A program made the translations under genes and the position numbers. 64,000 nucleotides of DNA from Halanaeroarchaeum sp. HSR-CO (GTDB lineage: Archaea; Halobacteriota; Halobacteria; Halobacteriales; Halobacteriaceae), in the NCBI RefSeq assembly GCF_024972755.1, contig NZ_CP087724.1, forward strand, positions 558,001-622,000, given 5' to 3'. Positions 1 through 64,000 of this stretch are shown piece after piece (position 1 is the first letter of the stretch; every line of letters starts with the position of its first letter). The notes beneath the pieces were generated by a model. That model was not told the origin of the DNA and ran no database searches. It saw only the letters and a program-made list of their open reading frames with translations.

Positions 1-1
1 C

Positions 2-307
<306 letters not shown>

Positions 308-319
308 TCCGGATTCCGA

Positions 320-628
320 TCACTCGACCGGATCGCTCGGTGGTTCAGTCGTCCGCCCGTCGGGATCCGTCTCCGTCGGTTCCGTCTCCCCAGTTTCCAC
401 GGTCTCCGCCTCGGGTTCGGTTCCTTCGGCGACTGCTGCGGATCGGTCCGTGAGTTCTCGGATGACCTGCACCCGACGATAGGGGACGAACAGGCGGTCC
501 TGCTCGCGTTCGATCCAGATGCCGGTGTCGTAGTACATGATATCGGCCGTGTGAACCGGCGAGGTGAGGTCGAGGGGCAATCCCTCGGTGTCGAGGTACA
601 CCTCGTAGGTCGGCAGGGATTCTGACAT
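320..628 (-). CDS. Hypothetical acidic haloarchaeal protein
   Basis: A 102-residue protein I do not recognise. Residues 1-65 look like a small mixed alpha/beta domain rich in Tyr, Val and Arg. The last third is a low-complexity Glu/Thr/Pro tail that is probably disordered. There is no signal peptide, membrane segment or cysteine. It is convergent with the dehydrogenase upstream (12 bases apart) and reads in the same direction as engB. The acidic composition and codon use fit the surrounding core genes, so I take it as a real cytoplasmic protein of unknown role. The ATG start follows a region with no clear Shine-Dalgarno sequence. Confidence 0.7.
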   Translation of the reverse strand: MSESLPTYEVYLDTEGLPLDLTSPVHTADIMYYDTGIWIEREQDRLFVPYRRVQVIRELTDRSAAVAEGTEPEAETVETGETEPTETDPDGRTTEPPSDPVE

Positions 629-690
629 CGGTATCGCCGCCTAACTGTTGGCATTCCAACAGCATAACCCTGGCCCCGTCGGGCGTCGGG

Positions 691-1314
691 TCAGTCCGAG
701 AAGAACTTCTTCAGGTCGTCCCGCTTCGCGGCGTCGAGGTGGTCGTTGACGGCCGCCTCGAGGGACGTGATCTGGCCACGTTTGGCGGTCATGGGAGCGA
801 TGGTGTCACGCCACTGGGTCCAGGGTGGGAGCAGGCCGAAGCGGTCCGCGATCTCGTTCAGGCGCTCGTCGCGGTCGTCGACCTTGTCCATCTTGTTGAC
901 GGCGATCACCGGCGGGATGTCCAGGTCCCTGAGCAGGTAGTAGAACTCTACGTCGTGGGGGATCTCGTCCTCCCCGGAGTGACGATCGATGATGTCCACC
1001 GCGCTCTTCCCGTCGAGAACGATCACGCCGACGAGGATGTTCTCGGCGTACCGCTCCAGGTATCGGACGACGTCGGTCTTGATCTGCTCGCGGCGCTCCT
1101 CCGGAACGCCCGACATGAACCCGAAGCCCGGGAGGTCGGTGATGACGAAGTCCTCGCTCGCCCAGTCGTAGTGATTGGGCTCGCGGGTCACCCCTGGTTT
1201 CCGACCCGCGTCGAACGAGTGGCCCGTCAACTCCCGCATGAGCGTGGACTTGCCGACGTTCGACCTGCCGACGAGGACCACCTCCGCCTCGCGGTCCGGG
1301 CGCGTCTCGAACAT
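691..1314 (-). CDS. engB: EngB/YihA-type GTP-binding protein
   Basis: A 207-residue TrmE-Era-EngA-EngB-Septin GTPase. The P-loop G-R-S-N-V-G-K-S lies at residues 16-23, the G3 motif D-L-P-G-F-G at 60-65 and the G4 motif N-K-M-D at 140-143. The S-N-V-G-K-S P-loop and the P-G-F-G signature are typical of EngB rather than Era or Obg. EngB helps assemble the large ribosomal subunit in bacteria; the archaeal protein is presumed to act similarly, which is inference. It is a single gene transcribed leftwards. The intergenic DNA to its right also holds the promoter of the DUF389 gene. Confidence 0.93.
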
Positions 1315-1426
1315 ACCGGTCGTATCCGCCCAGCGACTTTACGGGTTTCGCGACGGTTCGACCCACTCTGCAGACGAGGGTTCAAATAGCATGGCCGGCC
1401 CACCCCGGACCGTGACGTGACCGAGA

Positions 1427-1469
1427 CGGCGGGTCGCCCGAGCGAAATCGGCGACACAGCGACCCGTCG
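1427..1469. other. Intergenic inverted repeat
   Basis: In the 252-base gap between engB and the DUF389 gene, positions 1427-1437 pair with 1459-1469 over 11 base pairs, one of them G-T, around a 21-base loop. No short gene is convincing here. It could be a structured leader, a small RNA or a protein-binding site. Confidence 0.4.
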
Positions 1470-1536
1470 CCGCCGTTAGTGTCGTCTGTTCGCCAGTGAC
1501 GCCGAGCGCTCCGCCATGCCCCCTCGCGCCTGAACG

Positions 1537-1542
1537 TTTTTG
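1537..1542 (+). promoter_or_regulatory. TATA-like element of the DUF389 gene
   Basis: TTTTTG lies 27 bases before the GTG at 1567. This is the distance expected for leaderless haloarchaeal transcripts and supports choosing that GTG. Confidence 0.5.
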
Positions 1543-1566
1543 GGGTCGTGCTGTGAACGGACAGGA

Positions 1567-2862
1567 GTGCGACTCCTCCAAGTCACGATCCCCACCGGCA
1601 AACGGGAGACGGTGTTACGGGTGCTGGAGGACTACGAGATCGACTACGTCGTCACCGAGGAGACGAGCCACCGCGGCTACACCGCCATCGTCTACTTCCC
1701 GCTTCCCTCGGCGGCCGTCCAGGACGTCCTCGACGACCTCCAGGACGCCGGGCTCTCCGACGAAGCGTACACGGTCGTCATGGCTGCCGAGACGGTCGTC
1801 TCCCGGAAATTCGACAAGTTACAGAAACGGTACGAGGAGGACGAAGACAACGGCGAGCAGGTCGCCCGCGAGGAGCTTCGAGCTACCGCCGAGGACCTCG
1901 TCCGGTCGGTGCCGACCTACGTCATCCTCACGGTGGTCAGTGCGGTCATCGCGACGGTGGGCCTCCTTCTCGACTCGCCGGCGGTCGTCGTCGGCTCGAT
2001 GGTCATCGCGCCACTCATCGGCCCGGCAATGTCCGCCAGCGTCGGTACCGTCGTGGACGATGCAGACCTCGTCGACCGCGGCATCAAACTACAGGTGCTG
2101 GGCCTCGTGCTGGCTGTGGTCGCCGCCGCCCTCTTCGCCCTGTTCATCAGGGTCACCTCGCTGGTGCCGCCGGGCCTCGACCCCACCACCATCGGGCAGG
2201 TCGAGGCGCGTTTGGCCCCCGACTTCCTCTCGCTGGTCGTCGCCCTCGGTGCGGGTGTCGCGGGAGCGATGAGTCTAACCGCCGGCGTTTCCTCGGCGCT
2301 CGTCGGCGTCATGATCGCCGTGGCGTTGATCCCGCCGGCCGCGACGATGGGCATCGGCATCGCGTATGGGCTCCCGGTCGTCGCGCTCTCCTCGGGGGTC
2401 TTGACCCTCGTCAACGTCCTCTCCATCAATCTGGCGGCGCTGATCGTCTTCTGGTACGCTGGCTACCGGCCGCACAACTTCCTCCGCCGGGAGGAGGCGT
2501 ATTCCAAGACGGTCAAACGAGTGGGGGTCCTCGTCGCCGCCATCGCCATCCTGTCGCTGTTTCTCGGTGCGGTCACCTACGACTCGGTCTCGAGTGCCGA
2601 AATCGAGCGCCAGATCCACGCCGACATCGACGCGGTGCTCGACGAACCAGCGTTCGAGGAGGTTGTGTTGCTCGACGTCTCGGTTCGCCAGACCGAGCGG
2701 GTCATCTTTAGCGAACCCGAGCGCGTAACTGTGACGGTCGGCGTTCCCCCGGGGATGGACCCGCCCGACCTCGCCGACCGACTCGACGACCGGATCGATC
2801 GCTCCCTCGAACACGACGTGACCGTCGAGGTCAGGATCGTCCGGACGGTCGTCTCGCAGTGA
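1567..2862 (+). CDS. DUF389 membrane protein (TIGR00341-like)
   Basis: About 431 residues. I start it at the GTG at 1567, giving (M)RLLQVTIPTGK, rather than an ATG 27 bases upstream, because the family begins with this strand and a TATA-like element sits 27 bases before it. Residues 1-75 form a ferredoxin-like cytoplasmic domain. A charged linker follows, then roughly six hydrophobic segments between about residues 115 and 345, containing the conserved S-P-A-V-V-V-G-S-M-V-I-A-P-L-I-G-P run. The C-terminal ~90 residues form a second soluble domain. DUF389 proteins are widespread in haloarchaea but have no established function; transport or envelope roles are guesses. It ends 5 bases before the convergent GTPase gene. 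Confidence 0.88.
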   Translation: MRLLQVTIPTGKRETVLRVLEDYEIDYVVTEETSHRGYTAIVYFPLPSAAVQDVLDDLQDAGLSDEAYTVVMAAETVVSRKFDKLQKRYEEDEDNGEQVAREELRATAEDLVRSVPTYVILTVVSAVIATVGLLLDSPAVVVGSMVIAPLIGPAMSASVGTVVDDADLVDRGIKLQVLGLVLAVVAAALFALFIRVTSLVPPGLDPTTIGQVEARLAPDFLSLVVALGAGVAGAMSLTAGVSSALVGVMIAVALIPPAATMGIGIAYGLPVVALSSGVLTLVNVLSINLAALIVFWYAGYRPHNFLRREEAYSKTVKRVGVLVAAIAILSLFLGAVTYDSVSSAEIERQIHADIDAVLDEPAFEEVVLLDVSVRQTERVIFSEPERVTVTVGVPPGMDPPDLADRLDDRIDRSLEHDVTVEVRIVRTVVSQ

Positions 2863-2867
2863 CCGGC

Positions 2868-3848
2868 TTATCCGTCGAAGGGCAGTTCCGGTTCGTATCC
2901 GATGGCCTCGACGAGTGCGTCGAGCACGGCATCGATGCCGTCGCCCGTTTTCTCGCCGTCCGCGTGCTCGGGGATGGTCATGGACAGGTCGGCGTCCACC
3001 GCCGTCGAGAGGTCGGCCTTGTTGCAGACGGTCAGGACGGGGACGTCGAATCGCGCCGTGAGTTCCTCGTGGAGCGCCTGCTGATCGGTCAGTTCGTAGC
3101 CGCAGGTCTCACTCGCGTCGTAGACGTAGAGCACCACGTCTGCGAGGTGGGTGAGCGCACTCACCGCCTGCGATTCGATGTCGTTGCGGTCCTCGGCGGG
3201 GCGGTCGAGGAGCCCCGGCGTGTCGACGAGCTGGTATCGGACGTGGTCGCGTTCCACGTGGCCGATACGGACGCCCTTCGTCGTGAACGGGTAGGCGGCC
3301 GTCTCGTTGCGCGCGTTCGTGAGGGCGTTGACGAACGCCGTCTTCCCCACGTTTGGATAGCCGGCCACCACGATGGTCGGCTGATCGGGGCGGATATCGG
3401 GGAGGGTCTTGAGCGCGTCGCGGGCCTCGGAGATGACGGCCAGGTCGTCTTCGACCTGGTTCAGCACCGAGCCCATCCGGGCGAACCCCTGTTTACGAAT
3501 CTTGATGGCGTGGTCGGTGTCGCCGCGGGGCAACTTCCGCATGTACTCCCGGCCGAGGTCGTGGGTCTTCCGGCTCGCCCAGCTCACCTGGGAGAGGTGC
3601 TGGCGCAACGCGTCGACGTCGACGATGGCGTCCGCGAGCTCGTAATAAAAGGGGTCGACGGTCTCGAAGTCGGGCCAGGCGGTCACGACGTTCTCCAGGT
3701 TGTCCGAGAGGATGTTCGAGGCGGTCTGGAGCATCGACTCCTGGGCCTCGACGCCGTGTTTGGCACGACCGGCGCGGGCCGCTCGCGAGAAGGCCTTATC
3801 GAGGAGTTCCTCCGACGTCGGGGTCGTCGGGAGGCCTTCGAATATCAT
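2868..3848 (-). CDS. NOG1-family GTPase
   Basis: A 326-residue OBG/NOG-type GTPase. An N-terminal helical region (about 1-155) resembles the NOG1 N-terminal bundle. The G domain follows with P-loop G-Y-P-N-V-G-K-T at 163-170, a D-T-P-G-L-L-D-R-P switch II region near 208 and N-K-A-D near 280. NOG1 acts in assembly of the large ribosomal subunit in eukaryotes; archaeal homologues are thought to do the same. It lacks the long C-terminal extension of the eukaryotic protein, as archaeal members usually do. It is convergent with the DUF389 gene and reads in the same direction as hisE, 66 bases away. Confidence 0.92.
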   Translation of the reverse strand: MIFEGLPTTPTSEELLDKAFSRAARAGRAKHGVEAQESMLQTASNILSDNLENVVTAWPDFETVDPFYYELADAIVDVDALRQHLSQVSWASRKTHDLGREYMRKLPRGDTDHAIKIRKQGFARMGSVLNQVEDDLAVISEARDALKTLPDIRPDQPTIVVAGYPNVGKTAFVNALTNARNETAAYPFTTKGVRIGHVERDHVRYQLVDTPGLLDRPAEDRNDIESQAVSALTHLADVVLYVYDASETCGYELTDQQALHEELTARFDVPVLTVCNKADLSTAVDADLSMTIPEHADGEKTGDGIDAVLDALVEAIGYEPELPFDG

Positions 3849-3914
3849 GGACTCGGGTAGGAGACCACGACGGAAAAGCGCACGTATCTCCGCTCGTCGC
3901 CCGGCGTCGGTCGG

Positions 3915-4199
3915 TCATCGCCGGGTTTCGAGCTCGGCGAGGAGGTCCTCCAGGCTCATGTCGTGCATCGAGAGCAGGACGAGCAGGTGGTAGACCAGGT
4001 CGGCGGATTCGTGGGCGAGTTCGTCACGCTCGCCGTCTTTGGCGGCCAGCACGACCTCGGTCGTCTCCTCGCCCAGTTTCTCCAGGACGGCGTTCTGTCC
4101 CTTCTCGTGGTCGAACAACGAGGCGGTGTAGGAGCTCTCCGGAAGCGTTTCCTTGCGCTCCTCGATCACGGCGAATAGTTCTTCGAGGATATCGCTCAT
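3915..4199 (-). CDS. hisE: Phosphoribosyl-ATP pyrophosphatase
   Basis: A 94-residue all-alpha MazG-like enzyme that hydrolyses phosphoribosyl-ATP to phosphoribosyl-AMP and pyrophosphate, the second step of histidine biosynthesis. The E-E-x-x-E pattern (K-L-G-E-E-T-T-E-V-V) and the later S-A-D-L-V-Y-H-L-L segment carry the metal-binding acidic residues. It is a stand-alone HisE with no fused HisI domain. Its ATG overlaps the stop of the upstream bifunctional-nuclease gene (ATGA at 4196-4199), so the two are probably translated from one transcript. No other his genes are in the window. Confidence 0.93.
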   Translation of the reverse strand: MSDILEELFAVIEERKETLPESSYTASLFDHEKGQNAVLEKLGEETTEVVLAAKDGERDELAHESADLVYHLLVLLSMHDMSLEDLLAELETRR

Positions 4200-4642
4200 T
4201 GCCCCACGACCTCCCTGATGTCCTCCAGGTCCTCGAAGTCCGCTCTGTCGCGACGCGCGTCCTCGAAGACCGCCTCGGCGACCTCGATGCGGGCGCCCGT
4301 TCGCGCAGCGAGTGCGAGCGAATCGCTCGGTCGGGCGTCGACGACCACGTCTTCGCGTGGCGTATTGAGATGAAGATCGGCGATAAAGGTCCCATCACGG
4401 ACTTCGTTCACGACGATCCGGTCGACCCGCCCGCCGAGTTCCTCGACGATGTCGAGGGTCAGGTCGTGCGTGAGGGGGCGACCGATGTCCGCGGCGTCCA
4501 AGCCACGGGCGATGCTCACTGCCTCCTCGAATCCGATGAAAATCGGCAGCACGTCGTCGGCGTCCCCGACGTCGAGCAGGACGACCGGCGTCGGTCCGTC
4601 CGGCGTGCCCGCCACCCGGACGGCGTCGATGGTCGCGTTCAT
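4196..4642 (-). CDS. Bifunctional nuclease family protein (DUF151)
   Basis: 148 residues from the ATG at 4642. The open frame continues upstream, but that extra part is Arg/Ser-rich, unlike the rest, and overlaps secG. The domain is recognisable by the sequence around P-I-F-I-G-F-E-E-A, the D-x-G-R-P-L-T-H-D-L segment and the A-R-P-S-D-S-L-A-L-A-x-R motif near the end. The family is named from a plant nuclease with RNase and DNase activity; the function of archaeal members is not settled. It lies between secG and hisE, all on the minus strand, and overlaps hisE by four bases. Confidence 0.88.
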   Translation of the reverse strand: MNATIDAVRVAGTPDGPTPVVLLDVGDADDVLPIFIGFEEAVSIARGLDAADIGRPLTHDLTLDIVEELGGRVDRIVVNEVRDGTFIADLHLNTPREDVVVDARPSDSLALAARTGARIEVAEAVFEDARRDRADFEDLEDIREVVGQ

Positions 4643-4697
4643 ACGTAGGCGTCGGGCCCGCACTTCAAAAGGTTGCCTTGTCGGCGTCGGATCGAAC

Positions 4698-4859
4698 CTA
4701 CACGGTGATGGTGAGCAGCCGCACCAGGATGCCGAAGAAGACGCCGAAACCCAGGATCGTCTTCGGGTCGATCTTGATGGTGTTCTGGTTCTCGGCGTCG
4801 AAATAGCGGACGAGGCCCGCACTCGACATCAGCCCACCGGAGTTCTGACCGGAGCTCAT
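4698..4859 (-). CDS. secG: Preprotein translocase subunit Sec61-beta/SecG
   Basis: A 53-residue protein, easy to miss because of its length. It begins [20 protein letters not shown], followed by D-A-E-N-Q, the conserved K-I-D-P-K-T segment and one C-terminal membrane helix (about residues 35-52). This is the standard haloarchaeal SecG/Sec61-beta layout: a cytosolic Ser/Gly-rich N-terminus and a single tail-anchor helix. It is the small non-essential subunit of the SecYEG channel for protein export and membrane insertion. It reads in the same direction as the DUF151 gene, 55 bases away. Confidence 0.93.
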
Positions 4860-4993
4860 GAGTACCTCTCGCTCACGCTCGCGCGTAAACCTTTCGACGT
4901 CCCGACCGCCGTCCCGGGGACTGGGTGACGGCGGGGCGTGCCGATACGTGAGGAAACTCTTATGCGCGGGCCGTAACTATCGCCAGTAGACTA

Positions 4994-5266
4994 ATGACGG
5001 ACGTTACCCTCATGGATTTCCACGCCGACTGGTGCGGCCCGTGTAAGACCCAGGATCCGATCATCGAGGAACTGGAGGAGGACTACGGAGACGCGGTGAC
5101 CTTCGAGTACGTCGACGTCGACGAGGAACCCGACGTCGCCAACGAGTACCAGGTCCGCTCGATTCCGACGATCATCGTCAAGAACGAAGAGCAACTCGTC
5201 GACCGCTTCGTCGGTGTGACACAGCGCGATACGCTCGAGGACGCACTCGAGAAGGCCGGCGCCTGA
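4994..5266 (+). CDS. Thioredoxin
   Basis: A 90-residue thioredoxin-fold protein with the redox motif W-C-G-P-C-K (Cys14 and Cys17), a conserved D-F-H-A-D-W before it, and the cis-proline loop S-I-P-T near residue 56. It is a cytoplasmic dithiol-disulfide reductant. It is slightly shorter than bacterial TrxA (about 105), with a trimmed N-terminus as in many archaeal thioredoxins. A CTTATG element about 30 bases upstream suggests its own promoter. Haloarchaea usually have several thioredoxins, so no specific partner can be named. It is convergent with npdG. Confidence 0.93.
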   Translation: MTDVTLMDFHADWCGPCKTQDPIIEELEEDYGDAVTFEYVDVDEEPDVANEYQVRSIPTIIVKNEEQLVDRFVGVTQRDTLEDALEKAGA

Positions 5267-5280
5267 TCTCCGCACCCGTC

Positions 5281-5946
5281 TTACTGGAATTTTACTCCCA
5301 CGTCGTGGAGGTCGTCGTTGAACGCTCCGAGGTTGACTAGCAGTGGCGTGATGCCCTCGACCTCGGGCGCGTTCGCCAGCCCACCGCCGTCCAGCGGACG
5401 GAGTCCGTCGATGCCCGCGGTCAGCTGGGATATCTGTTCTTTGGCGTCCAGGTCGTCCCCGACGAGTACCGTGTCCAGGTCGATCTCGAGGTCGAGGTTG
5501 GCCAACCGGTCGGCCGAGAGGTTGTGATAGGCCCCGACGACGGGGACGTCGTCTGGCGCGACGGCCTCGACGAGCTGGGTGACACTCCCCACGTCCGGCG
5601 GGTTGTAGTGGAGTCCCGCTTCGTCCCGTGACATGCCCACCGCGGGGGAGACGAGGATGGTGTCCTCGAGGACGTCGGCGACGGTCTCGACCAGGTCGGC
5701 GACGTGGTACGGGGGGACCGCCAGGACGACGACGTCGCCCCGGTCGGCCGCCATCTCGTTGGCGAAGCCGGTCACCTTCCGGTCGACGTCGCGACTGGCG
5801 AGTTCGGTCTCGTACTCTTCGGCCTTGGTCCGTGCGCGCTCGGGGTCTCGGGATCCGATCACGACCTCGTGGTGAGTGTCGTACGCCCATCGTAGTGCGA
5901 GGCCGCCACCGATGTCGCCGGTGCCGCCGAGCAGGGAGATTCGCAT
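5281..5946 (-). CDS. npdG: F420H2:NADP oxidoreductase (NpdG-type)
   Basis: A 221-residue reductase with an N-terminal Rossmann motif G-G-T-G-D-I-G-G-G-L-A (about 7-17), the I-G-S-R-D segment that recognises NADP, and the V-P-P-Y-H / V-S-P-A-V-G-M-S regions typical of NpdG. It moves hydride between coenzyme F420 and NADP. Haloarchaea make F420, so the assignment fits. The lower-probability alternative is another NADP-dependent reductase of the same family, since the F420-binding residues cannot be proven by eye. Confidence 0.88.
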   Translation of the reverse strand: MRISLLGGTGDIGGGLALRWAYDTHHEVVIGSRDPERARTKAEEYETELASRDVDRKVTGFANEMAADRGDVVVLAVPPYHVADLVETVADVLEDTILVSPAVGMSRDEAGLHYNPPDVGSVTQLVEAVAPDDVPVVGAYHNLSADRLANLDLEIDLDTVLVGDDLDAKEQISQLTAGIDGLRPLDGGGLANAPEVEGITPLLVNLGAFNDDLHDVGVKFQ

Positions 5947-6034
5947 ACGCCGAACCTGCGTCGGCGGCGAAATAAGCGTTGTTACCCTGCGACGTGTTGC
6001 CCGTCGTCGGTGCCTGGTCCTCGATGTCCGCGGA

Positions 6035-6907
6035 TCAGTCCAGGGCCAGGAGTGCCGGCAAATCGTTCACCGAGTCGACGACGGCGTCGGCGCCGGCCTC
6101 CTCGTACTTCCGACGGCCGGCCTCGCCGGTCAGTCCGCCGGTCAGCACGCCCACGCCGTAGTAGGTCCGGTCCGGGTCGGCCTCGTTCGCGTTCGTCGCC
6201 GTCCGGACGTCGTCCAGCGTGTCGCCGACGAACGCGACTCGCTGGGCGTCACACCGCTCTGCGAGGGTAACGAGCGCCCGCGGGTGCGGTTTTCCCGCCT
6301 CCCAGTCGTCCATCGTGAACCGCAAATCGGGGGGAACGTCGAGGCCGACGCGGTCGAGCGCCAGCAGCGCCTCCGCCTCGGGCCGACCGGTCAAGACGGC
6401 GACGGGGAACGCCTCGGTGAGCACATCGATGGTCGCCGCCTCGACCAGGACGGGTTCGTCGTCGATGTAGCCCCGCGTTTCCATCGTCGCCGGTTCGCCT
6501 TCGATCTCCTCGTATCGATCGCTTCCCAGGTAGAACTGCTGGAAGACCTCGCGCAGGCGGTCTGGGTCCCACTGTCCGAGGACGCGCTCGGCGGCCCCCG
6601 CTTCGAGTTCCTCACGGACGACGGTCTTCGCCCCGTCCAATCCGCCACCGGCGTCGGCGATGGCACTGGTGAACTCCTCGAGGTCGAGGGAGAGTCCCGC
6701 TCGCCGGGCGAGCACGAAGAGCGTGGCGGCGTCCGTCAACGTCCAGTCGTTGTTGAAGCCGCCGGCGTCCTTGAACGCCTGGACCCCGGCCTTCGGGATG
6801 GTCTCGCCGTAGACGGTCTCGACGCTCTCGACGATGGTCCGGCGATAGGAGTCCGCGACGTCCACGAGCACCCCGTCGACGTCGAGGACGACGGCATCGA
6901 CCTGCAT
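6035..6907 (-). CDS. HAD-superfamily phosphatase (TIGR01548-like)
   Basis: A 290-residue haloacid-dehalogenase-type hydrolase. Motif I is D-V-D-G-V-L-V-D with the nucleophile Asp9 and acid/base Asp11. Motif II is in V-L-T-G-R-P near residue 170, and motifs III/IV lie in K-P-H-P-R-A and F-V-G-D-T-L-D-D near 210-240. A helical cap domain lies between motifs I and II. The length and the G-G-F-N-N-D-W segment in the cap match a subfamily found mainly in haloarchaea and cyanobacteria. The substrate is unknown. It sits between npdG and a UPF0146 gene, all leftward. Confidence 0.87.
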
Positions 6908-6935
6908 ACCAGAAGAAACGCCCAGACTGGTCTAA

Positions 6936-7328
6936 TCAGTTGTGGCTCGCGACGAACAGCGTGCCCTCGGCCACGGACCGCGGCTCGGCGGGGACGAGCG
7001 CGGGGTCCCCGCCCAGCGTCGTGAACAGCAGGTCCGCCTCGACCGTCCTCGCCACCCGCCAGACGTGTCGCTGGAGTTCCGGGGGGAGTCGCAGGGCGTA
7101 GATGGCGTCGGCGTCCTCGTAGTCTTCAGTGTCGGGTGCGGTGACGTCGTCGAGGACGAAGGTGACCCCCGCGGGGACGTCCCGCTGGACGACGTCGGTC
7201 GCGAGGACGGTGACACCCCGCCCGGCGAGATCGCGGGCGACGTCGGTTCGGTTCCCGATGCCGACCTCCACGACGCGCTCGTAGTCGGCGAGCACGTCGA
7301 CGGTGGCTGGCGGGTCTGCTGGTTCCAC
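6936..7328 (-). CDS. UPF0146 family protein
   Basis: About 130 residues, starting at a GTG at 7328. The open frame runs further upstream, but that part overlaps the archaemetzincin gene and is non-homologous shadow sequence. The core V-V-E-V-G-I-G-N-R-T, with a following A-T-D-V and D-D-V segment, looks like a small class I methyltransferase-type Rossmann fold, as known for UPF0146. No activity has been established. The ending F-V-A-S-H-N is normal for the family. It is divergent from the archaemetzincin gene with only 39 bases between start codons. Confidence 0.85.
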   Translation of the reverse strand: MEPADPPATVDVLADYERVVEVGIGNRTDVARDLAGRGVTVLATDVVQRDVPAGVTFVLDDVTAPDTEDYEDADAIYALRLPPELQRHVWRVARTVEADLLFTTLGGDPALVPAEPRSVAEGTLFVASHN

Positions 7329-7337
7329 GGCGGGATG

Positions 7338-7358
7338 TTTATTGCCGACGGGAAGTAA
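7338..7358. promoter_or_regulatory. Interleaved divergent promoters (UPF0146 / archaemetzincin)
   Basis: TTTATT at 7338-7343 lies about 27 bases before the archaemetzincin ATG at 7368. On the other strand a CTTACT-like element at about 7352-7358 lies about 27 bases before the UPF0146 GTG at 7328. Each promoter therefore sits inside the start region of the other gene, so the two may be mutually exclusive. Confidence 0.45.
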
Positions 7359-7367
7359 GTGCTGCTC

Positions 7368-7889
7368 ATGCGGATCGACATCGTCCCCGTCGGGGACGTC
7401 GCACCTCGCGTCAAGCGGGAGGCGTCGACGGCCATTCGCTCCGTCTACGAGGGTGACGTGACGGTCGTGGATGCCCAGCCGGTCCCCGAATCGGCGTACG
7501 ACGCCGGGCGCGACCAGTACCTCGCAGAGGAGTTCATCGAAGTGGCCTCCTCGGCGGGACGGGGGGAGAAATCCGTCGCCATCACGCCGAAGGATCTCTA
7601 CTACCGTCGCCGCAACTACGTCTTCGGGCTCGCCTACCTCGACGGTCGCAGCTGTGTCGTCTCGACGTATCGGTTGCAGACGTCCTCCGACGGTGGTTTC
7701 TCCGACCGCTCGGCGAGCGACGTCTTCGCGGACCGCGTCCGCAAGGAGGTCGTCCACGAGGTGGGCCACACCCTGGGCCTCGAACACTGCGATAACAACC
7801 GCTGTGCGATGAACTTCTCGCCGACCGTGCGGGAGGTCGACCGCAAAGAACAGCACCTGTGTGGCACCTGCCAGCGCCGCGTCTTCTGA
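7368..7889 (+). CDS. amzA: Archaemetzincin (zinc metallopeptidase)
   Basis: 173 residues from the ATG at 7368, preferred over a GTG nine bases earlier because of TATA spacing. The zinc site is H-E-V-G-H-T-L-G-L-E-H-C (about 127-138), followed by the conserved Met of the metzincin turn in C-A-M-N-F-S. The Cys residues after the His motif and the C-terminal C-x-x-C are the second, structural zinc site typical of archaemetzincins. It is a predicted cytoplasmic aminopeptidase-like protease; the natural substrate is unknown. The lone gene is divergent from UPF0146. Confidence 0.95.
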   Translation: MRIDIVPVGDVAPRVKREASTAIRSVYEGDVTVVDAQPVPESAYDAGRDQYLAEEFIEVASSAGRGEKSVAITPKDLYYRRRNYVFGLAYLDGRSCVVSTYRLQTSSDGGFSDRSASDVFADRVRKEVVHEVGHTLGLEHCDNNRCAMNFSPTVREVDRKEQHLCGTCQRRVF

Positions 7890-8036
7890 CGGCCCCCTCG
7901 GACCTGTCCAGCAATGGCGGCCGTCACTCCACGGGCAATGGATGATTCCAGACCATAGCCGATGGGCCGTCGGCGAGTGTCCCACCTGGCACCTGGGAAT
8001 TAAGGGGCCTTCCGCCTTCTACTATCACGGATAACG

Positions 8037-10043
<2,007 letters not shown>

Positions 10044-10099
10044 TTCGGCACTGCCCACGACCGTCCTGGCACCGTCGAGCAGCGGGCGCCGTCCCCTGC

Positions 10100-10744
10100 T
10101 CAGTGCTGGACGCTCTCGATGAGCGTATACTGATTCGACTCCTCGTCCGTGAGTCTACGCGGATACCCACCGACCGTGACGATGAAATCTCCTGCGTGCT
10201 GGAAGCGGGCGAGAAGGAGGTAGATTGGAACGTCCTGGTTCTGGACGGTCGTCGTCGCCTCGTAGCGGTCGACGGTGACGGTCTTTCCGAGCGTCTGTAC
10301 TTCCGTCGAACTCATACTCTCGCCGACAGACATCCCGTCGTATCTGGAGGCCAGCTGCCGGAGGAGTTCTCTGTTCGACATTTCGCCGACGGGATTGACG
10401 GTCCGGCCCGCGAACTCGATCTGTGGGGTGGTGAACACCGCGAACATCGCCGCTCGTATCGAACCCAGCGGCCCGAAGTCGACGTCCTTCTCGTAGGCTC
10501 TGAGATGGTTGGTGACCGAAACCTCCCGGGTCTGTCCCGCAACGGTGAACTCCTCGTTCACCGACGGCGACTCCTCGGTCACCAGCTCGTAGCCCGTCGA
10601 TTCGAGTGCCGATTCCCCAACGGATGCCGGTTCAGCCGTAAATTCCAGCGGTTCGTCGCCAGTGAGGACGCCGACACAGCCGGCGGTCGCGGTCAGCCCT
10701 GCGGCGACGCCACCGAGCATCGCCCGTCGAGTGAGCATTGTCAT
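10100..10744 (-). CDS. Tat-exported lipoprotein, DUF6517-like
   Basis: About 214 residues. The start is one of three close ATGs (10756, 10744, 10738); the middle one gives M-T-M-L-T-R-R and the best distance to a TTAATC element on the minus strand near 10768. The N-terminus has a twin-arginine motif (T-R-R-A-M-L-G-G), a hydrophobic stretch and a lipobox A-T-A-G-C, so it is probably exported folded by Tat and anchored by a lipid on Cys. The mature part is mostly beta with no known catalytic motif. It resembles haloarchaeal DUF6517 proteins; function unknown. It is convergent with acs. Confidence 0.82.
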   Translation of the reverse strand: MTMLTRRAMLGGVAAGLTATAGCVGVLTGDEPLEFTAEPASVGESALESTGYELVTEESPSVNEEFTVAGQTREVSVTNHLRAYEKDVDFGPLGSIRAAMFAVFTTPQIEFAGRTVNPVGEMSNRELLRQLASRYDGMSVGESMSSTEVQTLGKTVTVDRYEATTTVQNQDVPIYLLLARFQHAGDFIVTVGGYPRRLTDEESNQYTLIESVQH

Positions 10745-10863
10745 CGGGGTATGCAAGGAACCCAGGGGTGATTAATCGTCGCGTTCGTTCACCCGGATTC
10801 AGCCGAATGAGGGACCTATTACGGCGAATTCCGCCCACTATCGCCGGCCGAGCCCCACGGCGG

Positions 10864-12693
10864 TCAGCCGGTGTAGTAGTACTCGCCGTCGCGTTTCTGT
10901 TGGCGATCAAGCTGGCTCCCCGGCTTGTTGATCCGGGGCCGACCGAGGCGTTCGTCGCGACGGAAGGTGACGTCGAGGTTCGCCAGGAACTCGTTCATCC
11001 CGGAGCGCATCGACTGCGGTCGGCTGGCGTGCCCGTGGGCGGCGGGTTCGCCGTCGAAGACCAGCAGCCGGTCGGCGAGCAGGTCGACGACGTAGATGTC
11101 GTGGTCGATGACCATGACGGTGGTCTCGTGGTTCTCGGCGTACCGGCGGATGGCGCGGGTCGCGAGCACCCGCTGTTCGACGTCGAGATGCGCGGACGGT
11201 TCGTCGAGGAGATAGAGGTCCGCGTCGCGGGAGAGCGTTGCGGCGATGGCGACGCGCTGGCGTTCCCCGCCGGAGAGGTCGGTGAGCAACTGGTCCATGA
11301 TGCGCTCCAACTGGAGGGGCTGGGCGATCTCGGTGTTCCAGTACGACGTCCCGAAGTCGTCGGCGATCCGGTTGAGGAAGCCGGCCACCGGGACGTGTTC
11401 GTCGGCCTCGACGTACTGTGGTTTGTAGGCGATCTCGAGGTCCATCCCGAGTTCGCCGCCGTCGGGTTCGAGCTGGCCCGCGAGCAACTTCGCGAAGGTG
11501 GACTTCCCGATGCCGTTCGGCCCGACGATGCCCAGAACCTCGTTGCGATGGACCGCGCCGCCGTCGACGGTCAGGGAGAACTCCCCCTCGCCGTAGGACT
11601 TCGACATGTCCGGGTACTCGACGAGGACGTCGGCGTTCTCGATGGGGCGCGGCGCGTGCGCCTCGAACTGGATGGCCTCGGGACGGATGCGCATGTTCTC
11701 CGCGGTGAGGTATCCCTCGAGGTACTCGTTGATACCGACCCTGACCGACTTCGGCGGCGTGACGACGCCGAAGACCGAGGGCTGCCCGTAGCCGACGTGC
11801 AGCGAGTCGGCGAGCAGGTCGAGGATGGCGAGGTCGTGTTCGACGACGAGCATCGCGCGATCCTCCTCGACGGCCAGTTCGCGGATGAGACGGGCGGCGG
11901 TGACTCGCTGACTGATGTCCAGGTAGGGGGTCACCTCGTCGAGGAAGTAGAAGTCCGCGTCCCTGGCCAACGCGGCCGCCAGGGCGACTCGCTGGAGTTC
12001 CCCACCCGACAGGTTCTCGATGGCCTGGTCCATCACCGGATCGATGCCGAGTCGCGTGACGATGTCCTCGAGGGCGCCCCGTTCGTCGGTACTGGCCAGC
12101 AGCTCGCGGGTCGTGCCGTCGAACTGGGCGGGGATCTGGTCGACGTACTGCGGTTTGCGGGCGACCGTGATGTCGCCGTCGCGGACGCCCTCGAGGTAGT
12201 CCTGGAGTTCGGTCCCGCGGTACTCGTCGATGACCTCCTCCCAGGAGGGCGGGTCGGCGTGCTGGCCCAGGTTGGGGACCATCTCGCCCGCGAGGGCGTG
12301 GACCGCGGTCGACTTCCCGATGCCGTTCGGCCCCAGAAAGCCCGTGACCTTGCCAGTCTCGGGGATCGGTAGCCCGTAGAGCGCGAAGGAGTTGTCGCCG
12401 TAGCGATGGGTCGGGTCCTCCTCGAGTTCCTGGGGCAGGTTGATGATCTCGATGGCGTCGAAGGGGCACTTCTCGACGCAGATGCCACAGGTCTCGCCCA
12501 GGCAGATCTCCTCGGAGATGCGAACCTGGTCGGGTTCGCCCTCGAAGGGTTCCTCGTCCTCGTAGTGTTCATCGCGAGTGACGATGCAGTCCTTGCCGGT
12601 GCGATTCGGGGGACAGAAGTTCACGCACTCGTAGTTACACCGGTCGGGCTGACAGCGGTCCAGGTCGACTACGGCGATGCTGTCGTCGGCCAT
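10864..12693 (-). CDS. Ribosome recycling factor ABCE1/RLI (Fe-S ABC ATPase)
   Basis: 609 residues with the diagnostic ABCE1 layout. Residues 12-100 carry two 4Fe-4S cluster motifs: a Cys-rich segment around C-Q-P-D-R-C-N-Y-E-C, and the ferredoxin-like C-L-G-E-T-C-G-I-C-V-E-K-C-P. Two ABC domains follow, each with Walker A G-P-N-G-I-G-K-S-T (near 119 and 389) and an L-S-G-G-E signature. With Pelota and aRF1 it splits terminated ribosomes. It is essential in archaea. A small EMC6-like membrane protein gene ends 4 bases before its start on the same strand, so the two are probably co-transcribed. Confidence 0.96.
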   Translation of the reverse strand: MADDSIAVVDLDRCQPDRCNYECVNFCPPNRTGKDCIVTRDEHYEDEEPFEGEPDQVRISEEICLGETCGICVEKCPFDAIEIINLPQELEEDPTHRYGDNSFALYGLPIPETGKVTGFLGPNGIGKSTAVHALAGEMVPNLGQHADPPSWEEVIDEYRGTELQDYLEGVRDGDITVARKPQYVDQIPAQFDGTTRELLASTDERGALEDIVTRLGIDPVMDQAIENLSGGELQRVALAAALARDADFYFLDEVTPYLDISQRVTAARLIRELAVEEDRAMLVVEHDLAILDLLADSLHVGYGQPSVFGVVTPPKSVRVGINEYLEGYLTAENMRIRPEAIQFEAHAPRPIENADVLVEYPDMSKSYGEGEFSLTVDGGAVHRNEVLGIVGPNGIGKSTFAKLLAGQLEPDGGELGMDLEIAYKPQYVEADEHVPVAGFLNRIADDFGTSYWNTEIAQPLQLERIMDQLLTDLSGGERQRVAIAATLSRDADLYLLDEPSAHLDVEQRVLATRAIRRYAENHETTVMVIDHDIYVVDLLADRLLVFDGEPAAHGHASRPQSMRSGMNEFLANLDVTFRRDERLGRPRINKPGSQLDRQQKRDGEYYYTG

Positions 12694-12697
12694 CCTA

Positions 12698-12994
12698 TCA
12701 CACGCCGCTGGTGAGCAGGATGCCCCACGTGACGAACCACAGGGCGAACGTCATGAAGATGACGTAGATGTGGTCTTTCGCGCCGAACTCGCTCACGTCG
12801 ATGCCGACGACCCGCATCACGCCGAGTTCGACGACCGACGCGGCGAACACGATGACCAGGCCCAGGGAGTCCGTCGGACCGCTCGCGAGCATCGCGGCGG
12901 CCACGCCGGCCCCCACGCCACCCAGGGACGCGATGGTCGTGACCGCCACGCTCCGCGTGTGGCCGGCCATCCGGTTCGCTGTCTCAGTAGCCAT
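12698..12994 (-). CDS. EMC6-like small membrane protein
   Basis: 98 residues from the ATG at 12994. Upstream sequence in the open frame is Arg-rich shadow of the opposite strand and was excluded. Three hydrophobic segments (about 16-38, 45-62 and 75-95) and the F-G-A-K-D-x-x-Y-V-x-F-M-T-F-x-L-W-F-V-T-W-G pattern match haloarchaeal proteins annotated as EMC6-like. EMC6 is a subunit of the eukaryotic ER membrane protein insertase; the archaeal role is not shown. It is immediately upstream of RLI, giving a possible two-gene transcript that links membrane insertion and ribosome recycling by position only. Confidence 0.82.
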   Translation of the reverse strand: MATETANRMAGHTRSVAVTTIASLGGVGAGVAAAMLASGPTDSLGLVIVFAASVVELGVMRVVGIDVSEFGAKDHIYVIFMTFALWFVTWGILLTSGV

Positions 12995-13077
12995 ACGGAC
13001 GTTTCTGTGGTGGTCGGGCAAAAGCCGTTCGTTCCGCCGACAGCCGTCGTCCCGGCTCGTCTGTCGTTCCCACACGT

Positions 13078-13083
13078 TTTATG
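13078..13083 (+). promoter_or_regulatory. TATA-like element of the winged-helix gene
   Basis: TTTATG centred about 30 bases before the ATG at 13110, consistent with a leaderless or nearly leaderless transcript. Confidence 0.5.
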
Positions 13084-13109
13084 CCCGTGCACTGTCTCGT
13101 TTCGTAACG

Positions 13110-13412
13110 ATGGACGGAAACGATTGCCTGTCGGAACTGCCGCCCAGCGCCAAACTCGTCTACAAGGTGTTGCAGTACGACGGCCCACTCACCCAGAAGC
13201 AGCTCGTCGAAGAGACGATGCTCTCCGCCCGAACCGTCCGTTATGCCCTGGAGCGACTCCAAGACTGCGGCAGCGTCGAAGAGGGGATCTACTTCGCGGA
13301 TGCCCGCCAGAGCCTCTACGAACTGTCCTGTGCTACTCCGTCCGAGGACGACCAGGAGGAGGGCGACGCCTCGGACGACGACGGACAGACACACGAAGCC
13401 GACGCCGTCTGA
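13110..13412 (+). CDS. Winged-helix (MarR-like) regulator
   Basis: 100 residues from the ATG at 13110. Residues 12-75 form a winged helix: S-A-K-L-V-Y-K-V-L-Q-Y, then the recognition-helix region T-M-L-S-A-R-T-V-R-Y-A-L-E-R-L, then a short wing. The last 25 residues are an acidic disordered tail. This is a common small haloarchaeal transcription-regulator type without a ligand domain. Target genes cannot be read. It is convergent with the PIN-ATPase gene, 37 bases apart. Confidence 0.85.
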   Translation: MDGNDCLSELPPSAKLVYKVLQYDGPLTQKQLVEETMLSARTVRYALERLQDCGSVEEGIYFADARQSLYELSCATPSEDDQEEGDASDDDGQTHEADAV

Positions 13413-13449
13413 CCGATCGTCGTCATTCGTTCGTCATCGCCGTCTCGGC

Positions 13450-15315
13450 TCACTCGACGGTGATCATCGTCTCTCTGTCGATCGCTCGCTCGAGTTCCTC
13501 GGCGATGGCGCTCCCGCGCGAGACCTTGATGTCGCCGCCACGGCCCACCGTCGCGGTGAAGAGGTACTCGCCGTCGGCCTGGACCTCGACGGTCTCGCCG
13601 GCGCGGGACCCGTCGACCGGGATGATGACGTGCCGCGAGGTGATCTCCGGCGTGACGATCTCGCCACCGGCGCCGCCGGTTCCACCGCCCCCACCGCCAC
13701 CCGACGGACCCCCGCCGCTCCCGTAGGCGGGATGTTCGTCGAGGGTCCTGACGTCGATGGTGATCCCCAGTCGGTCCTCGATGTCGCTGATCCGGCCGCC
13801 CCCCTTCCCGATGACGTGGGAGATGTCGTCCTCGCTGACGTAGACGACCGCCTGATTCGGATTCCGGATCTCGACCTCGACGGGCCCCCGCGTCGCGGCC
13901 TGTATCTCGCGTTCGACCTCGTTCTTCGCGAGTCTATCTACGCCACTCTCCTCGGTGGCGTCACCGGTCTCCTCCAGGGGGACCGTGACGACCTGGCGGT
14001 TGAACGTGTATATCTCGTAGGCCGGGCGCTGGGTCTCGAAGTCCCGGACCACGATGACCGGTCGGGCGAGGTCCTGTTCCATGAGTCCCTCGGGGACCTT
14101 CACCTCGGTGACGACGTCGTAGATGGTCTGGACCTGGCCGGCCTCGATGAAGACGACGGTATCGACGATCTGGGGGATCATCCCGAGTTCGACACGACCG
14201 ACCAGTCGCTGGAGGGCGTCGATGGGCCGGGTCGCGTGGACGACACCGACCATGCCGACGCCGGCGAGGCGCATGTCGGCGAAGACCTCGAAGTCGTCGG
14301 TCTTGCGCACCTCGTCGTAGATGGTGTAATCGGGGCGGACCATCAACAGCGAGTCGGCGGTCTTCTCCATGGTGCCCGCGAGTTCGGTGTACTGGGTGAT
14401 CTCCGGGCCGACCTGGAGGTCGCGCGGTTTCTCCATGGTCTTCACGACGTTGCCGGCGTCGTCGAGGAACTCGGCGACGGCCTGGGCGAACGTCGACTTC
14501 CCCGCGCCCGGTGCCCCGGCGACGAGCACCCCCCGGTCGCGCTCTTTCAGCCGGGACTGGAGCTCCTCGACGTGGTCGTAGTCGTCCATCGTCGTCTTGA
14601 CGATGGGGCGGACCGCCGTGATCTCGATGCCGTCGGAGAAGGGCGGTTCCGCGATGGCGATCCGCATGTCGCGGATCTGGGCGATGATCATCCCCTCCTC
14701 GCGCAACTCGATGAAAGCGTCCTCGCCGCGTTTGCCGGTGTCGATGATCTCGGAGGCGAACTCCTTCAGTCGGTCCGCGTCCAGGGGTTCGTCGCCGATG
14801 GCCTCGTAGGAGATGTTCCCGACGTCGCCGCGTTTGGCCATCGGGACGACGCCGACTTTGAGGTGGACGGACATCGTCGTGTCGTCGAAGAAGTCCTCGA
14901 TGCCGAGGCGACCGCGTTCGCGGTCCTTCGGCTCGAGGTACTCGACGGTCAGTCCTTTCCCGCGACCGACCTCGGCCTGGACGATGTCGCTCGTGACGAA
15001 GGTGGCGTCGTACTCGACCGCCACCTCGCGGATGACCGCGTCGATGGCCCCCTCGCTCGCCCGCTGGATCTCTGCTTCGCTGGCCCGTCCACCGACGTAC
15101 TCGACCTCGATCTCCCCGTCGGCGTCCAGGTCGGCGAGACGCTGTAGCTCCTCGATGCCGTCCCACCCGATGTCGCGTCCCCGGTTGGCCTGCGATTCGA
15201 TCTCGCCGATGACTGCCTCGGGGAGGTAGATGGTGGCCCCGGCGTACTCGCCGTCGACCACCTTCTCGGAGATGCGGCCGTCGACGACCACGCTCGTGTC
15301 CGGGACGATCTTCAT
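13450..15315 (-). CDS. PIN-ATPase-KH protein (PINA-type)
   Basis: 621 residues from the ATG at 15315; a GTG nine bases earlier is possible but gives worse TATA spacing. Residues 1-130 form a PIN nuclease-like domain starting I-V-P-D-T-S-V-V-V-D-G. A type II/IV secretion-like ATPase follows, with Walker A G-A-P-G-A-G-K-S-T near 268. A KH domain with V-I-G-K-G-G-G-R-I lies near 501, then a Gly-rich linker and a C-terminal acidic beta segment. Sulfolobus PINA is a hexameric ATPase acting on Holliday junctions with Hjc and Hjm; I infer a related role in DNA or RNA processing. It is divergent from the M20 peptidase gene. Confidence 0.92.
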   Translation of the reverse strand: MKIVPDTSVVVDGRISEKVVDGEYAGATIYLPEAVIGEIESQANRGRDIGWDGIEELQRLADLDADGEIEVEYVGGRASEAEIQRASEGAIDAVIREVAVEYDATFVTSDIVQAEVGRGKGLTVEYLEPKDRERGRLGIEDFFDDTTMSVHLKVGVVPMAKRGDVGNISYEAIGDEPLDADRLKEFASEIIDTGKRGEDAFIELREEGMIIAQIRDMRIAIAEPPFSDGIEITAVRPIVKTTMDDYDHVEELQSRLKERDRGVLVAGAPGAGKSTFAQAVAEFLDDAGNVVKTMEKPRDLQVGPEITQYTELAGTMEKTADSLLMVRPDYTIYDEVRKTDDFEVFADMRLAGVGMVGVVHATRPIDALQRLVGRVELGMIPQIVDTVVFIEAGQVQTIYDVVTEVKVPEGLMEQDLARPVIVVRDFETQRPAYEIYTFNRQVVTVPLEETGDATEESGVDRLAKNEVEREIQAATRGPVEVEIRNPNQAVVYVSEDDISHVIGKGGGRISDIEDRLGITIDVRTLDEHPAYGSGGGPSGGGGGGGTGGAGGEIVTPEITSRHVIIPVDGSRAGETVEVQADGEYLFTATVGRGGDIKVSRGSAIAEELERAIDRETMITVE

Positions 15316-15336
15316 ACGATACACTACGGACGGCCA

Positions 15337-15344
15337 CTAAAAAA
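15337..15344 (-). promoter_or_regulatory. TATA-like element of the PIN-ATPase gene
   Basis: TTTTTTAG on the minus strand, centred 26 bases before the ATG at 15315. This supports that start. Confidence 0.55.
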
Positions 15345-15405
15345 GGGTGTTCACCCCGCCCCGTCGTGGACGTATTTCTGGCAGGTGGGGTTGCGGTCCC
15401 ACCGG

Positions 15406-15411
15406 TTTTAC
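15406..15411 (+). promoter_or_regulatory. TATA-like element of the M20 peptidase gene
   Basis: TTTTAC centred about 28 bases before the ATG at 15437, supporting that start over upstream in-frame codons. Confidence 0.5.
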
Positions 15412-15436
15412 GGGGTCACGGGCGGACTCCTCAGTC

Positions 15437-16519
15437 ATGACCGACCTCCGCGACCTGACCGCCACCCTCGTCTCGATTCCGAGCCACGAGGACGCGACCG
15501 CCGCCGGCGACGCCATCGCATCGTGGCTTCGCGCGGAGACCGACGCGCGAGTGACGAGCGACGACGCCGGCAACGTCATCGCGAGACGCGGGACCGGCCC
15601 GTCCCTCGCGCTCGTCGGGCATCACGACGTCGTTCCACCGGCGGATTCCCAGGTGGACGGCGACGAGTACGTCGTCGAGGAGCGCGACGGTCGGCTCTAC
15701 GGTCGCGGAACCGCGGACATGAAAGGCGCGCTGGCTGCGATGCTCCTGGCCTTCCGGGACGCCGAGCCAGCGGGCGAACTCGTCTTCGCGAGTTTCGTCG
15801 GCGAGGAGGACGGCGGCGTCGGTGCCCGGGCCGCCATCGACGCCGGGTTCGCCCCCGACTATGCTGTCGTCGGGGAGGGATCGATGGGCTATTCGGCCCC
15901 TGGTGTTCTCGACGTAGCCGTCGCTCACAAGGGGCGCCGTGGGAGCACGGTCGTAGCCAGCGGAACCTCGGCCCACGCCTCCGAGCCGGAGACGGGCGAG
16001 AACGCCGTCTACCGGGCGACCGATGCGGTCGCCGTCATCCGCGACCTCTCGGCCCCCGAGACGACCGTCATGGGGGAGACAACCACCGGCAGTCTGGCGG
16101 TCACCGGTATCGAGGGTGGGACTGCGTGGAACGTGATACCGGACGCCTGCGAGGTCACCGTCGACGAGCGGACCGTGCCGGGTGACAGAGCCCCCCTGGA
16201 GCAGGTCGAGGAGATTCCCGGCGTCGAGTGGCGCGTCGACCAGGACCTGCCACCCATGCGGTGTGACGATTCGGACTTCGCGGCGGCGGTCGTCTCGGCG
16301 GCCGACGACGTCCAGGAATCGACGCCCGAGGCGGTCGTCAAACCCCACGCGACCGACGCGGGGTGGCTGGCGGCGGCCGGAACGAGCACGGTGGTCTGTG
16401 GCCCGGCCGAACCGGGGGAGGCGCACACCGAAGCGGAGAGCGTCTCGCTCGCGGTGCTGGACCGCGTTCGTCGGTGCTACGAGACCGTCGCGACGTCCTG
16501 GCCGGCCGAGGACGGGTGA
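15437..16519 (+). CDS. M20-family metallopeptidase / deacylase (DapE-like)
   Basis: 360 residues from the ATG at 15437. The zinc-binding motifs of M20/DapE enzymes are clear: G-H-H-D-V-V-P near 60, G-R-G-T-A-D-M-K-G with the metal-bridging Asp near 95, and F-V-G-E-E-D-G-G with the catalytic Glu near 123. A dimerisation domain follows (about 165-275). Such enzymes cleave an amide bond, for example succinyl-diaminopimelate, acetylornithine or dipeptides. Haloarchaeal copies are often annotated dapE, but the substrate is not certain; LysK-type acyl-lysine or ornithine deacylase is an alternative. Confidence 0.87.
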   Translation: MTDLRDLTATLVSIPSHEDATAAGDAIASWLRAETDARVTSDDAGNVIARRGTGPSLALVGHHDVVPPADSQVDGDEYVVEERDGRLYGRGTADMKGALAAMLLAFRDAEPAGELVFASFVGEEDGGVGARAAIDAGFAPDYAVVGEGSMGYSAPGVLDVAVAHKGRRGSTVVASGTSAHASEPETGENAVYRATDAVAVIRDLSAPETTVMGETTTGSLAVTGIEGGTAWNVIPDACEVTVDERTVPGDRAPLEQVEEIPGVEWRVDQDLPPMRCDDSDFAAAVVSAADDVQESTPEAVVKPHATDAGWLAAAGTSTVVCGPAEPGEAHTEAESVSLAVLDRVRRCYETVATSWPAEDG

Positions 16520-16578
16520 CGGTCCGGCCGGGACGAAAAACGCGAGGGTTGATGGGTGGAGCGCCCCGAGTGAGACGT

Positions 16579-18078
16579 ATGCCCGACGACCCACCCGCCG
16601 CCTACGACGAATTGCTCGACCGATACGAACGGATCGTCAACGTCGGGAATGCGCGCGGTCTATTGAGCTGGGACCAGCAAGTGATGATGCCCGAGGGCGG
16701 GACGCCGGCCCGCTCGAAACAGCTCTCGACGCTCTCTTCGCTCTCCCACGACCTCCTGACCGACGACCGCGTCGGCGAACTCCTCGACGACCTCGAGGAC
16801 GCGGACCTCACCGTCGAGCAGGCGGGTGCGGTCCGAGAGATACGCCGCGAGTACCGACGCGAGACGCGCGTCCCCCGCGACCTCGTCGAACGCATCTCGG
16901 AGGCGGCGAGCGAGGCGCTCCCGGTCTGGGAGTCCGCCCGGGCCGAGGACGACTGGGACGCCTTCGCGCCGGCGCTCGAGGACCTCATCGAACTCAAGCG
17001 GGAGTACGCCGCCCACATCGACCCGGACCGTGACCCGTATGCCGTCCTCTTCGAGGACTACGAACCGTATCTCGGCCTCGAGACCGCCGAGCGAATCCTC
17101 GGACAACTCGCGGCGGAACTCCCCCCGCTCATCGACGATATCCGCGAGAGCGACGTGGACCTCCCGAGGCCGTTCGCGGGCGAGTTCGATCCGGCGACCC
17201 AGGAGGACCTGGCCCGCGACGTCCTCGACGCCCTCGGCTACGACTGGGAGCGTGGCCGACTCGATACCTCGACACACCCCTTCTCGATGGGCACCCAGTT
17301 CGACGCCCGGGTGACGACGCGGTTCTCACCGGACGACCCGCTCGACTCGCTGTACAGCACCATCCACGAGTTCGGACACGCGAGGTACACCCTCGGACTG
17401 CCCCAGGACCAGTACGGGACGCCGCTGGGCCAGCCCCGGGACATGACCGTCCACGAGTCACAATCCAGGCTGTGGGAGAACCACGTCGGCCGCTCGCGGG
17501 CCTTCTGGGCGCATTTCCTGCCGGCCCTCGTCGATCGGTTCCCGGATCTGGCGGGGGTCGACGTCGACGATCTCTACGCCGCCGCCAACCGGGTGGACCC
17601 GGACAACGTCATCCGCGTGGAGGCGGACGAACTGACCTACCACATGCACATCGTCCTCCGCTTCGAGATCGAGCGCGACCTGATCGCGGGCAACCTGGCC
17701 GTCGAGGACGTTCCGCAGGTGTGGAACGACAAGATGGCGGAGTACCTCGGCGTCAGACCCGAGACGGACAGCGAGGGCGCCCTGCAGGACATCCACTGGA
17801 GTCACGGCAACTTCGGGTACTTCCCGACGTACTCGATGGGAAGTGTCCTCTCCGCCCAGCTGTACGCGGCCGCGGACGAAGCCATCGACGACCTCGATGA
17901 GCACCTCGCCGCCGGCGAGTTCGAACCGCTGGGGGACTGGCTCACCACCCAGGTTCACCGACACGGTTCGCGCATGACCACCGACGACCTCGTGAAATCG
18001 GCGACCGGCGAGTCGTACGCGGCCGATCACTTCCTCGCGTACGTCACCGAGAAGTACGGCGAGCTGTACGATCTGTAA
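16579..18078 (+). CDS. M32 carboxypeptidase (Taq type)
   Basis: 499 residues, the normal length for thermostable carboxypeptidase 1. The zinc motif H-E-F-G-H-A-R-Y lies near 263-270, with the third ligand Glu in the H-E-S-Q-S-R-L-W-E-N-H-V segment near 294. H-E-S-Q and the later D-I-H-W-S-H-G-N-F-G-Y-F-P-T-Y motif are family signatures. It removes C-terminal residues from peptides in the cytoplasm. The start chosen is the ATG giving M-P-D-D-P-P; longer frames run into the M20 gene. It lies 59 bases downstream of the M20 peptidase on the same strand, possibly one transcript of two peptidases. Confidence 0.94.
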   Translation: MPDDPPAAYDELLDRYERIVNVGNARGLLSWDQQVMMPEGGTPARSKQLSTLSSLSHDLLTDDRVGELLDDLEDADLTVEQAGAVREIRREYRRETRVPRDLVERISEAASEALPVWESARAEDDWDAFAPALEDLIELKREYAAHIDPDRDPYAVLFEDYEPYLGLETAERILGQLAAELPPLIDDIRESDVDLPRPFAGEFDPATQEDLARDVLDALGYDWERGRLDTSTHPFSMGTQFDARVTTRFSPDDPLDSLYSTIHEFGHARYTLGLPQDQYGTPLGQPRDMTVHESQSRLWENHVGRSRAFWAHFLPALVDRFPDLAGVDVDDLYAAANRVDPDNVIRVEADELTYHMHIVLRFEIERDLIAGNLAVEDVPQVWNDKMAEYLGVRPETDSEGALQDIHWSHGNFGYFPTYSMGSVLSAQLYAAADEAIDDLDEHLAAGEFEPLGDWLTTQVHRHGSRMTTDDLVKSATGESYAADHFLAYVTEKYGELYDL

Positions 18079-18172
18079 CGATCCTGGCTCCGAGGTGGCT
18101 ACCGATCGCTTACCATGTGAGGGGCTGTCGTACCGGAAGGAATATAGTGTGCCACGTAATACCATAGCCCGT

Positions 18173-18343
18173 ATGGCGACTGCAGACACTTCGGACGACG
18201 CTGTCCTGGACCAGTTCCTCGAGAACAACGGCCACACGACTGCAGCATGGGACCGAAGCTATAACAAAAAGCAGTGTCCGGAGTGTGGCGGAATCCACGA
18301 CGTAGACGCCATGCGCTGTTCGGTCTGTGGCTGGTCGCCGTAG
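18173..18343 (+). CDS. HVO_0416-like small zinc-finger protein
   Basis: 56 residues from the ATG at 18173. A short N-terminal helix (D-D-A-V-L-D-Q-F-L-E) is followed by a zinc finger of two C-P/S-x-C-G knuckles (C-P-E-C-G-G and C-S-V-C-G-W). The spacing and the K-K-Q-C-P-E-C-G-G-I-H-D core match haloarchaeal proteins called HVO_0416 family. Such small one-domain zinc fingers are abundant in haloarchaea and mostly uncharacterised. An AATATAG element about 29 bases upstream supports the start. Confidence 0.88.
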   Translation: MATADTSDDAVLDQFLENNGHTTAAWDRSYNKKQCPECGGIHDVDAMRCSVCGWSP

Positions 18344-18430
18344 GACCGATACAGCGTTCGGGGACTCTCCCCGTTTTTTCACAGACTCCCCCGAAAGCGA
18401 CGCGTCCGGCAGCCAGGAGCGTGTCGCGGC

Positions 18431-19321
18431 TCAGAATGCGGTAATGACGACGACGCCGAAAACGATGAGGGCGGCTCCCAGGACCACCTGGCGAGTGACC
18501 TGTTCGAGGTCCCGCAGGAGGACCGCCGCGAAGAGCGTGGTGAACAGCGGCGCCGTCGCCGACAGCGGATCGACGATGGCGACCCGCTCGGCCTGGAGTG
18601 CGGCGAACAGCGAGAGCAACGCGACGGCCGTGAGCGTTCCGCTGCCCGCGAAGTACGCGTAGGTCTTTCGCGGTGCGTACAGGACGTCCCGGCGACCGGC
18701 GACCACCGCGAACGTCCCCAGTGCGACCATCCCGCCGAACTCGTTCAGCGCCACGGCCTCCAGCAGGCTGACGTCGGGAAAGCTCACCAGCCCGTACCGC
18801 CGGGCCACGTTCCCGATGGCGAATAAGAGCGCTGCGAGCAGCGGGTAGAGCAGATCCGCTCGTTCCCAGCCCGTGATATCGCCACCCTTCGAGAGGGTGA
18901 GGGCCACCAGCCCGGTGACCACGACCAGGATACCGATGGCGGTGTGGAGACCGACGCTCTCACCCAGCAAGAAGACGGCGAGGATGGTGGCAAAGAGTGG
19001 CCGGATGGAGACGGCCGCGGTGTTGATCGCGGCCCCAACCCGGTCGACCCCCGTGAAGATCGCGAGGCGGCCGAGGGCGGTCCCGACGACGCCTGCCAGG
19101 ACGAATAGGGCGATGGCCGCGAGTGGCAGGTCGACGAATATCTCGGTGCCCCGGGTGGCCAGGAGGACGAGGAGGTACAGCGTCGTGTCCACGGCGACGA
19201 CGACCAGGGAGGCCTGTAAGGACGATCCGCCACCGGCCATGCCGCGTTTCGAGAGGATCGGGGTGAACCCCCAGATGACGGCCGGGAGAAGTGCGAGCGC
19301 GTAGATGGTGGCGGCGGTCAT
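18431..19321 (-). CDS. DMT-family (EamA) transporter
   Basis: 296 residues from the ATG at 19321 with ten hydrophobic segments arranged as two EamA repeats of five (about 5-135 and 150-290). There is a typical P-A-V-I-W-G-F-T-P-I-L-S-K-R start in helix 1. Drug/metabolite-superfamily carriers export small metabolites or amino acids; the substrate cannot be predicted. It lies on its own, convergent with the zinc-finger gene to its left and divergent from the next one. A minus-strand ACTATGG near 19347 may be its TATA element. Confidence 0.87.
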   Translation of the reverse strand: MTAATIYALALLPAVIWGFTPILSKRGMAGGGSSLQASLVVVAVDTTLYLLVLLATRGTEIFVDLPLAAIALFVLAGVVGTALGRLAIFTGVDRVGAAINTAAVSIRPLFATILAVFLLGESVGLHTAIGILVVVTGLVALTLSKGGDITGWERADLLYPLLAALLFAIGNVARRYGLVSFPDVSLLEAVALNEFGGMVALGTFAVVAGRRDVLYAPRKTYAYFAGSGTLTAVALLSLFAALQAERVAIVDPLSATAPLFTTLFAAVLLRDLEQVTRQVVLGAALIVFGVVVITAF

Positions 19322-19413
19322 GCGTGGTCGGTGTGCCCGACGACCCCATAGTCTTCTCGATTGACGCATCCGGCACATCTAAGATGGATGGCATCAAACG
19401 GCCAGACGAACGC

Positions 19414-19572
19414 ATGCCGGAGTGCCAAAACTGTGGCTCTTTTGTAACCGATGCGTACGTCCGGGTCTTCACGCCGGACGGGGTGACCCAACCGCGGGTA
19501 TGTCCGAACTGCGAGGACAAGATCCGCGACGGGGCGGACGTGCGGGAGGCACGTTCGACGCGGCGGTCCTGA
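19414..19572 (+). CDS. DUF7563-like small zinc-ribbon protein
   Basis: 52 residues from the ATG at 19414, which gives M-P-E-C-Q-N-C-G-S-F-V-T, the conserved beginning of this haloarchaeal family; an ATG 30 bases earlier is possible. Two knuckles (C-Q-N-C and C-P-N-C) form one zinc ribbon, followed by a basic tail (R-E-A-R-S-T-R-R-S). Function unknown. It may bind nucleic acid, judged only from the fold and basic end. Confidence 0.84.
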   Translation: MPECQNCGSFVTDAYVRVFTPDGVTQPRVCPNCEDKIRDGADVREARSTRRS

Positions 19573-19682
19573 CCGACGATCCGTCGATTCCAGTCGCTCG
19601 TCCCGGGCGGCGTTCGACGCGACGGCCCGGCGAGGACGGGGCTGGATCCGCGTCGAACCCCTAGCGCTGGCTTTTCAGGTTG

Positions 19683-19689
19683 TTTATAG
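19683..19689 (+). promoter_or_regulatory. TATA element of the helicase gene
   Basis: TTTATAG centred 28 bases before the ATG at 19714, a clear leaderless promoter layout. Confidence 0.6.
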
Positions 19690-19713
19690 GGTTTCGGCCC
19701 CAGTAACTGGACA

Positions 19714-21555
19714 ATGACTGAAACGGACCCGGAGGTTACGCGCCTCTTCGGGGGACCAGGGAGCGGGAAGACGACAGCACTGCTGGACCGAGTCGACCAA
19801 CTCCTCGAACGGGACGACGTCGCGGTCGAGGACATCCTCGTCGTCTCGTACACCCGGGCGGCCGCGGCCGAGGTCCGCGAGCGGCTCGCAGACCGTCTCG
19901 ACATGAACCCGCGAGCGCTTCGCGGGAACGTCTCGACGATGCACGCGAAGGCCTACGACCTGCTCAACCTCTCGCGGGGCGACGTGGTGGGGGAGAACGA
20001 CAAGGAGGAGTTCTGCGAGGAGTTCGGCCTGCCCTACGAGGACGAGTATGCATCCGGATCCCGCCGCACGGCCCGTTCGACGACCCTTGGGAACAAGATC
20101 ATCGCGACGAGCCAGTGGCTCCAGCGGACCCAGCGCGACGTCGCCGACTGGTACGACGTCCCGTTCCGCTGGAACGACGAGGAGGTTCGCCTCCCACCGG
20201 AGATCGACGAGAACGCCCAGGTCGGGAACAAGTACACGCCCACCTGGCCGACCAGCGACGACCGTTTCGACATCCCCGAGGCCATCCGTGGGTGGCGCTC
20301 CTACAAGGGCCAACACGGCCTCGTCGGCTTCGCCGACATGCTCGAGCGGGTACAGCAACGTTCACTCGTCCCCCGGGTCGACCACCTGGTCATCGACGAA
20401 TTCCAGGACATCACCCAGCTGCAGTACGCGGTCTACGACGAGTGGAAACCACACATGGAGACGGTGTTCATCGCGGGCGACGACGACCAGGTCGTCTACG
20501 CCTGGCAGGGTGCCGACCCGAAACTCCTCCTCGACGAGGTGACCGACGAGGACGTCATCCTCGAGAACTCCTACCGGCTCCCCTCCCACGTGCTCGACGT
20601 CGTCAACCGCGAGGTCGCCCACATCGAGGAACGCCAGGACAAGGATCTCCGTCCGCGCAAGGAGGGCGGGGCCGTCGAGGCGGTCGAGAGCCCTTCGGTC
20701 CTCGACCTCGTTCGGAACGTGCGGAGTACGATCCGCGATTCCGAAGACGACTCGGTGATGGTGCTCTTCCGGGCCCGGTATCAGCTCTTCGAGTTCGTCG
20801 ACGAGTTCATCGGCGAGGGAATCCCGTTCAAGGCACTCACCGACCAGCGGTTGTGGACCGACCGCCTCCAGCAGTACATCTCGGCCGTCGAAGCCCTCGA
20901 CCGGGACGAACCCATCGACGGTCTCGAGACGCGCCGACTCGTCGACATGCTGCAGTCCTCCGCCTTCGGGACGAACGAGCGGTCGGCGTTCCGCGACTAT
21001 CTCGACGACCGCGAAGAGGCCGCCGGCGAGGACGTCGACCTCACCGAGATCGAGGTCGACCCCGAAACGATCCGCGAGTACGCCCCCTTCGTCCCGGCAC
21101 CGGCGTCGGCGGCGGACATGCTCCGGAAGGTGACCCGGTACCAGCGGCGGAGCGTGGACGCCTACTTCCGCGGCGACTACCAGCACGTCGACCCGGACCG
21201 GGTTCGCGTGGGCACCATCCACAGCGCCAAGGGCCGCGAGGCCGACCACGTCTTTCTGGCGACCGACCTCACCGAGAAGGTCGTCGAGCAGATGGTCGCG
21301 ACGGCGACCGACCGCGAGATTCCCGCGGGCGTCGAGTTCACCCGCCAGTCCTCCCCGGTCCCCGTCCTCACCGACAACGAACGCCGGGTCTTCTACGTCG
21401 GGATGAGTCGCGCCCGCGAGCGTCTCGTGTTGCTCCAGAACCTCATCGACGGCGCCCCGACCCTCCCCATCGACGTCCTGCTCTACGGCAAACCCACCGG
21501 GAACACCCTCGAGGAGTCCCTGGCCGGCGAAGAGAGCGTCACCATCCTGCAGTAG
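19714..21555 (+). CDS. UvrD/Rep-type superfamily I helicase
   Basis: 613 residues. Walker A is G-G-P-G-S-G-K-T at 13-20, motif Ia lies near 47 (S-Y-T-R-A-A-A-A-E), Walker B is V-I-D-E-F-Q-D near 226, and motif III is G-D-D-D-Q-V-V-Y-A-W-Q near 254. The C-terminal V-G-T-I-H-S-A-K-G-R-E-A-D and Y-V-G-M-S-R-A-R-E-R-L-V-L motifs mark SF1A helicases. It is a predicted 3'-5' DNA helicase for repair or replication restart. It is somewhat short (UvrD is about 720), lacking the long C-terminal extension. Confidence 0.93.
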   Translation: MTETDPEVTRLFGGPGSGKTTALLDRVDQLLERDDVAVEDILVVSYTRAAAAEVRERLADRLDMNPRALRGNVSTMHAKAYDLLNLSRGDVVGENDKEEFCEEFGLPYEDEYASGSRRTARSTTLGNKIIATSQWLQRTQRDVADWYDVPFRWNDEEVRLPPEIDENAQVGNKYTPTWPTSDDRFDIPEAIRGWRSYKGQHGLVGFADMLERVQQRSLVPRVDHLVIDEFQDITQLQYAVYDEWKPHMETVFIAGDDDQVVYAWQGADPKLLLDEVTDEDVILENSYRLPSHVLDVVNREVAHIEERQDKDLRPRKEGGAVEAVESPSVLDLVRNVRSTIRDSEDDSVMVLFRARYQLFEFVDEFIGEGIPFKALTDQRLWTDRLQQYISAVEALDRDEPIDGLETRRLVDMLQSSAFGTNERSAFRDYLDDREEAAGEDVDLTEIEVDPETIREYAPFVPAPASAADMLRKVTRYQRRSVDAYFRGDYQHVDPDRVRVGTIHSAKGREADHVFLATDLTEKVVEQMVATATDREIPAGVEFTRQSSPVPVLTDNERRVFYVGMSRARERLVLLQNLIDGAPTLPIDVLLYGKPTGNTLEESLAGEESVTILQ

Positions 21556-21610
21556 TCCCGTCAACGAGAAATCCGGTACGTCTTTGCGCGGTCGCCCGGT
21601 AGTCGAGCGT

Positions 21611-22204
21611 ATGTTCACCGGCATCGTCGAGGAGACCGGCATCGTCGAGTCAGTGACGGACGACGAGGGCGGACGACGACTCCGCATCGCGACCGAGGGG
21701 ATGACCGACTTCGAAGCCGGCGAGAGCGTCGGCGTCAGCGGCGTCTGTCTCACCGTCGAGGAGTCCGGCGACCGCTGGTTCTCCGTGTTCACGGCGGCGG
21801 AGACGCTGGCGAAGACGACCCTCGACCAGGTACAGGAGGGTGATGGCGTCAACCTGGAACGACCGATGCCGGCCGACGGCCGCTTCGACGGTCACATCGT
21901 CCAGGGCCACGTCGACACCACGACCGAGGTCGTGGACGTGGAGTCCGTCGGCGAGGACTGGACGTTCACGTTCGCGCTCCCAGAGGGCTACGAGCGCTAC
22001 CTCGCGCCAAAGGGCTCGGTGGCTCTCGACGGCATCAGCCTGACCGTCGCCGACCTCGACGACGACGCCGGCACCTTCTCCGTCGCCATCATTCCGACGA
22101 CGTACGAGGAGACGACCCTCGGCGAGCGAGACCCGGGCGAGGCGGTCAACGTCGAGGTGGACGTCATCGCGAAGTACGTCGAACGAATGGCCGAGGTCGC
22201 GTAG
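21611..22204 (+). CDS. ribE: Riboflavin synthase (alpha-type)
   Basis: 197 residues with two tandem lumazine-binding domains of about 97 residues. The first begins M-F-T-G-I-V-E-E and contains G-V-C-L-T-V; the second begins H-I-V-Q-G-H-V-D and contains D-G-I-S-L-T-V. The enzyme dismutates two 6,7-dimethyl-8-ribityllumazines into riboflavin. This is the bacterial-type enzyme, used by haloarchaea, rather than the RibC type of many other archaea. It lies 55 bases downstream of the helicase; no other rib genes are adjacent. Confidence 0.95.
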   Translation: MFTGIVEETGIVESVTDDEGGRRLRIATEGMTDFEAGESVGVSGVCLTVEESGDRWFSVFTAAETLAKTTLDQVQEGDGVNLERPMPADGRFDGHIVQGHVDTTTEVVDVESVGEDWTFTFALPEGYERYLAPKGSVALDGISLTVADLDDDAGTFSVAIIPTTYEETTLGERDPGEAVNVEVDVIAKYVERMAEVA

Positions 22205-22222
22205 GCCGACACCACGCGGCTC

Positions 22223-23419
22223 TCAGTCCGATTCGTCAGTCGACGGCGGTTCGCTGGCCCGTTCGCTTTCTATCGACCGTGGTTCGCCGACGATGGATCT
22301 ATCTATGGCCGTCGGTTCGCCGGCCGAGGAACCTTCCCTCGACGACTGTTCCCCGGCCGTGGACCCCTCGGTCGACGTCCCGCCGCCGGTGGCCGCCGCG
22401 GCATCGGCGGTGGAACCGTCGAACCGTCCGTAGAAGGCCGCGGCACCCGTCTCTCGGAACGCTCGGGCGTACGACCGGAGTTTCACGACGAGCGCGAACA
22501 GGACGACGGCGTCGAAGACGACGACGAAGGCGATGAACCCGATAGCCGGCGGGATGGCGACGACCGGGGAGAGTACCGCGAGACCAGTCCCCAGATTCGA
22601 GACGAGAACGTTGTACGTTCCGTGGATGAACGCCGCGATCAGCAGCCCCTTCACGACGATGGGCCCACGGTTCGCCGGGTTGAACTTCGCCAGGCCCAGG
22701 TAGTAGCCCGCGATGGCGGAGTAGATGACGTGGCCAGGACCCGCGAAGGTTCGGACGGCGGCCGTCTGGAGGGTGGCGACGAGTGGCGTCTCGCCCCCGA
22801 TCGCCGCGGTCTGGAAGTACTGCTGGGTGATGTAGAGGGTGTTCTCGATGGCTGCGAAGCCGAGGCCCGCGACGGCGCCGTAGACGGCACCGTCGACGAC
22901 CGCGGCGAACTCCGTCTGGCGATAGCCGTACATTCTGACCGCGAGCAGCTTCACCGTCTCCTCGACCGGCGCGACCACGAGATAGAAAAAGAGGACCAGT
23001 CCGATCGAGCCGAACGCCGCGAAAGTACCCTCCAGGGAGGAGTTCGCGACGGCCGCGAAACTGGCGAAGAGGATGCCAAGCAGGAACGTGATGGCGAGTG
23101 AGTCCAGCGGCTGGGCCATCGTCACGTCCGAGCGCCAGACGTAGAAGGCGATGACCAGCGCGGGGACGATGGAGGCGACGATGTAGGCGCCGACGATCGG
23201 GTCGCGTTGCAGTGCGGCGACGGTCAGCGCGGCCTGACTGAGGACGATGAGAAGGGCGACGCTGACGACCATCGCTCGCGAACTCGCGACGAGGGCCCCG
23301 TACACCGATCGGGAGACCGAATCGAGCCGACTGCGCTCCTCCCAGGTGACTACATCGTAGAGGTCCGTCCCCTCATCGGCGGCCCATTGCACCGGGTCGG
23401 GCCGATTCCGGTCGTCCAT
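22223..23419 (-). CDS. PrsW-family intramembrane metalloprotease
   Basis: 398 residues. After a ~55-residue cytosolic N-terminus there are about eight membrane segments up to residue ~320. Conserved PrsW motifs are P-V-E-E-T-V-K-L, with the two Glu and the Lys, and the later F-A-A-I-E-N-T-L-Y and H-G-T-Y-N segments; these carry the presumed metal ligands. Bacterial PrsW cleaves anti-sigma factors in the membrane; archaeal substrates are unknown. The last ~70 residues are a low-complexity Ser/Glu/Gly tail with imperfect repeats of the form S-x-x-G-E-x-x. A GGCTTAGTC element on the minus strand about 28 bases upstream fits the start. Confidence 0.88.
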   Translation of the reverse strand: MDDRNRPDPVQWAADEGTDLYDVVTWEERSRLDSVSRSVYGALVASSRAMVVSVALLIVLSQAALTVAALQRDPIVGAYIVASIVPALVIAFYVWRSDVTMAQPLDSLAITFLLGILFASFAAVANSSLEGTFAAFGSIGLVLFFYLVVAPVEETVKLLAVRMYGYRQTEFAAVVDGAVYGAVAGLGFAAIENTLYITQQYFQTAAIGGETPLVATLQTAAVRTFAGPGHVIYSAIAGYYLGLAKFNPANRGPIVVKGLLIAAFIHGTYNVLVSNLGTGLAVLSPVVAIPPAIGFIAFVVVFDAVVLFALVVKLRSYARAFRETGAAAFYGRFDGSTADAAAATGGGTSTEGSTAGEQSSREGSSAGEPTAIDRSIVGEPRSIESERASEPPSTDESD

Positions 23420-23504
23420 ACGACGTGATAGCGTTGGAACGGACTAAGCCCTTTCCCGGACAGGATCGACAATCGTGAAAGCCCCGGGGTCGTAACGCCT
23501 TCGT

Positions 23505-24962
23505 ATGACACCCCCGCCGTCGGCGTCGACCGACGCTGGTGCCGATCCGCGACCGCGGGCCCGGGTGCGGGGAATCTACGCCACCGCACTCACGAACCAC
23601 CTCCTCTCGAGCGACCCGCCGTTCGACGTGGTCCAGGCGTCACCCCCTATCGAGCGGCGGTTCGACCGGGAGTTTCCCGCCGAACCGGCCGACGTGACCG
23701 TCGAGATGACCCGGGACCGTCACGGCCTCCAGATAGCTGGCGATCCGTCGGCCGTCGCCGATCTCCGCGCCGCCGTCGACGACCTCGCCATCGACACGTT
23801 CACCTGGTCGGACGTCGCCGCCCCAGGGGCGGTCTTCTCGGGCACCGTCACGGACACGAACGGTGGTGGCGCCATCGTCTCGCTCGCGGACGACCGGGAG
23901 GGGTTTCTGCCCTTCGGAAACGCGGACGGATACGTGGACGTCGACGACGAGATCAGAGTCCAGGTGACCGAACCCCATGCCCCGTGGGACCGCGGCCGCC
24001 CCGTCCTGGACACGGCCCTCCGGATTCCGGGGGACGTCGTGACCCTCGAAGCGGGCGTCGACTCGCTCGTCGCTGGTACCCCCGATGGGACACCGACCCA
24101 CGAACTGGTCCGGACGACCGAACTCCTCTCGACGACGGTCCCGGACGACTGGGGAGTGGTGTGGGAACGGGGGGCCGAGGACCTCGCCGTCGCCGACCTG
24201 GACGCCGCACTGGCAGCCGCCGTCGAGCGCGCGAACGACTTCGACGAAGCCCTCGATACCGCGGCAGGTGAAGGGAAGCTCGCGACACCCACGCACCTCG
24301 TCTGGTCCTGGTTCGGTCGGTCGTCGCGGTTCGCCCTCGACGCCCTCCGTCGGGACGTGACCGCGACGATGCCCGGTCACCACCGAACCAAGGCTGGGGA
24401 CGAACGGGCGAGCGGTGCCGTCGACTTCGCCGAACACCTCGGCGTCCAGGCGAACGAGTTTCCGTTCGAGGCGGTCACCGCGTCGTTCGGGCCCACGGAG
24501 GGTGACCGCGTCGCCATCGGCCACGGCAAGCCGGACGGTCGCTACGTGGAGCTCGGCCGGGGGGCGGTTACAGCCGTCGACCCGGAGACACAACGGGTCA
24601 CCGTCGAGCGGGCGATGACCGGCGGCGGGACCTACGACGCACTGGGGGTGCCACGGGTCGACGGCGACGTCGCCACGACCCGGTTCACCGAGGGACGCTG
24701 GTGGTATCCAACGGTCTACCGCAGCGAGGACGGCGAGCGTCGTGGCACCTACGTCAACGTCTCGACGCCGGTCGAGGTCTTTCCCGACGTGATCCGATAC
24801 GTCGACCTCCACGTGGACGTCATCAAACGGGCGGACGGGACGGTGGAGGTCGTGGACGAAGCGGAACTCGCTGCGTCGGTGGACGCCGGCACCGTCTCGG
24901 AACCGCTCGCCGAGAAGGCGATGGACGTCGCTTCGCAGGTCGCGAATGCCCTCGAGGAGTAA
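23505..24962 (+). CDS. FAU-1 family RNA-binding protein / RNase
   Basis: 485 residues related to the archaeal FAU-1 family, which combines an RNase E/G-like S1 region with a DUF402 domain. Residues 20-75 carry the R-V-R-G-I-Y-A-T-A-L-T start typical of the family. The S1-like segment is about 105-150 (G-A-V-F-S-G-T-V, then G-A-I-V-S-L). The C-terminal DUF402 segment is about 385-460 with Y-V-N-V-S-T-P-V-E and Y-V-D-L-H-V-D-V-I. The protein binds AU-rich RNA and has been linked to 5S rRNA processing in other archaea. The ATG at 23505 adds a Pro/Ser-rich N-terminus of about 20 residues; a later start is possible. Confidence 0.85.
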   Translation: MTPPPSASTDAGADPRPRARVRGIYATALTNHLLSSDPPFDVVQASPPIERRFDREFPAEPADVTVEMTRDRHGLQIAGDPSAVADLRAAVDDLAIDTFTWSDVAAPGAVFSGTVTDTNGGGAIVSLADDREGFLPFGNADGYVDVDDEIRVQVTEPHAPWDRGRPVLDTALRIPGDVVTLEAGVDSLVAGTPDGTPTHELVRTTELLSTTVPDDWGVVWERGAEDLAVADLDAALAAAVERANDFDEALDTAAGEGKLATPTHLVWSWFGRSSRFALDALRRDVTATMPGHHRTKAGDERASGAVDFAEHLGVQANEFPFEAVTASFGPTEGDRVAIGHGKPDGRYVELGRGAVTAVDPETQRVTVERAMTGGGTYDALGVPRVDGDVATTRFTEGRWWYPTVYRSEDGERRGTYVNVSTPVEVFPDVIRYVDLHVDVIKRADGTVEVVDEAELAASVDAGTVSEPLAEKAMDVASQVANALEE

Positions 24963-24980
24963 CCGGTCGGGCGACGCCGG

Positions 24981-25343
24981 CTAGAAGTAGTTCTCCGGCG
25001 GGAGGTGTCCTTTCCCCTCGCCACCGCGACCGCCCTGGGTCCGGTCGATGCCCATGATGCTCTCGGCCTGGTCGACGCCCAGGGCCTCGGTGTCGTCCAG
25101 GAAGACGACCTCGACCTCGGTCACGTCGTCGAACTCCTCGGCGAGGTTCTCGCGGACGCGCTCGGCGGTCCGCGGGCTGATGCCACAGTGGGCACAGGTG
25201 CCACCGAGTTCGACGGCCACTCGCCCCGATTCGGGGTCGACCGACTTGACGGCGCTCTCCCCGCCGTGCATCTGGATGATCGGCATCTGGACGGAGAGCC
25301 ACGATTCGATGCGCTCGCGCAACTCGGTGGCGTCGTCGCTCAT
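24981..25343 (-). CDS. NifU-like Fe-S scaffold domain protein
   Basis: 120 residues. The NifU C-terminal domain covers about 5-85 with the cluster-binding C-x-x-C in G-G-T-C-A-H-C-G-I-S (Cys50, Cys53). The usual G-G-T-C-x-x-C-P-S/M is changed to an A-H linker and G after the second Cys, which is common in haloarchaeal members. It probably holds a transient Fe-S cluster for delivery to target proteins. The ~35-residue tail rich in Gly and Arg is likely flexible. It is convergent with the FAU-1 gene. Confidence 0.86.
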   Translation of the reverse strand: MSDDATELRERIESWLSVQMPIIQMHGGESAVKSVDPESGRVAVELGGTCAHCGISPRTAERVRENLAEEFDDVTEVEVVFLDDTEALGVDQAESIMGIDRTQGGRGGEGKGHLPPENYF

Positions 25344-25409
25344 TACCAGTAGTAGCGCGGCGAAGCGTGAAAGCGTTCCGCTCGACGTGGTGACTGCCGG
25401 CTGTGGGAC

Positions 25410-26078
25410 TCAGGTCAGCTCCTCGAGCTGTGGCTGCAACCACGCGAGCAGGGCGTCGTGACTCCGCGTCTGTAGCCAGACGCGACCCGGACCGGTGAAG
25501 CGGGAGACGACCCCCTCGTCGTCGAAAACCGCGGATTTCACCCCTTCGACCGTCTCGAGTTCGTGGGCGACCCCCGTGAACGCGATGACGTGGCCCGCGT
25601 CGACCGTCAGACGGTCGCCACGGTTGAGTGTCCGCTGTTCGACCGCGCCGTATCCCGCGAGAAACGCCGGACCGGAACCCACGAGCTGGAGGAAGGAGAG
25701 TTCCTCTCCCCGGAGGGTGTGCTCGCTGTCGGCGGTCGACCGGAGCGAGACGTTGTCGTGAGCGGCGATGAAGGACCCGGCCTGGACGACGTACAGCGGG
25801 TCGTCGGTCACCGGGATGCGCACGATCTCGCCGGGCAGGGGTGGCGCGAGGGTCACCTCGCCCGCCGTCTCGGCGACGTACCGGACGACCCGGATGGGCG
25901 TCCGGTCGGAGAGCCGCTTCCGGATCGAGTCGAGGACACCCCCCTCCTCGGGCCGTTGCATCGTCACGCCGTCGCCGACGATCATCATCGTTCCCGCCTC
26001 GGCGGTGATGGCGTCGCCGCTGCCGAGACCGATCACGAGGGTCGGGTGCGTATCGCCGTTGCGTACCTCCGCCCGCAT
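25410..26078 (-). CDS. AIM24 family protein
   Basis: 222 residues, almost wholly beta, with the Gly-rich pattern of the AIM24/TRAP-like fold (G-D-A-I-T-A-E-A-G-T-M-M near the N-terminus and N-R-G-D-R-L-T-V-D-A-G-H-V in the middle). The family is named from a yeast mitochondrial protein; the role in archaea is unknown. No signal peptide, membrane segment or catalytic motif is visible. It lies between the NifU-like gene and the divergent P-type ATPase. Confidence 0.84.
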   Translation of the reverse strand: MRAEVRNGDTHPTLVIGLGSGDAITAEAGTMMIVGDGVTMQRPEEGGVLDSIRKRLSDRTPIRVVRYVAETAGEVTLAPPLPGEIVRIPVTDDPLYVVQAGSFIAAHDNVSLRSTADSEHTLRGEELSFLQLVGSGPAFLAGYGAVEQRTLNRGDRLTVDAGHVIAFTGVAHELETVEGVKSAVFDDEGVVSRFTGPGRVWLQTRSHDALLAWLQPQLEELT

Positions 26079-26188
26079 GGTCCGGCAGTGGCGGGATTGG
26101 CACGTAGTCGTTCCGGTCGGCGACGGGTGGAGATCTCAAAGAGGTAACCATTTGGTGTCGGCGGTGGAACTCTCATGGGAGCCGATCG

Positions 26189-28927
<2,739 letters not shown>

Positions 28928-29011
28928 CCGTTCGACCCGACCGTGATCCCCCCAATCGTCGGGCGACGAGTTCGCCTCGAGCGCGCTGCCGAGCCGAGGC
29001 AGCAGTGAGCC

Positions 29012-29017
29012 TTTATC
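29012..29017 (+). promoter_or_regulatory. TATA-like element of the YbaK-type gene
   Basis: TTTATC centred about 28 bases before the ATG at 29043. It rules against the upstream in-frame ATG at 29019. Confidence 0.55.
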
Positions 29018-29042
29018 AATGAGGCCGAGCCAACACGGTCAC

Positions 29043-29513
29043 ATGCACCCGACCGCCCGGGAGTTCGTCGCAGAGGTCGAAGACCGGTATGGACTCCGGC
29101 CCGAGGCCGAATCCTTCGACGAGGGAACGAAGACCGCCGCCGACGCCGCCGATGCTATCGGCTGTGATGTCGCCCAGATCGCCAGCAGCATCGTCATGGT
29201 GGCCGACGATCGGGTCGTCGTGGTCGTGACGAGCGGCGCGAACCACGTCGACGAGGACCAGGTTGCCGACGCGCTGCAGGCCGATTCGGTCCGCATGGCG
29301 ACGCCCGAGGAGGCCAGCGAGGCGACCGGGTGGAGCATCGGCGGCGTCCCGCCCATCTGCCACGAGAGCGACGTTCCCGTGCTCTTCGACGAGACCCTCC
29401 TCGACTTCGACACCGTCTGGGCGGCAGCGGGGACCCCGGACACCGTCTGGCCAGTCGGCCCCGACCACCTTCGGGAGCTGGCCGACGCCACGCCGGTCCA
29501 GGTCTCGGTCTGA
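29043..29513 (+). CDS. YbaK/ProX-type aminoacyl-tRNA deacylase
   Basis: 156 residues with the YbaK/EbsC fold: the T-A-A-D-A-A-D-A-I-G-C segment, a conserved Ser/Ile core, and G-W-S-I-G-G-V-P-P-I-C-H near residue 100 corresponding to the G-x-x-x-P-F/I substrate-loop region. These proteins hydrolyse mischarged tRNA, for example Cys-tRNA-Pro or Ala-tRNA-Pro. It is a stand-alone domain, so a trans-editing factor is likely; the exact substrate is not clear. It is 115 bases upstream of uvrA on the same strand. Confidence 0.87.
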   Translation: MHPTAREFVAEVEDRYGLRPEAESFDEGTKTAADAADAIGCDVAQIASSIVMVADDRVVVVVTSGANHVDEDQVADALQADSVRMATPEEASEATGWSIGGVPPICHESDVPVLFDETLLDFDTVWAAAGTPDTVWPVGPDHLRELADATPVQVSV

Positions 29514-29628
29514 CCCGGGAGCCGCCGGGCGTGGTCGGTCCCCGACCGACGTGAGTAAGTGCGACCAGCAACTGGAACACACCAATGAGTCGGTACGGAA
29601 CCGTCGCGGTCGAACGGGAGTGTGGGGC

Positions 29629-32574
29629 ATGAGCGAGGACGTCATCGAGGTCCGAGGGGCCCAGGAACACAACCTCAAGGACCTCGACGTCACGATCCCC
29701 CGCGAATCGTTCACCGTGGTGACCGGACTCTCCGGGTCCGGCAAGTCGTCGCTGGCGTTCGAGACCATCTACGCCGAGGGACAGCGCCGATACATCGAGT
29801 CGCTGTCGGCGTACGCTCGCAACTTCCTCGGGCAGATGGACAAACCCCAGGTCGAGTCGGTGGAAGGGCTCTCACCGGCCATCTCCATCGATCAGAAGAA
29901 CGCGGCGAACAACCCGCGCTCGACCGTGGGCACGGTGACCGAACTGCACGACTACCTCCGATTGCTCTACGCCCGCGTCGGGACGCCCCACTGCCCGGAG
30001 TGTGGCCGTGAGGTCGGCGAACAGTCGGCCCAGCAGATGGTCCGCCGTATCCTGGAACTCCCGGAGGGAACGAAGGCGAAGATCGCAGCCCCCATCGTTC
30101 GCGACCAGAAGGGCGCGTTCGAGGACACCTTCGACGAACTCGTCGGCGAGGGATACTCCCGGGTCGAGGTCGACGGCGAGTCGTTCGACCTGGCCTACGA
30201 CCGCCCGGACCTGGACGAGAACTACGACCACACCATCGACGTGGTCGTCGACCGCGTGCAGATATCCGAGGGGGCGCGCTCGCGTATCACGGACAGCGTC
30301 GAGACGGCCCTCGAGGAGGCCGGTGGCGTGTTGAAGGTCATCCTTCCGGACCCGCCGGAAGGCGTCGAACTCGGGTCGAAGGCCCGTTCGACGGGCGATC
30401 TCGCCGACGACGCCGAGGGCGACGCGCTCGCCGTCGAGTTCTCCGAGGAACTCGCCTGCACCCACTGCGGCATCGACCTCCCGGAGATCGAGACCCGATC
30501 GTTCTCGTTCAACAGCCCGCACGGCGCCTGTCCCGAGTGCGAGGGCATCGGTCAGGCCAAGGAGGTCAGCGAGGACCTGGTCGTCGTCGATCCGTCGAAG
30601 CCGATCAAACACGTCTTCGAGCCCTGGAGTTACAACCGGTCGTACTACCGGACTCAGCTGGACAACGTCGCCGAGCACTTCGGCGTGAGCGTCGAGACGC
30701 CCTTCGAGGAGCTCGACGCGGACGTCCAGGAGGCGTTCCTCTGGGGGACCGACGAGGAGGTCCACTTCGAGAAGCGGACCAAGAACGGCGTCCGGCACAA
30801 GACCGAGCGCTTCGAGGGCGTCATCCCGAACCTGGAGCGCCGCTTCGTGGAGACGGACTCCGACCGCGTGCGCGATCACATCGAGGAGTACATGTCGGTG
30901 ACGACCTGCCCCGTGTGTGACGGAACCCGGCTGAAGGCCGAGAGTCGCGCCGTCCTCGTCGATGGCACCGCCATCACCGAGGTCAACCGGATGAGTATCG
31001 CCGACGCCCTCGAGCATTTCGAGGGGATGGAAACGCGTTTCTCCGACCGCAATCGGACGATCGCCGAGGAGATTCTGAAGGAAATCCGTGCGCGTCTGGG
31101 ATTCATGGTCGAAGTCGGCCTGGACTACCTCACGCTCGACCGCGAGGCGTCGACGCTCTCCGGCGGGGAGAGCCAGCGCATTCGCCTCGCCACGCAGATC
31201 GGCTCCGGTCTCGTGGGCGTGCTGTACGTCCTCGACGAACCGTCCATCGGCCTCCACCAGCGCGACAACGACCGCCTGCTGAACACGCTCGAGGACCTCC
31301 GGGACCTCGGCAACACCCTCATCGTGGTCGAACACGACGAGGCGACGATGCGCCGCGCTGACGAGGTCGTCGACCTCGGACCAGGACCAGGTCGCCATGG
31401 CGGCGAGGTCGTCGCCCAGGGTCCCGTCGAGGAGATCATGGCGTCGGCAGACTCGATCACCGGCGATTACCTCGCCGGCCGCAAAGAGATCCCCGTGCCG
31501 ACCGACCGGCGCGACTGGACGGACGCGATCACCATCCGTGGCGCCCGCCAGCACAACCTCGACGACGAGGACGTCGAACTGCCCATCGGCGCGTTCACCG
31601 CGATCACGGGCGTCTCCGGGTCGGGCAAGTCGACGCTCATCCACGACATCCTCTACAAGGGCCTCGCCCGCCGGATGAACGACAACACCTCCGTCGATCC
31701 GGGCGAGCACGACGCCATCGAGGGCATCGAGGGGATCGAATCGGTCCGCCTCATCGACCAGTCGCCCATCGGCCGGACGCCCCGGTCGAATCCGGCGACG
31801 TACACCGGCGTCTTCGATTACATCCGCGAGCGATTCGCCGACGTCAAACTCGCCAAACAGCGCGGGTACGACCGGGGCCGCTTCTCGTTCAACGTCAAGG
31901 GCGGTCGCTGTGAGGCCTGTGGCGGCCAGGGGACGGTCAAGATCGAGATGAACTTCCTCTCGGACGTCCACGTCCCCTGCGAGGAGTGCGGTGGAGATCG
32001 GTACAACGACGAGACCCTCGACGTGACGCTCAAGGGGAAGACCATCGCCGACGTACTAGAGATGACCGTCGAGGAGGCCTACGACTTCTTCGAGGCCGAC
32101 CAGCGCATCCGTCGCCGCCTCGAACTCCTCGTGGACGTCGGGCTGGACTACATGAAACTCGGGCAGCCCTCGACTACGCTCTCGGGCGGCGAGGCCCAGC
32201 GCGTGAAACTCGCCGAGGAACTGGGCAAAAAGGACTCCGGTGACACGCTTTATCTCCTCGACGAACCGACGACGGGCCTGCACAAGGCCGACGAGCGCAA
32301 ACTCATCGACGTCCTCCAGCGACTGACCGACCGGGGCAACACCATCGCCGTCATCGAGCACGAACTCGACCTGGTCAAGAACGCCGACCACATCATCGAC
32401 CTCGGCCCCGAGGGTGGCGAACGCGGCGGCCGGGTCGTCGCGACCGGAACGCCCGAGGAGGTCGCACAGGTCGAGGACTCTCACACCGGACGGTACCTCC
32501 GCGATAAGCTGCCGGACGTCGAGGCTGAGGGACCGCGTGAAAACCGCGAGGTCGCTCCCGCGAGCGGCGACTGA
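29629..32574 (+). CDS. uvrA: Excinuclease ABC subunit A
   Basis: 981 residues from the ATG giving M-S-E-D-V-I-E-V-R-G-A. It has two ABC modules with Walker A G-L-S-G-S-G-K-S-S near 33 and G-V-S-G-S-G-K-S-T near 661, each with L-S-G-G-E. Zinc knuckles (C-T-H-C ... C-P-E-C near 280-305, and C-E-A-C-G-G ... C-E-E-C near 760-787) form the UvrA insertion and C-terminal zinc modules. It is the damage-recognition subunit of bacterial-type nucleotide excision repair. uvrB and uvrC are not in this window. Confidence 0.97.
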   Translation: MSEDVIEVRGAQEHNLKDLDVTIPRESFTVVTGLSGSGKSSLAFETIYAEGQRRYIESLSAYARNFLGQMDKPQVESVEGLSPAISIDQKNAANNPRSTVGTVTELHDYLRLLYARVGTPHCPECGREVGEQSAQQMVRRILELPEGTKAKIAAPIVRDQKGAFEDTFDELVGEGYSRVEVDGESFDLAYDRPDLDENYDHTIDVVVDRVQISEGARSRITDSVETALEEAGGVLKVILPDPPEGVELGSKARSTGDLADDAEGDALAVEFSEELACTHCGIDLPEIETRSFSFNSPHGACPECEGIGQAKEVSEDLVVVDPSKPIKHVFEPWSYNRSYYRTQLDNVAEHFGVSVETPFEELDADVQEAFLWGTDEEVHFEKRTKNGVRHKTERFEGVIPNLERRFVETDSDRVRDHIEEYMSVTTCPVCDGTRLKAESRAVLVDGTAITEVNRMSIADALEHFEGMETRFSDRNRTIAEEILKEIRARLGFMVEVGLDYLTLDREASTLSGGESQRIRLATQIGSGLVGVLYVLDEPSIGLHQRDNDRLLNTLEDLRDLGNTLIVVEHDEATMRRADEVVDLGPGPGRHGGEVVAQGPVEEIMASADSITGDYLAGRKEIPVPTDRRDWTDAITIRGARQHNLDDEDVELPIGAFTAITGVSGSGKSTLIHDILYKGLARRMNDNTSVDPGEHDAIEGIEGIESVRLIDQSPIGRTPRSNPATYTGVFDYIRERFADVKLAKQRGYDRGRFSFNVKGGRCEACGGQGTVKIEMNFLSDVHVPCEECGGDRYNDETLDVTLKGKTIADVLEMTVEEAYDFFEADQRIRRRLELLVDVGLDYMKLGQPSTTLSGGEAQRVKLAEELGKKDSGDTLYLLDEPTTGLHKADERKLIDVLQRLTDRGNTIAVIEHELDLVKNADHIIDLGPEGGERGGRVVATGTPEEVAQVEDSHTGRYLRDKLPDVEAEGPRENREVAPASGD

Positions 32575-32623
32575 GGGGCGGTTCCGGCCCCTGCTGTACA
32601 GTACTGGACATTGACGGCTACTC

Positions 32624-32628
32624 TTATG
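32624..32628 (+). promoter_or_regulatory. TATA-like element of trpB
   Basis: TTATG centred about 27 bases before the ATG at 32653, supporting the shorter start [10 protein letters not shown]. Confidence 0.4.
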
Positions 32629-32652
32629 CAGCTCCGGGACCGCTGGGATAGT

Positions 32653-33804
32653 ATGAGCGGCGACTTCGGCTCCTACGGCGGACGGCACGTACCACCGGCA
32701 CTCGACGACGCCCTCGAACAGTTGGCGAACGCCTACGACGACGTGGCCAGCACCGAGGAATTTTCGCGGGAGTTCCACGGGCTCCTGGAGGACTATGCGG
32801 GCCGGCCGACGCCTCTCTACCACGCCGAGAACCTGAGCGAGGCCTACGGTGCCGACATCTACCTCAAGCGCGAGGACCTCCTCCACGGCGGTGCCCACAA
32901 GATCAACAACACGCTCGGGCAGGCACTCCTGGCGAAGAAGGCCGGCAAGGAACGGCTCATCGCCGAGACCGGGGCCGGCCAGCACGGCACCGCGACCGCG
33001 ATGGTGGGCGCGCTCTTTGACCTCGATACGGAGATCTACATGGGCAAAAAGGACGTCGAGCGCCAGAAGATGAACGTCTTCCGCATGCGCCTGATGGGCG
33101 CGACCGTCAACGAGGTCACCCGGGGCGACGCCGGCCTCGCCGACGCGGTGGACGTGGCCCTCGAGGACCTCGCGACGAACATCGACGACACCCACTACCT
33201 CGTGGGGAGCGTGGTCGGGCCCGACCCGTTCCCGCGCATGGTCAGGGACTTCCAGAGCGTCATCGGGATGGAGGCGCGAGAGCAGTTCCGCGAGAAGACG
33301 GGCGACCTCCCGGACGCAGCGGTCGCCTGCGTCGGCGGCGGGTCGAACGCGATGGGGCTCTTCCACGCCTTCCGCGACGACGAGGAGGTCGAGTTCTTCG
33401 GTGCGGAGGGCGGCGGCGAGGGGGGCGACTCCACCCGCCACGCCGCACCACTCGCCGCCGGCGAGGACGACGTCATCCACGGGATGCAGACCCGGGTCAT
33501 CGGCGATGACGTGGAAGTCCACTCCGTCTCCGCCGGGCTCGACTATCCGGGTGTCGGTCCCGAGCACGCGCGGTTCCGAGAACTGGGACGCGCCGAGTAC
33601 ACCGCCGTCACCGACGAGGCGGCCATCGCCGCGTTCCGCGAACTCAGCGAGGCCGAGGGCATCATCCCCGCGCTGGAGTCGAGTCACGCCATCGCCCACG
33701 CCAAACAACTCGCCGCCGAGGGCGAGCACGAGACCATCCTGGTGAACCTCTCCGGGCGCGGTGACAAGGACATGGAGCAGGCGGCCGAGTTCTTCGACCT
33801 CTAA
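32653..33804 (+). CDS. trpB: Tryptophan synthase beta subunit
   Basis: 383 residues from the ATG at 32653, which gives the canonical start G-S-Y-G-G-R-H-V-P; two earlier in-frame ATG codons are less likely. The PLP lysine lies in H-G-G-A-H-K-I-N-N near 75-83, followed by E-T-G-A-G-Q-H-G and the phosphate-binding G-G-G-S-N-A near 220-225. The C-terminal S-G-R-G-D-K-D is present. It condenses indole and serine to tryptophan. It is the regular TrpB1 type, not the TrpB2 paralogue. No trpA or trpC is adjacent: uvrA lies upstream and a BNR-repeat protein downstream. Confidence 0.93.
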
Positions 33805-33856
33805 CTGGCGGCGATTCCCAGTCGGCCTTATTGCCCCCGCACCCCTACTCACTGCT

Positions 33857-34861
33857 ATGACGCGGCTCTTCGTGGCCTTCGAGGACCGCCTCGTGCGCGT
33901 CGAGGAGCGCGATGACGGGTCGTGGTGGGCCGAAACGGTCCTCGCTGAGCAGGACATCGAGGCGGTGGCCGTCCACCCGGCGGCGCCATCGCGTGTCTTC
34001 TGTGGAACCTTCGACAGGGGGCTCCAGCGGAGCACGGACGGCGGCGATACCTGGGAGCGTGTGGGCCGCGAGGGGATCAATCCGGACACCATCACGGCGG
34101 TGGCCGTCGACCCGTCCGATGCCGGTGTCGTCTACGCCGGAACCGAACCCAGTCGCGTCTACCGCTCGACCGACGCCGGCGAGTCGTGGGAGCACCGTGA
34201 CGGCCTGACGGACCTCCGGTCGTCCCGACGGTGGTCCTTCCCGCCTCGACCGCACACCCACCACGTTCGCTGGATCGAGGTCGCCCCTCACGACCCTGGC
34301 CGACTCCACGTGAGCATCGAAGCCGGGGCGCTCGTCCGGTCGTTCGACGCCGGCGAGACCTGGACGGACACGGTCCCTTCTGCCAGGTGGGACGTTCACT
34401 CCCTCGCGACGCACCCGGATGCACCTGCCCACCTCTGGGCCGCCGCCGGTGACGGCTACGCCGAATCGACCGACGGTGGCGACACCTGGTCCCATCCGGA
34501 GGACGGGCTCTCGAAGGGATACTGCTGGAGCGTCGCGGTGGACCCAGGCGACCCCGACACCGTCCTCCTCTCCGCGGCGGCCGGTCCCATCACCGCCCAC
34601 CGCAGCGCTCGTGCCGAGTCCTTCGTCTTCCGCAAACGCGGTGACGATCCCTGGACGCAACTCGCGGGTGACCTGCCCACGGGTGCGGGGGTGCTCAGAT
34701 ACGACCTCGCGCCGGGCGGCGGATACGGGGAGCTCTTCGCGGCGAGCAACGTGGGGCTGTTCCGAACGCCCGACGCGGGCGACTCGTGGGATCGACTCGA
34801 CGTGGCCCTCCCGGAGGACCTCGAGTCGCAGACGGTCAGCGGGCTGGCCGTCGTCCCCTGA
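33857..34861 (+). CDS. BNR/Asp-box repeat beta-propeller protein
   Basis: 334 residues built of repeated sialidase-like Asp boxes: S-T-D-G-G-D-T-W, S-T-D-A-G-E-S-W, S-F-D-A-G-E-T-W, S-T-D-G-G-D-T-W and T-P-D-A-G-D-S-W. These sit at the turns of a six- or seven-bladed propeller, as in Vps10/sortilin or photosystem-stability-factor-like proteins. There is no signal peptide, so it is probably cytoplasmic. The catalytic residues of sialidases are not apparent; function unknown. It is 52 bases downstream of trpB on the same strand. Confidence 0.87.
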   Translation: MTRLFVAFEDRLVRVEERDDGSWWAETVLAEQDIEAVAVHPAAPSRVFCGTFDRGLQRSTDGGDTWERVGREGINPDTITAVAVDPSDAGVVYAGTEPSRVYRSTDAGESWEHRDGLTDLRSSRRWSFPPRPHTHHVRWIEVAPHDPGRLHVSIEAGALVRSFDAGETWTDTVPSARWDVHSLATHPDAPAHLWAAAGDGYAESTDGGDTWSHPEDGLSKGYCWSVAVDPGDPDTVLLSAAAGPITAHRSARAESFVFRKRGDDPWTQLAGDLPTGAGVLRYDLAPGGGYGELFAASNVGLFRTPDAGDSWDRLDVALPEDLESQTVSGLAVVP

Positions 34862-34885
34862 GCAGCTTCTGTGATACCCGCCTCG

Positions 34886-35572
34886 CTACTCCTCCGTCTC
34901 CGTGTAGTACGCACTGCGTTGTCCCGCATCGAGATACTCCTCGAGCAGCGCGGGGAACTCGCGGCCGTACATGTAGCGGAGGCCGAAGTCCTCGGCCCAG
35001 TTGATGATTCCCTGATCCTCGGTGACGACGCCGGCCTCGAGTTCCCTGGCGAGCACCAGCAGGTCGAAGTCCTCTTTCGAGTCGAGGATGCCCTGGCGGA
35101 GCGTCCGCCGGTACTTGTTCCGCAGATCCCCGATCAGTTTGTCGACCTCGGTCTTGTAGTCGTGGTTCTCGAGGGTTGTGTCGTCGAGCTCCTGGGCCTC
35201 CCGGACGGCCCGTTCGGAGAGGCGCAGGCCCCGATTCACCCGGTCGGACATCTCGTGGACGAACTGGTAGACGACGTCCGCGGGGATCATGACCTCGAAG
35301 TGGGCCGGGTTCTTGCGGATGACCCAGGTGTTGAGCTTCTCGTAGACCGTATCACTCACCTCGCGGTCCTCGAGCATCCCGGTCAGCTCCGCGTGGATGG
35401 ATGGCGGGAGATAACAGGAGATGCCCAGCTGGAGTTTCGCGTCGGCGATGAGGTCCAAGAGGCGCAAAACGGCGGCCTCCACGTCCTCGTCTCCCCGTCG
35501 GATCTCGTCGGTGATGAACACCGAGGTGTCGAGGACGAAGCGCTGTTTGAGCGGGTGTTCCGGGACCGACAT
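34886..35572 (-). CDS. RNA ligase partner protein (PIN-like)
   Basis: 228 residues from the ATG at 35572. The same open frame continues far to the right on the minus strand but only as shadow of two opposite-strand genes. The N-terminal V-L-D-T-S-V-F-I-T is a PIN-type motif, and acidic residues in the C-terminal half ([12 protein letters not shown], then V-T-E-D-Q-G-I) fit the PIN nuclease fold. The family is known to sit beside an archaeal RNA ligase and is named for that. It is divergent from the ligase gene with 78 bases between starts. Confidence 0.9.
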
Positions 35573-35594
35573 GAGTGAGGATAGGACTGGCTCG

Positions 35595-35625
35595 CTTAAA
35601 GAACTACACCCGGGCCACGTTTTTG
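35595..35625. promoter_or_regulatory. Divergent promoters of RNA ligase and partner
   Basis: TTTTTG at 35620-35625 is about 28 bases before the ligase ATG at 35651. TTTAAG on the minus strand (35595-35600) is about 26 bases before the partner ATG at 35572. The two promoters are back-to-back and do not overlap, so co-regulation from the shared space is plausible. Confidence 0.5.
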
Positions 35626-35650
35626 TCAACTGCGGTCCAACTACTCGGAT

Positions 35651-36757
35651 ATGGACGTTCCAGCCCTCCTCGGCGTGCCACCGGACGAGGCGGACGCGCT
35701 GCTCGAGCACTTCGAGCGTGACACCTTCCAGGGGACGACCTATCGTCGGCTCTCCGACGCCCGGCGCGGCGTCGAGCGAGGGACGGTCATCTTCGAGGAC
35801 ACCATCGTCCGCGGGTTCCCGAGCATCCCGCGGGTGCTCGTCCTGGAGACCGGTGTTCCCACCTTCTTCTCCGGCCCGCTGGCGGTCGAGGAGAAGTTCA
35901 ACGGCTACAACGTTCGCATCGTCGACGTGGGCGACCCCGTCGCCTTCACCCGGGGTGGGATCGCCTGTCCGTTCTCGACGCCCAAGGCCCGGGCGTTGCT
36001 GGACCTCGAGCCCTTCTTCGCCGACCACCCCGAGAAGATGCTCTGCGCCGAGTTCGTCGGCCCGGAGAACCCGTATACGCCCCACGAGTACCCCGACATC
36101 GACACCCTCGACGTACGAGTCTTCGACGTGCGCGACCGGCAGACCGGCCGACCGCTGCCGGTTCAGGAACGTCGGGACCTGCTCGCCGAGTACGACTTTC
36201 CCCAGCCAGACCGCTTTGCGACCCTCGAGCCCGAGTCTGCCCCCTCGGCAATCCGCGAGATCGTCGACGACCTCGACGACCGGGGTCGCGAGGGCGTCGT
36301 GATGCAATCGGCGGACGGTCGCGACCTCCTCAAGTACACGACGGGCACCCAGCACGCGGACGACCTCGCCTTCGCGTTCTCGCTCCCGTTCGATTACGGT
36401 CGGGACTTCTCCTTCTCTCGGCTCATCCGCGAGGGATTCCAGGCCGTCGAGTGGGACGAGTCTGCAGCGGACCTCGAAGAGCGCGCCCATCGTCTCGGCG
36501 AGGCGCTCCTCTACCCGATGGTGAAGACGATCCGCGAGGTCGAGGCCAGGGAGCTGGTAGGCGAACGACACACCATCCGGGGGAGTGCGGAGACGGTCGA
36601 GGCGACGCTGGACCACATCAGAGCCCAGGGCATCAGACTCGAGATCGAGGCCGATCGGACGGTCGACGACCAGCGCGTCGTCGAGTTCGTGAAGGTCACC
36701 GACAAGACCAGAGACTCCATCGAGTACTACCTCGAGGGTGGGACCATCGACGAGTGA
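35651..36757 (+). CDS. ATP-dependent RNA ligase (Pab1020/Rnl3-like)
   Basis: 368 residues. The nucleotidyl-transfer motif I is [10 protein letters not shown] with the lysine that becomes adenylated at about residue 82. Later motifs include E-F-V-G-P-E-N-P-Y (motif IIIa region), G-R-E-G-V-V-M (motif IV) and L-L-K-Y-T-T (motif V, near 232). This matches the archaeal circularising RNA ligase family. The C-terminal half carries dimerisation helices. Archaeal members can make circular RNAs in vitro; the biological substrate is not settled. A perfect hairpin begins 2 bases after its stop codon. Confidence 0.92.
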
Positions 36758-36991
36758 CGGGCGGTGCCGGTAGGCACCGCCAGATGAGCGAACGCGGAGC
36801 GAGGGACGAGCGATGCGTGAGCCGGGTGGCGACCGAAGAGAGCCACCGGATGAGCGAGCGGGGAGTGCGCGGACCGGAGGTCCACGGAAACGTCGAGCGG
36901 GGAGGAACGACCCGCGAGACCAGAACGACCCGCGAGCCAGACACTTCCGCGAGAGAAACCGGTTTGCCGGTCCAGCCCGTTGTCCCGGTCG
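36758..36991. other. Hairpin- and repeat-rich intergenic spacer
   Basis: 234 bases between the RNA ligase and the reductase gene. Positions 36760-36768 and 36773-36781 form a perfect 9-bp stem with a GGTA loop right after the ligase stop. A second inverted repeat spans 36822-36849. GAGCG-type low-complexity words recur through 36785-36900, and an 18-base unit beginning GAACGACCCGCGAG is nearly duplicated at about 36904-36939. No coding frame is convincing. The first hairpin could protect or end the ligase mRNA, though archaeal terminators normally also have a T-run, absent here. Confidence 0.5.
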
Positions 36992-38071
36992 ATGTACGAT
37001 TTCGCCGTGGTCGGCGTCGGCCCGCCCGGTGCACGATTCGCCCGTCGCGCTGCCGAGAACGGATACGACGTGCTCGCCCTCGAACGCGGTGAGATCGGCC
37101 CCCCGCTCGCCTGCTCCGGTCACGTCAGCCGCGACCTCTGGTCCTATCTCCCCGACGACGCGCGTCCTGCCCTCCTCCAGAACGAGGTCTACGGCGCCCG
37201 GTTCCGACTGGGCGGCCCCGAGGCCACCCCGTACCGATTCTACAAGCGAGAACCCGTCTCGAACGTCATCGACCGGGTGGGACTCGACAAACGACTCGCC
37301 ACCCTCGCCGGCGAGGCGGGCGCGGACGTCCGCGACGATCACACCGTCGTCGACGTCGAGGAGCATGCCGACCGGGTGGCGATCTCGGTTCGAACTCCAG
37401 AGGGACCCGAGACCGTCGAGACGAAGGTCGTCGTCGGGGCCGACGGTCCCCGGTCTCGCGTCCGCCGGTCGCTCGACGTGCCGGAACCGACCGAGTTCCT
37501 CCACGGCGTCCTCGGCTTCGACCCGAACCCCGACGACGGCGACTTCGTCGACGTCCACCTCATGGTGCCGACCTTCTTCGCCTGGCGCATCCCGCGTGGC
37601 GACGCGGGGGTCGAGTACGGCCTCGCCGCGCCGGCCGACTACGACGCCACCGGGGCCTTCGAGGAATTCGTCGCCGACTACGGAGCGACCATCGACGACC
37701 GCCACGCCGGTGCGATACCCATCGGGCCGCCGGACCGTGTGACGACCGACCGGGCCCTCCTCGTCGGTGACGCGGCCGGACAGACGAAACCATTCACGGG
37801 TGGTGGGATCCTCTACGGGTTGCGGGCGGCCGACGCGGCGGCGCGGACGGTCGACCCAGACGTCCCCGGGACGCTTGCGAACTACGAGCGGGCCTGGCGG
37901 GACGAACTCGGCAGAGAGATCTCGCTCGGAAAACTGCTCCGACGAGGATATTCGGCGCCTCGACCCGTACAGCGCGCCGGTCTGGCCACGTTCGCCGGCG
38001 AGATCGGCGTCCACATGGACGAACCGACCTCGCTGTTCTCCGTGGAGCAACTCAAAGCGCTCTTTCGCTGA
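36992..38071 (+). CDS. Geranylgeranyl reductase family flavoprotein
   Basis: 359 residues from the ATG giving [14 protein letters not shown]. The dinucleotide motif is G-V-G-P-P-G rather than the usual G-x-G-x-x-G with Ala, but the family allows it. The A-C-S-G-H-V segment near 42-47, the [13 protein letters not shown] motif near 150, and [15 protein letters not shown] near 257 are the FAD-binding signatures. Such enzymes saturate the isoprenoid chains of archaeal lipids or menaquinone side chains. Several paralogues are usual in haloarchaea, so the substrate is uncertain. Confidence 0.88.
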
Positions 38072-38368
38072 TCAGAGGCCGAATCGGTCGAGGATGGAAT
38101 CGAGTATCGACTCGTCGTCCTCGTCGATCGGCTCGTCCGGGATCACTCGATCGTCCACGAGGATGACCGTCCGGTGACCGTTCTCCTCGGCGTCGATGAG
38201 GCCGTCGGCTTTCAGGTTCGCGAGGGCGCGCTCGATGTCGTCGATGTCCCTATCGACGTGCGAGCGAAGTTCGAAGACGGTCATGCCCTCCTCCCGCCGG
38301 TCGGCCAGTGCGTGGAGGATGGTGACCTCGATCGTATCCCGCTGGCGGAATTCCCGCCGAATGCTCAT
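38072..38368 (-). CDS. Small winged-helix protein
   Basis: 98 residues from the ATG at 38368. A winged helix covers about 8-70 (I-L-H-A-L-A-D-R, then M-T-V-F-E-L-R-S-H-V, then I-E-R-A-L-A-N-L-K-A-D-G-L-I). The acidic tail D-D-R-V-I-P-D-E-P-I-D-E-D-D resembles a haloarchaeal MarR-like family. It is probably a DNA-binding regulator, though a structural role in a larger complex is possible. It abuts the reductase gene, convergent, with no spacer. Confidence 0.83.
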   Translation of the reverse strand: MSIRREFRQRDTIEVTILHALADRREEGMTVFELRSHVDRDIDDIERALANLKADGLIDAEENGHRTVILVDDRVIPDEPIDEDDESILDSILDRFGL

Positions 38369-38449
38369 AGCCGTCGATACCACCCGAGGGGATTTATCGG
38401 TACCCCCGAGCGGTAGCCTTTTGCGGATGCACCTGAAAATCCCGTGTGA

Positions 38450-39655
38450 ATGGGTCTGAGGTGCTCTCTGCTGGGACACGATTACGGCGACGTCGTCGTC
38501 GAACGCGAGCAGGACGAACGAGGCTCGGAGATCGTCGTTACCGTCCGCGAACTCCGGGAGTGTCGCCGCTGTAGTGCCGAGTCCATCGTCAGCGAGAACA
38601 CCGAGGTCCGACGTCGCCGCCCCGAGGACGACCGACTGGCGGCGGGCGAGTCGACAGCCGACGAAGCGACCGACGCCGCGGCCGACGATCCTGAGCGCCT
38701 CGTCGAGGAGGCAGAGAACCCAGCGAGTGGCGTCGAGGAGGCCGAGGCCAGCGTGGCCGAACGGGAACGCGCCAACGAAGACGCGATCATCCTCGATGAC
38801 TCCTCCGCCGATGCTGTCGTGTCTCCGGATAGCGGTTCCGAGTCTCGAGCGGAGGCCGCCGAGTCTCGACCGGATACCACCGAAGACCGACCGGAACCCA
38901 CCCAGGACCGGCCGGATACCACCGAAGAGCGACCGGAACCCACCCAGGACCGGCCGGATACCACCGAAGAGCGACCGGAACCCACCCAGGACCGGCCGGA
39001 TACCACCGAAGAGCGACCGGAACCCACCCAGGACCGGCCGGACACAGCCGGGAAACCAGCAGCGGACACCCAATCGGCGGCGGAAGCCGACGATCTAAGC
39101 GACGGGACGGTGGACACGGATCCAGCGGCCAGCGCGGCCGAACGGGAACGCGCCACCGACGACGCGATGGATCGCAGACCCGACACCGAGGAGTCCACGG
39201 ACGATTCGCTCGTCGCAGCGGACGACGCCGAGAACAGCGACGGTGGGCAGGCGACGGGGACGCCGAGTACGACTGGCGAGGAGTGGCCAGCCGATTCGTC
39301 GGACCGCGACCCGGACCCCGAACCGAGTTCGGGGCCGGAGCAATGGCCAGACCACCCCGACTCCGAAGCGGACAGGGACCGTTCGGCGTCGGAAGCGGCC
39401 GAATCACCGACGGGAGCCGGATTCCAGTTCGAGGAATCGTCGGGGGGCGACGAGATAGACGGGTCGCGAACCGATCCCTCCTCGGGGATCAAAAGCGCCG
39501 GCCCGATCGATCTCACCGGTCCGCCCGACGGGAGTCTGGACGGTATCCTCCACTGTCCGGCCTGTGGCTACTCGGTGGCCATCGCCCGGTCGTCAAATCG
39601 CGCGGGCGACATCTGTCCGGACTGTCACGCCGGCTACCTCGCCGAACAACGCTGA
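38450..39655 (+). CDS. Zinc-ribbon protein with acidic low-complexity repeats (DUF7093-like)
   Basis: 401 residues in three parts. Residues 1-50 form a zinc-ribbon-like domain with C-S-L-L-G-H-D-Y-G and C-R-R-C. Residues 60-345 are a very acidic disordered region with four nearly perfect tandem copies of a 14-residue unit (P-D-T-T-E-[DE]-R-P-E-P-T-Q-D-R) at about 141-196. The final ~45 residues hold a second zinc ribbon with C-P-A-C-G-Y and C-P-D-C-H-A-G-Y-L. The ends resemble haloarchaeal DUF7093. There is no signal peptide. A flexible spacer between two zinc modules suggests a scaffold or nucleic-acid-binding role, inferred only from composition. Confidence 0.8.
   Translation: MGLRCSLLGHDYGDVVVEREQDERGSEIVVTVRELRECRRCSAESIVSENTEVRRRRPEDDRLAAGESTADEATDAAADDPERLVEEAENPASGVEEAEASVAERERANEDAIILDDSSADAVVSPDSGSESRAEAAESRPDTTEDRPEPTQDRPDTTEERPEPTQDRPDTTEERPEPTQDRPDTTEERPEPTQDRPDTAGKPAADTQSAAEADDLSDGTVDTDPAASAAERERATDDAMDRRPDTEESTDDSLVAADDAENSDGGQATGTPSTTGEEWPADSSDRDPDPEPSSGPEQWPDHPDSEADRDRSASEAAESPTGAGFQFEESSGGDEIDGSRTDPSSGIKSAGPIDLTGPPDGSLDGILHCPACGYSVAIARSSNRAGDICPDCHAGYLAEQR
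38870..39037 (+). repeat. Four tandem 42-bp repeats inside the zinc-ribbon gene
   Basis: Four copies of a 42-base unit encoding the 14-residue unit; the last three differ little or not at all and the first has a Glu-to-Asp change. A partial fifth copy follows. Near-identity at the DNA level indicates recent duplication by slippage or unequal recombination. Confidence 0.85.
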
Positions 39656-39731
39656 GGCTACCCGGAATCGCCGATCACGGTTTTCGTTTTCACGATCGAC
39701 CGACAGGGACTCCAGGCCGGTGACGAAGGGG

Positions 39732-39737
39732 TTATAG
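39732..39737 (+). promoter_or_regulatory. TATA element of the DUF5611-like gene
   Basis: TTATAG centred about 27 bases before the ATG at 39761. Confidence 0.55.
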
Positions 39738-39760
39738 CCTTCCCACTGCTTTCCCGGAGC

Positions 39761-40150
39761 ATGAAGGAGTACAAGATGCGCCGGGGGGAATATCTCGAAG
39801 AGCGCGTCCCAGACCTCGAGGGAACGGTCGAGGAGTACTTCGGCCCGATCACCGGCACCGAGGAAATGGACGGCGTCGAGATGTTCGTCGTCGGCGAACC
39901 CGACAATCCCGTCTTCGAGCGAATCCTCGTCGGTGCCGCCACCTACGGCTCGAAGAAGGACAAACTCGCCGTCCACTTCGAGGAGAAACCGGCCGAACAG
40001 GTCATCGAGGAAGGCAATGCCGACGCTGCGGCGGACGCCGTCGACGTGAAAAACGACTTCCTGCTTGAGGCAACCGGTCGCGACGCGAAGTCCCGTCGCG
40101 AATCGTTGAAGCGGGATGTCGAGAAAGACGACGTCCCCGATAACGTCTGA
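39761..40150 (+). CDS. DUF5611 family protein
   Basis: 129 residues, M-K-E-Y-K-M-R-R-G-E-Y-L-E-E-R start, with an alpha/beta core (about 15-75) around E-E-Y-F-G-P-I-T-G-T and F-E-R-I-L-V-G-A-A, and an acidic helical C-terminus. The sequence matches what I know of haloarchaeal DUF5611; function unknown. It is convergent with sepF, 25 bases apart. Confidence 0.85.
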   Translation: MKEYKMRRGEYLEERVPDLEGTVEEYFGPITGTEEMDGVEMFVVGEPDNPVFERILVGAATYGSKKDKLAVHFEEKPAEQVIEEGNADAAADAVDVKNDFLLEATGRDAKSRRESLKRDVEKDDVPDNV

Positions 40151-40175
40151 GACGCGCGGATACCGGACGACTCGC

Positions 40176-40526
40176 CTACCGGTTGAGTTTCTCGCGACTG
40201 ATGCCAACGCCGCTCGGCGTCACGATGATCTGGTCGTCGCCCTTCTGGACGATGTCGCCGCCGACCTCCTTGGCCGTCTGCCGGAGTTCGTCGATGACGT
40301 GCTCGGTGGTTCGGTCTTCGATGCGCAGCCGGGTGATATCGGCGATGACGATGTCACCGTCGTAGACGGCATCCTTGATCGCAATGACGTCTTCCTGGCC
40401 GTTGATCTCGGCGATGTGGACTTGCAGGCGGGCGTCGGTCTGCGTGTCCACGTCGTCGAGGTCCAACTCCACGTAATCCTCGGTCGTCTGGGATTTCCCC
40501 CCGAGGATGCGGTCCATGAATCCCAT
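40176..40526 (-). CDS. sepF: Cell division protein SepF
   Basis: 116 residues with the archaeal SepF layout: a short N-terminal amphipathic helix (M-G-F-M-D-R-I-L-G-G) for membrane binding, the E-D-Y-V-E-L-D-L linker, and the SepF core about 30-105 with D-I-V-I-A-D-I-T-R-L and G-D-I-V-Q-K-G-D-D-Q-I-I-V-T-P. It anchors FtsZ to the membrane at the division site, and Haloferax work shows it is essential there. It is a single gene, not in an ftsZ cluster. Confidence 0.93.
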   Translation of the reverse strand: MGFMDRILGGKSQTTEDYVELDLDDVDTQTDARLQVHIAEINGQEDVIAIKDAVYDGDIVIADITRLRIEDRTTEHVIDELRQTAKEVGGDIVQKGDDQIIVTPSGVGISREKLNR

Positions 40527-40598
40527 AGGGGAGAGAACACTCCGCGGTAATCATAGTTCTTGCCCCTTCGACAGCCAGACGCCGACCGCTGGGGGCGT

Positions 40599-41078
40599 TC
40601 AGGCCTCGAACTCGTACAGGTCGTCGCCGACGTAGTGCAACGACTCGACGACTTTCCCCTGCTCGCCGACCATGTCCTCCCCGTCGGTCAGCGCCCGACC
40701 GACCGCGAGCGCCTTCCCGTGGGTCTCCTCGACGATGACGACCAGGTCCCCCTCGTCGATGTCCCCGTCGGCCTCCTCGATACCCGGTCGCATCACGTCG
40801 GCCCCGTCGCTGACGAAGGAGATGGCCCCGGCGTCGACGGTCACCACGTGTCGTTCCGGTTGGGCCACGTTCGCGCCCTTGACCGTCACGAACGGCTCTC
40901 CCGCCGGGTACCAGATGAGTGGTTCGCCGTCGACGAGCACCACGTCGAAGTCCTCGTCTGCGAACTCCACGAGTTCGTAGGTGTCGGCGTCGAGTTCGAC
41001 GCCGAGATCCGTCCTGAGCATCTCGTGGAGGGCGTCCACCTGGTCGCTTCGAAGGTGATGGCGAGTCGCGATCTTCAT
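40599..41078 (-). CDS. PUA-domain RNA-binding protein
   Basis: 159 residues from the ATG at 41078. The N-terminal half is a small alpha/beta domain preceding PUA domains in archaeal pre-rRNA or MCT-1/DENR-like proteins. The PUA domain covers about 75-150 with V-T-V-D-A-G-A-I-S-F-V-S-D-G-A-D-V-M-R-P-G-I and G-D-L-V-V-I-V. It is predicted to bind structured RNA, perhaps in translation initiation like the eukaryotic MCT-1 family; that is inference. It is divergent from the next gene, each with its own TATA. Confidence 0.87.
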   Translation of the reverse strand: MKIATRHHLRSDQVDALHEMLRTDLGVELDADTYELVEFADEDFDVVLVDGEPLIWYPAGEPFVTVKGANVAQPERHVVTVDAGAISFVSDGADVMRPGIEEADGDIDEGDLVVIVEETHGKALAVGRALTDGEDMVGEQGKVVESLHYVGDDLYEFEA

Positions 41079-41102
41079 ACGGCAATCGACGGTCGCTCGG
41101 CG

Positions 41103-41142
41103 CTTAAAACGATTGTTCGCGGGGCACGGCAAACGGTTAAGT
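41103..41142. promoter_or_regulatory. Divergent TATA elements (PUA gene / zinc-binding gene)
   Basis: TTTTAAG on the minus strand (41103-41109) lies about 28 bases before the PUA ATG at 41078. GGTTAAG on the plus strand (41136-41142) lies about 28 bases before the ATG at 41166. Confidence 0.5.
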
Positions 41143-41165
41143 GCGCAGACGCAAACCGTGTCACT

Positions 41166-41462
41166 ATGGGACACGATCTGCCCGACGTCGAGGTCACTTG
41201 CGTCGCCTGCGGTGATCGGGTAGAGCGTGCTGCGGCCCGTGAATACGACAAATACGGGGACCGCTGGGATCGGGAGGGCAAATCCTTCGAGTACCTCTGT
41301 AAACCGTGTTTCCGCGGGCTGATCAAACAGCACCGCCAGGGTCTCGAGTCCCTCCTCGAGCGAGCGGGGGCCGGTCGCGTCGCCGACGAGACCTTCCTGC
41401 GGCGGTTCGCAGATCACGTCGAACCCGACGACGAAGACTGCGAGCGACGCCGATACGACTAA
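41166..41462 (+). CDS. Small Cys-containing protein, putative zinc binder
   Basis: 98 residues. Two C-x-x-C pairs (C-V-A-C near 12-15 and C-K-P-C near 45-48) form one zinc site in the first 50 residues; the rest is helical and charged (K-Q-H-R-Q-G-L-E-S-L-L-E-R-A). This resembles a family of short haloarchaeal zinc proteins; I do not assign a name. It lies 25 bases before the RNB nuclease gene on the same strand, suggesting one transcript. Confidence 0.8.
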   Translation: MGHDLPDVEVTCVACGDRVERAAAREYDKYGDRWDREGKSFEYLCKPCFRGLIKQHRQGLESLLERAGAGRVADETFLRRFADHVEPDDEDCERRRYD

Positions 41463-41487
41463 CTGGCTCACCCAAGTACGAAGCGGT

Positions 41488-42765
41488 ATGTCGAACGACG
41501 CCCAGGCGGAAGCCGGCACTGCGGAGGCTCAGGGGCCGGTCGAGGTCCACGAGGACCTCGCGAGACAACTCGAGAACAAACGCGAGGACCTCTTCGAGAA
41601 GTTCGAGATCAGCGACGGCTTTCCCGCCGAGGTCCTGGAGGAGGCCGAAGCGGCGACCGCCGACGTGGAGGCGGACATCCAGGCGGAAGCCGAAGAGCGT
41701 GCCGACCTCCGGGAGATGACGACCTGGACGACCGACCCGGTCGACGCCCAGGACTTCGACGACGCCATCTCCATCGAGGAGCGCGACGAGGAGTTCGTTC
41801 TCTGGGTCCACATCGCCGACGTCACGCACTACGTCACGCCCGAGACGTCGATGTGGGACGAGGCCATCAGACGTGGCAACACGGTCTATCTGCCGGCGTA
41901 CACCATCCACATGCTCCCGCCCGTGCTGGCGGAGACGGTGTGTTCGCTGGTGGCCGAGGAGGACCGACTCGCGCACACCGTCGAGATGCACCTCGACAAG
42001 GAGACCCTCTCGTTCGACACCATCGACATCTACAAGTCGGTCATCAGAAGCGACGAGCGACTGACCTACAAGCAGGCAGAAGACCGCCTCGACGATCCCG
42101 ATGCACCGCTGCACGACGAGATCGAACTGATCTGGGAGGTCGCCGACAGACTGCACGAGATCAGAAAGGAGGACGGGTCGCTCGTGCTCAACCCGCGTCG
42201 CGACCGCGCGCACACGATCATCGAGGAGTCGATGCTCAAAGCGAACAAAGCGGTCACCCACGAGTTGATGTGGTCCCGCGGTGTGGAGGCGGTTTACCGC
42301 GTTCACCCCCAGCCCACCCCCGACGAGTGGGACGAGGCGCTCAGGGAGATCCAGGAACTCGAGGGCGTATCCATCCCGGGCGACTCCTGGGACGACCCCC
42401 GAAAGGCGGTCAACGCGACCCTGGAACAGGCCCCCGAGCGCCAGCTGGGGAAGATCCAGTGGGCCGTGATGAAGGTCATGCCGCGCGCGAAGTACATGAA
42501 CGACCCATTCGGAGGCCACCACGCGCTCAACTTCGAGATCTACGGGCACTTCACGAGCCCCATCCGGCGGATGAGTGATTTAATCAATCACTGGATCGTC
42601 TACCAGAACGACGTTCCGGAAACCCTCGTCGAACTCTGCGACCGGGCGAGCGAGCGCCAGAAGGCGGCCGAACAGGCCGAACGCGAGTACCGCAACTTCC
42701 TCGAGGAGGTCGGCCTCGACCCGAACGCGGTCAACAATCGGGGCATCGAAGTCGTCGAGGACTGA
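41488..42765 (+). CDS. RNB-domain ribonuclease (RNase R-like)
   Basis: 425 residues. The RNB catalytic domain covers most of the protein: D-A-Q-D-F-D-D-A-I, with the metal-binding Asp cluster near 88-95, then W-V-H-I-A-D-V-T-H-Y-V, and the C-terminal G-H-Y-G-x-F-T-S-P-I-R-R-type signature (here Y-G-H-F-T-S-P-I-R-R near 352). It is predicted to degrade RNA 3' to 5'. It lacks the cold-shock and S1 domains that help bacterial RNase R bind RNA, so partner proteins may be needed. The acidic N-terminal ~50 residues look disordered. Confidence 0.91.
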   Translation: MSNDAQAEAGTAEAQGPVEVHEDLARQLENKREDLFEKFEISDGFPAEVLEEAEAATADVEADIQAEAEERADLREMTTWTTDPVDAQDFDDAISIEERDEEFVLWVHIADVTHYVTPETSMWDEAIRRGNTVYLPAYTIHMLPPVLAETVCSLVAEEDRLAHTVEMHLDKETLSFDTIDIYKSVIRSDERLTYKQAEDRLDDPDAPLHDEIELIWEVADRLHEIRKEDGSLVLNPRRDRAHTIIEESMLKANKAVTHELMWSRGVEAVYRVHPQPTPDEWDEALREIQELEGVSIPGDSWDDPRKAVNATLEQAPERQLGKIQWAVMKVMPRAKYMNDPFGGHHALNFEIYGHFTSPIRRMSDLINHWIVYQNDVPETLVELCDRASERQKAAEQAEREYRNFLEEVGLDPNAVNNRGIEVVED

Positions 42766-42845
42766 TCGCCGTCCGGGTGGAGGGGGAATGATCTCCTCGC
42801 TCCATCTTCGGGTGAATTGAGGCCACCCCAGTGGGACAGGGGCGC

Positions 42846-42859
42846 AACTGATATCAGTT
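42846..42859. promoter_or_regulatory. Perfect 14-bp palindrome, putative operator
   Basis: AACTGATATCAGTT is its own reverse complement. It lies about 42-55 bases before the transporter ATG at 42901, just upstream of the likely BRE/TATA, which is where archaeal activators usually bind. The binding protein is not known. Confidence 0.55.
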
Positions 42860-42867
42860 ACTCGCCA

Positions 42868-42877
42868 GATACATTAC
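42868..42877 (+). promoter_or_regulatory. TATA-like element of the transporter gene
   Basis: GATACATTAC, centred about 28 bases before the ATG at 42901. Confidence 0.5.
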
Positions 42878-42900
42878 TCCGGGGGTCAATTTGTCGGTTA

Positions 42901-44019
42901 ATGGGGCTCTCCGTGTCGTATCGGGCGGATACTACTCTCGATATCGCCTGGAACGAGGTCACCGGTGCGATAGGGGATTCGGTTACTGTCCTCCCCATCC
43001 TCGTCGGCGTCGCCGTCCTAACCGACCTCTCGCTCGGACTGATGCTCGTCTGGTTCGGCGTCTTCCAGATCGTCTGGGGGCTCTACTACGGCGTCCCGGT
43101 CTCGGTCGAACCGATGAAGGCACTCGCCGCGCTCGTCCTCGCGGGTGCGATATCGACCGGGGAACTGCTGCTCGCCGGACTGCTGTTGGGCGTCGTCCTC
43201 CTCGGTATCGGATCGACGGGGACGCTCTCCCGTATCGAGCGGTACATCGGACGCCCCGTCGTCCGTGGCGTCCAGTTCGGCGTGGCGCTGGTCCTCCTCG
43301 AGACCGGCGTGCGTCTGAGCGTCGCCGACCTCGGATTGGCGACCCTCGCCGGTGGCGTCGCGTTCCTCCTCGTCGCCCTCGGGTACTACAATCTCACGGC
43401 ACTCGCCGTACTGGCCGTCGGCGGTGTCGTCGCCGGCGTCCAGGTGGGGGTTCCGGAACCGACGCTCCCAGCCCTCGGTAGCGTCATGCTCGTCGGTGGG
43501 GTCACCCCGACGATGCCCACCGTCGAGGCTGCCCTCGCCCAGTTGGCCATGACCGTCGGAAACGCGGCGCTGGCTGCGTCGGTCCTCCTGCAGGATTACT
43601 TCGACCGGGATATCTCGGCGGACGCCCTCTCGAACAGCATGGGCGTCATGAACCTCGCCGCCCTCCCGTTCGGGGCCTTTCCGATGTGTCACGGGAGTGG
43701 TGGCATCGCCGGCAAGTACGCCTTCGGAGCGCGGACCGCCGGGGCGAACGTCGTCCTTGGAATCGTCTATCTCGCCCTCTCGGTGTTCGCGGTGGGTCTC
43801 GTCGCCGCCTACCCGACCGCGATGCTCGGCGTCATCCTGGTCCTCATCGCAGTGCAACTGGGCCGGACGAGCATCCGGGAGGCGGACGCCACGGTGCTGG
43901 TCGTCGCCATTGGCGTGCTCGGTGTGGCAGTCAACCTCGGCGTGGCGTTCCTCGTCGGCATCGTCGCGTCCCTGGCACTCCAGCACCACGACGGGACCTT
44001 GATTCCCGACCGCTGGTAA
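42901..44019 (+). CDS. Sulfate/molybdate-type transporter (MOT1/SulP-like)
   Basis: 372 residues, about ten to twelve hydrophobic segments. Motifs of the MOT1-like branch of the SLC26/SulP superfamily are visible: V-S-V-E-P-M-K-A near 71-78 in an early helix, and P-M-C-H-G-S-G-G-I-A-G-K-Y-A-F-G-A-R-T near 261-279. It lacks the C-terminal STAS domain of SulP carriers, as MOT1 proteins do. The likely substrate is molybdate, but sulfate cannot be excluded. The palindrome and TATA upstream suggest it is a regulated single gene. Confidence 0.86.
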   Translation: MGLSVSYRADTTLDIAWNEVTGAIGDSVTVLPILVGVAVLTDLSLGLMLVWFGVFQIVWGLYYGVPVSVEPMKALAALVLAGAISTGELLLAGLLLGVVLLGIGSTGTLSRIERYIGRPVVRGVQFGVALVLLETGVRLSVADLGLATLAGGVAFLLVALGYYNLTALAVLAVGGVVAGVQVGVPEPTLPALGSVMLVGGVTPTMPTVEAALAQLAMTVGNAALAASVLLQDYFDRDISADALSNSMGVMNLAALPFGAFPMCHGSGGIAGKYAFGARTAGANVVLGIVYLALSVFAVGLVAAYPTAMLGVILVLIAVQLGRTSIREADATVLVVAIGVLGVAVNLGVAFLVGIVASLALQHHDGTLIPDRW

Positions 44020-44078
44020 GGAGCCAGTCGAACCACGTCGACCGTTTCACTGTGCGAGACTGGTGGTGTCTGCGCTTC

Positions 44079-44675
44079 TCACTTCTTCGGGTCTTTTCCC
44101 CGCTCGTTCTTGTCTTTGGATGCCGGTCCGCGACCGTGGTTGTCGTCAGCTTCGTCCGAGAGGCTCGATGCGTCCCAGCCACCGTTTTCTTTGGCTTCCT
44201 GGTAGCAATCGGCCTCCTCGATCGACGGGGTATCCGGCGTCTTCGCACACCGATGGGTATTGCTGAATATATACGCCGGCGAGGCCTTCGGATCGACTCC
44301 ATCGTGTCGGAAGATGATGACGCCGAGGACCTTCTCGCCGTGGTCAGCACGGACCTTTCGGACGGGTGCATCACCGTACTGGCCCGGGATGGGCGCCGTG
44401 TTGTCCGGCGTCAATTCGACGTCTCGACACGCAGTGGTTCCATCCGGTAGCGCGAAGATGATACGGGCGACGACCGGCGGCGGATTCCAGTGGACGTCTT
44501 CGGGCTCGACGATGATCCAGACCGCCGAACAGCCCTTGAATTCAACGTCGTTGCGTTCCCACGCCGCTGCACTCCCGGCGAACGCCCCGATGCCGCCCGC
44601 TCCCATCAGTGCACCGACGCCGATCATTCGCAGGACGCCACGACGTCGTACCGCCGGCAATTCGTTGTCTCCCAT
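44079..44675 (-). CDS. Tat-exported protein of unknown function
   Basis: 198 residues from the ATG at 44675 (a start at 44717 is possible). The N-terminus has a twin-arginine signal (R-R-R-G-V-L-R-M-I-G-V-G then a hydrophobic run ending A-G-S-A-A-A-W), so it is probably exported folded, and cut after S-A-A-A. There is no lipobox Cys, so it is likely secreted or held by other means. The mature part has four Cys that could form two disulfides and ends in a Lys-rich tail (K-N-E-R-G-K-D-P-K-K). No known domain is recognised. Confidence 0.72.
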   Translation of the reverse strand: MGDNELPAVRRRGVLRMIGVGALMGAGGIGAFAGSAAAWERNDVEFKGCSAVWIIVEPEDVHWNPPPVVARIIFALPDGTTACRDVELTPDNTAPIPGQYGDAPVRKVRADHGEKVLGVIIFRHDGVDPKASPAYIFSNTHRCAKTPDTPSIEEADCYQEAKENGGWDASSLSDEADDNHGRGPASKDKNERGKDPKK

Positions 44676-44792
44676 GAGTAGCCGATCGTCTACCAGCGAG
44701 GAAGTAATGGACAGCATAGACGAGGGAGACCGTTCCTACCACGAGCGGTGGTGTGGTATGCCCCGCGTACCAGATAGCGGCCGTCGTGGATC

Positions 44793-45128
44793 TCACACCA
44801 CGAACGTCAGCACCCAGAGTACACCCATACCCACCGCGATGGTGGCGAGGATGCTCTCGGTCCGCCAGGCGACGACCGCGGCGAGGCCACCGGCGAGGAG
44901 CCGCTCGTTTCCGATCGACACGGCGAGTGCCCCGTCCGGAGCCAGTATGGGCGGGAACACGAGCGCGGCGAGGACGGCGGCCGGGACGAACCCGAGGACG
45001 TAGGTTACCCGCGAGGGGACCGAGTCGACCCGACCGAAGATGGCGATGAAGGACACGCGCAAGAGGTACGAGCCGATGGCGCCACCGGCGATCGCCAACC
45101 AGACGGTAGTCGTCGAGAGCGTCGCCAT
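44793..45128 (-). CDS. azlD: AzlD-family branched-chain amino acid exporter subunit
   Basis: 111 residues, four hydrophobic segments, with the G-S-Y-L-L-R-V-S-F and V-P-S-R-V-T-Y-V-L-G-F-V-P patterns of AzlD. Together with AzlC it forms an exporter of branched-chain amino acids or analogues. The ATG overlaps the stop of azlC by one base (TGATG), so the two are translationally coupled. Confidence 0.9.
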   Translation of the reverse strand: MATLSTTTVWLAIAGGAIGSYLLRVSFIAIFGRVDSVPSRVTYVLGFVPAAVLAALVFPPILAPDGALAVSIGNERLLAGGLAAVVAWRTESILATIAVGMGVLWVLTFVV

Positions 45129-45889
45129 CAGTGCCGCCACCTCCCGGCGACCGCTCCGGCCACGACGCCGGCGAGGGCGCCACCAAGCAGGCCCGCGTTG
45201 AAGGGAATCCCCGTGAGGGCGATGGCGACGAAGCCACCCACGCCACCGGCGACGGCCGTCGAGGAATCCTTGACCGCCGGCGCGAGCAGGGCGAGGAAGA
45301 CGAGCGGGACCGCGAACTCGAGGTGCCAGCTGGCCGGAACGCCGGCACCGAGTATCGCGCCGGCCGCCGTCGCCGAAACCCAGGTGGCCCACAGCGGAAT
45401 CCCCACCCCCATGTAGTAGCCTGCCGTATCGATGGCGGGTTCCTCGTCGACTTTGGTGACCGACATCGCGAACGTGATATCGATCAGCAACGTCGCGATC
45501 GCACCGCGCCACCGTGGACCGTAGTCGGTGAGGTACTGACTGAAGGTCGCACTGTACATCACGTACCTGAGGTTCACGACGAGTCCCGTCAGCACGACGA
45601 TGGCCAGTGGGGCGGCATCGCGCAGCAGCTCCATCATGGCGAGTTGGGCGGCTCCGGCGAACATCAGCCCGGACATCGCGACGGCCGCGACCGGGTCGAA
45701 TCCGGTCTTCACCGCAGTCACCCCCACGATGACCCCGAACGGGACGTTGCCGACCAGCGCCGGCGCGACGTCGCGGGCACCGTGGACGAACGACTCCTGA
45801 CGGTTCACGTCCGCACGTGGGTGGCCGGGGCCAAGAACGTCCCGTTCCCGGAAAGGTGCCCACTCCCGACTCGTCTGACCGGTCAACAC
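45128..45889 (-). CDS. azlC: AzlC-family branched-chain amino acid exporter subunit
   Basis: Up to 253 residues, with about seven hydrophobic segments and the AzlC start region F-V-H-G-A-R-D-V-A-P-A-L-V-G. The extra N-terminus before N-R-Q-E-S-F is unusually polar, and a GTG at 45808 would give a more typical 226-residue protein. The F-A-G-A-A-Q segment near 80-85 is conserved. It forms a transcript with azlD and lies about 100 bases downstream of the archaeosortase gene on the same strand. Confidence 0.88.
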   Translation of the reverse strand: MLTGQTSREWAPFRERDVLGPGHPRADVNRQESFVHGARDVAPALVGNVPFGVIVGVTAVKTGFDPVAAVAMSGLMFAGAAQLAMMELLRDAAPLAIVVLTGLVVNLRYVMYSATFSQYLTDYGPRWRGAIATLLIDITFAMSVTKVDEEPAIDTAGYYMGVGIPLWATWVSATAAGAILGAGVPASWHLEFAVPLVFLALLAPAVKDSSTAVAGGVGGFVAIALTGIPFNAGLLGGALAGVVAGAVAGRWRH

Positions 45890-45988
45890 CGTTGGCCCCT
45901 CGAACGGTCCCCCGCAAATCGCCCGTATCGTGGAGATAACTAGGGCAGTGCCGGGGAATCTGTTCCGGGGGACGGTCGAAATTCGCCC

Positions 45989-46867
45989 TCAGAACAGCGA
46001 GCGGACGTCGTAGGACTCGCCGGTCAGGAGGTAGAGCACGTCTTCGATGATGGTCGATATCTCGGGGAGCAGTCGCATGAGGGCCAGCGTCAACCCGACG
46101 AGCGCGACGACGGACAGCGACTGGGCCAGTACCCTGTCCGCGACGAGGTAGGAGACCATGTAGGGATTGTCCGTGCCGAACAGGAGGAAGACCGGGTCCC
46201 GGAACCCGTCGAACCACTGGTAGCCGTGGGCCAGGGCGATGAACGCGACTCGGATCAGGTTCAGTCCGTAGATGACCGGGACGGCGATGGCCACGCCGAG
46301 GAGTCGTCGCCGAAGCGGGGCATCGAGGGCCAGGACGAGGCCGCTGACGGTCGCACTGCTCCCGACGCCCGTACACGCGAGAACGACGGTAGTGAGGAAG
46401 ACGTGGCCGCTCTCGCCCATGAACCGGAACGTACTCCGATGGCCATCCGGCCCCGCCACGACGTTCGGGTCGTACCCGACCGAGGTCATGAGCATCTCGA
46501 CGTGGACCGTCACCGTCTCGATGGCGGTGCGCTGGAGCACCGCGCTCATCTCGAAGGGGAGATAGAGGATGCCCATGATGGCCACGGCACGGGTCAGCGT
46601 CTCGAAGTCCCGTTTGTCGGTCCAGATGAGATACGCCACGTATGCGGAGGCCGGGACTGCGATAGCACTGAGCACGCCCTCGATGGGACTCTTCTGCACG
46701 AACGCGAAGTGGGGGACCAGCAGTGCCCAGAAGATACCGAAGGTGACCCACGAACCCGTCGCCAACCAGGTTCCGACGCCGCCGTGTTCCTCACGTCGCT
46801 GGAAGAACGCACTCGCCAGGAACCCCGCGACGACGACCCACGCGAGCACGTCAGTCAGTGCCGACAT
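45989..46867 (-). CDS. artA: Archaeosortase A
   Basis: 292 residues with about eight membrane segments. The sortase-like catalytic triad is visible: Cys165 in L-A-C-T-G-V-G-S, Arg206 in N-L-I-R-V-A-F-I, and Arg245 in V-A-D-R-V-L-A-Q-S. In Haloferax, ArtA cuts surface proteins near a C-terminal Pro-Gly-Phe motif and joins them to a lipid, anchoring the S-layer glycoprotein. This copy lies 48 bases after a large surface protein gene, on the same strand, suggesting one transcript. Whether it handles that protein is open, because the protein lacks Pro-Gly-Phe. Confidence 0.94.
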   Translation of the reverse strand: MSALTDVLAWVVVAGFLASAFFQRREEHGGVGTWLATGSWVTFGIFWALLVPHFAFVQKSPIEGVLSAIAVPASAYVAYLIWTDKRDFETLTRAVAIMGILYLPFEMSAVLQRTAIETVTVHVEMLMTSVGYDPNVVAGPDGHRSTFRFMGESGHVFLTTVVLACTGVGSSATVSGLVLALDAPLRRRLLGVAIAVPVIYGLNLIRVAFIALAHGYQWFDGFRDPVFLLFGTDNPYMVSYLVADRVLAQSLSVVALVGLTLALMRLLPEISTIIEDVLYLLTGESYDVRSLF

Positions 46868-46915
46868 TCCAACCGACTGTGAGGGCGTCCGCCAGATAGT
46901 GGTGTCGGTCCCGGA

Positions 46916-49900
46916 TTATCTCGTCAATCGGCGGAGGCCGAGGAGTCCGTAGAGGAACGCCACGATACCGAGCACGATGACGATGTTCGTCTCCTGCGTT
47001 CTGATGAACTCGGGGACGTCTTCGGTGACGAACGTGGCCGCCCGTTCTTCGACGGAACCCCCCGAATCCGGTTCGGTCGTCGGTTGGGTGCTCGTAGTCG
47101 TCGGCTCCGCCGTCGTCACTTCGTCCTCCGGGTCGTCACCACCTCCACCCGCGGACTGCCCCGACGAGCCGGTATCCTTAGCTGGCGCGACCGTGATCGG
47201 TTCCTCGACGACGCTGCCCGTGCGGACCGCCGTGAGTTCGTCGTCGTTGGCCGTCGCGACCACCGTGTACTCGGTCCCTTCCTGATAGTCCTCGAGGTCG
47301 ACCGAACCGTCGAAGGTGCCGTCATCCGAGACGACCTCCTCGTCAGATTGCTGGAAGGTGACGTTGTCGTCGTCCGACCGAACCGTGATCGTGACGGTGG
47401 TCCCCGGCGCGACGTTCGTCTCGCCGGCTATCGTCGCGTTCGCGGTCGCCTGCAGGTCGAGCGTCTCGTTTTCGTCCAGACCGGTGAAGCGGCCGTCGGG
47501 GGCTTCGAAGGCGACCACCGTCTCGGCGGACTCCGGCTCACTATCGTCCGACCCCGACCCGCCAGGGACGTACGGTGAACTCTCGTTCAACACGAAGGCG
47601 GCGTCGAACTCCTCACCGTCCTCGATCGCGTACGGACCGCCTTCGGAGGGAACGACGACGTACAGCCCATCTCGCTCGCCGTCGACGAGCGTCGAGGCGT
47701 TCGAGACGTTCAGCCCACGTGCCGGTTGATTCTGTGGGGGATTCGCCCGTCGAATGTCGACGTAGGCACCCGTGCGCGCAGCGGCAGCGGACCCTCGCCG
47801 GAGGTCAGTGCTGTCGTTCAGGAACCCGTCGATGCCGGTCGCGTCGACCGCGATGACCGCCTGGTCGCCTACCGCGACCGTCTCGCGTGGCGTCGTCCAG
47901 TTCTCGATGTCCTCGGGGTCGTCGAGGTCCACCCCCGCTGGCGCGACGAGCGTCGAGGCACCGGCCGTCGATCGCTCGACGATCCGTAGCAACGCAACGT
48001 CGGTCACCTCGCCATCGACGGTGGCCTCGAGGGTGTAGTTCCCGGTCTCCAGGGGGTCCGAGAGCCCCTTCGCTGCGGGGGCCGTGCGCCGAACGTCGAC
48101 GACACGGTCGTTCGGGAGGGAGTGGTTCTCGTTTCCGGCCAGACCGATCCCCCGTCCAGGTGCTCCGGCCCCGGCCCGGTGGGTGTTCACCTGGAGGTCG
48201 GCGTGGCCGTTGCCGTCCCGATCGACCACCGCGATGCGTTCGTGATAGTTGACCGCCTCGCTTCCGATCGAGACGGTCGCGTTCTCGGTATCGACCAGCC
48301 GGATCCCGATGGCAGCCACGTCCCCGCGTTCCTCTTCGAACACTGATCGGTCGAAGCTGGCTCCCGGATACCCCTTGCGGACGGCGACGGTCTCGGTTCG
48401 ATTGGTGACGCCCGTCCCGAGGTCGGTCACCCGAATCGACACGTTCGCCACTCGTGGCTCGAACTCGACGACGCCGTCACCCTCGCTGTCGAGTGTTACC
48501 GTCTGGCTATCCAGGACGGTCTGGTTGTCCGCTTCGAGCAGTTCGGCCCGGATCGCCCGATCCCCACCCGAAGCCGATACCGTCGCCCCGATCGGTCCGG
48601 CGACGTCCGTCGTGTTGGTCCGGTTGGCGGTCACGGAAAGCGAGAGTTCCTCGACCGGGACCCTGACGGTTTCCCCTTCGTCGCCGTCCTCGCTCTGGAA
48701 GGTTACCCGGTAGGCCGATGCGTTCGACTCGTTCGTATCGAGGCCCGTCAGCAGACTCGATTCGCCGGTCGAGGTAAGCCCCCACAACTCGTCCACGTCC
48801 CCGTCGTCGGTCGTGTCCGCCTCGATCCGAACCGACTCGTCGCGGTTCGGGACGTCGTTCTCGCCTCCACCGCCCTCGTTGGCGAGCACCGCGACCCGCT
48901 CCCCCTGGTAGACCACGTGCGGGCGCTCGTCGGCCTCGGCGACGGTCACACTCGTGGACTCGACCGCGAGCGTCTGCTCGGGGACCGCGGCCCCCGATTT
49001 CACCGCTAGCTCGTCACTCGCCAGCGACACCGACTCGACAGCCGATGGCGACACACTGGATTCCATCACGAGGACCACCCGCCCGTCACCGTCGTCGACG
49101 ACTTCGGTCACGTTCGCCGGCTCCTCGGCGACCGTCTCGACGGCGAACGCGTCTGGCGTCGTCGTCTCGGGGTCGATGGCGTCGGTAAATGCGAGTTCGA
49201 CGGCGGTCGCGCCGTCGCGGTCGGGGTTCTGGAACGCAGTGGCGTCGGCGGTGATGGCAGCGGGGTCGGCCACCGCGTAGGTCGGGCCGCTATCGATTCC
49301 GCCGACCGGTGAGCCGTCCGCGAAGAACATGCCGCGGTCGCCGGTGTCGAACTCGTCACCGAGACCGTCGTCCTCGACCGGGGAAATTTCGAAGTCCAGG
49401 GTCGCGTCGGTCGGTGCGTCCGGCGAGAGTGTCGCGGTCACGGAGAGATTCGTCGCCGCGTCCCCGGTCGGGATGACCCCTTCGTCCGGGCCGGGTTCGA
49501 GCGTCCAGACCCCGTCGTGGCTGGTCGTGGTCGAAGCGATCCTGGAGCCATCCTGGTGCAGGGAGACCGATTCGATCGCGTCTGCGGAGAGGGTGCCCCG
49601 GTTCTGGACGGTCAGTGCTGTTAGACGGTCGCCAAGGGTTTTGGGTGAACCTGATACGTCCTTTTCGGTATATATTGTATCGCCCTCGGTGTATTTCCCA
49701 TCTTCTGAACCTTCTACATATGACACTTCATCATGAAATTTATTCACTTCATTTCCAAATATTGAACTTTCATAATTTCCGGTATGCGGTAGAGTGGCAC
49801 CTATTATAACGTCATTTTCATCTAGTTCCCCATCCGATGTCCCCGAATCAATATAGGCTTCCGCAAAATCATCTGCGGCGAATTCGGCTTCAATCTTTCC

Positions 49901-51850
49901 GATATCCGCTCTTCCTGGTGCAATTTGAGACATATAAATGGAATCGGTTGGATCTAATGAATCATCACCCACTGAATCCGAGAGAATTATCGTCTCATCC
50001 GTGCTATATTTCTCATCCCCATCATTATCAATGAACTCAAAGTCGTGCCCAATGTGATTAACTGGTCCCCCCGAACCTTTGTCGATAATCCTGTCATATT
50101 TTGTTAAAGTATTATCGTCTGGAATTGCTGATTCGATTATTTGGTCACCTTCGTCAAAGTTTCCGTTATTATTTGAATCAATGAACTCAATATCATTTGG
50201 TATCAGATTTGCATCAATACTATCAATATCTGTAAAGCGAATAACATAATCCTCGCTCGTTAATTTGTTACCAGAAGTCGATTTTTCGATGAGAAGTTCT
50301 CCTGTGTCCAATTTCCCAATTCTACTATTCTTTTGATCAGAGTATAGAATCTCACCTCCTTCGAATGGACCTTCAGAATTGGCGATATCTTGATATTTTG
50401 CTCCTTCTAATAGCGTTCCTTGAATCTCCAGAACACTCGAATGATCTTCATAAGGCTGAAGAATATTTGTACTTGGGTAGATCATTTCATCTTCTGGGGA
50501 CGTGGTCCACCTTTCGAATTTCACAATAGGTTCAGACCCGGGATTTGACTCTTCCTCAGATACTGTGTCAAGCCTGCCGTTGCCATTTAAATCTAAAAAT
50601 CCAATGTTAGTGTATGAACCACTAGTTACCTTTGTGGCCGAATCCGTATCATTTGTTAAGTTTGGACTTCCCTTTGCTGAAAGAACTAGATCTTCCCCAG
50701 CATTATATCCTGGATTCTGCCCGCTTTCTACGAATAAAAACTCAGAATCCTCGTAAATTGCATCTTTACTGTTTCCAATATATACGTTTCCCTCTCCAAA
50801 AGTGGCGATACTTGAACCAATCCCTGTTACGTGTCCTTCACCACTGAATAGGATTTCATCATCACTATCCAATCTTCCCTCCTCATCTCCGACGTCATCA
50901 ATTATCGCTTCGGATGGATTGTATTGGTCCGAATCGCTTTCAATTTCATCAATAAAATACACTTCCCCTTCTGAAATTGATTCAAGGTTAGCATTTCCAT
51001 TTTTGACCACCCGGTCTTGATCCGACAATTTTCCTTCATCTATTGATCCATCTCCATCATCAATTATTATGGCCTCACCATTTTCGTAATCTGGAGAATT
51101 CGAATCTCCGATTTGATTTATATAGTAAGAATCTCCGTCTACTGAGTCAAAACCGTATATCGGGGCTTTGCCTTTCCGGAGTAATTCCGTATCTCCCTCA
51201 TCAAGTGGTCCAGTTGTCAGTTCACCAAGATCGTTTGAAACTAAGACGGGTTCATTTACATCAAGTACCCCATCATTACCGTCCTCACTGTCCAGAAAAA
51301 TTTCCGTTTCAGAGGTTTCGGAGAATGAAATTAATGGTAGATCGCCTCCGAAAATTATATCGTCTGATTCCGTTAGTAACTCATCATTAGTGTTGTCTTT
51401 GATTATGGGGTTTTCTTCGGTGAGTGTGTCGGAATTATCCGAATCAATATAGACTGTACTATCTGGTAGTTGGCGTAATACATCACCCGAAGGGTCCTCA
51501 TCCGCATTAGTGTACTTCCGAAATCTTATCACGGTATCATTGAGGTCAAATTTGTTTGACTCATCCCCTGTATCGATATACATTTCAGGAGTTGTAGATG
51601 TCGGGGCAGAAAATCCTTCACCAGTTTGACCGAACTCGGGATTTTCTGTTGTTGAAAAAATATTATCTTCACTCCCCACACTCACGTTCACCACGGATAC
51701 CGTCTGTCCCGGATACACCGATTTCTCTCCCGACCCGTCGGTCGCCGTCACCTGCGTCCCGTTCGCGACGCCCAAGAACGATATCGGCGTGCTGGCCACC
51801 AGCGCTATCGCTACCGCTACTGCCAGGACCCGCCGTCCGCGCCCGGTCAT
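46916..51850 (-). CDS. Giant surface glycoprotein with A/T-rich repeat core
   Basis: 1644 residues. The N-terminus is a Sec-type signal (M-T-G-R-G-R-R then a hydrophobic run to about 28). Residues about 57-737 are about 11-12 degenerate repeats of 45-65 residues, each with a Y/F-I-D-x-D/N-x-D/N-G-x-L/Y-x-E-x-D/E-x-I-I type Asp-rich loop pair, resembling dockerin/EF-hand calcium sites. The remaining part is typical beta-rich haloarchaeal surface sequence, with a domain near 1450-1550 resembling the BGTF surface domain. A Thr/Glu/Pro-rich stretch, one membrane helix and a basic end (L-R-R-L-T-R) close the protein. No Pro-Gly-Phe motif is present (V-P-E-F-I instead). Upstream, a T/A-rich promoter region lies about 70-110 bases before the ATG, hinting at a longer leader. 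Confidence 0.85.
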   Translation of the reverse strand: MTGRGRRVLAVAVAIALVASTPISFLGVANGTQVTATDGSGEKSVYPGQTVSVVNVSVGSEDNIFSTTENPEFGQTGEGFSAPTSTTPEMYIDTGDESNKFDLNDTVIRFRKYTNADEDPSGDVLRQLPDSTVYIDSDNSDTLTEENPIIKDNTNDELLTESDDIIFGGDLPLISFSETSETEIFLDSEDGNDGVLDVNEPVLVSNDLGELTTGPLDEGDTELLRKGKAPIYGFDSVDGDSYYINQIGDSNSPDYENGEAIIIDDGDGSIDEGKLSDQDRVVKNGNANLESISEGEVYFIDEIESDSDQYNPSEAIIDDVGDEEGRLDSDDEILFSGEGHVTGIGSSIATFGEGNVYIGNSKDAIYEDSEFLFVESGQNPGYNAGEDLVLSAKGSPNLTNDTDSATKVTSGSYTNIGFLDLNGNGRLDTVSEEESNPGSEPIVKFERWTTSPEDEMIYPSTNILQPYEDHSSVLEIQGTLLEGAKYQDIANSEGPFEGGEILYSDQKNSRIGKLDTGELLIEKSTSGNKLTSEDYVIRFTDIDSIDANLIPNDIEFIDSNNNGNFDEGDQIIESAIPDDNTLTKYDRIIDKGSGGPVNHIGHDFEFIDNDGDEKYSTDETIILSDSVGDDSLDPTDSIYMSQIAPGRADIGKIEAEFAADDFAEAYIDSGTSDGELDENDVIIGATLPHTGNYESSIFGNEVNKFHDEVSYVEGSEDGKYTEGDTIYTEKDVSGSPKTLGDRLTALTVQNRGTLSADAIESVSLHQDGSRIASTTTSHDGVWTLEPGPDEGVIPTGDAATNLSVTATLSPDAPTDATLDFEISPVEDDGLGDEFDTGDRGMFFADGSPVGGIDSGPTYAVADPAAITADATAFQNPDRDGATAVELAFTDAIDPETTTPDAFAVETVAEEPANVTEVVDDGDGRVVLVMESSVSPSAVESVSLASDELAVKSGAAVPEQTLAVESTSVTVAEADERPHVVYQGERVAVLANEGGGGENDVPNRDESVRIEADTTDDGDVDELWGLTSTGESSLLTGLDTNESNASAYRVTFQSEDGDEGETVRVPVEELSLSVTANRTNTTDVAGPIGATVSASGGDRAIRAELLEADNQTVLDSQTVTLDSEGDGVVEFEPRVANVSIRVTDLGTGVTNRTETVAVRKGYPGASFDRSVFEEERGDVAAIGIRLVDTENATVSIGSEAVNYHERIAVVDRDGNGHADLQVNTHRAGAGAPGRGIGLAGNENHSLPNDRVVDVRRTAPAAKGLSDPLETGNYTLEATVDGEVTDVALLRIVERSTAGASTLVAPAGVDLDDPEDIENWTTPRETVAVGDQAVIAVDATGIDGFLNDSTDLRRGSAAAARTGAYVDIRRANPPQNQPARGLNVSNASTLVDGERDGLYVVVPSEGGPYAIEDGEEFDAAFVLNESSPYVPGGSGSDDSEPESAETVVAFEAPDGRFTGLDENETLDLQATANATIAGETNVAPGTTVTITVRSDDDNVTFQQSDEEVVSDDGTFDGSVDLEDYQEGTEYTVVATANDDELTAVRTGSVVEEPITVAPAKDTGSSGQSAGGGGDDPEDEVTTAEPTTTSTQPTTEPDSGGSVEERAATFVTEDVPEFIRTQETNIVIVLGIVAFLYGLLGLRRLTR
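49640..51690. repeat. A/T-rich tandem-repeat core of the surface gene
   Basis: About 2 kb within the surface gene whose base composition is plainly lower in GC than everything around it (many AAT, TCA, ATT and TTC words), while the frame stays open on the minus strand. It encodes the repeat array. The sharp change at both ends, at about 51690 and 49640, suggests insertion or replacement by recombination. Repeats are diverged at the DNA level, so they are old relative to the 42-bp repeats at 38.9 kb. Confidence 0.8.
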
Positions 51851-52078
51851 CGGCTACCGAAACACCCTGCTCGATCCGTTCCAACGATTCCGCCATCTAT
51901 TCTGCAACGTCGAACGCGCTTGCCACGAAGTCACGGGTTACAATCCGATAAGTACGTAATAAGAGTTACTGTAAAAATCCCCGCCAAACGTCACGCCGTC
52001 TTGCGGTTTCTGTCGCCATCTTTCATCGAAAACCTGCCGGCGGTGAGCACGTCGACGGCGCAGCGCGCCCGCCGTTCG
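51851..52078. other. Intergenic region upstream of the surface protein gene
   Basis: 228 bases without a gene. An A/T-rich patch near 51943-51985 (with TTATTAC and TTTTTACAG on the minus strand) is the best promoter candidate for the surface gene, which would leave a leader of about 70-90 bases. This is unlike the leaderless pattern elsewhere in the window. Confidence 0.4.
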
Positions 52079-52261
52079 TCACCTCGGTCGCAGGACGACG
52101 AGGTAGGTCAGTAAGGCGACGATCGCCGTACCGATGGCGATGTTCTCGAGGGTGTACGCGGCCAGGTCCAGATAGGAGAGTCCCCAGACGATGATCGTCG
52201 CGTAGAATGCCGAGAGGACGAAGTTCAAAACGAGGAGGACACGGATGTCGCCGGATGCCAT
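52079..52261 (-). CDS. Small two-helix membrane protein
   Basis: 60 residues from the ATG at 52261. It has two hydrophobic helices (about 8-26 and 40-58) with a short acidic loop between them and ends R-P-R. I do not recognise the family. It lies between the surface-protein promoter and the HerA-like ATPase gene; the ATPase stop is 31 bases upstream on the same strand, so it may be its co-transcribed partner. Confidence 0.65.
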   Translation of the reverse strand: MASGDIRVLLVLNFVLSAFYATIIVWGLSYLDLAAYTLENIAIGTAIVALLTYLVVLRPR

Positions 52262-52292
52262 ACAGTGATTCATCACGCACCGCGACAAAAAG

Positions 52293-53390
52293 TTACGGAC
52301 TCCGGGTGCCGGGTGCGACGACCTCGTCCGGGGTGACGTGGTCGTCGGGTCGGGGAGAGCGGTCGGTTCGTCGCTTTGATGCCTGGGGCGTCTCTCCCTC
52401 GTGAGGGGTCCGTCGTTCGCGGATGGTGATCGTGACCGCAGATTCGGTCGCGTCGTCGACGACGAGGGCCTCCCCGACACCCTGGGGGAGCTGTGTGGCG
52501 AGGTCACCGTCGAGATACGTCGGATTGGTGCGCGAGAGGGCGTCGATGTCGGGACCAGCAGTGAGTCGGTGGCTGACGACGAGGTCGGCCTGGGAGATGG
52601 CGACCGCGGGGAGGGCGGCGGGGCGCTGTGTCGCGAGGACGAGGCTCACCCCGGGATGACGACCCCGCGTCAGGAGCGTCCGGATGGCGCGGCCGGCGAC
52701 CGTATCGGTGACGGCGTGGGCCTCGTCGACGAGGAGCCACGGCAGTGGTTCGTCGTCCGTCCGTAACGCGCGGTCGTAGACGCCGCGGGCGACGGCGAAG
52801 ACGATCGCGGCCTGCGCGGCGGTGGGCGTCCCACTCGTCTCCAGGACGGTGACGCCCTGGGTCTGCAGGTCGGCGGCCGTCAGGCCCGAGGGGTCGAAGG
52901 TCTCCCAGCTCGCCGCCAGTTCGAGATGGTTGAGGACCGCTCGTCTCGTCTCTGCAGGAACGCCCGCGGTATCCACGACGGCTCGCATCTCCCGGAGGGT
53001 GTCGGCGGTGGCGGCGGCTCGCCAGAGCAACGCCCCCGGTCCCGCCGCCGGATCCAGATCGAGGAGCTGACACCAGCCCGCCGGAGGCACCGCGTCCGCA
53101 CGGATCGTCGGCTGGGTGACGGTGCGGGCGAAGGGGGCCGCCGCCAGGCCGGAGAACGCCCCCATCGGGTCGACGACGATGCCCGAGACGCCAGCAGTAG
53201 TGCCGATTTCCTCTGCGAGCACCCCGAGGGTGTAGGACTTCCCCGAGCCACGTTTGCCGACGACCAGTCCGACGTGGGGGCCTTCGAGGTCGATGGCCAC
53301 CGGGGCCCCACGACTGCCATCCGTGGCGAGGTAGTGTCCGAGCGAACCGATCTGTCCGGAGTCGGCCGAACGACCGAGGACGGAGGTCAT
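52293..53390 (-). CDS. HerA-like ATPase
   Basis: 365 residues. Walker A is V-G-K-R-G-S-G-K-S-Y-T near 43-53 and Walker B is P-W-L-L-V-D-E-A-H near 215. A conserved R-G-R-H-P-G-V-S segment and L-V-L-A-T-Q-R-P sensor are typical of HerA/FtsK-type ATPases. It lacks the N-terminal HAS-barrel length of true HerA (about 500 residues) and no nurA nuclease gene is near, so it may be an independent DNA- or membrane-related motor. The C-terminal ~50 residues are polar and probably disordered. Confidence 0.85.
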   Translation of the reverse strand: MTSVLGRSADSGQIGSLGHYLATDGSRGAPVAIDLEGPHVGLVVGKRGSGKSYTLGVLAEEIGTTAGVSGIVVDPMGAFSGLAAAPFARTVTQPTIRADAVPPAGWCQLLDLDPAAGPGALLWRAAATADTLREMRAVVDTAGVPAETRRAVLNHLELAASWETFDPSGLTAADLQTQGVTVLETSGTPTAAQAAIVFAVARGVYDRALRTDDEPLPWLLVDEAHAVTDTVAGRAIRTLLTRGRHPGVSLVLATQRPAALPAVAISQADLVVSHRLTAGPDIDALSRTNPTYLDGDLATQLPQGVGEALVVDDATESAVTITIRERRTPHEGETPQASKRRTDRSPRPDDHVTPDEVVAPGTRSP

Positions 53391-53410
53391 ACCGCCGATT
53401 CATCTGTCTC

Positions 53411-53440
53411 GGTATTTCAATCGCCGGCAGAGGGTTTATC
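53411..53440. promoter_or_regulatory. Divergent promoters (HerA-like / membrane-anchored protein)
   Basis: TGAAATACC on the minus strand (53411-53419) lies about 25 bases before the ATPase ATG at 53390. TTTATC (53435-53440) lies about 28 bases before the ATG at 53466. Confidence 0.5.
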
Positions 53441-53465
53441 ACCGAAGGGAGGTCCACCCAGACCC

Positions 53466-53915
53466 ATGCCGTTCACAGACTTCCGACAGGACGAACGCGC
53501 CATCGAAGGCCTGCCGATTCGCCTCGTCATCGCGTTCGTCGTCGGCGTGGCGACGCTCAGCGTGATGCTCTCGATGATCTCCGGGGTCCAGTCGTTCGGC
53601 GTCTCAGAACTCGACGCGAAGCCCTCGCCCGAGGTGGTCACGCCCGGTCACCACAGCGTCGACATCACCGCCATCGATGCCGACGGCTCGCCGGTCGCCG
53701 ATGCGACGGTGGTCGTGAAACGCGGTAGCGCCCAGCTGGACTCGGTGGCCGTCGCAAAGACGGGGCCGGGCGGCGTCGCCACCGTCGACATCGAGTCACA
53801 GCTCGGCCCGAATCAGGCGGAGGGGACGCTCACCATCGAGGTGAAACCGCCGGCCGGGTCGCAGTACATGGACCGGCGGCAGAACTCCGAGATTTTGGTG
53901 ATCCGCGGGGCCTAG
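53466..53915 (+). CDS. Membrane-anchored protein with Ig-like domain
   Basis: 149 residues. A charged N-terminus (D-F-R-Q-D-E-R) is followed by one hydrophobic helix (about 18-42), then a soluble domain of about 95 residues with the carboxypeptidase-regulatory-like pattern H-S-V-D-I-T-A-I-D-A-D-G-S-P-V-A-D-A-T-V-V-V. It looks like a type IV pilin-like or single-pass envelope protein, with the beta-sandwich domain outside. Function unknown. It overlaps the convergent methyltransferase gene by four bases. Confidence 0.8.
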   Translation: MPFTDFRQDERAIEGLPIRLVIAFVVGVATLSVMLSMISGVQSFGVSELDAKPSPEVVTPGHHSVDITAIDADGSPVADATVVVKRGSAQLDSVAVAKTGPGGVATVDIESQLGPNQAEGTLTIEVKPPAGSQYMDRRQNSEILVIRGA

Positions 53916-54652
53916 AGCGTCCGGTCCCAGTCGATCCACTCGCGCTCCCAGCCGTGGCGCCGCTCGGCCTCCTTCACCGCCCGCTCGACATCCTCACGGT
54001 GGGTCCGATTCCGCTCGACGGCACCCGTCTGCTCGCCGTCGACGAGGAGCGGCGAGAAGCCGACGGGTCCGAAGTCGGCGGCCGCCTCGCCGCCCTCGTA
54101 GGCGCGGAGTCGCTGGTCGGCCGTTCCGATCGGCATGACGAGGCGGCCGTCGGGTGACAGCTGGCGTACCAGCGCTTCGGGCGGTCGGATCGCTGCGGCC
54201 TCCACGAGGATGCGGTCGAACGGAGCGTACTCCGGCAGCCCCGACGCGCCGTCCCGGCAGTCGACCAGCACGGCGTCGTAGCCGGCCTCGCGGAGGTTGC
54301 GTCGGGCGTCGTAGACGAGCTGGCGGGTGATGTCCACCGCGTGGACCCGCTTCGGGCCGACGATCTCCGCCAGGACGGCGACCGTGTAGCCGACGCCGGC
54401 GCCGACCACCAGCACCGAGTCGGTCGCCTCGACCTCGAGCGCTTCCAGGAGCCGCCCCGCCATGGTCGGCGCCAGGACCGTCGTCCCGCGGTGTTCGAAC
54501 GCCTGGTCCATGTACGCTCGGTGCCCCTCGTCGACGAACTCGTGGCGTGGAACCGCCCGCATCGCTCGGCCGACCGGCTCCGCGTCGACCACCGCTTTGG
54601 TGTCGTGCTGGAGGCTCGCGACCATGTCGTCGCGGAGCGCGGCGTATTCCAT
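53912..54652 (-). CDS. pcm: Protein-L-isoaspartate O-methyltransferase
   Basis: 246 residues. The N-terminal helix region M-R-A-V-P-R-H-E-F-V is the PCMT signature. The SAM-binding motif is V-V-G-A-G-V-G-Y-T near 91-99, where most PCMTs have G-x-G-S-G-Y, so Val replaces Ser. A C-terminal extension of about 50 polar residues (from A-V-E-R-N-R-T-H) is typical of one of the two haloarchaeal PCMT paralogues. It repairs isoaspartyl residues by methylation; this paralogue may have diverged in activity. Confidence 0.87.
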   Translation of the reverse strand: MEYAALRDDMVASLQHDTKAVVDAEPVGRAMRAVPRHEFVDEGHRAYMDQAFEHRGTTVLAPTMAGRLLEALEVEATDSVLVVGAGVGYTVAVLAEIVGPKRVHAVDITRQLVYDARRNLREAGYDAVLVDCRDGASGLPEYAPFDRILVEAAAIRPPEALVRQLSPDGRLVMPIGTADQRLRAYEGGEAAADFGPVGFSPLLVDGEQTGAVERNRTHREDVERAVKEAERRHGWEREWIDWDRTL

Positions 54653-54695
54653 GTGAAAACAACTCGCCGGATGCTCTTGAATCGAGCGCTGTGCG

Positions 54696-55352
54696 TTACC
54701 AGGCAGACCAGGCGTCGGAGGACTCGTCGTAGCCGTAGATCCGCTTTACGTCCTTGGCCTCGACGGTGTCGCCGTCCTCGCCCAGCTTCGGGAACGGATA
54801 GCGTTCCTGGGCCGGTTCGCGGACGTGGATGTCCGTGATCGTGAACTCTTCGTCTTCGAGGGTCATCGTCTCGCCGATGACGAACTCGAAGTCGCCGGGG
54901 AGGTAGGCGGTGATCGAACGGGTCCGGTCACGGTCGCCGTTTCGCGGGTGGAGGGTGATGTCGACGCTCACGTTGTCGACGGCCCGCGTCCAGAACGTCT
55001 GAACCGCCTCGCCCTTGGCCGAGGTAGCCCGCTGTTCGGGGCCGGTCTCGAGGTCGGTGATGCGGACCTGCATGATGGCCTCGTCGGTGTCGACGATGAA
55101 CTCCTCGCCCACGCGGACGCGCTCGTCGACCGGCACCTCGACGCTGGCCGTGAGCGATTCGCCGTCCTGTGAGATGACGACGTCGCGTTCGACCGTGCGC
55201 TCTCGCTCGATGGCCGTCTTGTGGACGTGATCGCACTCCGTACAGCGGACGGTCGCTCGTCCGCCCCCGGTGGAGAGGACTTCGTGGACCGTCTCGAGGT
55301 CGGGTGAACACGCCGGACAGGCGATCCCGACCCGGTCCTGTTGGTGGCTCAT
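54696..55352 (-). CDS. HVO_0476-like zinc-finger protein
   Basis: 218 residues from the ATG at 55352. The N-terminal zinc ribbon has C-P-A-C and C-T-E-C (about 12-40), followed by a beta-rich domain containing the conserved W-T-R-A-V-D-N-V and a C-terminal R-I-Y-G-Y-D-E. This matches haloarchaeal proteins annotated as HVO_0476 family. Its role is unknown. It lies 44 bases upstream of pcm on the same strand. Confidence 0.88.
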   Translation of the reverse strand: MSHQQDRVGIACPACSPDLETVHEVLSTGGGRATVRCTECDHVHKTAIERERTVERDVVISQDGESLTASVEVPVDERVRVGEEFIVDTDEAIMQVRITDLETGPEQRATSAKGEAVQTFWTRAVDNVSVDITLHPRNGDRDRTRSITAYLPGDFEFVIGETMTLEDEEFTITDIHVREPAQERYPFPKLGEDGDTVEAKDVKRIYGYDESSDAWSAW

Positions 55353-55392
55353 GGCCGCGAATAGCCGGGCGACGCGTAAATATCCGCTGTCG

Positions 55393-56340
55393 TCACTCCG
55401 TGCCGGGCAGTTCGACCGGGTCGCCGTCGGCGAAGACCGAGGGGTCGGTGATGATCCCGTCGAGATGTAGCGGTGCGCTGACGTCGCCACCGATGCCCGC
55501 GTCGTCGCCGATGGCGAGGTGGACCGTCCCGGCAGCCTTCTCGTCGAGGAGGACCGAGCCCACCAGCTCGGTCACCGAGACGTTGGTCCCGATGCCCAGT
55601 TCCGCGAGATTGTAGGCGGCCTCGCCGACCGATTCCGCGGCCGTCTCGACCTGTGCGCTGATCTCGTCGTCCGAGATGTGGGTGACCTGTCCGTCCTCGA
55701 CCTCGAACCGGAGCGACTGGTCGGGGTCGAGTCGGCCGTATGGCATCATGGTGCCGTCGACGACGTACGTCCCGTCGGCGCTCTCCGGGCTCACGAACAC
55801 CTCGCCAGCGGGCAGGTTCGAGAACGCGCCCGGCTCGTCGACCATCCCGGTGTCTTCGTTCCACTCCCGCTCGCCCGGACGGACGGTGATGTCGGTTCCA
55901 TTGGGCGCCGTCACCCGGATCTCTTCGGCGCCGGCGACCTGCTCGAGGACGGCCGCACAGTGGCGACTGATGGCCTCGTAATCCGCGTCCAGGCCGGTGA
56001 CGAACACTGCTTCGGTGATTCCCGGAAGGGTCGCTCCGCGGACGCCAGCCGCGCTCGCCTCGCTGCGGGCGCGCGTGTGACTCAGGCTCTTGGTCGTCGG
56101 CGCGAGGAAGGCGTCGGCCTCGAGCATCGCCGCGGCCACCGGTGGCGAGGGCTCCTCGCCGTGCTGGTCGCCGGGCGGATACTGGACGATGACCGCGTCG
56201 TCGGTCACCGCGGCGGCGACCTCGTAGAGAGCCTGTCCGATGGGTCGGCGTTCGTCGTCGGTGACGACGAGACATCGCTCGCCCGCCTCGAGATCGAGAC
56301 ACTGGTGCACGGCGGTCGCTGCCGCGTCGTGGAGACTCAT
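55393..56340 (-). CDS. M29-like aminopeptidase (COG2309)
   Basis: 315 residues from the ATG at 56340. The C-terminal half carries the M29 metal motif region: E-V-F-V-S-P-E, then A-E-L-G-I-G-T-N, then G-T-V-H-L-A-I-G-D-D, and H-L-D-G-I near the end. The N-terminal half is a Rossmann-like domain. Members are leucyl aminopeptidases or related amidohydrolases; the exact substrate is unknown. It is divergent from the membrane hydrolase gene. Confidence 0.86.
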   Translation of the reverse strand: MSLHDAAATAVHQCLDLEAGERCLVVTDDERRPIGQALYEVAAAVTDDAVIVQYPPGDQHGEEPSPPVAAAMLEADAFLAPTTKSLSHTRARSEASAAGVRGATLPGITEAVFVTGLDADYEAISRHCAAVLEQVAGAEEIRVTAPNGTDITVRPGEREWNEDTGMVDEPGAFSNLPAGEVFVSPESADGTYVVDGTMMPYGRLDPDQSLRFEVEDGQVTHISDDEISAQVETAAESVGEAAYNLAELGIGTNVSVTELVGSVLLDEKAAGTVHLAIGDDAGIGGDVSAPLHLDGIITDPSVFADGDPVELPGTE

Positions 56341-56458
56341 GCTCGCCGAAAGGACCGCGGTTCCGTTAGCGTTTGTGTTCGGCCCGAGCGCCGAAATCGC
56401 ACGACGGCCGTCAGACGTCGGCGAACAGTTCTTGTTCGTTCCGCCACTCCGTCGATTC

Positions 56459-56941
56459 GTGAACAAACGCGACCACGTCCTCAACGCCGTGGCGTTGGCG
56501 ATCGGCATGGGCGCCATTTTGGCGCCGAGTTTCGACGAGGTGACCGCGAGAACGATCGCGATGGTGGGCCTTCCGGTCCTGCTCGGTGCGATGGTCCCCG
56601 ACATCGACACGAGCATCGGCTCGCACCGCAAGACCTTCCACAATTTCCTCACCCTCGGTGCCTTCGCCGCTTTCCCGTTCGTCTTCGGCAACCTACATTT
56701 CGTCTGGATCGGCGTCGCGACCCACTACATGCTGGACCTGCTGGGGAACGTGCGGGGGATGGCCCTGTTCTACCCCTGGCCCGAAGAGTACGACGTCCCA
56801 GTGGGTGTCACCGTCGACAGCCCGTGGGCGACGGTCGTGACGATGGCCGTGACGGCCTTCGAACTGGGAATATTCTACATTCTCGTCGCCGCACCTGGCC
56901 TCGGGCAATCGCCCTGGGTCGCGGGCCTGTTTCCCGTTTGA
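56459..56941 (+). CDS. Membrane-bound metal-dependent hydrolase (YdjM-like)
   Basis: 160 residues from a GTG at 56459; the open frame upstream is opposite-strand shadow. Motifs of the DUF457/YdjM family are N-K-R-D-H-V-L-N, G-A-M-V-P-D-I-D, S-H-R-K-T-F-H-N and T-H-Y-M-L-D-L-L, where the His and Asp residues are predicted metal ligands. Four hydrophobic segments place it in the membrane. The in vivo substrate is unknown. Confidence 0.84.
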   Translation: MNKRDHVLNAVALAIGMGAILAPSFDEVTARTIAMVGLPVLLGAMVPDIDTSIGSHRKTFHNFLTLGAFAAFPFVFGNLHFVWIGVATHYMLDLLGNVRGMALFYPWPEEYDVPVGVTVDSPWATVVTMAVTAFELGIFYILVAAPGLGQSPWVAGLFPV

Positions 56942-56992
56942 ACGGCCTGCTCACGGCTTCCTGTTGGCCACCGCCCGGCGGTCCTCGAAACC

Positions 56993-56998
56993 GTTAAC
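56993..56998 (+). promoter_or_regulatory. TATA-like element of gap
   Basis: GTTAAC, centred about 28 bases before the ATG at 57023. Confidence 0.5.
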
Positions 56999-57022
56999 CA
57001 GTTCGCAGGCGGACGTCGAGAC

Positions 57023-58033
57023 ATGATTCAGGTCGGGATCAACGGCTACGGAACCATCGGAAAACGAGTCGCCGACGCGGTCGCCGCCCAGCCGGACATG
57101 TCGGTCGTCGGCGTCGCGAAGACGCGACCCAACTTCGAGGCCGAACAGGCCCGTCGCCGCGGGTACGACCTGTATCCCGCGATCGAAGACCGCCTCGATC
57201 AGTTCGGTGCCGCCGGCCTGGAGACCGCCGGGACCGTCGAGGACCTCGTCGAGGCCGCCGACGTGGTCGTCGACGCGACCCCCTCGGGTATCGGCGAGCA
57301 GAACAAGGAACTTTACGAGGAGTACGACACCCCCGCGCTCTTCCAGGGCGGGGAATCCGACGACCTCGTGGACGTCTCCTTCAACGCGCGGTCGAACTTC
57401 GCGGACGCCGGGGACGCCCAGTTCGTGCGCGTCGTCTCCTGTAACACGACGGGGCTGTCCCGTCTCGTCGCGCCACTCGACGAACAGTTCGGCATCGAGA
57501 AGGTTCGGGCGACGCTCGTCCGCCGGGGCGGCGACCCGGCCCAGAGCACTCGCGGCCCGATCAACGACATCCTCCCGAACCCGGTGACACTCCCCTCCCA
57601 CCACGGCCCCGACGTCAACACCATCTTCCCCGACCTGGACATCGACACCCTCGGCCTGAAGGTGCCCGCGACGCTGATGCACATGCACTCGATCAACGTC
57701 ACCCTGGAGTCGGCACCGACGGCCGACGACGTGCGCGAGACCCTCTCGGGTGAATCGCGGCTGCTCCTCCTCGACGCGGACCTCGACATCGAGGGGACCG
57801 GGGCGCTGAAGGAGTACGCCCTGGACATGGGTCGGCCCCGCGGCGACCTCTGGGAGAACGGCATCTGGAGTGAGTCTATCACCGTGGAGGGCCGGGACCT
57901 CTATCTCTTCCAGGCCATCCACCAGGAATCCGACGTCGTCCCCGAGAACGTCGACGCCATCCGGGCCGTCCTCGGGACCGCCGACGCCGCCGAGAGCATG
58001 GCGACGACCGACGACGCCCTCGGTCTCGAATAG
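57023..58033 (+). CDS. gap: Type II glyceraldehyde-3-phosphate dehydrogenase
   Basis: 336 residues of the archaeal phosphorylating type II enzyme. The Rossmann start is [11 protein letters not shown] and the catalytic Cys140 lies in V-V-S-C-N-T-T-G. The H-M-H-S-I-N-V motif near 215-221 contains a conserved active-site His. It converts glyceraldehyde-3-phosphate to 1,3-bisphosphoglycerate with NAD(P), most likely in gluconeogenesis. A separate type I enzyme often exists in haloarchaea for glycolysis. Confidence 0.95.
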
Positions 58034-58055
58034 GCCGGTCGACCCCAACCGAATC

Positions 58056-58061
58056 CTTTTC
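58056..58061 (+). promoter_or_regulatory. TATA-like element of the Hsp20 gene
   Basis: CTTTTC, centred about 28 bases before the ATG at 58086. Confidence 0.45.
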
Positions 58062-58085
58062 CGCCTGCTCGTCGAATCCACTCGT

Positions 58086-58481
58086 ATGAGACGCGACGAC
58101 CGCGACGACCCCTTCGACGATATCTTCCGCGAGATAGAGCGCATGATGGACGAGATGATGCAGGGCGACGGCCGCGGCGGCGTCAGCTACGAGCAGGGGC
58201 CGGCCGGGTTCGGCAGCGACACCCACGTCGACGTCCACGCGACCGACGAGGAGGTCCGCGTCGTCGCCGACCTGCCGGGCGTCGCGAAAGCCGACATCTC
58301 CCTGCAGTGCGACGGCGAGTTCCTCACCGTCGGCGCGGCCAGCGACGTCCGCGAGTACGACGAGCGCATCGAACTGCCCGCCCGGGTCGATCCGGAATCG
58401 GGGTCGGCGACCTACAACAACGGCGTTCTTGAGGTCGTCTTCGACCGCGTCGAGGAAGCGACGGACATCGACGTCGAGTGA
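58086..58481 (+). CDS. Hsp20/alpha-crystallin small heat-shock protein
   Basis: 131 residues. An N-terminal Asp/Arg/Met-rich helix (about 1-40) precedes an alpha-crystallin domain with V-R-V-V-A-D-L-P-G-V near 62-71, the ending Y-N-N-G-V-L-E-V-V-F near 111-120 and an acidic tail. The A-x-x-N-G-V-L signature is here S-A-T-Y-N-N-G-V-L. No I-x-I motif follows the domain, so large oligomers may not form. It is an ATP-independent chaperone, probably heat or stress induced. Confidence 0.9.
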   Translation: MRRDDRDDPFDDIFREIERMMDEMMQGDGRGGVSYEQGPAGFGSDTHVDVHATDEEVRVVADLPGVAKADISLQCDGEFLTVGAASDVREYDERIELPARVDPESGSATYNNGVLEVVFDRVEEATDIDVE

Positions 58482-59348
58482 CTAGTCTGCCGTCTCCCTG
58501 ATCAGCCGCGCCAGGCGGTCGTAGAAGTCGGAAACGTATTTTTCCGCGCTATCGACGGTCGGTCGAGCGTTCGTCTCGGTCACGACCACCCGGTCATCGG
58601 TGACGAGCAGATCGACGCCAAGAAGCGGGATGTCCATCACCGACGCCACTCGCTCCGCGATAGCCCGCAACTCGGCTGGCAAGTCGACCGTCTCGGCGAC
58701 CGCGCCACGGTGGACGTTGTGTTTCCAGCGGCCCGCCGTGCGGTCCGCGTCGGGGATCGTCCGTTCGACGGCACCGGCGTACGCACCGTCGACGACCATC
58801 ACCCGGTAATCGGTCGCCTCGGGGACGAACTCCTGGAGCAGATAGGAGCGGTCGCCCACGGCCTGGTTGTCGTGGAGCAACTCGAGGTAATCGACGACGC
58901 CGCGGAAGGAATCGGGGTCGTCGACGCGGACCACGCCCCGCCCGCGGGTCGTGGAGTTCGGTTTGACGACGACTGGTCCATCGAAATTGTCGAACGCGTC
59001 CAGGGTCGCCGACTCGTCGACGGGATTCGAGACGAGCGTGGTCTTCGGGACGGGGACGTCGGCGGCCTGCAGTCGGGCGAGCGTCTCCGCCTTGTTCCGC
59101 GAGCGGAGGACGGCCTCGCGGTCGTTGATCCAGGGGACGGAGAGGAGCACGGAGAGGACGCCACCCTCCATGAGCCGACCCGGGAAGACGAAGCCGACGT
59201 CGAAGCGGGCGGGGTCGAACGGCGGGTCGTCGAGGGAGACGGTGCGCTCGCTGGTGGCGATCGATTCCACGTCGATACCGCGGTCGCCGAGCGGCCCTCG
59301 AATCCGCTCGAAGGTCTGCGCTCTCGTGGCGACCGCCAGACGAACCAT
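58482..59348 (-). CDS. RimK-type ATP-grasp ligase
   Basis: 288 residues from the ATG at 59348. The ATP-grasp fold shows R-N-K-A-E-T-L-A-R-L-Q-A near 92, V-V-V-K-P-N-S-T-T-R-G-R-G-V near 135-148 (ATP-binding Lys and Gly-rich loop), and the metal-binding D-L-L-V-T-D ... V-T-E-T-N-A-R-P near 248-260. RimK-like enzymes add Glu or other amino acids to protein or metabolite ends; in archaea they can modify F420 or act in lysine biosynthesis with LysW. The target here is open. It begins where the convergent Hsp20 gene ends. Confidence 0.88.
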   Translation of the reverse strand: MVRLAVATRAQTFERIRGPLGDRGIDVESIATSERTVSLDDPPFDPARFDVGFVFPGRLMEGGVLSVLLSVPWINDREAVLRSRNKAETLARLQAADVPVPKTTLVSNPVDESATLDAFDNFDGPVVVKPNSTTRGRGVVRVDDPDSFRGVVDYLELLHDNQAVGDRSYLLQEFVPEATDYRVMVVDGAYAGAVERTIPDADRTAGRWKHNVHRGAVAETVDLPAELRAIAERVASVMDIPLLGVDLLVTDDRVVVTETNARPTVDSAEKYVSDFYDRLARLIRETAD

Positions 59349-59359
59349 CGAATCCGGCC

Positions 59360-59890
59360 TTACTTCGTGAGCAGTTCCTCGCCGCGCTCGACGTCGATCT
59401 TGCACGGCGGGGTCAGTTTGTTGTACGCACGGCGGAAGGCGTCCTTGACGACGGGCGCCTGGTCGGCCGTGCAGTAGGCGGTAAAGAGCGGGTCGCCCTT
59501 CTGGACGCGCGCGGCGGTGCCGACCGGGACGCCGAAGGCTTGCCGCATGCCGTCGGAGACGCGGTCCGCGCCCGCGCCGGTCGCCTGCTTGTTCTCCCGG
59601 AGGATCTGGTGGGGGAACTTGCGGAGCATCATCTTGTACGTCCCCTCGCCGAGTTCCTTGATGAGGTGGCGGTTGGCCGACAGCCGCGCGGCCTCCAGGG
59701 CGCCGTGGAGCATCTGGACGGACTCCTCGGGGACGAGGCTGATCTGGACGGGCCAGTCCTCGGGGTCCGAGTCGAGGTCGCCCATGTTGTGCTGTGCGAT
59801 CTTCGAGCCCGGGATGCCCGTGACGTAGTCCCGCCGGGTGTAGGCGGGCTTGTCGATGTCCCGAAACATCGAGGCCGGATTATCGGACAT
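59360..59890 (-). CDS. rpl10e: Ribosomal protein L10e (uL16)
   Basis: 176 residues from the ATG giving [12 protein letters not shown]; the frame upstream is not conserved. Signatures are [17 protein letters not shown] and the P-H-Q-I-L-R-E-N-K near 110-118. It is the archaeal counterpart of bacterial L16 on the large subunit, near the tRNA path. The length matches the family exactly. Confidence 0.96.
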
Positions 59891-59920
59891 GGTTACTACT
59901 GTGTGCTCAGGGAGCAAACG

Positions 59921-59929
59921 GGTATAAGA
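59921..59929 (-). promoter_or_regulatory. TATA element of the L10e gene
   Basis: TCTTATACC on the minus strand, centred about 35 bases before the ATG at 59890, implying a leader of roughly 8-10 bases. Confidence 0.5.
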
Positions 59930-59992
59930 CCTTCGAAGCACCGGGCTGGCACCGACAGACCGCCAGGCCTGCTCTCCGCCGGTCGATGGCGG

Positions 59993-60073
59993 GGCGTCGC
60001 TTCCCTGTCCGTCCAGCCGGTCGTCGCTTCCCTATCCGTCCAGCCGGTCGTCGCTTCGCTATCCGTCCAGCTG
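59993..60073. repeat. Three tandem 27-bp repeats over the 3' end of the winged-helix gene
   Basis: Units at 59993-60019, 60020-60046 and 60047-60073 are nearly identical. The last unit holds the stop codon (60059-60061) and most of the C-terminal D-D-Q-L-D-G codons of the winged-helix gene. The other two lie beyond the stop, so the gene end has been triplicated downstream. Confidence 0.85.
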
Positions 60074-60346
60074 GTCGTCGATGAACGCGTCGAAGTCCAG
60101 GTCCGCCTCGTCCATCCGGTCGACGTGTTCGAGGACGAGGTTGCCCTTCTCGGTGATCTCGTAGAGGCCGCTGTTGGGCGCCGGCCCCACCCGGTCCAGC
60201 AGGTCGTAGTCCGCCAGGACGGGCAGTCGGGTGTTGATGTACGAGCGGTCCTTCTCGAGGTGGTACGCCAGATTCGCCGCGGTGTTGCGCTTCCCGTCCG
60301 AGAGTGCCTCGAGGATCTCGACGTCCGTTGGCCTGGCGAGTTTCAT
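60059..60346 (-). CDS. PhiH1-repressor-like winged-helix protein
   Basis: 95 residues. The winged helix spans about 5-75: I-L-E-A-L-S-D-G-K-R-N-T-A-A-N-L-A, then a recognition helix around D-R-S-Y-I-N-T-R-L, then a wing with G-L-Y-E-I-T-E-K-G. It resembles small haloarchaeal and phage PhiH-like regulators and may come from a mobile element. The C-terminal codons lie in a 27-bp tandem repeat. A palindrome in its promoter (60376-60385) might be a self-binding site. Confidence 0.85.
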   Translation of the reverse strand: MKLARPTDVEILEALSDGKRNTAANLAYHLEKDRSYINTRLPVLADYDLLDRVGPAPNSGLYEITEKGNLVLEHVDRMDEADLDFDAFIDDQLDG

Positions 60347-60375
60347 TCGCGCAGTTTCGTATTCGACGATAGGGA

Positions 60376-60385
60376 CTATTAATAG
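60376..60385. promoter_or_regulatory. Palindromic TATA/operator of the winged-helix gene
   Basis: CTATTAATAG is a perfect 10-bp palindrome, centred about 34 bases before the ATG at 60346. It can serve as TATA element and possible repressor site at once. Confidence 0.45.
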
Positions 60386-60512
60386 GTACCGATATGTGGG
60401 CCGTGTACCACCACTACGTGGCCGCCACTCCGCGTCTATCGGCCGAAATAGAGGGAAAAGGGTTCGTCTACTGCGGGAAGGGGGATTCGTTTCGGCGCGT
60501 CGGTAGACCCGT

Positions 60513-60806
60513 TCAGCGGTCCGCCGTGAGTTCGGTGACCGACTGTTTCGCCAGCTTGAGGTCGTCTACCGCGCGGCGGTGGTTCTCTATCGCGGCGTCG
60601 ATGAGTTCGTCGACTTCGCGGTCCTCGAGGCTCCGTTCGTCCTCGGCCCGCAGCAGGTGCAGATACCCTTCGATGGCCCTGCGCTCCGCCTCGTTCGCCT
60701 GGAGGAGCGCTCGTACGCCCGTCCACCAGAGTTCCCGATCGGAGTCGAGTTCCTCGCCCAACCGTACGCCACGAATCTGTTCAGCACTCCCTGTGCTATC
60801 GCCCAT
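60513..60806 (-). CDS. Small helical protein A, paralogue of the next gene
   Basis: 97 residues from the ATG at 60806; a GTG 12 bases upstream is closer than normal to the CATTAAGG element near 60837. The body is a long helix pair with L-L-Q-A-N-E-A-E-R-R-A-I-E and A-I-E-N-H-R-R-A-V-D-D-L-K-L-A-K, acidic and without Cys. No signal peptide or membrane segment. The pattern L-L-x-A-x-x-A-E-x-R-A-x-E ... D-x-A-I-x-x-H aligns with the protein at 60936-61193, so the two form a tandem paralogous pair. Function unknown. Confidence 0.68.
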   Translation of the reverse strand: MGDSTGSAEQIRGVRLGEELDSDRELWWTGVRALLQANEAERRAIEGYLHLLRAEDERSLEDREVDELIDAAIENHRRAVDDLKLAKQSVTELTADR

Positions 60807-60935
60807 CGCGGCCGTCACTTGTCAGGGTGATTCCTTAATGGTTCCCATTTGGGGAGTCGTTGACACCCATCACGCCATCGAGTGGTTACACCTTCGTGAT
60901 TGCACTGTCGCGGGGTGTTATCGCCCGTTTTCGGT

Positions 60936-61193
60936 CTATTCGTCGTTTGGCGATTGCTGGAACTCCCGGAGTGCCGCCAGTTCCTCGCTCGCGGCCTGGT
61001 GCTGGGCGATGGCACGGTCGAGGGACTTTTCGGCGGTGGTGATGTCGTTTCGCTGCCCGTCTACCTGGTGTAACAGCATGGTCTCCATGGCGCGGGACTC
61101 GGCGTCCTGGGCCGCCCGGAGCAGCTGGTAGGCGGCCATGACGTCTGGGACGGTCGCGTCGCTGTCTGTGGGGGACGGGGGCGTGTCGGGCAT
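60936..61193 (-). CDS. Small helical protein B, paralogue of the previous gene
   Basis: 85 residues from the ATG at 61193. An AATTATAC-type element about 32 bases upstream fits this start rather than the one at 61250. The polar N-terminus P-D-T-P-P-S-P-T-D-S precedes two helices: Y-Q-L-L-R-A-A-Q-D-A-E-S-R-A-M-E and A-I-A-Q-H-Q-A-A-S-E-E-L-A-A-L-R. It is related to the protein at 60513-60806. Likely a coiled-coil dimer; function unknown. Confidence 0.66.
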   Translation of the reverse strand: MPDTPPSPTDSDATVPDVMAAYQLLRAAQDAESRAMETMLLHQVDGQRNDITTAEKSLDRAIAQHQAASEELAALREFQQSPNDE

Positions 61194-61250
61194 GTATACT
61201 ATCGGTATATCGTCGTGGTTGTATAATTGTTTGGGCGCTGTGATGTTCAT

Positions 61251-61865
61251 CCGTCAGTCGAACCTGCAATACCACTCCCGAAAGCCCCCTCCCGCTCGCG
61301 GCTCACGGCTCACTCCGTTCGCCGTTCGCTCATACCGAGACGCTCCCTACGGTCGCGTCTCGCGCACGCTCGCCGGGATATCCTTCGCTTCTCACGGTTC
61401 ACTTCGTTCACCGTTCGATTTCTCGAGGCCTCCCTCTGGACGGCCTCGCTACGCTCAGGATAGGGCCCGCCGAGGCGTACGCGACCTGCGTGGCGGCGAA
61501 GCCGCCACGTTATAGGTGGTCGGCAAGGCCGACCACCCTGTCGGCCCCTTTCGAAGCCCCACCCGACATATTGTGTATCTTATCTGGATGGGGCGGTTGT
61601 TAGGCTTAGCTGGACGACACTTGAGTGGCACAGTGCATTTCGTACTGTGCCGTACTCTCGAAACGATCCGCGGTGGTTTGCATAATCCGAACTTACCTGG
61701 CTGTCGAGTCAGCGAGGTGGCGGTGGTTCTTCGGTCGGTTACCGCCGTATCAAAGACAGCAGATCGAAACTCCGGTTTGGGTCGGCTTAGGCGTCGGCCC
61801 CGTCGCTTTCGCTGTTCGTAACGAAGTGACCCGCGACCCTGTCTCTATTCGAGTCACTACTCCCG
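61251..61865. other. Hairpin-rich non-coding segment
   Basis: About 615 bases with no convincing gene. At least five perfect inverted repeats stand in a row: 61337-61361 (7-bp stem), 61425-61447 (6 bp), 61489-61509 (9 bp, GAA loop), 61515-61537 (10 bp, AAG loop) and 61627-61651 (8 bp). Between them are pseudo-repetitive words such as CTCACGGTTCACTTCG and its reverse. Such DNA is common between haloarchaeal genes and may be the remnant of an IS200/IS605-like or MITE element, or a non-coding RNA. No transposase fragment was found. Confidence 0.6.
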
Positions 61866-62129
61866 ATGTCCCTCCAGGATTCCCAGCCGACGCGGTCCAC
61901 CCGATTTCGCCGGTTCATCGCGTGGTACACGGTCATGCTCGGGGCGTTTTCGACGCTTCTACTGATCTCTATCGTCCTCATCGCGTACGTCTTCGACGGG
62001 AATCTCGCGCTCTACATCGACAAGTTCGGCGAGGCGGGCGTGGAGTTGCTCCTGTTCGCCATCGTGGCCGGGACCGTTCCCTTTGGCCTCTACGTTCTCG
62101 ACGATTTCCTTCGCGACTCGGGCGGGTGA
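61866..62129 (+). CDS. Small two-helix membrane protein
   Basis: 87 residues, ATG start. A basic N-terminus (R-S-T-R-F-R-R-F) precedes a hydrophobic helix at about 18-42, a short loop (D-G-N-L-A-L-Y-I-D-K-F-G-E) and a second helix at about 60-77, followed by L-D-D-F-L-R-D. I do not recognise the family. It stands between the hairpin region and the convergent surface-protein gene. Confidence 0.65.
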   Translation: MSLQDSQPTRSTRFRRFIAWYTVMLGAFSTLLLISIVLIAYVFDGNLALYIDKFGEAGVELLLFAIVAGTVPFGLYVLDDFLRDSGG

Positions 62130-62143
62130 ATGGCGGGATCTCA

Positions 62144-64000
62144 CTATTCGCGGCCGAACGTCAGGTAGAGGGCCGCGAGTAGCGCCAGCACAATCACGAA
62201 GATCCCACCGATGAGGACTGGGCCGGCCCCGCCCTCGTCGGTCGGTCCCTCTGTGGAGATCGGTGCTTCGGTCGTCGTACTCGGTGCTGCGGTGGTGGTC
62301 GGCGTTTCGGTGGTCGTCGGCGTCTCGGTCGTGGTGGTCAGCGGTTCGGCCGACGTCGTCGTCTCGTCGGTGGTCTCCTCCGCGAAGACCACGTACTCGG
62401 AGAAGCCCACTGAGGGGGCTTCGACGACGACCACGCCGCCGTCGGTGCTCACGACCGTCGTCTCCAGTTCCTCCCACTCGGCGAACTGACTCTCGTAGTG
62501 GTTGAGACTCAGCTGGGCGGGCTCGACGCCGAGTTCGTCCAGACGGCCCTGTTCGATTCCCATTCTGACGTGGGTGACGTCCTCCTCGTCGCCGGTGTCG
62601 AAGGTGATGTCGGCGCCGGTGACGAAGGTCTTGCCCTCGGGTGGGGCGTGAGACGCCCCGCCGAGTTCCTCGACCGAGACGGCGGCGTCGAGACCGGCCT
62701 CGCTCACGAACCCGACCGTTTCGACGGGCATGCCGCCGCTGATGGTGATCGTCGGCTGGGTGCCCGAGACGCTGGTGGAGACGCCTTTCGCGCCAATGGC
62801 GCCACTCCCACTGGACTGGCCACCGCCGCCTCCGCCACCGCCGCCACCGCTGCTACTACTGGACGATTGGTCGGCGGGCTCCTCGATGGTGAACGCCCAG
62901 GATTCCTCCCGGGTGTTCCCCGCGGCGTCGGCGACGGAGAGGGTGACCGTGTGTTCGCCCGGTTCGAGTGTCGGCGTGTGTGAGAGCGAGGACGAGGAGA
63001 CCGACAGCCCGCTCGTCACTTCCGTACCATCGATGGCGAGCGTGACCGAGTCGGCGTCGATACCCGCGCGGTCGTCCTCGTAGTTCGCACTGATCGTCGG
63101 TTCCGTGTCCGTAGTCGTCGCCCCATCACTTGGCGTCAGGCCGCTGATCGTCGGCGGTGTCCCGTCGACGTCACCCGTGACCGCGAACGTCGAGAAGTGG
63201 GTGGTCTGCAGTTCGAAGACGACGGCCGAACTGGTCTCTCCGGTCCGGGTCGCCTGTGAGCGGTTCCAGGCAGTCCCGTTGTGGAACCAGACGCTCATCG
63301 TCTCGGGGAGTACGTACTGGTCGTCGATTCTCGACTTGTTCACGAGAAGCTCCACCGACGCGTTCTCGATGTCGTCGTTCGAGACGGGCGTCTCGATCTG
63401 TGGGTACGCCAGCGCGGTGTCGTTCGGGGCCGAATCGGCCGTGGGATTTCTCCTGGCCGTTCCGACGGTGAGATTCTCGCCCGCGATGTCGACCGTCGCG
63501 TTGATCGTCGCGTTCCCGAGGCCGGGGTCGTCCGGCGTGGCGCGATAGCGTGACTCGTCGATGGCCGAGAGGGTCGTGTTGCGCCCGACCGAATAGCTGA
63601 CCGTGGTCTCGTTTTCGTTCCCGGCCCGGTCGGTCACGGTGACGGGCACGGTATGACTGCCCAGGGCGGGTCGCGTCGTCACGGTGCCGTTCCAGGCGTC
63701 CGTCTCCTTTGCGAGCGCCGACCCGTCGACGGTCACCGACGAGACGGACAGGGCGTCGTCACTCGCGGTGACGGAGGCGGGGACGCCGTCGTCGGGAAGC
63801 AGGTCTGTCGTGGATTCGAGGGAGGCTCCGTCGATGACGGGGGCGGTTCGGTCGATGGTGAGGGTTCGCGTTTTGACCGGTCCGACGTTGCCGGCCTCGT
63901 CGGTCGCCCGGACCGAAACGGTGTAGGTGCCCTCGGAGAGGGACGTGTGGTTCTGGTACCAGTTCGACCCGGTCAAGGTCGCGGTGGTCCAGGCCCCGTC
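62144..64000 (-). CDS. Surface protein with PGF-pre-PGF domain, N-terminus beyond window
   Basis: The frame is open to the right edge, so the N-terminus is missing; about 618 residues are visible. They contain at least three Ig-like repeats with the S-V-x-A-T/x-D-x-A-G-N motif, a linker with a run of ten Gly, the PGF-pre-PGF domain (with G-M-P-V-E-T-V-G-F and L-N-H-Y-E-S-Q-F-A-E-W-E-E-L), a Thr-rich stretch with repeated T-E-T-P-T-T-T, and one membrane helix ending T-F-G-R-E. The PGF-pre-PGF domain normally comes just before a Pro-Gly-Phe sorting motif, but none is found here. It is probably an exported, membrane-anchored envelope protein. Confidence 0.85.
   Translation of the reverse strand, partial: DGAWTTATLTGSNWYQNHTSLSEGTYTVSVRATDEAGNVGPVKTRTLTIDRTAPVIDGASLESTTDLLPDDGVPASVTASDDALSVSSVTVDGSALAKETDAWNGTVTTRPALGSHTVPVTVTDRAGNENETTVSYSVGRNTTLSAIDESRYRATPDDPGLGNATINATVDIAGENLTVGTARRNPTADSAPNDTALAYPQIETPVSNDDIENASVELLVNKSRIDDQYVLPETMSVWFHNGTAWNRSQATRTGETSSAVVFELQTTHFSTFAVTGDVDGTPPTISGLTPSDGATTTDTEPTISANYEDDRAGIDADSVTLAIDGTEVTSGLSVSSSSLSHTPTLEPGEHTVTLSVADAAGNTREESWAFTIEEPADQSSSSSSGGGGGGGGGGQSSGSGAIGAKGVSTSVSGTQPTITISGGMPVETVGFVSEAGLDAAVSVEELGGASHAPPEGKTFVTGADITFDTGDEEDVTHVRMGIEQGRLDELGVEPAQLSLNHYESQFAEWEELETTVVSTDGGVVVVEAPSVGFSEYVVFAEETTDETTTSAEPLTTTTETPTTTETPTTTAAPSTTTEAPISTEGPTDEGGAGPVLIGGIFVIVLALLAALYLTFGRE

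Follow-up and report, generated by a model that had tools for sequence, protein, structure and literature searches.

Why should the middle of a gene differ sharply in base composition from both of its ends, and what does the difference say about how the gene was assembled? The question is raised by a surface protein gene of Halanaeroarchaeum sp. HSR-CO, which lies in the 64,000-nucleotide stretch of DNA analysed here (the window). A preliminary description, made from the letters of the window, had placed an A/T-rich island at 49640–51690 inside the gene, with an intact reading frame, and had proposed that recombination replaced the exposed part of the protein. A maximum-likelihood two-edge change-point fit put the edges of the GC island at 49639 and 51672, close to that claim. 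The core between these edges is 40% GC (GC3 0.32), whereas the parts on either side are 65–67% GC, with a GC3 of 0.77 in the first 61 residues and 0.83 in the C-terminal 905 residues. The frame is open throughout, as had been described.

The contrast also holds against the rest of the window. Compared with 39 other window genes (mean GC3 0.844, sd 0.058, lowest 0.678), the core has a GC3 z-score of about -9, and 300-bp stretches outside the core never fall below 0.467 GC. Recoding the amino acids of the core with the codons of the gene's own C-terminal part gave a GC of 0.579±0.005 and a GC3 of 0.827±0.014. Because GC3 reaches 0.83 after recoding but is 0.32 in reality, the shift in composition is synonymous, and an acidic, Asn/Ile-rich protein is ruled out as the source of the low GC. 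The comparison of GC and codon usage in core and flanks, suggested along with the original claim, thus came out in its favour: the composition island is not a product of chance. The features of the locus are collected in Table 1.

Table 1. The surface protein gene, its parts and its neighbours, in window positions.
Feature	Position	Strand	Remark
Mosaic S-layer-like surface protein gene, 1644 aa	46916..51850	(-)	Open frame
GC-rich 5' part: signal peptide and first ~59 residues	51674..51850	(-)	Homologous to Halanaeroarchaeum sulfurireducens
AT-rich core (class A cassette), residues ~60-737	49639..51672	(-)	GC 0.40, GC3 0.32
GC-rich C-terminal part	46919..49633	(-)	S-layer-like domains (DUF7827, BGTF surface domain)
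C-terminal tail	46919..47044	(-)	Invariant VPE, transmembrane stretch, R-L-x-R
Archaeosortase A gene, directly downstream of surface gene	45989..46867	(-)	TIGR04125, 303.8 bits vs cut-off 75
HerA-like ATPase gene, upstream of surface gene	52293..53390	(-)	
Small conserved membrane ORF in the ATPase/surface gene interval	52079..52261	(-)	Last ~60 aa of a longer ORF

The C-terminal part of the protein matches the BGTF surface domain (NF045517, 65.9 bits against a cut-off of 40) and DUF7827 (PF25162, 57.3 bits against a cut-off of 27). The model for ArtA-dependent S-layer glycoproteins (NF041335) scores 123.3 bits on the whole protein, below its cut-off of 1100. Sequence searches with the core (residues ~60–737) returned no match in Pfam, NCBIfam or PDB. 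Each of the cores compared below contains 0–2 EF-hand-like loop matches in a test for calcium binding, some above shuffled sequences, though not in all species, and AlphaFold models of the two kinds of core, run as single sequences, had a mean pLDDT of 32 and 30 and were unusable. The architecture of the protein suggests that the core is membrane-distal and exposed at the cell surface. No PGF-CTERM sorting signal was found in the tail, which has no PGF and matches no NCBIfam CTERM model; PGF matches in this genome fall at other sites, and a separate PGF-type S-layer gene is present there. The tail, with its invariant VPE, membrane helix and R-L-x-R and without PGF, is kept in all five genomes described below, adjoining archaeosortase A, and may represent an anchor that escapes processing or a sorting signal of an unrecognised kind. 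The same genome encodes a further surface protein (1472 aa, GC 0.54; L092:6481-10899; G000:C1 ~704480-708898), whose C-terminal end consists of three near-identical ~95-aa repeats without a membrane anchor.

We compared the gene with its orthologues in four other genomes, those of Halanaeroarchaeum sulfurireducens (G001) and of three Halodesulfurarchaeum (G003, G009 and G012), so that with the window genome (G000) the sample comprises five genomes from two genera, one per species; G012 is a MAG in which the locus lacks its 5' end at a contig edge. One order of genes is found in all five, HerA-like ATPase, surface gene, archaeosortase A, with archaeosortase A directly 3' of the surface gene, and an ATPase-like end adjoins ArtA also in genomes without the cassette. 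The small membrane ORF of the window aligns with H. sulfurireducens. In that species the C-terminal part of the orthologue (L023:4276-9447) carries two low-complexity tandem expansions, of DDTTDS repeats and of DDTFEEMAAGTVTE repeats, both missing from the window's gene. A plasmid of the same species (124 kb; 124,256 bp; L146) carries the BREX-5 defence genes pglX and brxB.

Among the first 40 genomes searched, the core of the window gene occurred in one other, at 30% identity, and the genome from the same genus had a C-terminal part 51–60% identical joined to a different core. The five cores fall into two classes, class A in the window genome and G003, class B in H. sulfurireducens, G009 and G012. 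An order-wide search of 392 genomes from 95 genera found these classes in 2 and 3 genomes, respectively, all of them Halanaeroarchaeum or Halodesulfurarchaeum. At the ArtA locus of 18 other genomes of the family no AT-rich core was found; the locus is occupied there either by a GC-rich S-layer gene of the PGF type or by other sequence.

In all five genomes the core is AT-rich (GC 0.38–0.42, GC3 0.31–0.37, against a GC3 of 0.65–0.83 in the C-terminal parts), so this composition is old and common to all of them. Since all four orthologues are equally AT-rich, AT-richness is no mark of one recent foreign import. A single AT-rich import into the window species, still unadapted to its host's composition, would explain the sharp composition edges and the foreign codon usage, but we consider it very improbable: besides the four AT-rich orthologues, synonymous sites are saturated within class B inside a single genus (pS 0.80 between G009 and G012) while core GC3 is still 0.37, and such cassettes are too old for a recent arrival.

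Cores of the same class align across genera over nearly their full length (214–221 bits). In class A, the cores of the window gene and G003 score 221 bits (E 5e-67); in class B, H. sulfurireducens and G009 score 219 bits, and G009 and G012 score 398 bits. Between classes, the cores of the window gene and H. sulfurireducens score 27 bits (E 0.002), and those of G003 and G009 are alignable only in the last 39 residues, which adjoin the shared C-terminal part. An hhalign comparison of class A with class B gave a probability of 92% over 176 columns, and on this evidence the classes may be very distant relatives. One could suppose that the core merely evolves so fast that homology between sister species has vanished, and the C-terminal part, too, changes faster than the neighbouring genes. 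This is scarcely credible, however, when same-class cores align over their full length across genera and the cores of sister species differ completely.

The phylogenies of the two halves conflict in the same way. The tree of the C-terminal part, (G000,G001),(G012,(G003,G009)), has a support of 100 and follows the genera, and the C-terminal part rejects the grouping of the cores (p-AU 1.7e-46 and 1.5e-39). The cores in turn give the tree (G000,G003),(G001,(G009,G012)) and reject the grouping by genus (p-AU 1.2e-45). This tree required the very distant classes to be aligned by force, and the bit scores are therefore the more reliable evidence.

The boundaries of the exchanged DNA can be read in the pair G003 and G009, which are sister species by all of the flanking DNA. 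Their identity is 94.2% as far as 203 bp upstream of the ATG; no similarity exists over the following ~2.4 kb, after which the sequences are 92.5% identical, with identity resuming at about codon 727. In Halodesulfurarchaeum the swapped block starts directly past the end of the ATPase gene. Composition and homology edges agree within ~15 bp in both genomes, the GC edges lying at 4604–6997 in G003 and 5145–7376 in G009 and the homology edges at 4607/6990 and 5148/7390. Between the two Halanaeroarchaeum genes the 5' break is intragenic and follows ~59 conserved residues; their 3' break, in protein coordinates, almost coincides with that of Halodesulfurarchaeum.

From the conflict between core and flank trees together with the clean block in G003 and G009, we conclude that the exposed part was replaced through recombination, leaving an unrelated core between flanks that are 92–94% identical. 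The proposal made in the preliminary description is thereby supported, for the most part by evidence on which that description did not draw: trees that reject one another and a block swapped within nearly identical DNA. That description had named, as an observation that would speak against it, orthologues in close relatives with the same core, the same composition and the same tree as the flanks. Core and tree were found to differ; the AT-rich composition was found to be the same in all four orthologues, so that in this gene low GC is not the trace of a recent foreign import.

The window between 49400 and 52100 contains no inverted repeats, and the core occurs only once in the window genome. 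Neither a site-specific recombinase nor a repeat was found at the cassette borders. With neither flanking inverted repeats nor a second core copy, an invertible (phase-variable) switch and repeat-mediated excision were rejected. Another route to the same pattern would start from an ancestor with class A and class B genes in tandem, of which each lineage kept one through deletion or unequal crossing-over. Such losses would likewise yield incongruent classes with common ends, and haloarchaea often have surface loci made up of several genes (PMC3119063). We nevertheless think this route improbable, since no genome among the five carries both classes, the core searches show one site per genome, and both copies would have had to last until G003 and G009 had separated, two species that remain 92–94% identical in their flanks.

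The reading that we favour, with good though not complete confidence, is that the gene joins a swappable cassette on the N-terminal side to a C-terminal half that stays in place and is anchored in the membrane, and that cassettes are exchanged by recombination under selection. DNA bearing the other cassette would enter the cell by mating, uptake or a virus, and would recombine on the conserved ATPase side and on the conserved side of the C-terminal domains and ArtA, a route of exchange that we infer. The membrane-distal part of the protein would be replaced, and the reading frame and anchor would stay. Surface-binding viruses, or other recognition that gives an advantage to rarity, could then maintain both classes for long. 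S-layers take part in the entry of haloarchaeal viruses (PMC8875312). Viruses would be a likely selective agent here. The cassettes would be AT-rich either through steady supply from an AT-rich pool or through escape from the genome's GC-raising process.

How old are the two classes? Across genera, same-class cores are 30–32% identical and the C-terminal parts 30–34%. The divergence of the cores is thus close to that of the C-terminal part, and, judging from these identities, the two classes probably date back roughly to the origin of the two genera, or further. Within classes, core identity is 30–39%, and for neither of the exchanged cassettes does the sample contain a close relative. The resident C-terminal part is under purifying selection (dN/dS 0.24 between G003 and G009), and no positive selection was found.

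The remaining question is why the cassette stays AT-rich. Because both classes have equally low GC in one slot, an inherited foreign composition alone is no explanation. The non-coding head of the Halodesulfurarchaeum cassette is even more AT-rich (GC 0.29–0.31), so codon choice is not the sole cause. The dinucleotide signature is independent of class: distances between cores are 33–129, against 175–316 between a core and its own C-terminal part, and the closest pair, at 33, is G003 and G009, one class A and the other class B.

Repeated re-import from an AT-rich reservoir, such as a virus, a plasmid or low-GC haloarchaea, fits the far greater likeness of the cores to each other than to their own C-terminal parts. 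A neighbouring AT-rich stretch of G003 and G009 also suggests that AT-rich DNA moves here; it encodes a BCCT-type transporter (L024:12390-15600 and the matching end of L025), is 91–100% (mostly >98%) identical between the two Halodesulfurarchaeum species within surroundings that are ~93% identical, and is probably a recent transfer. Against re-import stands the absence of a core homologue from every collection searched. None was found in phage, plasmid and IMG/VR collections, the last covered by two core scans with two short patterns each; the C-terminal part had no match in IMG/VR either, and across the phylum the cores gave only short matches to distant archaea, with weak E values of 1e-4 to 4e-3, which we did not accept as homology. 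We regard re-import as a serious candidate, somewhat short of an even chance.

A second possibility is that classes too divergent to pair let the core escape GC-raising gene conversion and drift towards AT. This agrees with low GC in both classes and both genera, the non-coding part of the cassette included, and with a dinucleotide signature that is independent of class. It is weakened by the finding that the direction of gene conversion in Haloferax volcanii has no GC dependence (PMC8223754), and it predicts AT-rich divergent genes elsewhere, of which the window has none; we hold it only tentatively. Equally doubtful is the view that the exposed half carries a long-lived two-class polymorphism predating the split of the genera, in a slot that itself imposes or retains an AT-rich composition.

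The favoured reading, an exchangeable cassette on a resident anchor, describes an intragenic swap in which an archaeal surface protein exchanges its outer part, and the borders are resolved almost to the base. Two versions that run across genera are what would be expected under long-term diversifying pressure, for example from viruses. In these oxygen-avoiding, salt-loving archaea, the swap resembles the changes of coat by which microbes escape viruses. The locus also offers a test case for GC-poor exchanged surface loci, as two hardly alignable sequences occupy one slot at the same low GC.

Intragenic surface replacement is already known from the halomucin gene of Haloquadratum walsbyi, where in region DV1, as here, the middle varies and the N- and C-terminal parts are common (PMC3119063). 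That protein is a different one, its versions are near-equal in GC (57.7/57.9%), and the variation is explained largely by repeats and deletions and lies between strains, not across genera. The S-layer gene and GI1 of Haloquadratum walsbyi are likewise exchanged between conserved borders, and virus escape has been proposed (PMC3119063, PMC4535781, PMC4033161), but there a whole gene or island is exchanged with the break outside the gene, whereas here the break is inside and the anchor half stays. The available part of a report on Haloferax describes two divergent types of S-layer glycoprotein within the genus, with recombination mostly within clades, and, unlike the present case, no AT-rich swapped block (PMC5867893). 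The S-layer cassette of Clostridioides difficile also exchanges surface-layer genes by recombination, but is multi-gene and bacterial and encodes unrelated proteins (PMC7677006). With the NF041335 and BGTF families the window protein shares its C-terminal part (123 and 66 bits); it differs from NF041335 members in scoring far below the 1100-bit cut-off, in having no PGF-CTERM and in its unrelated N-terminal ~680 residues. Within the literature that we found, what is new is an S-layer-like gene with an internal break, core classes common to two genera, and low GC in both.
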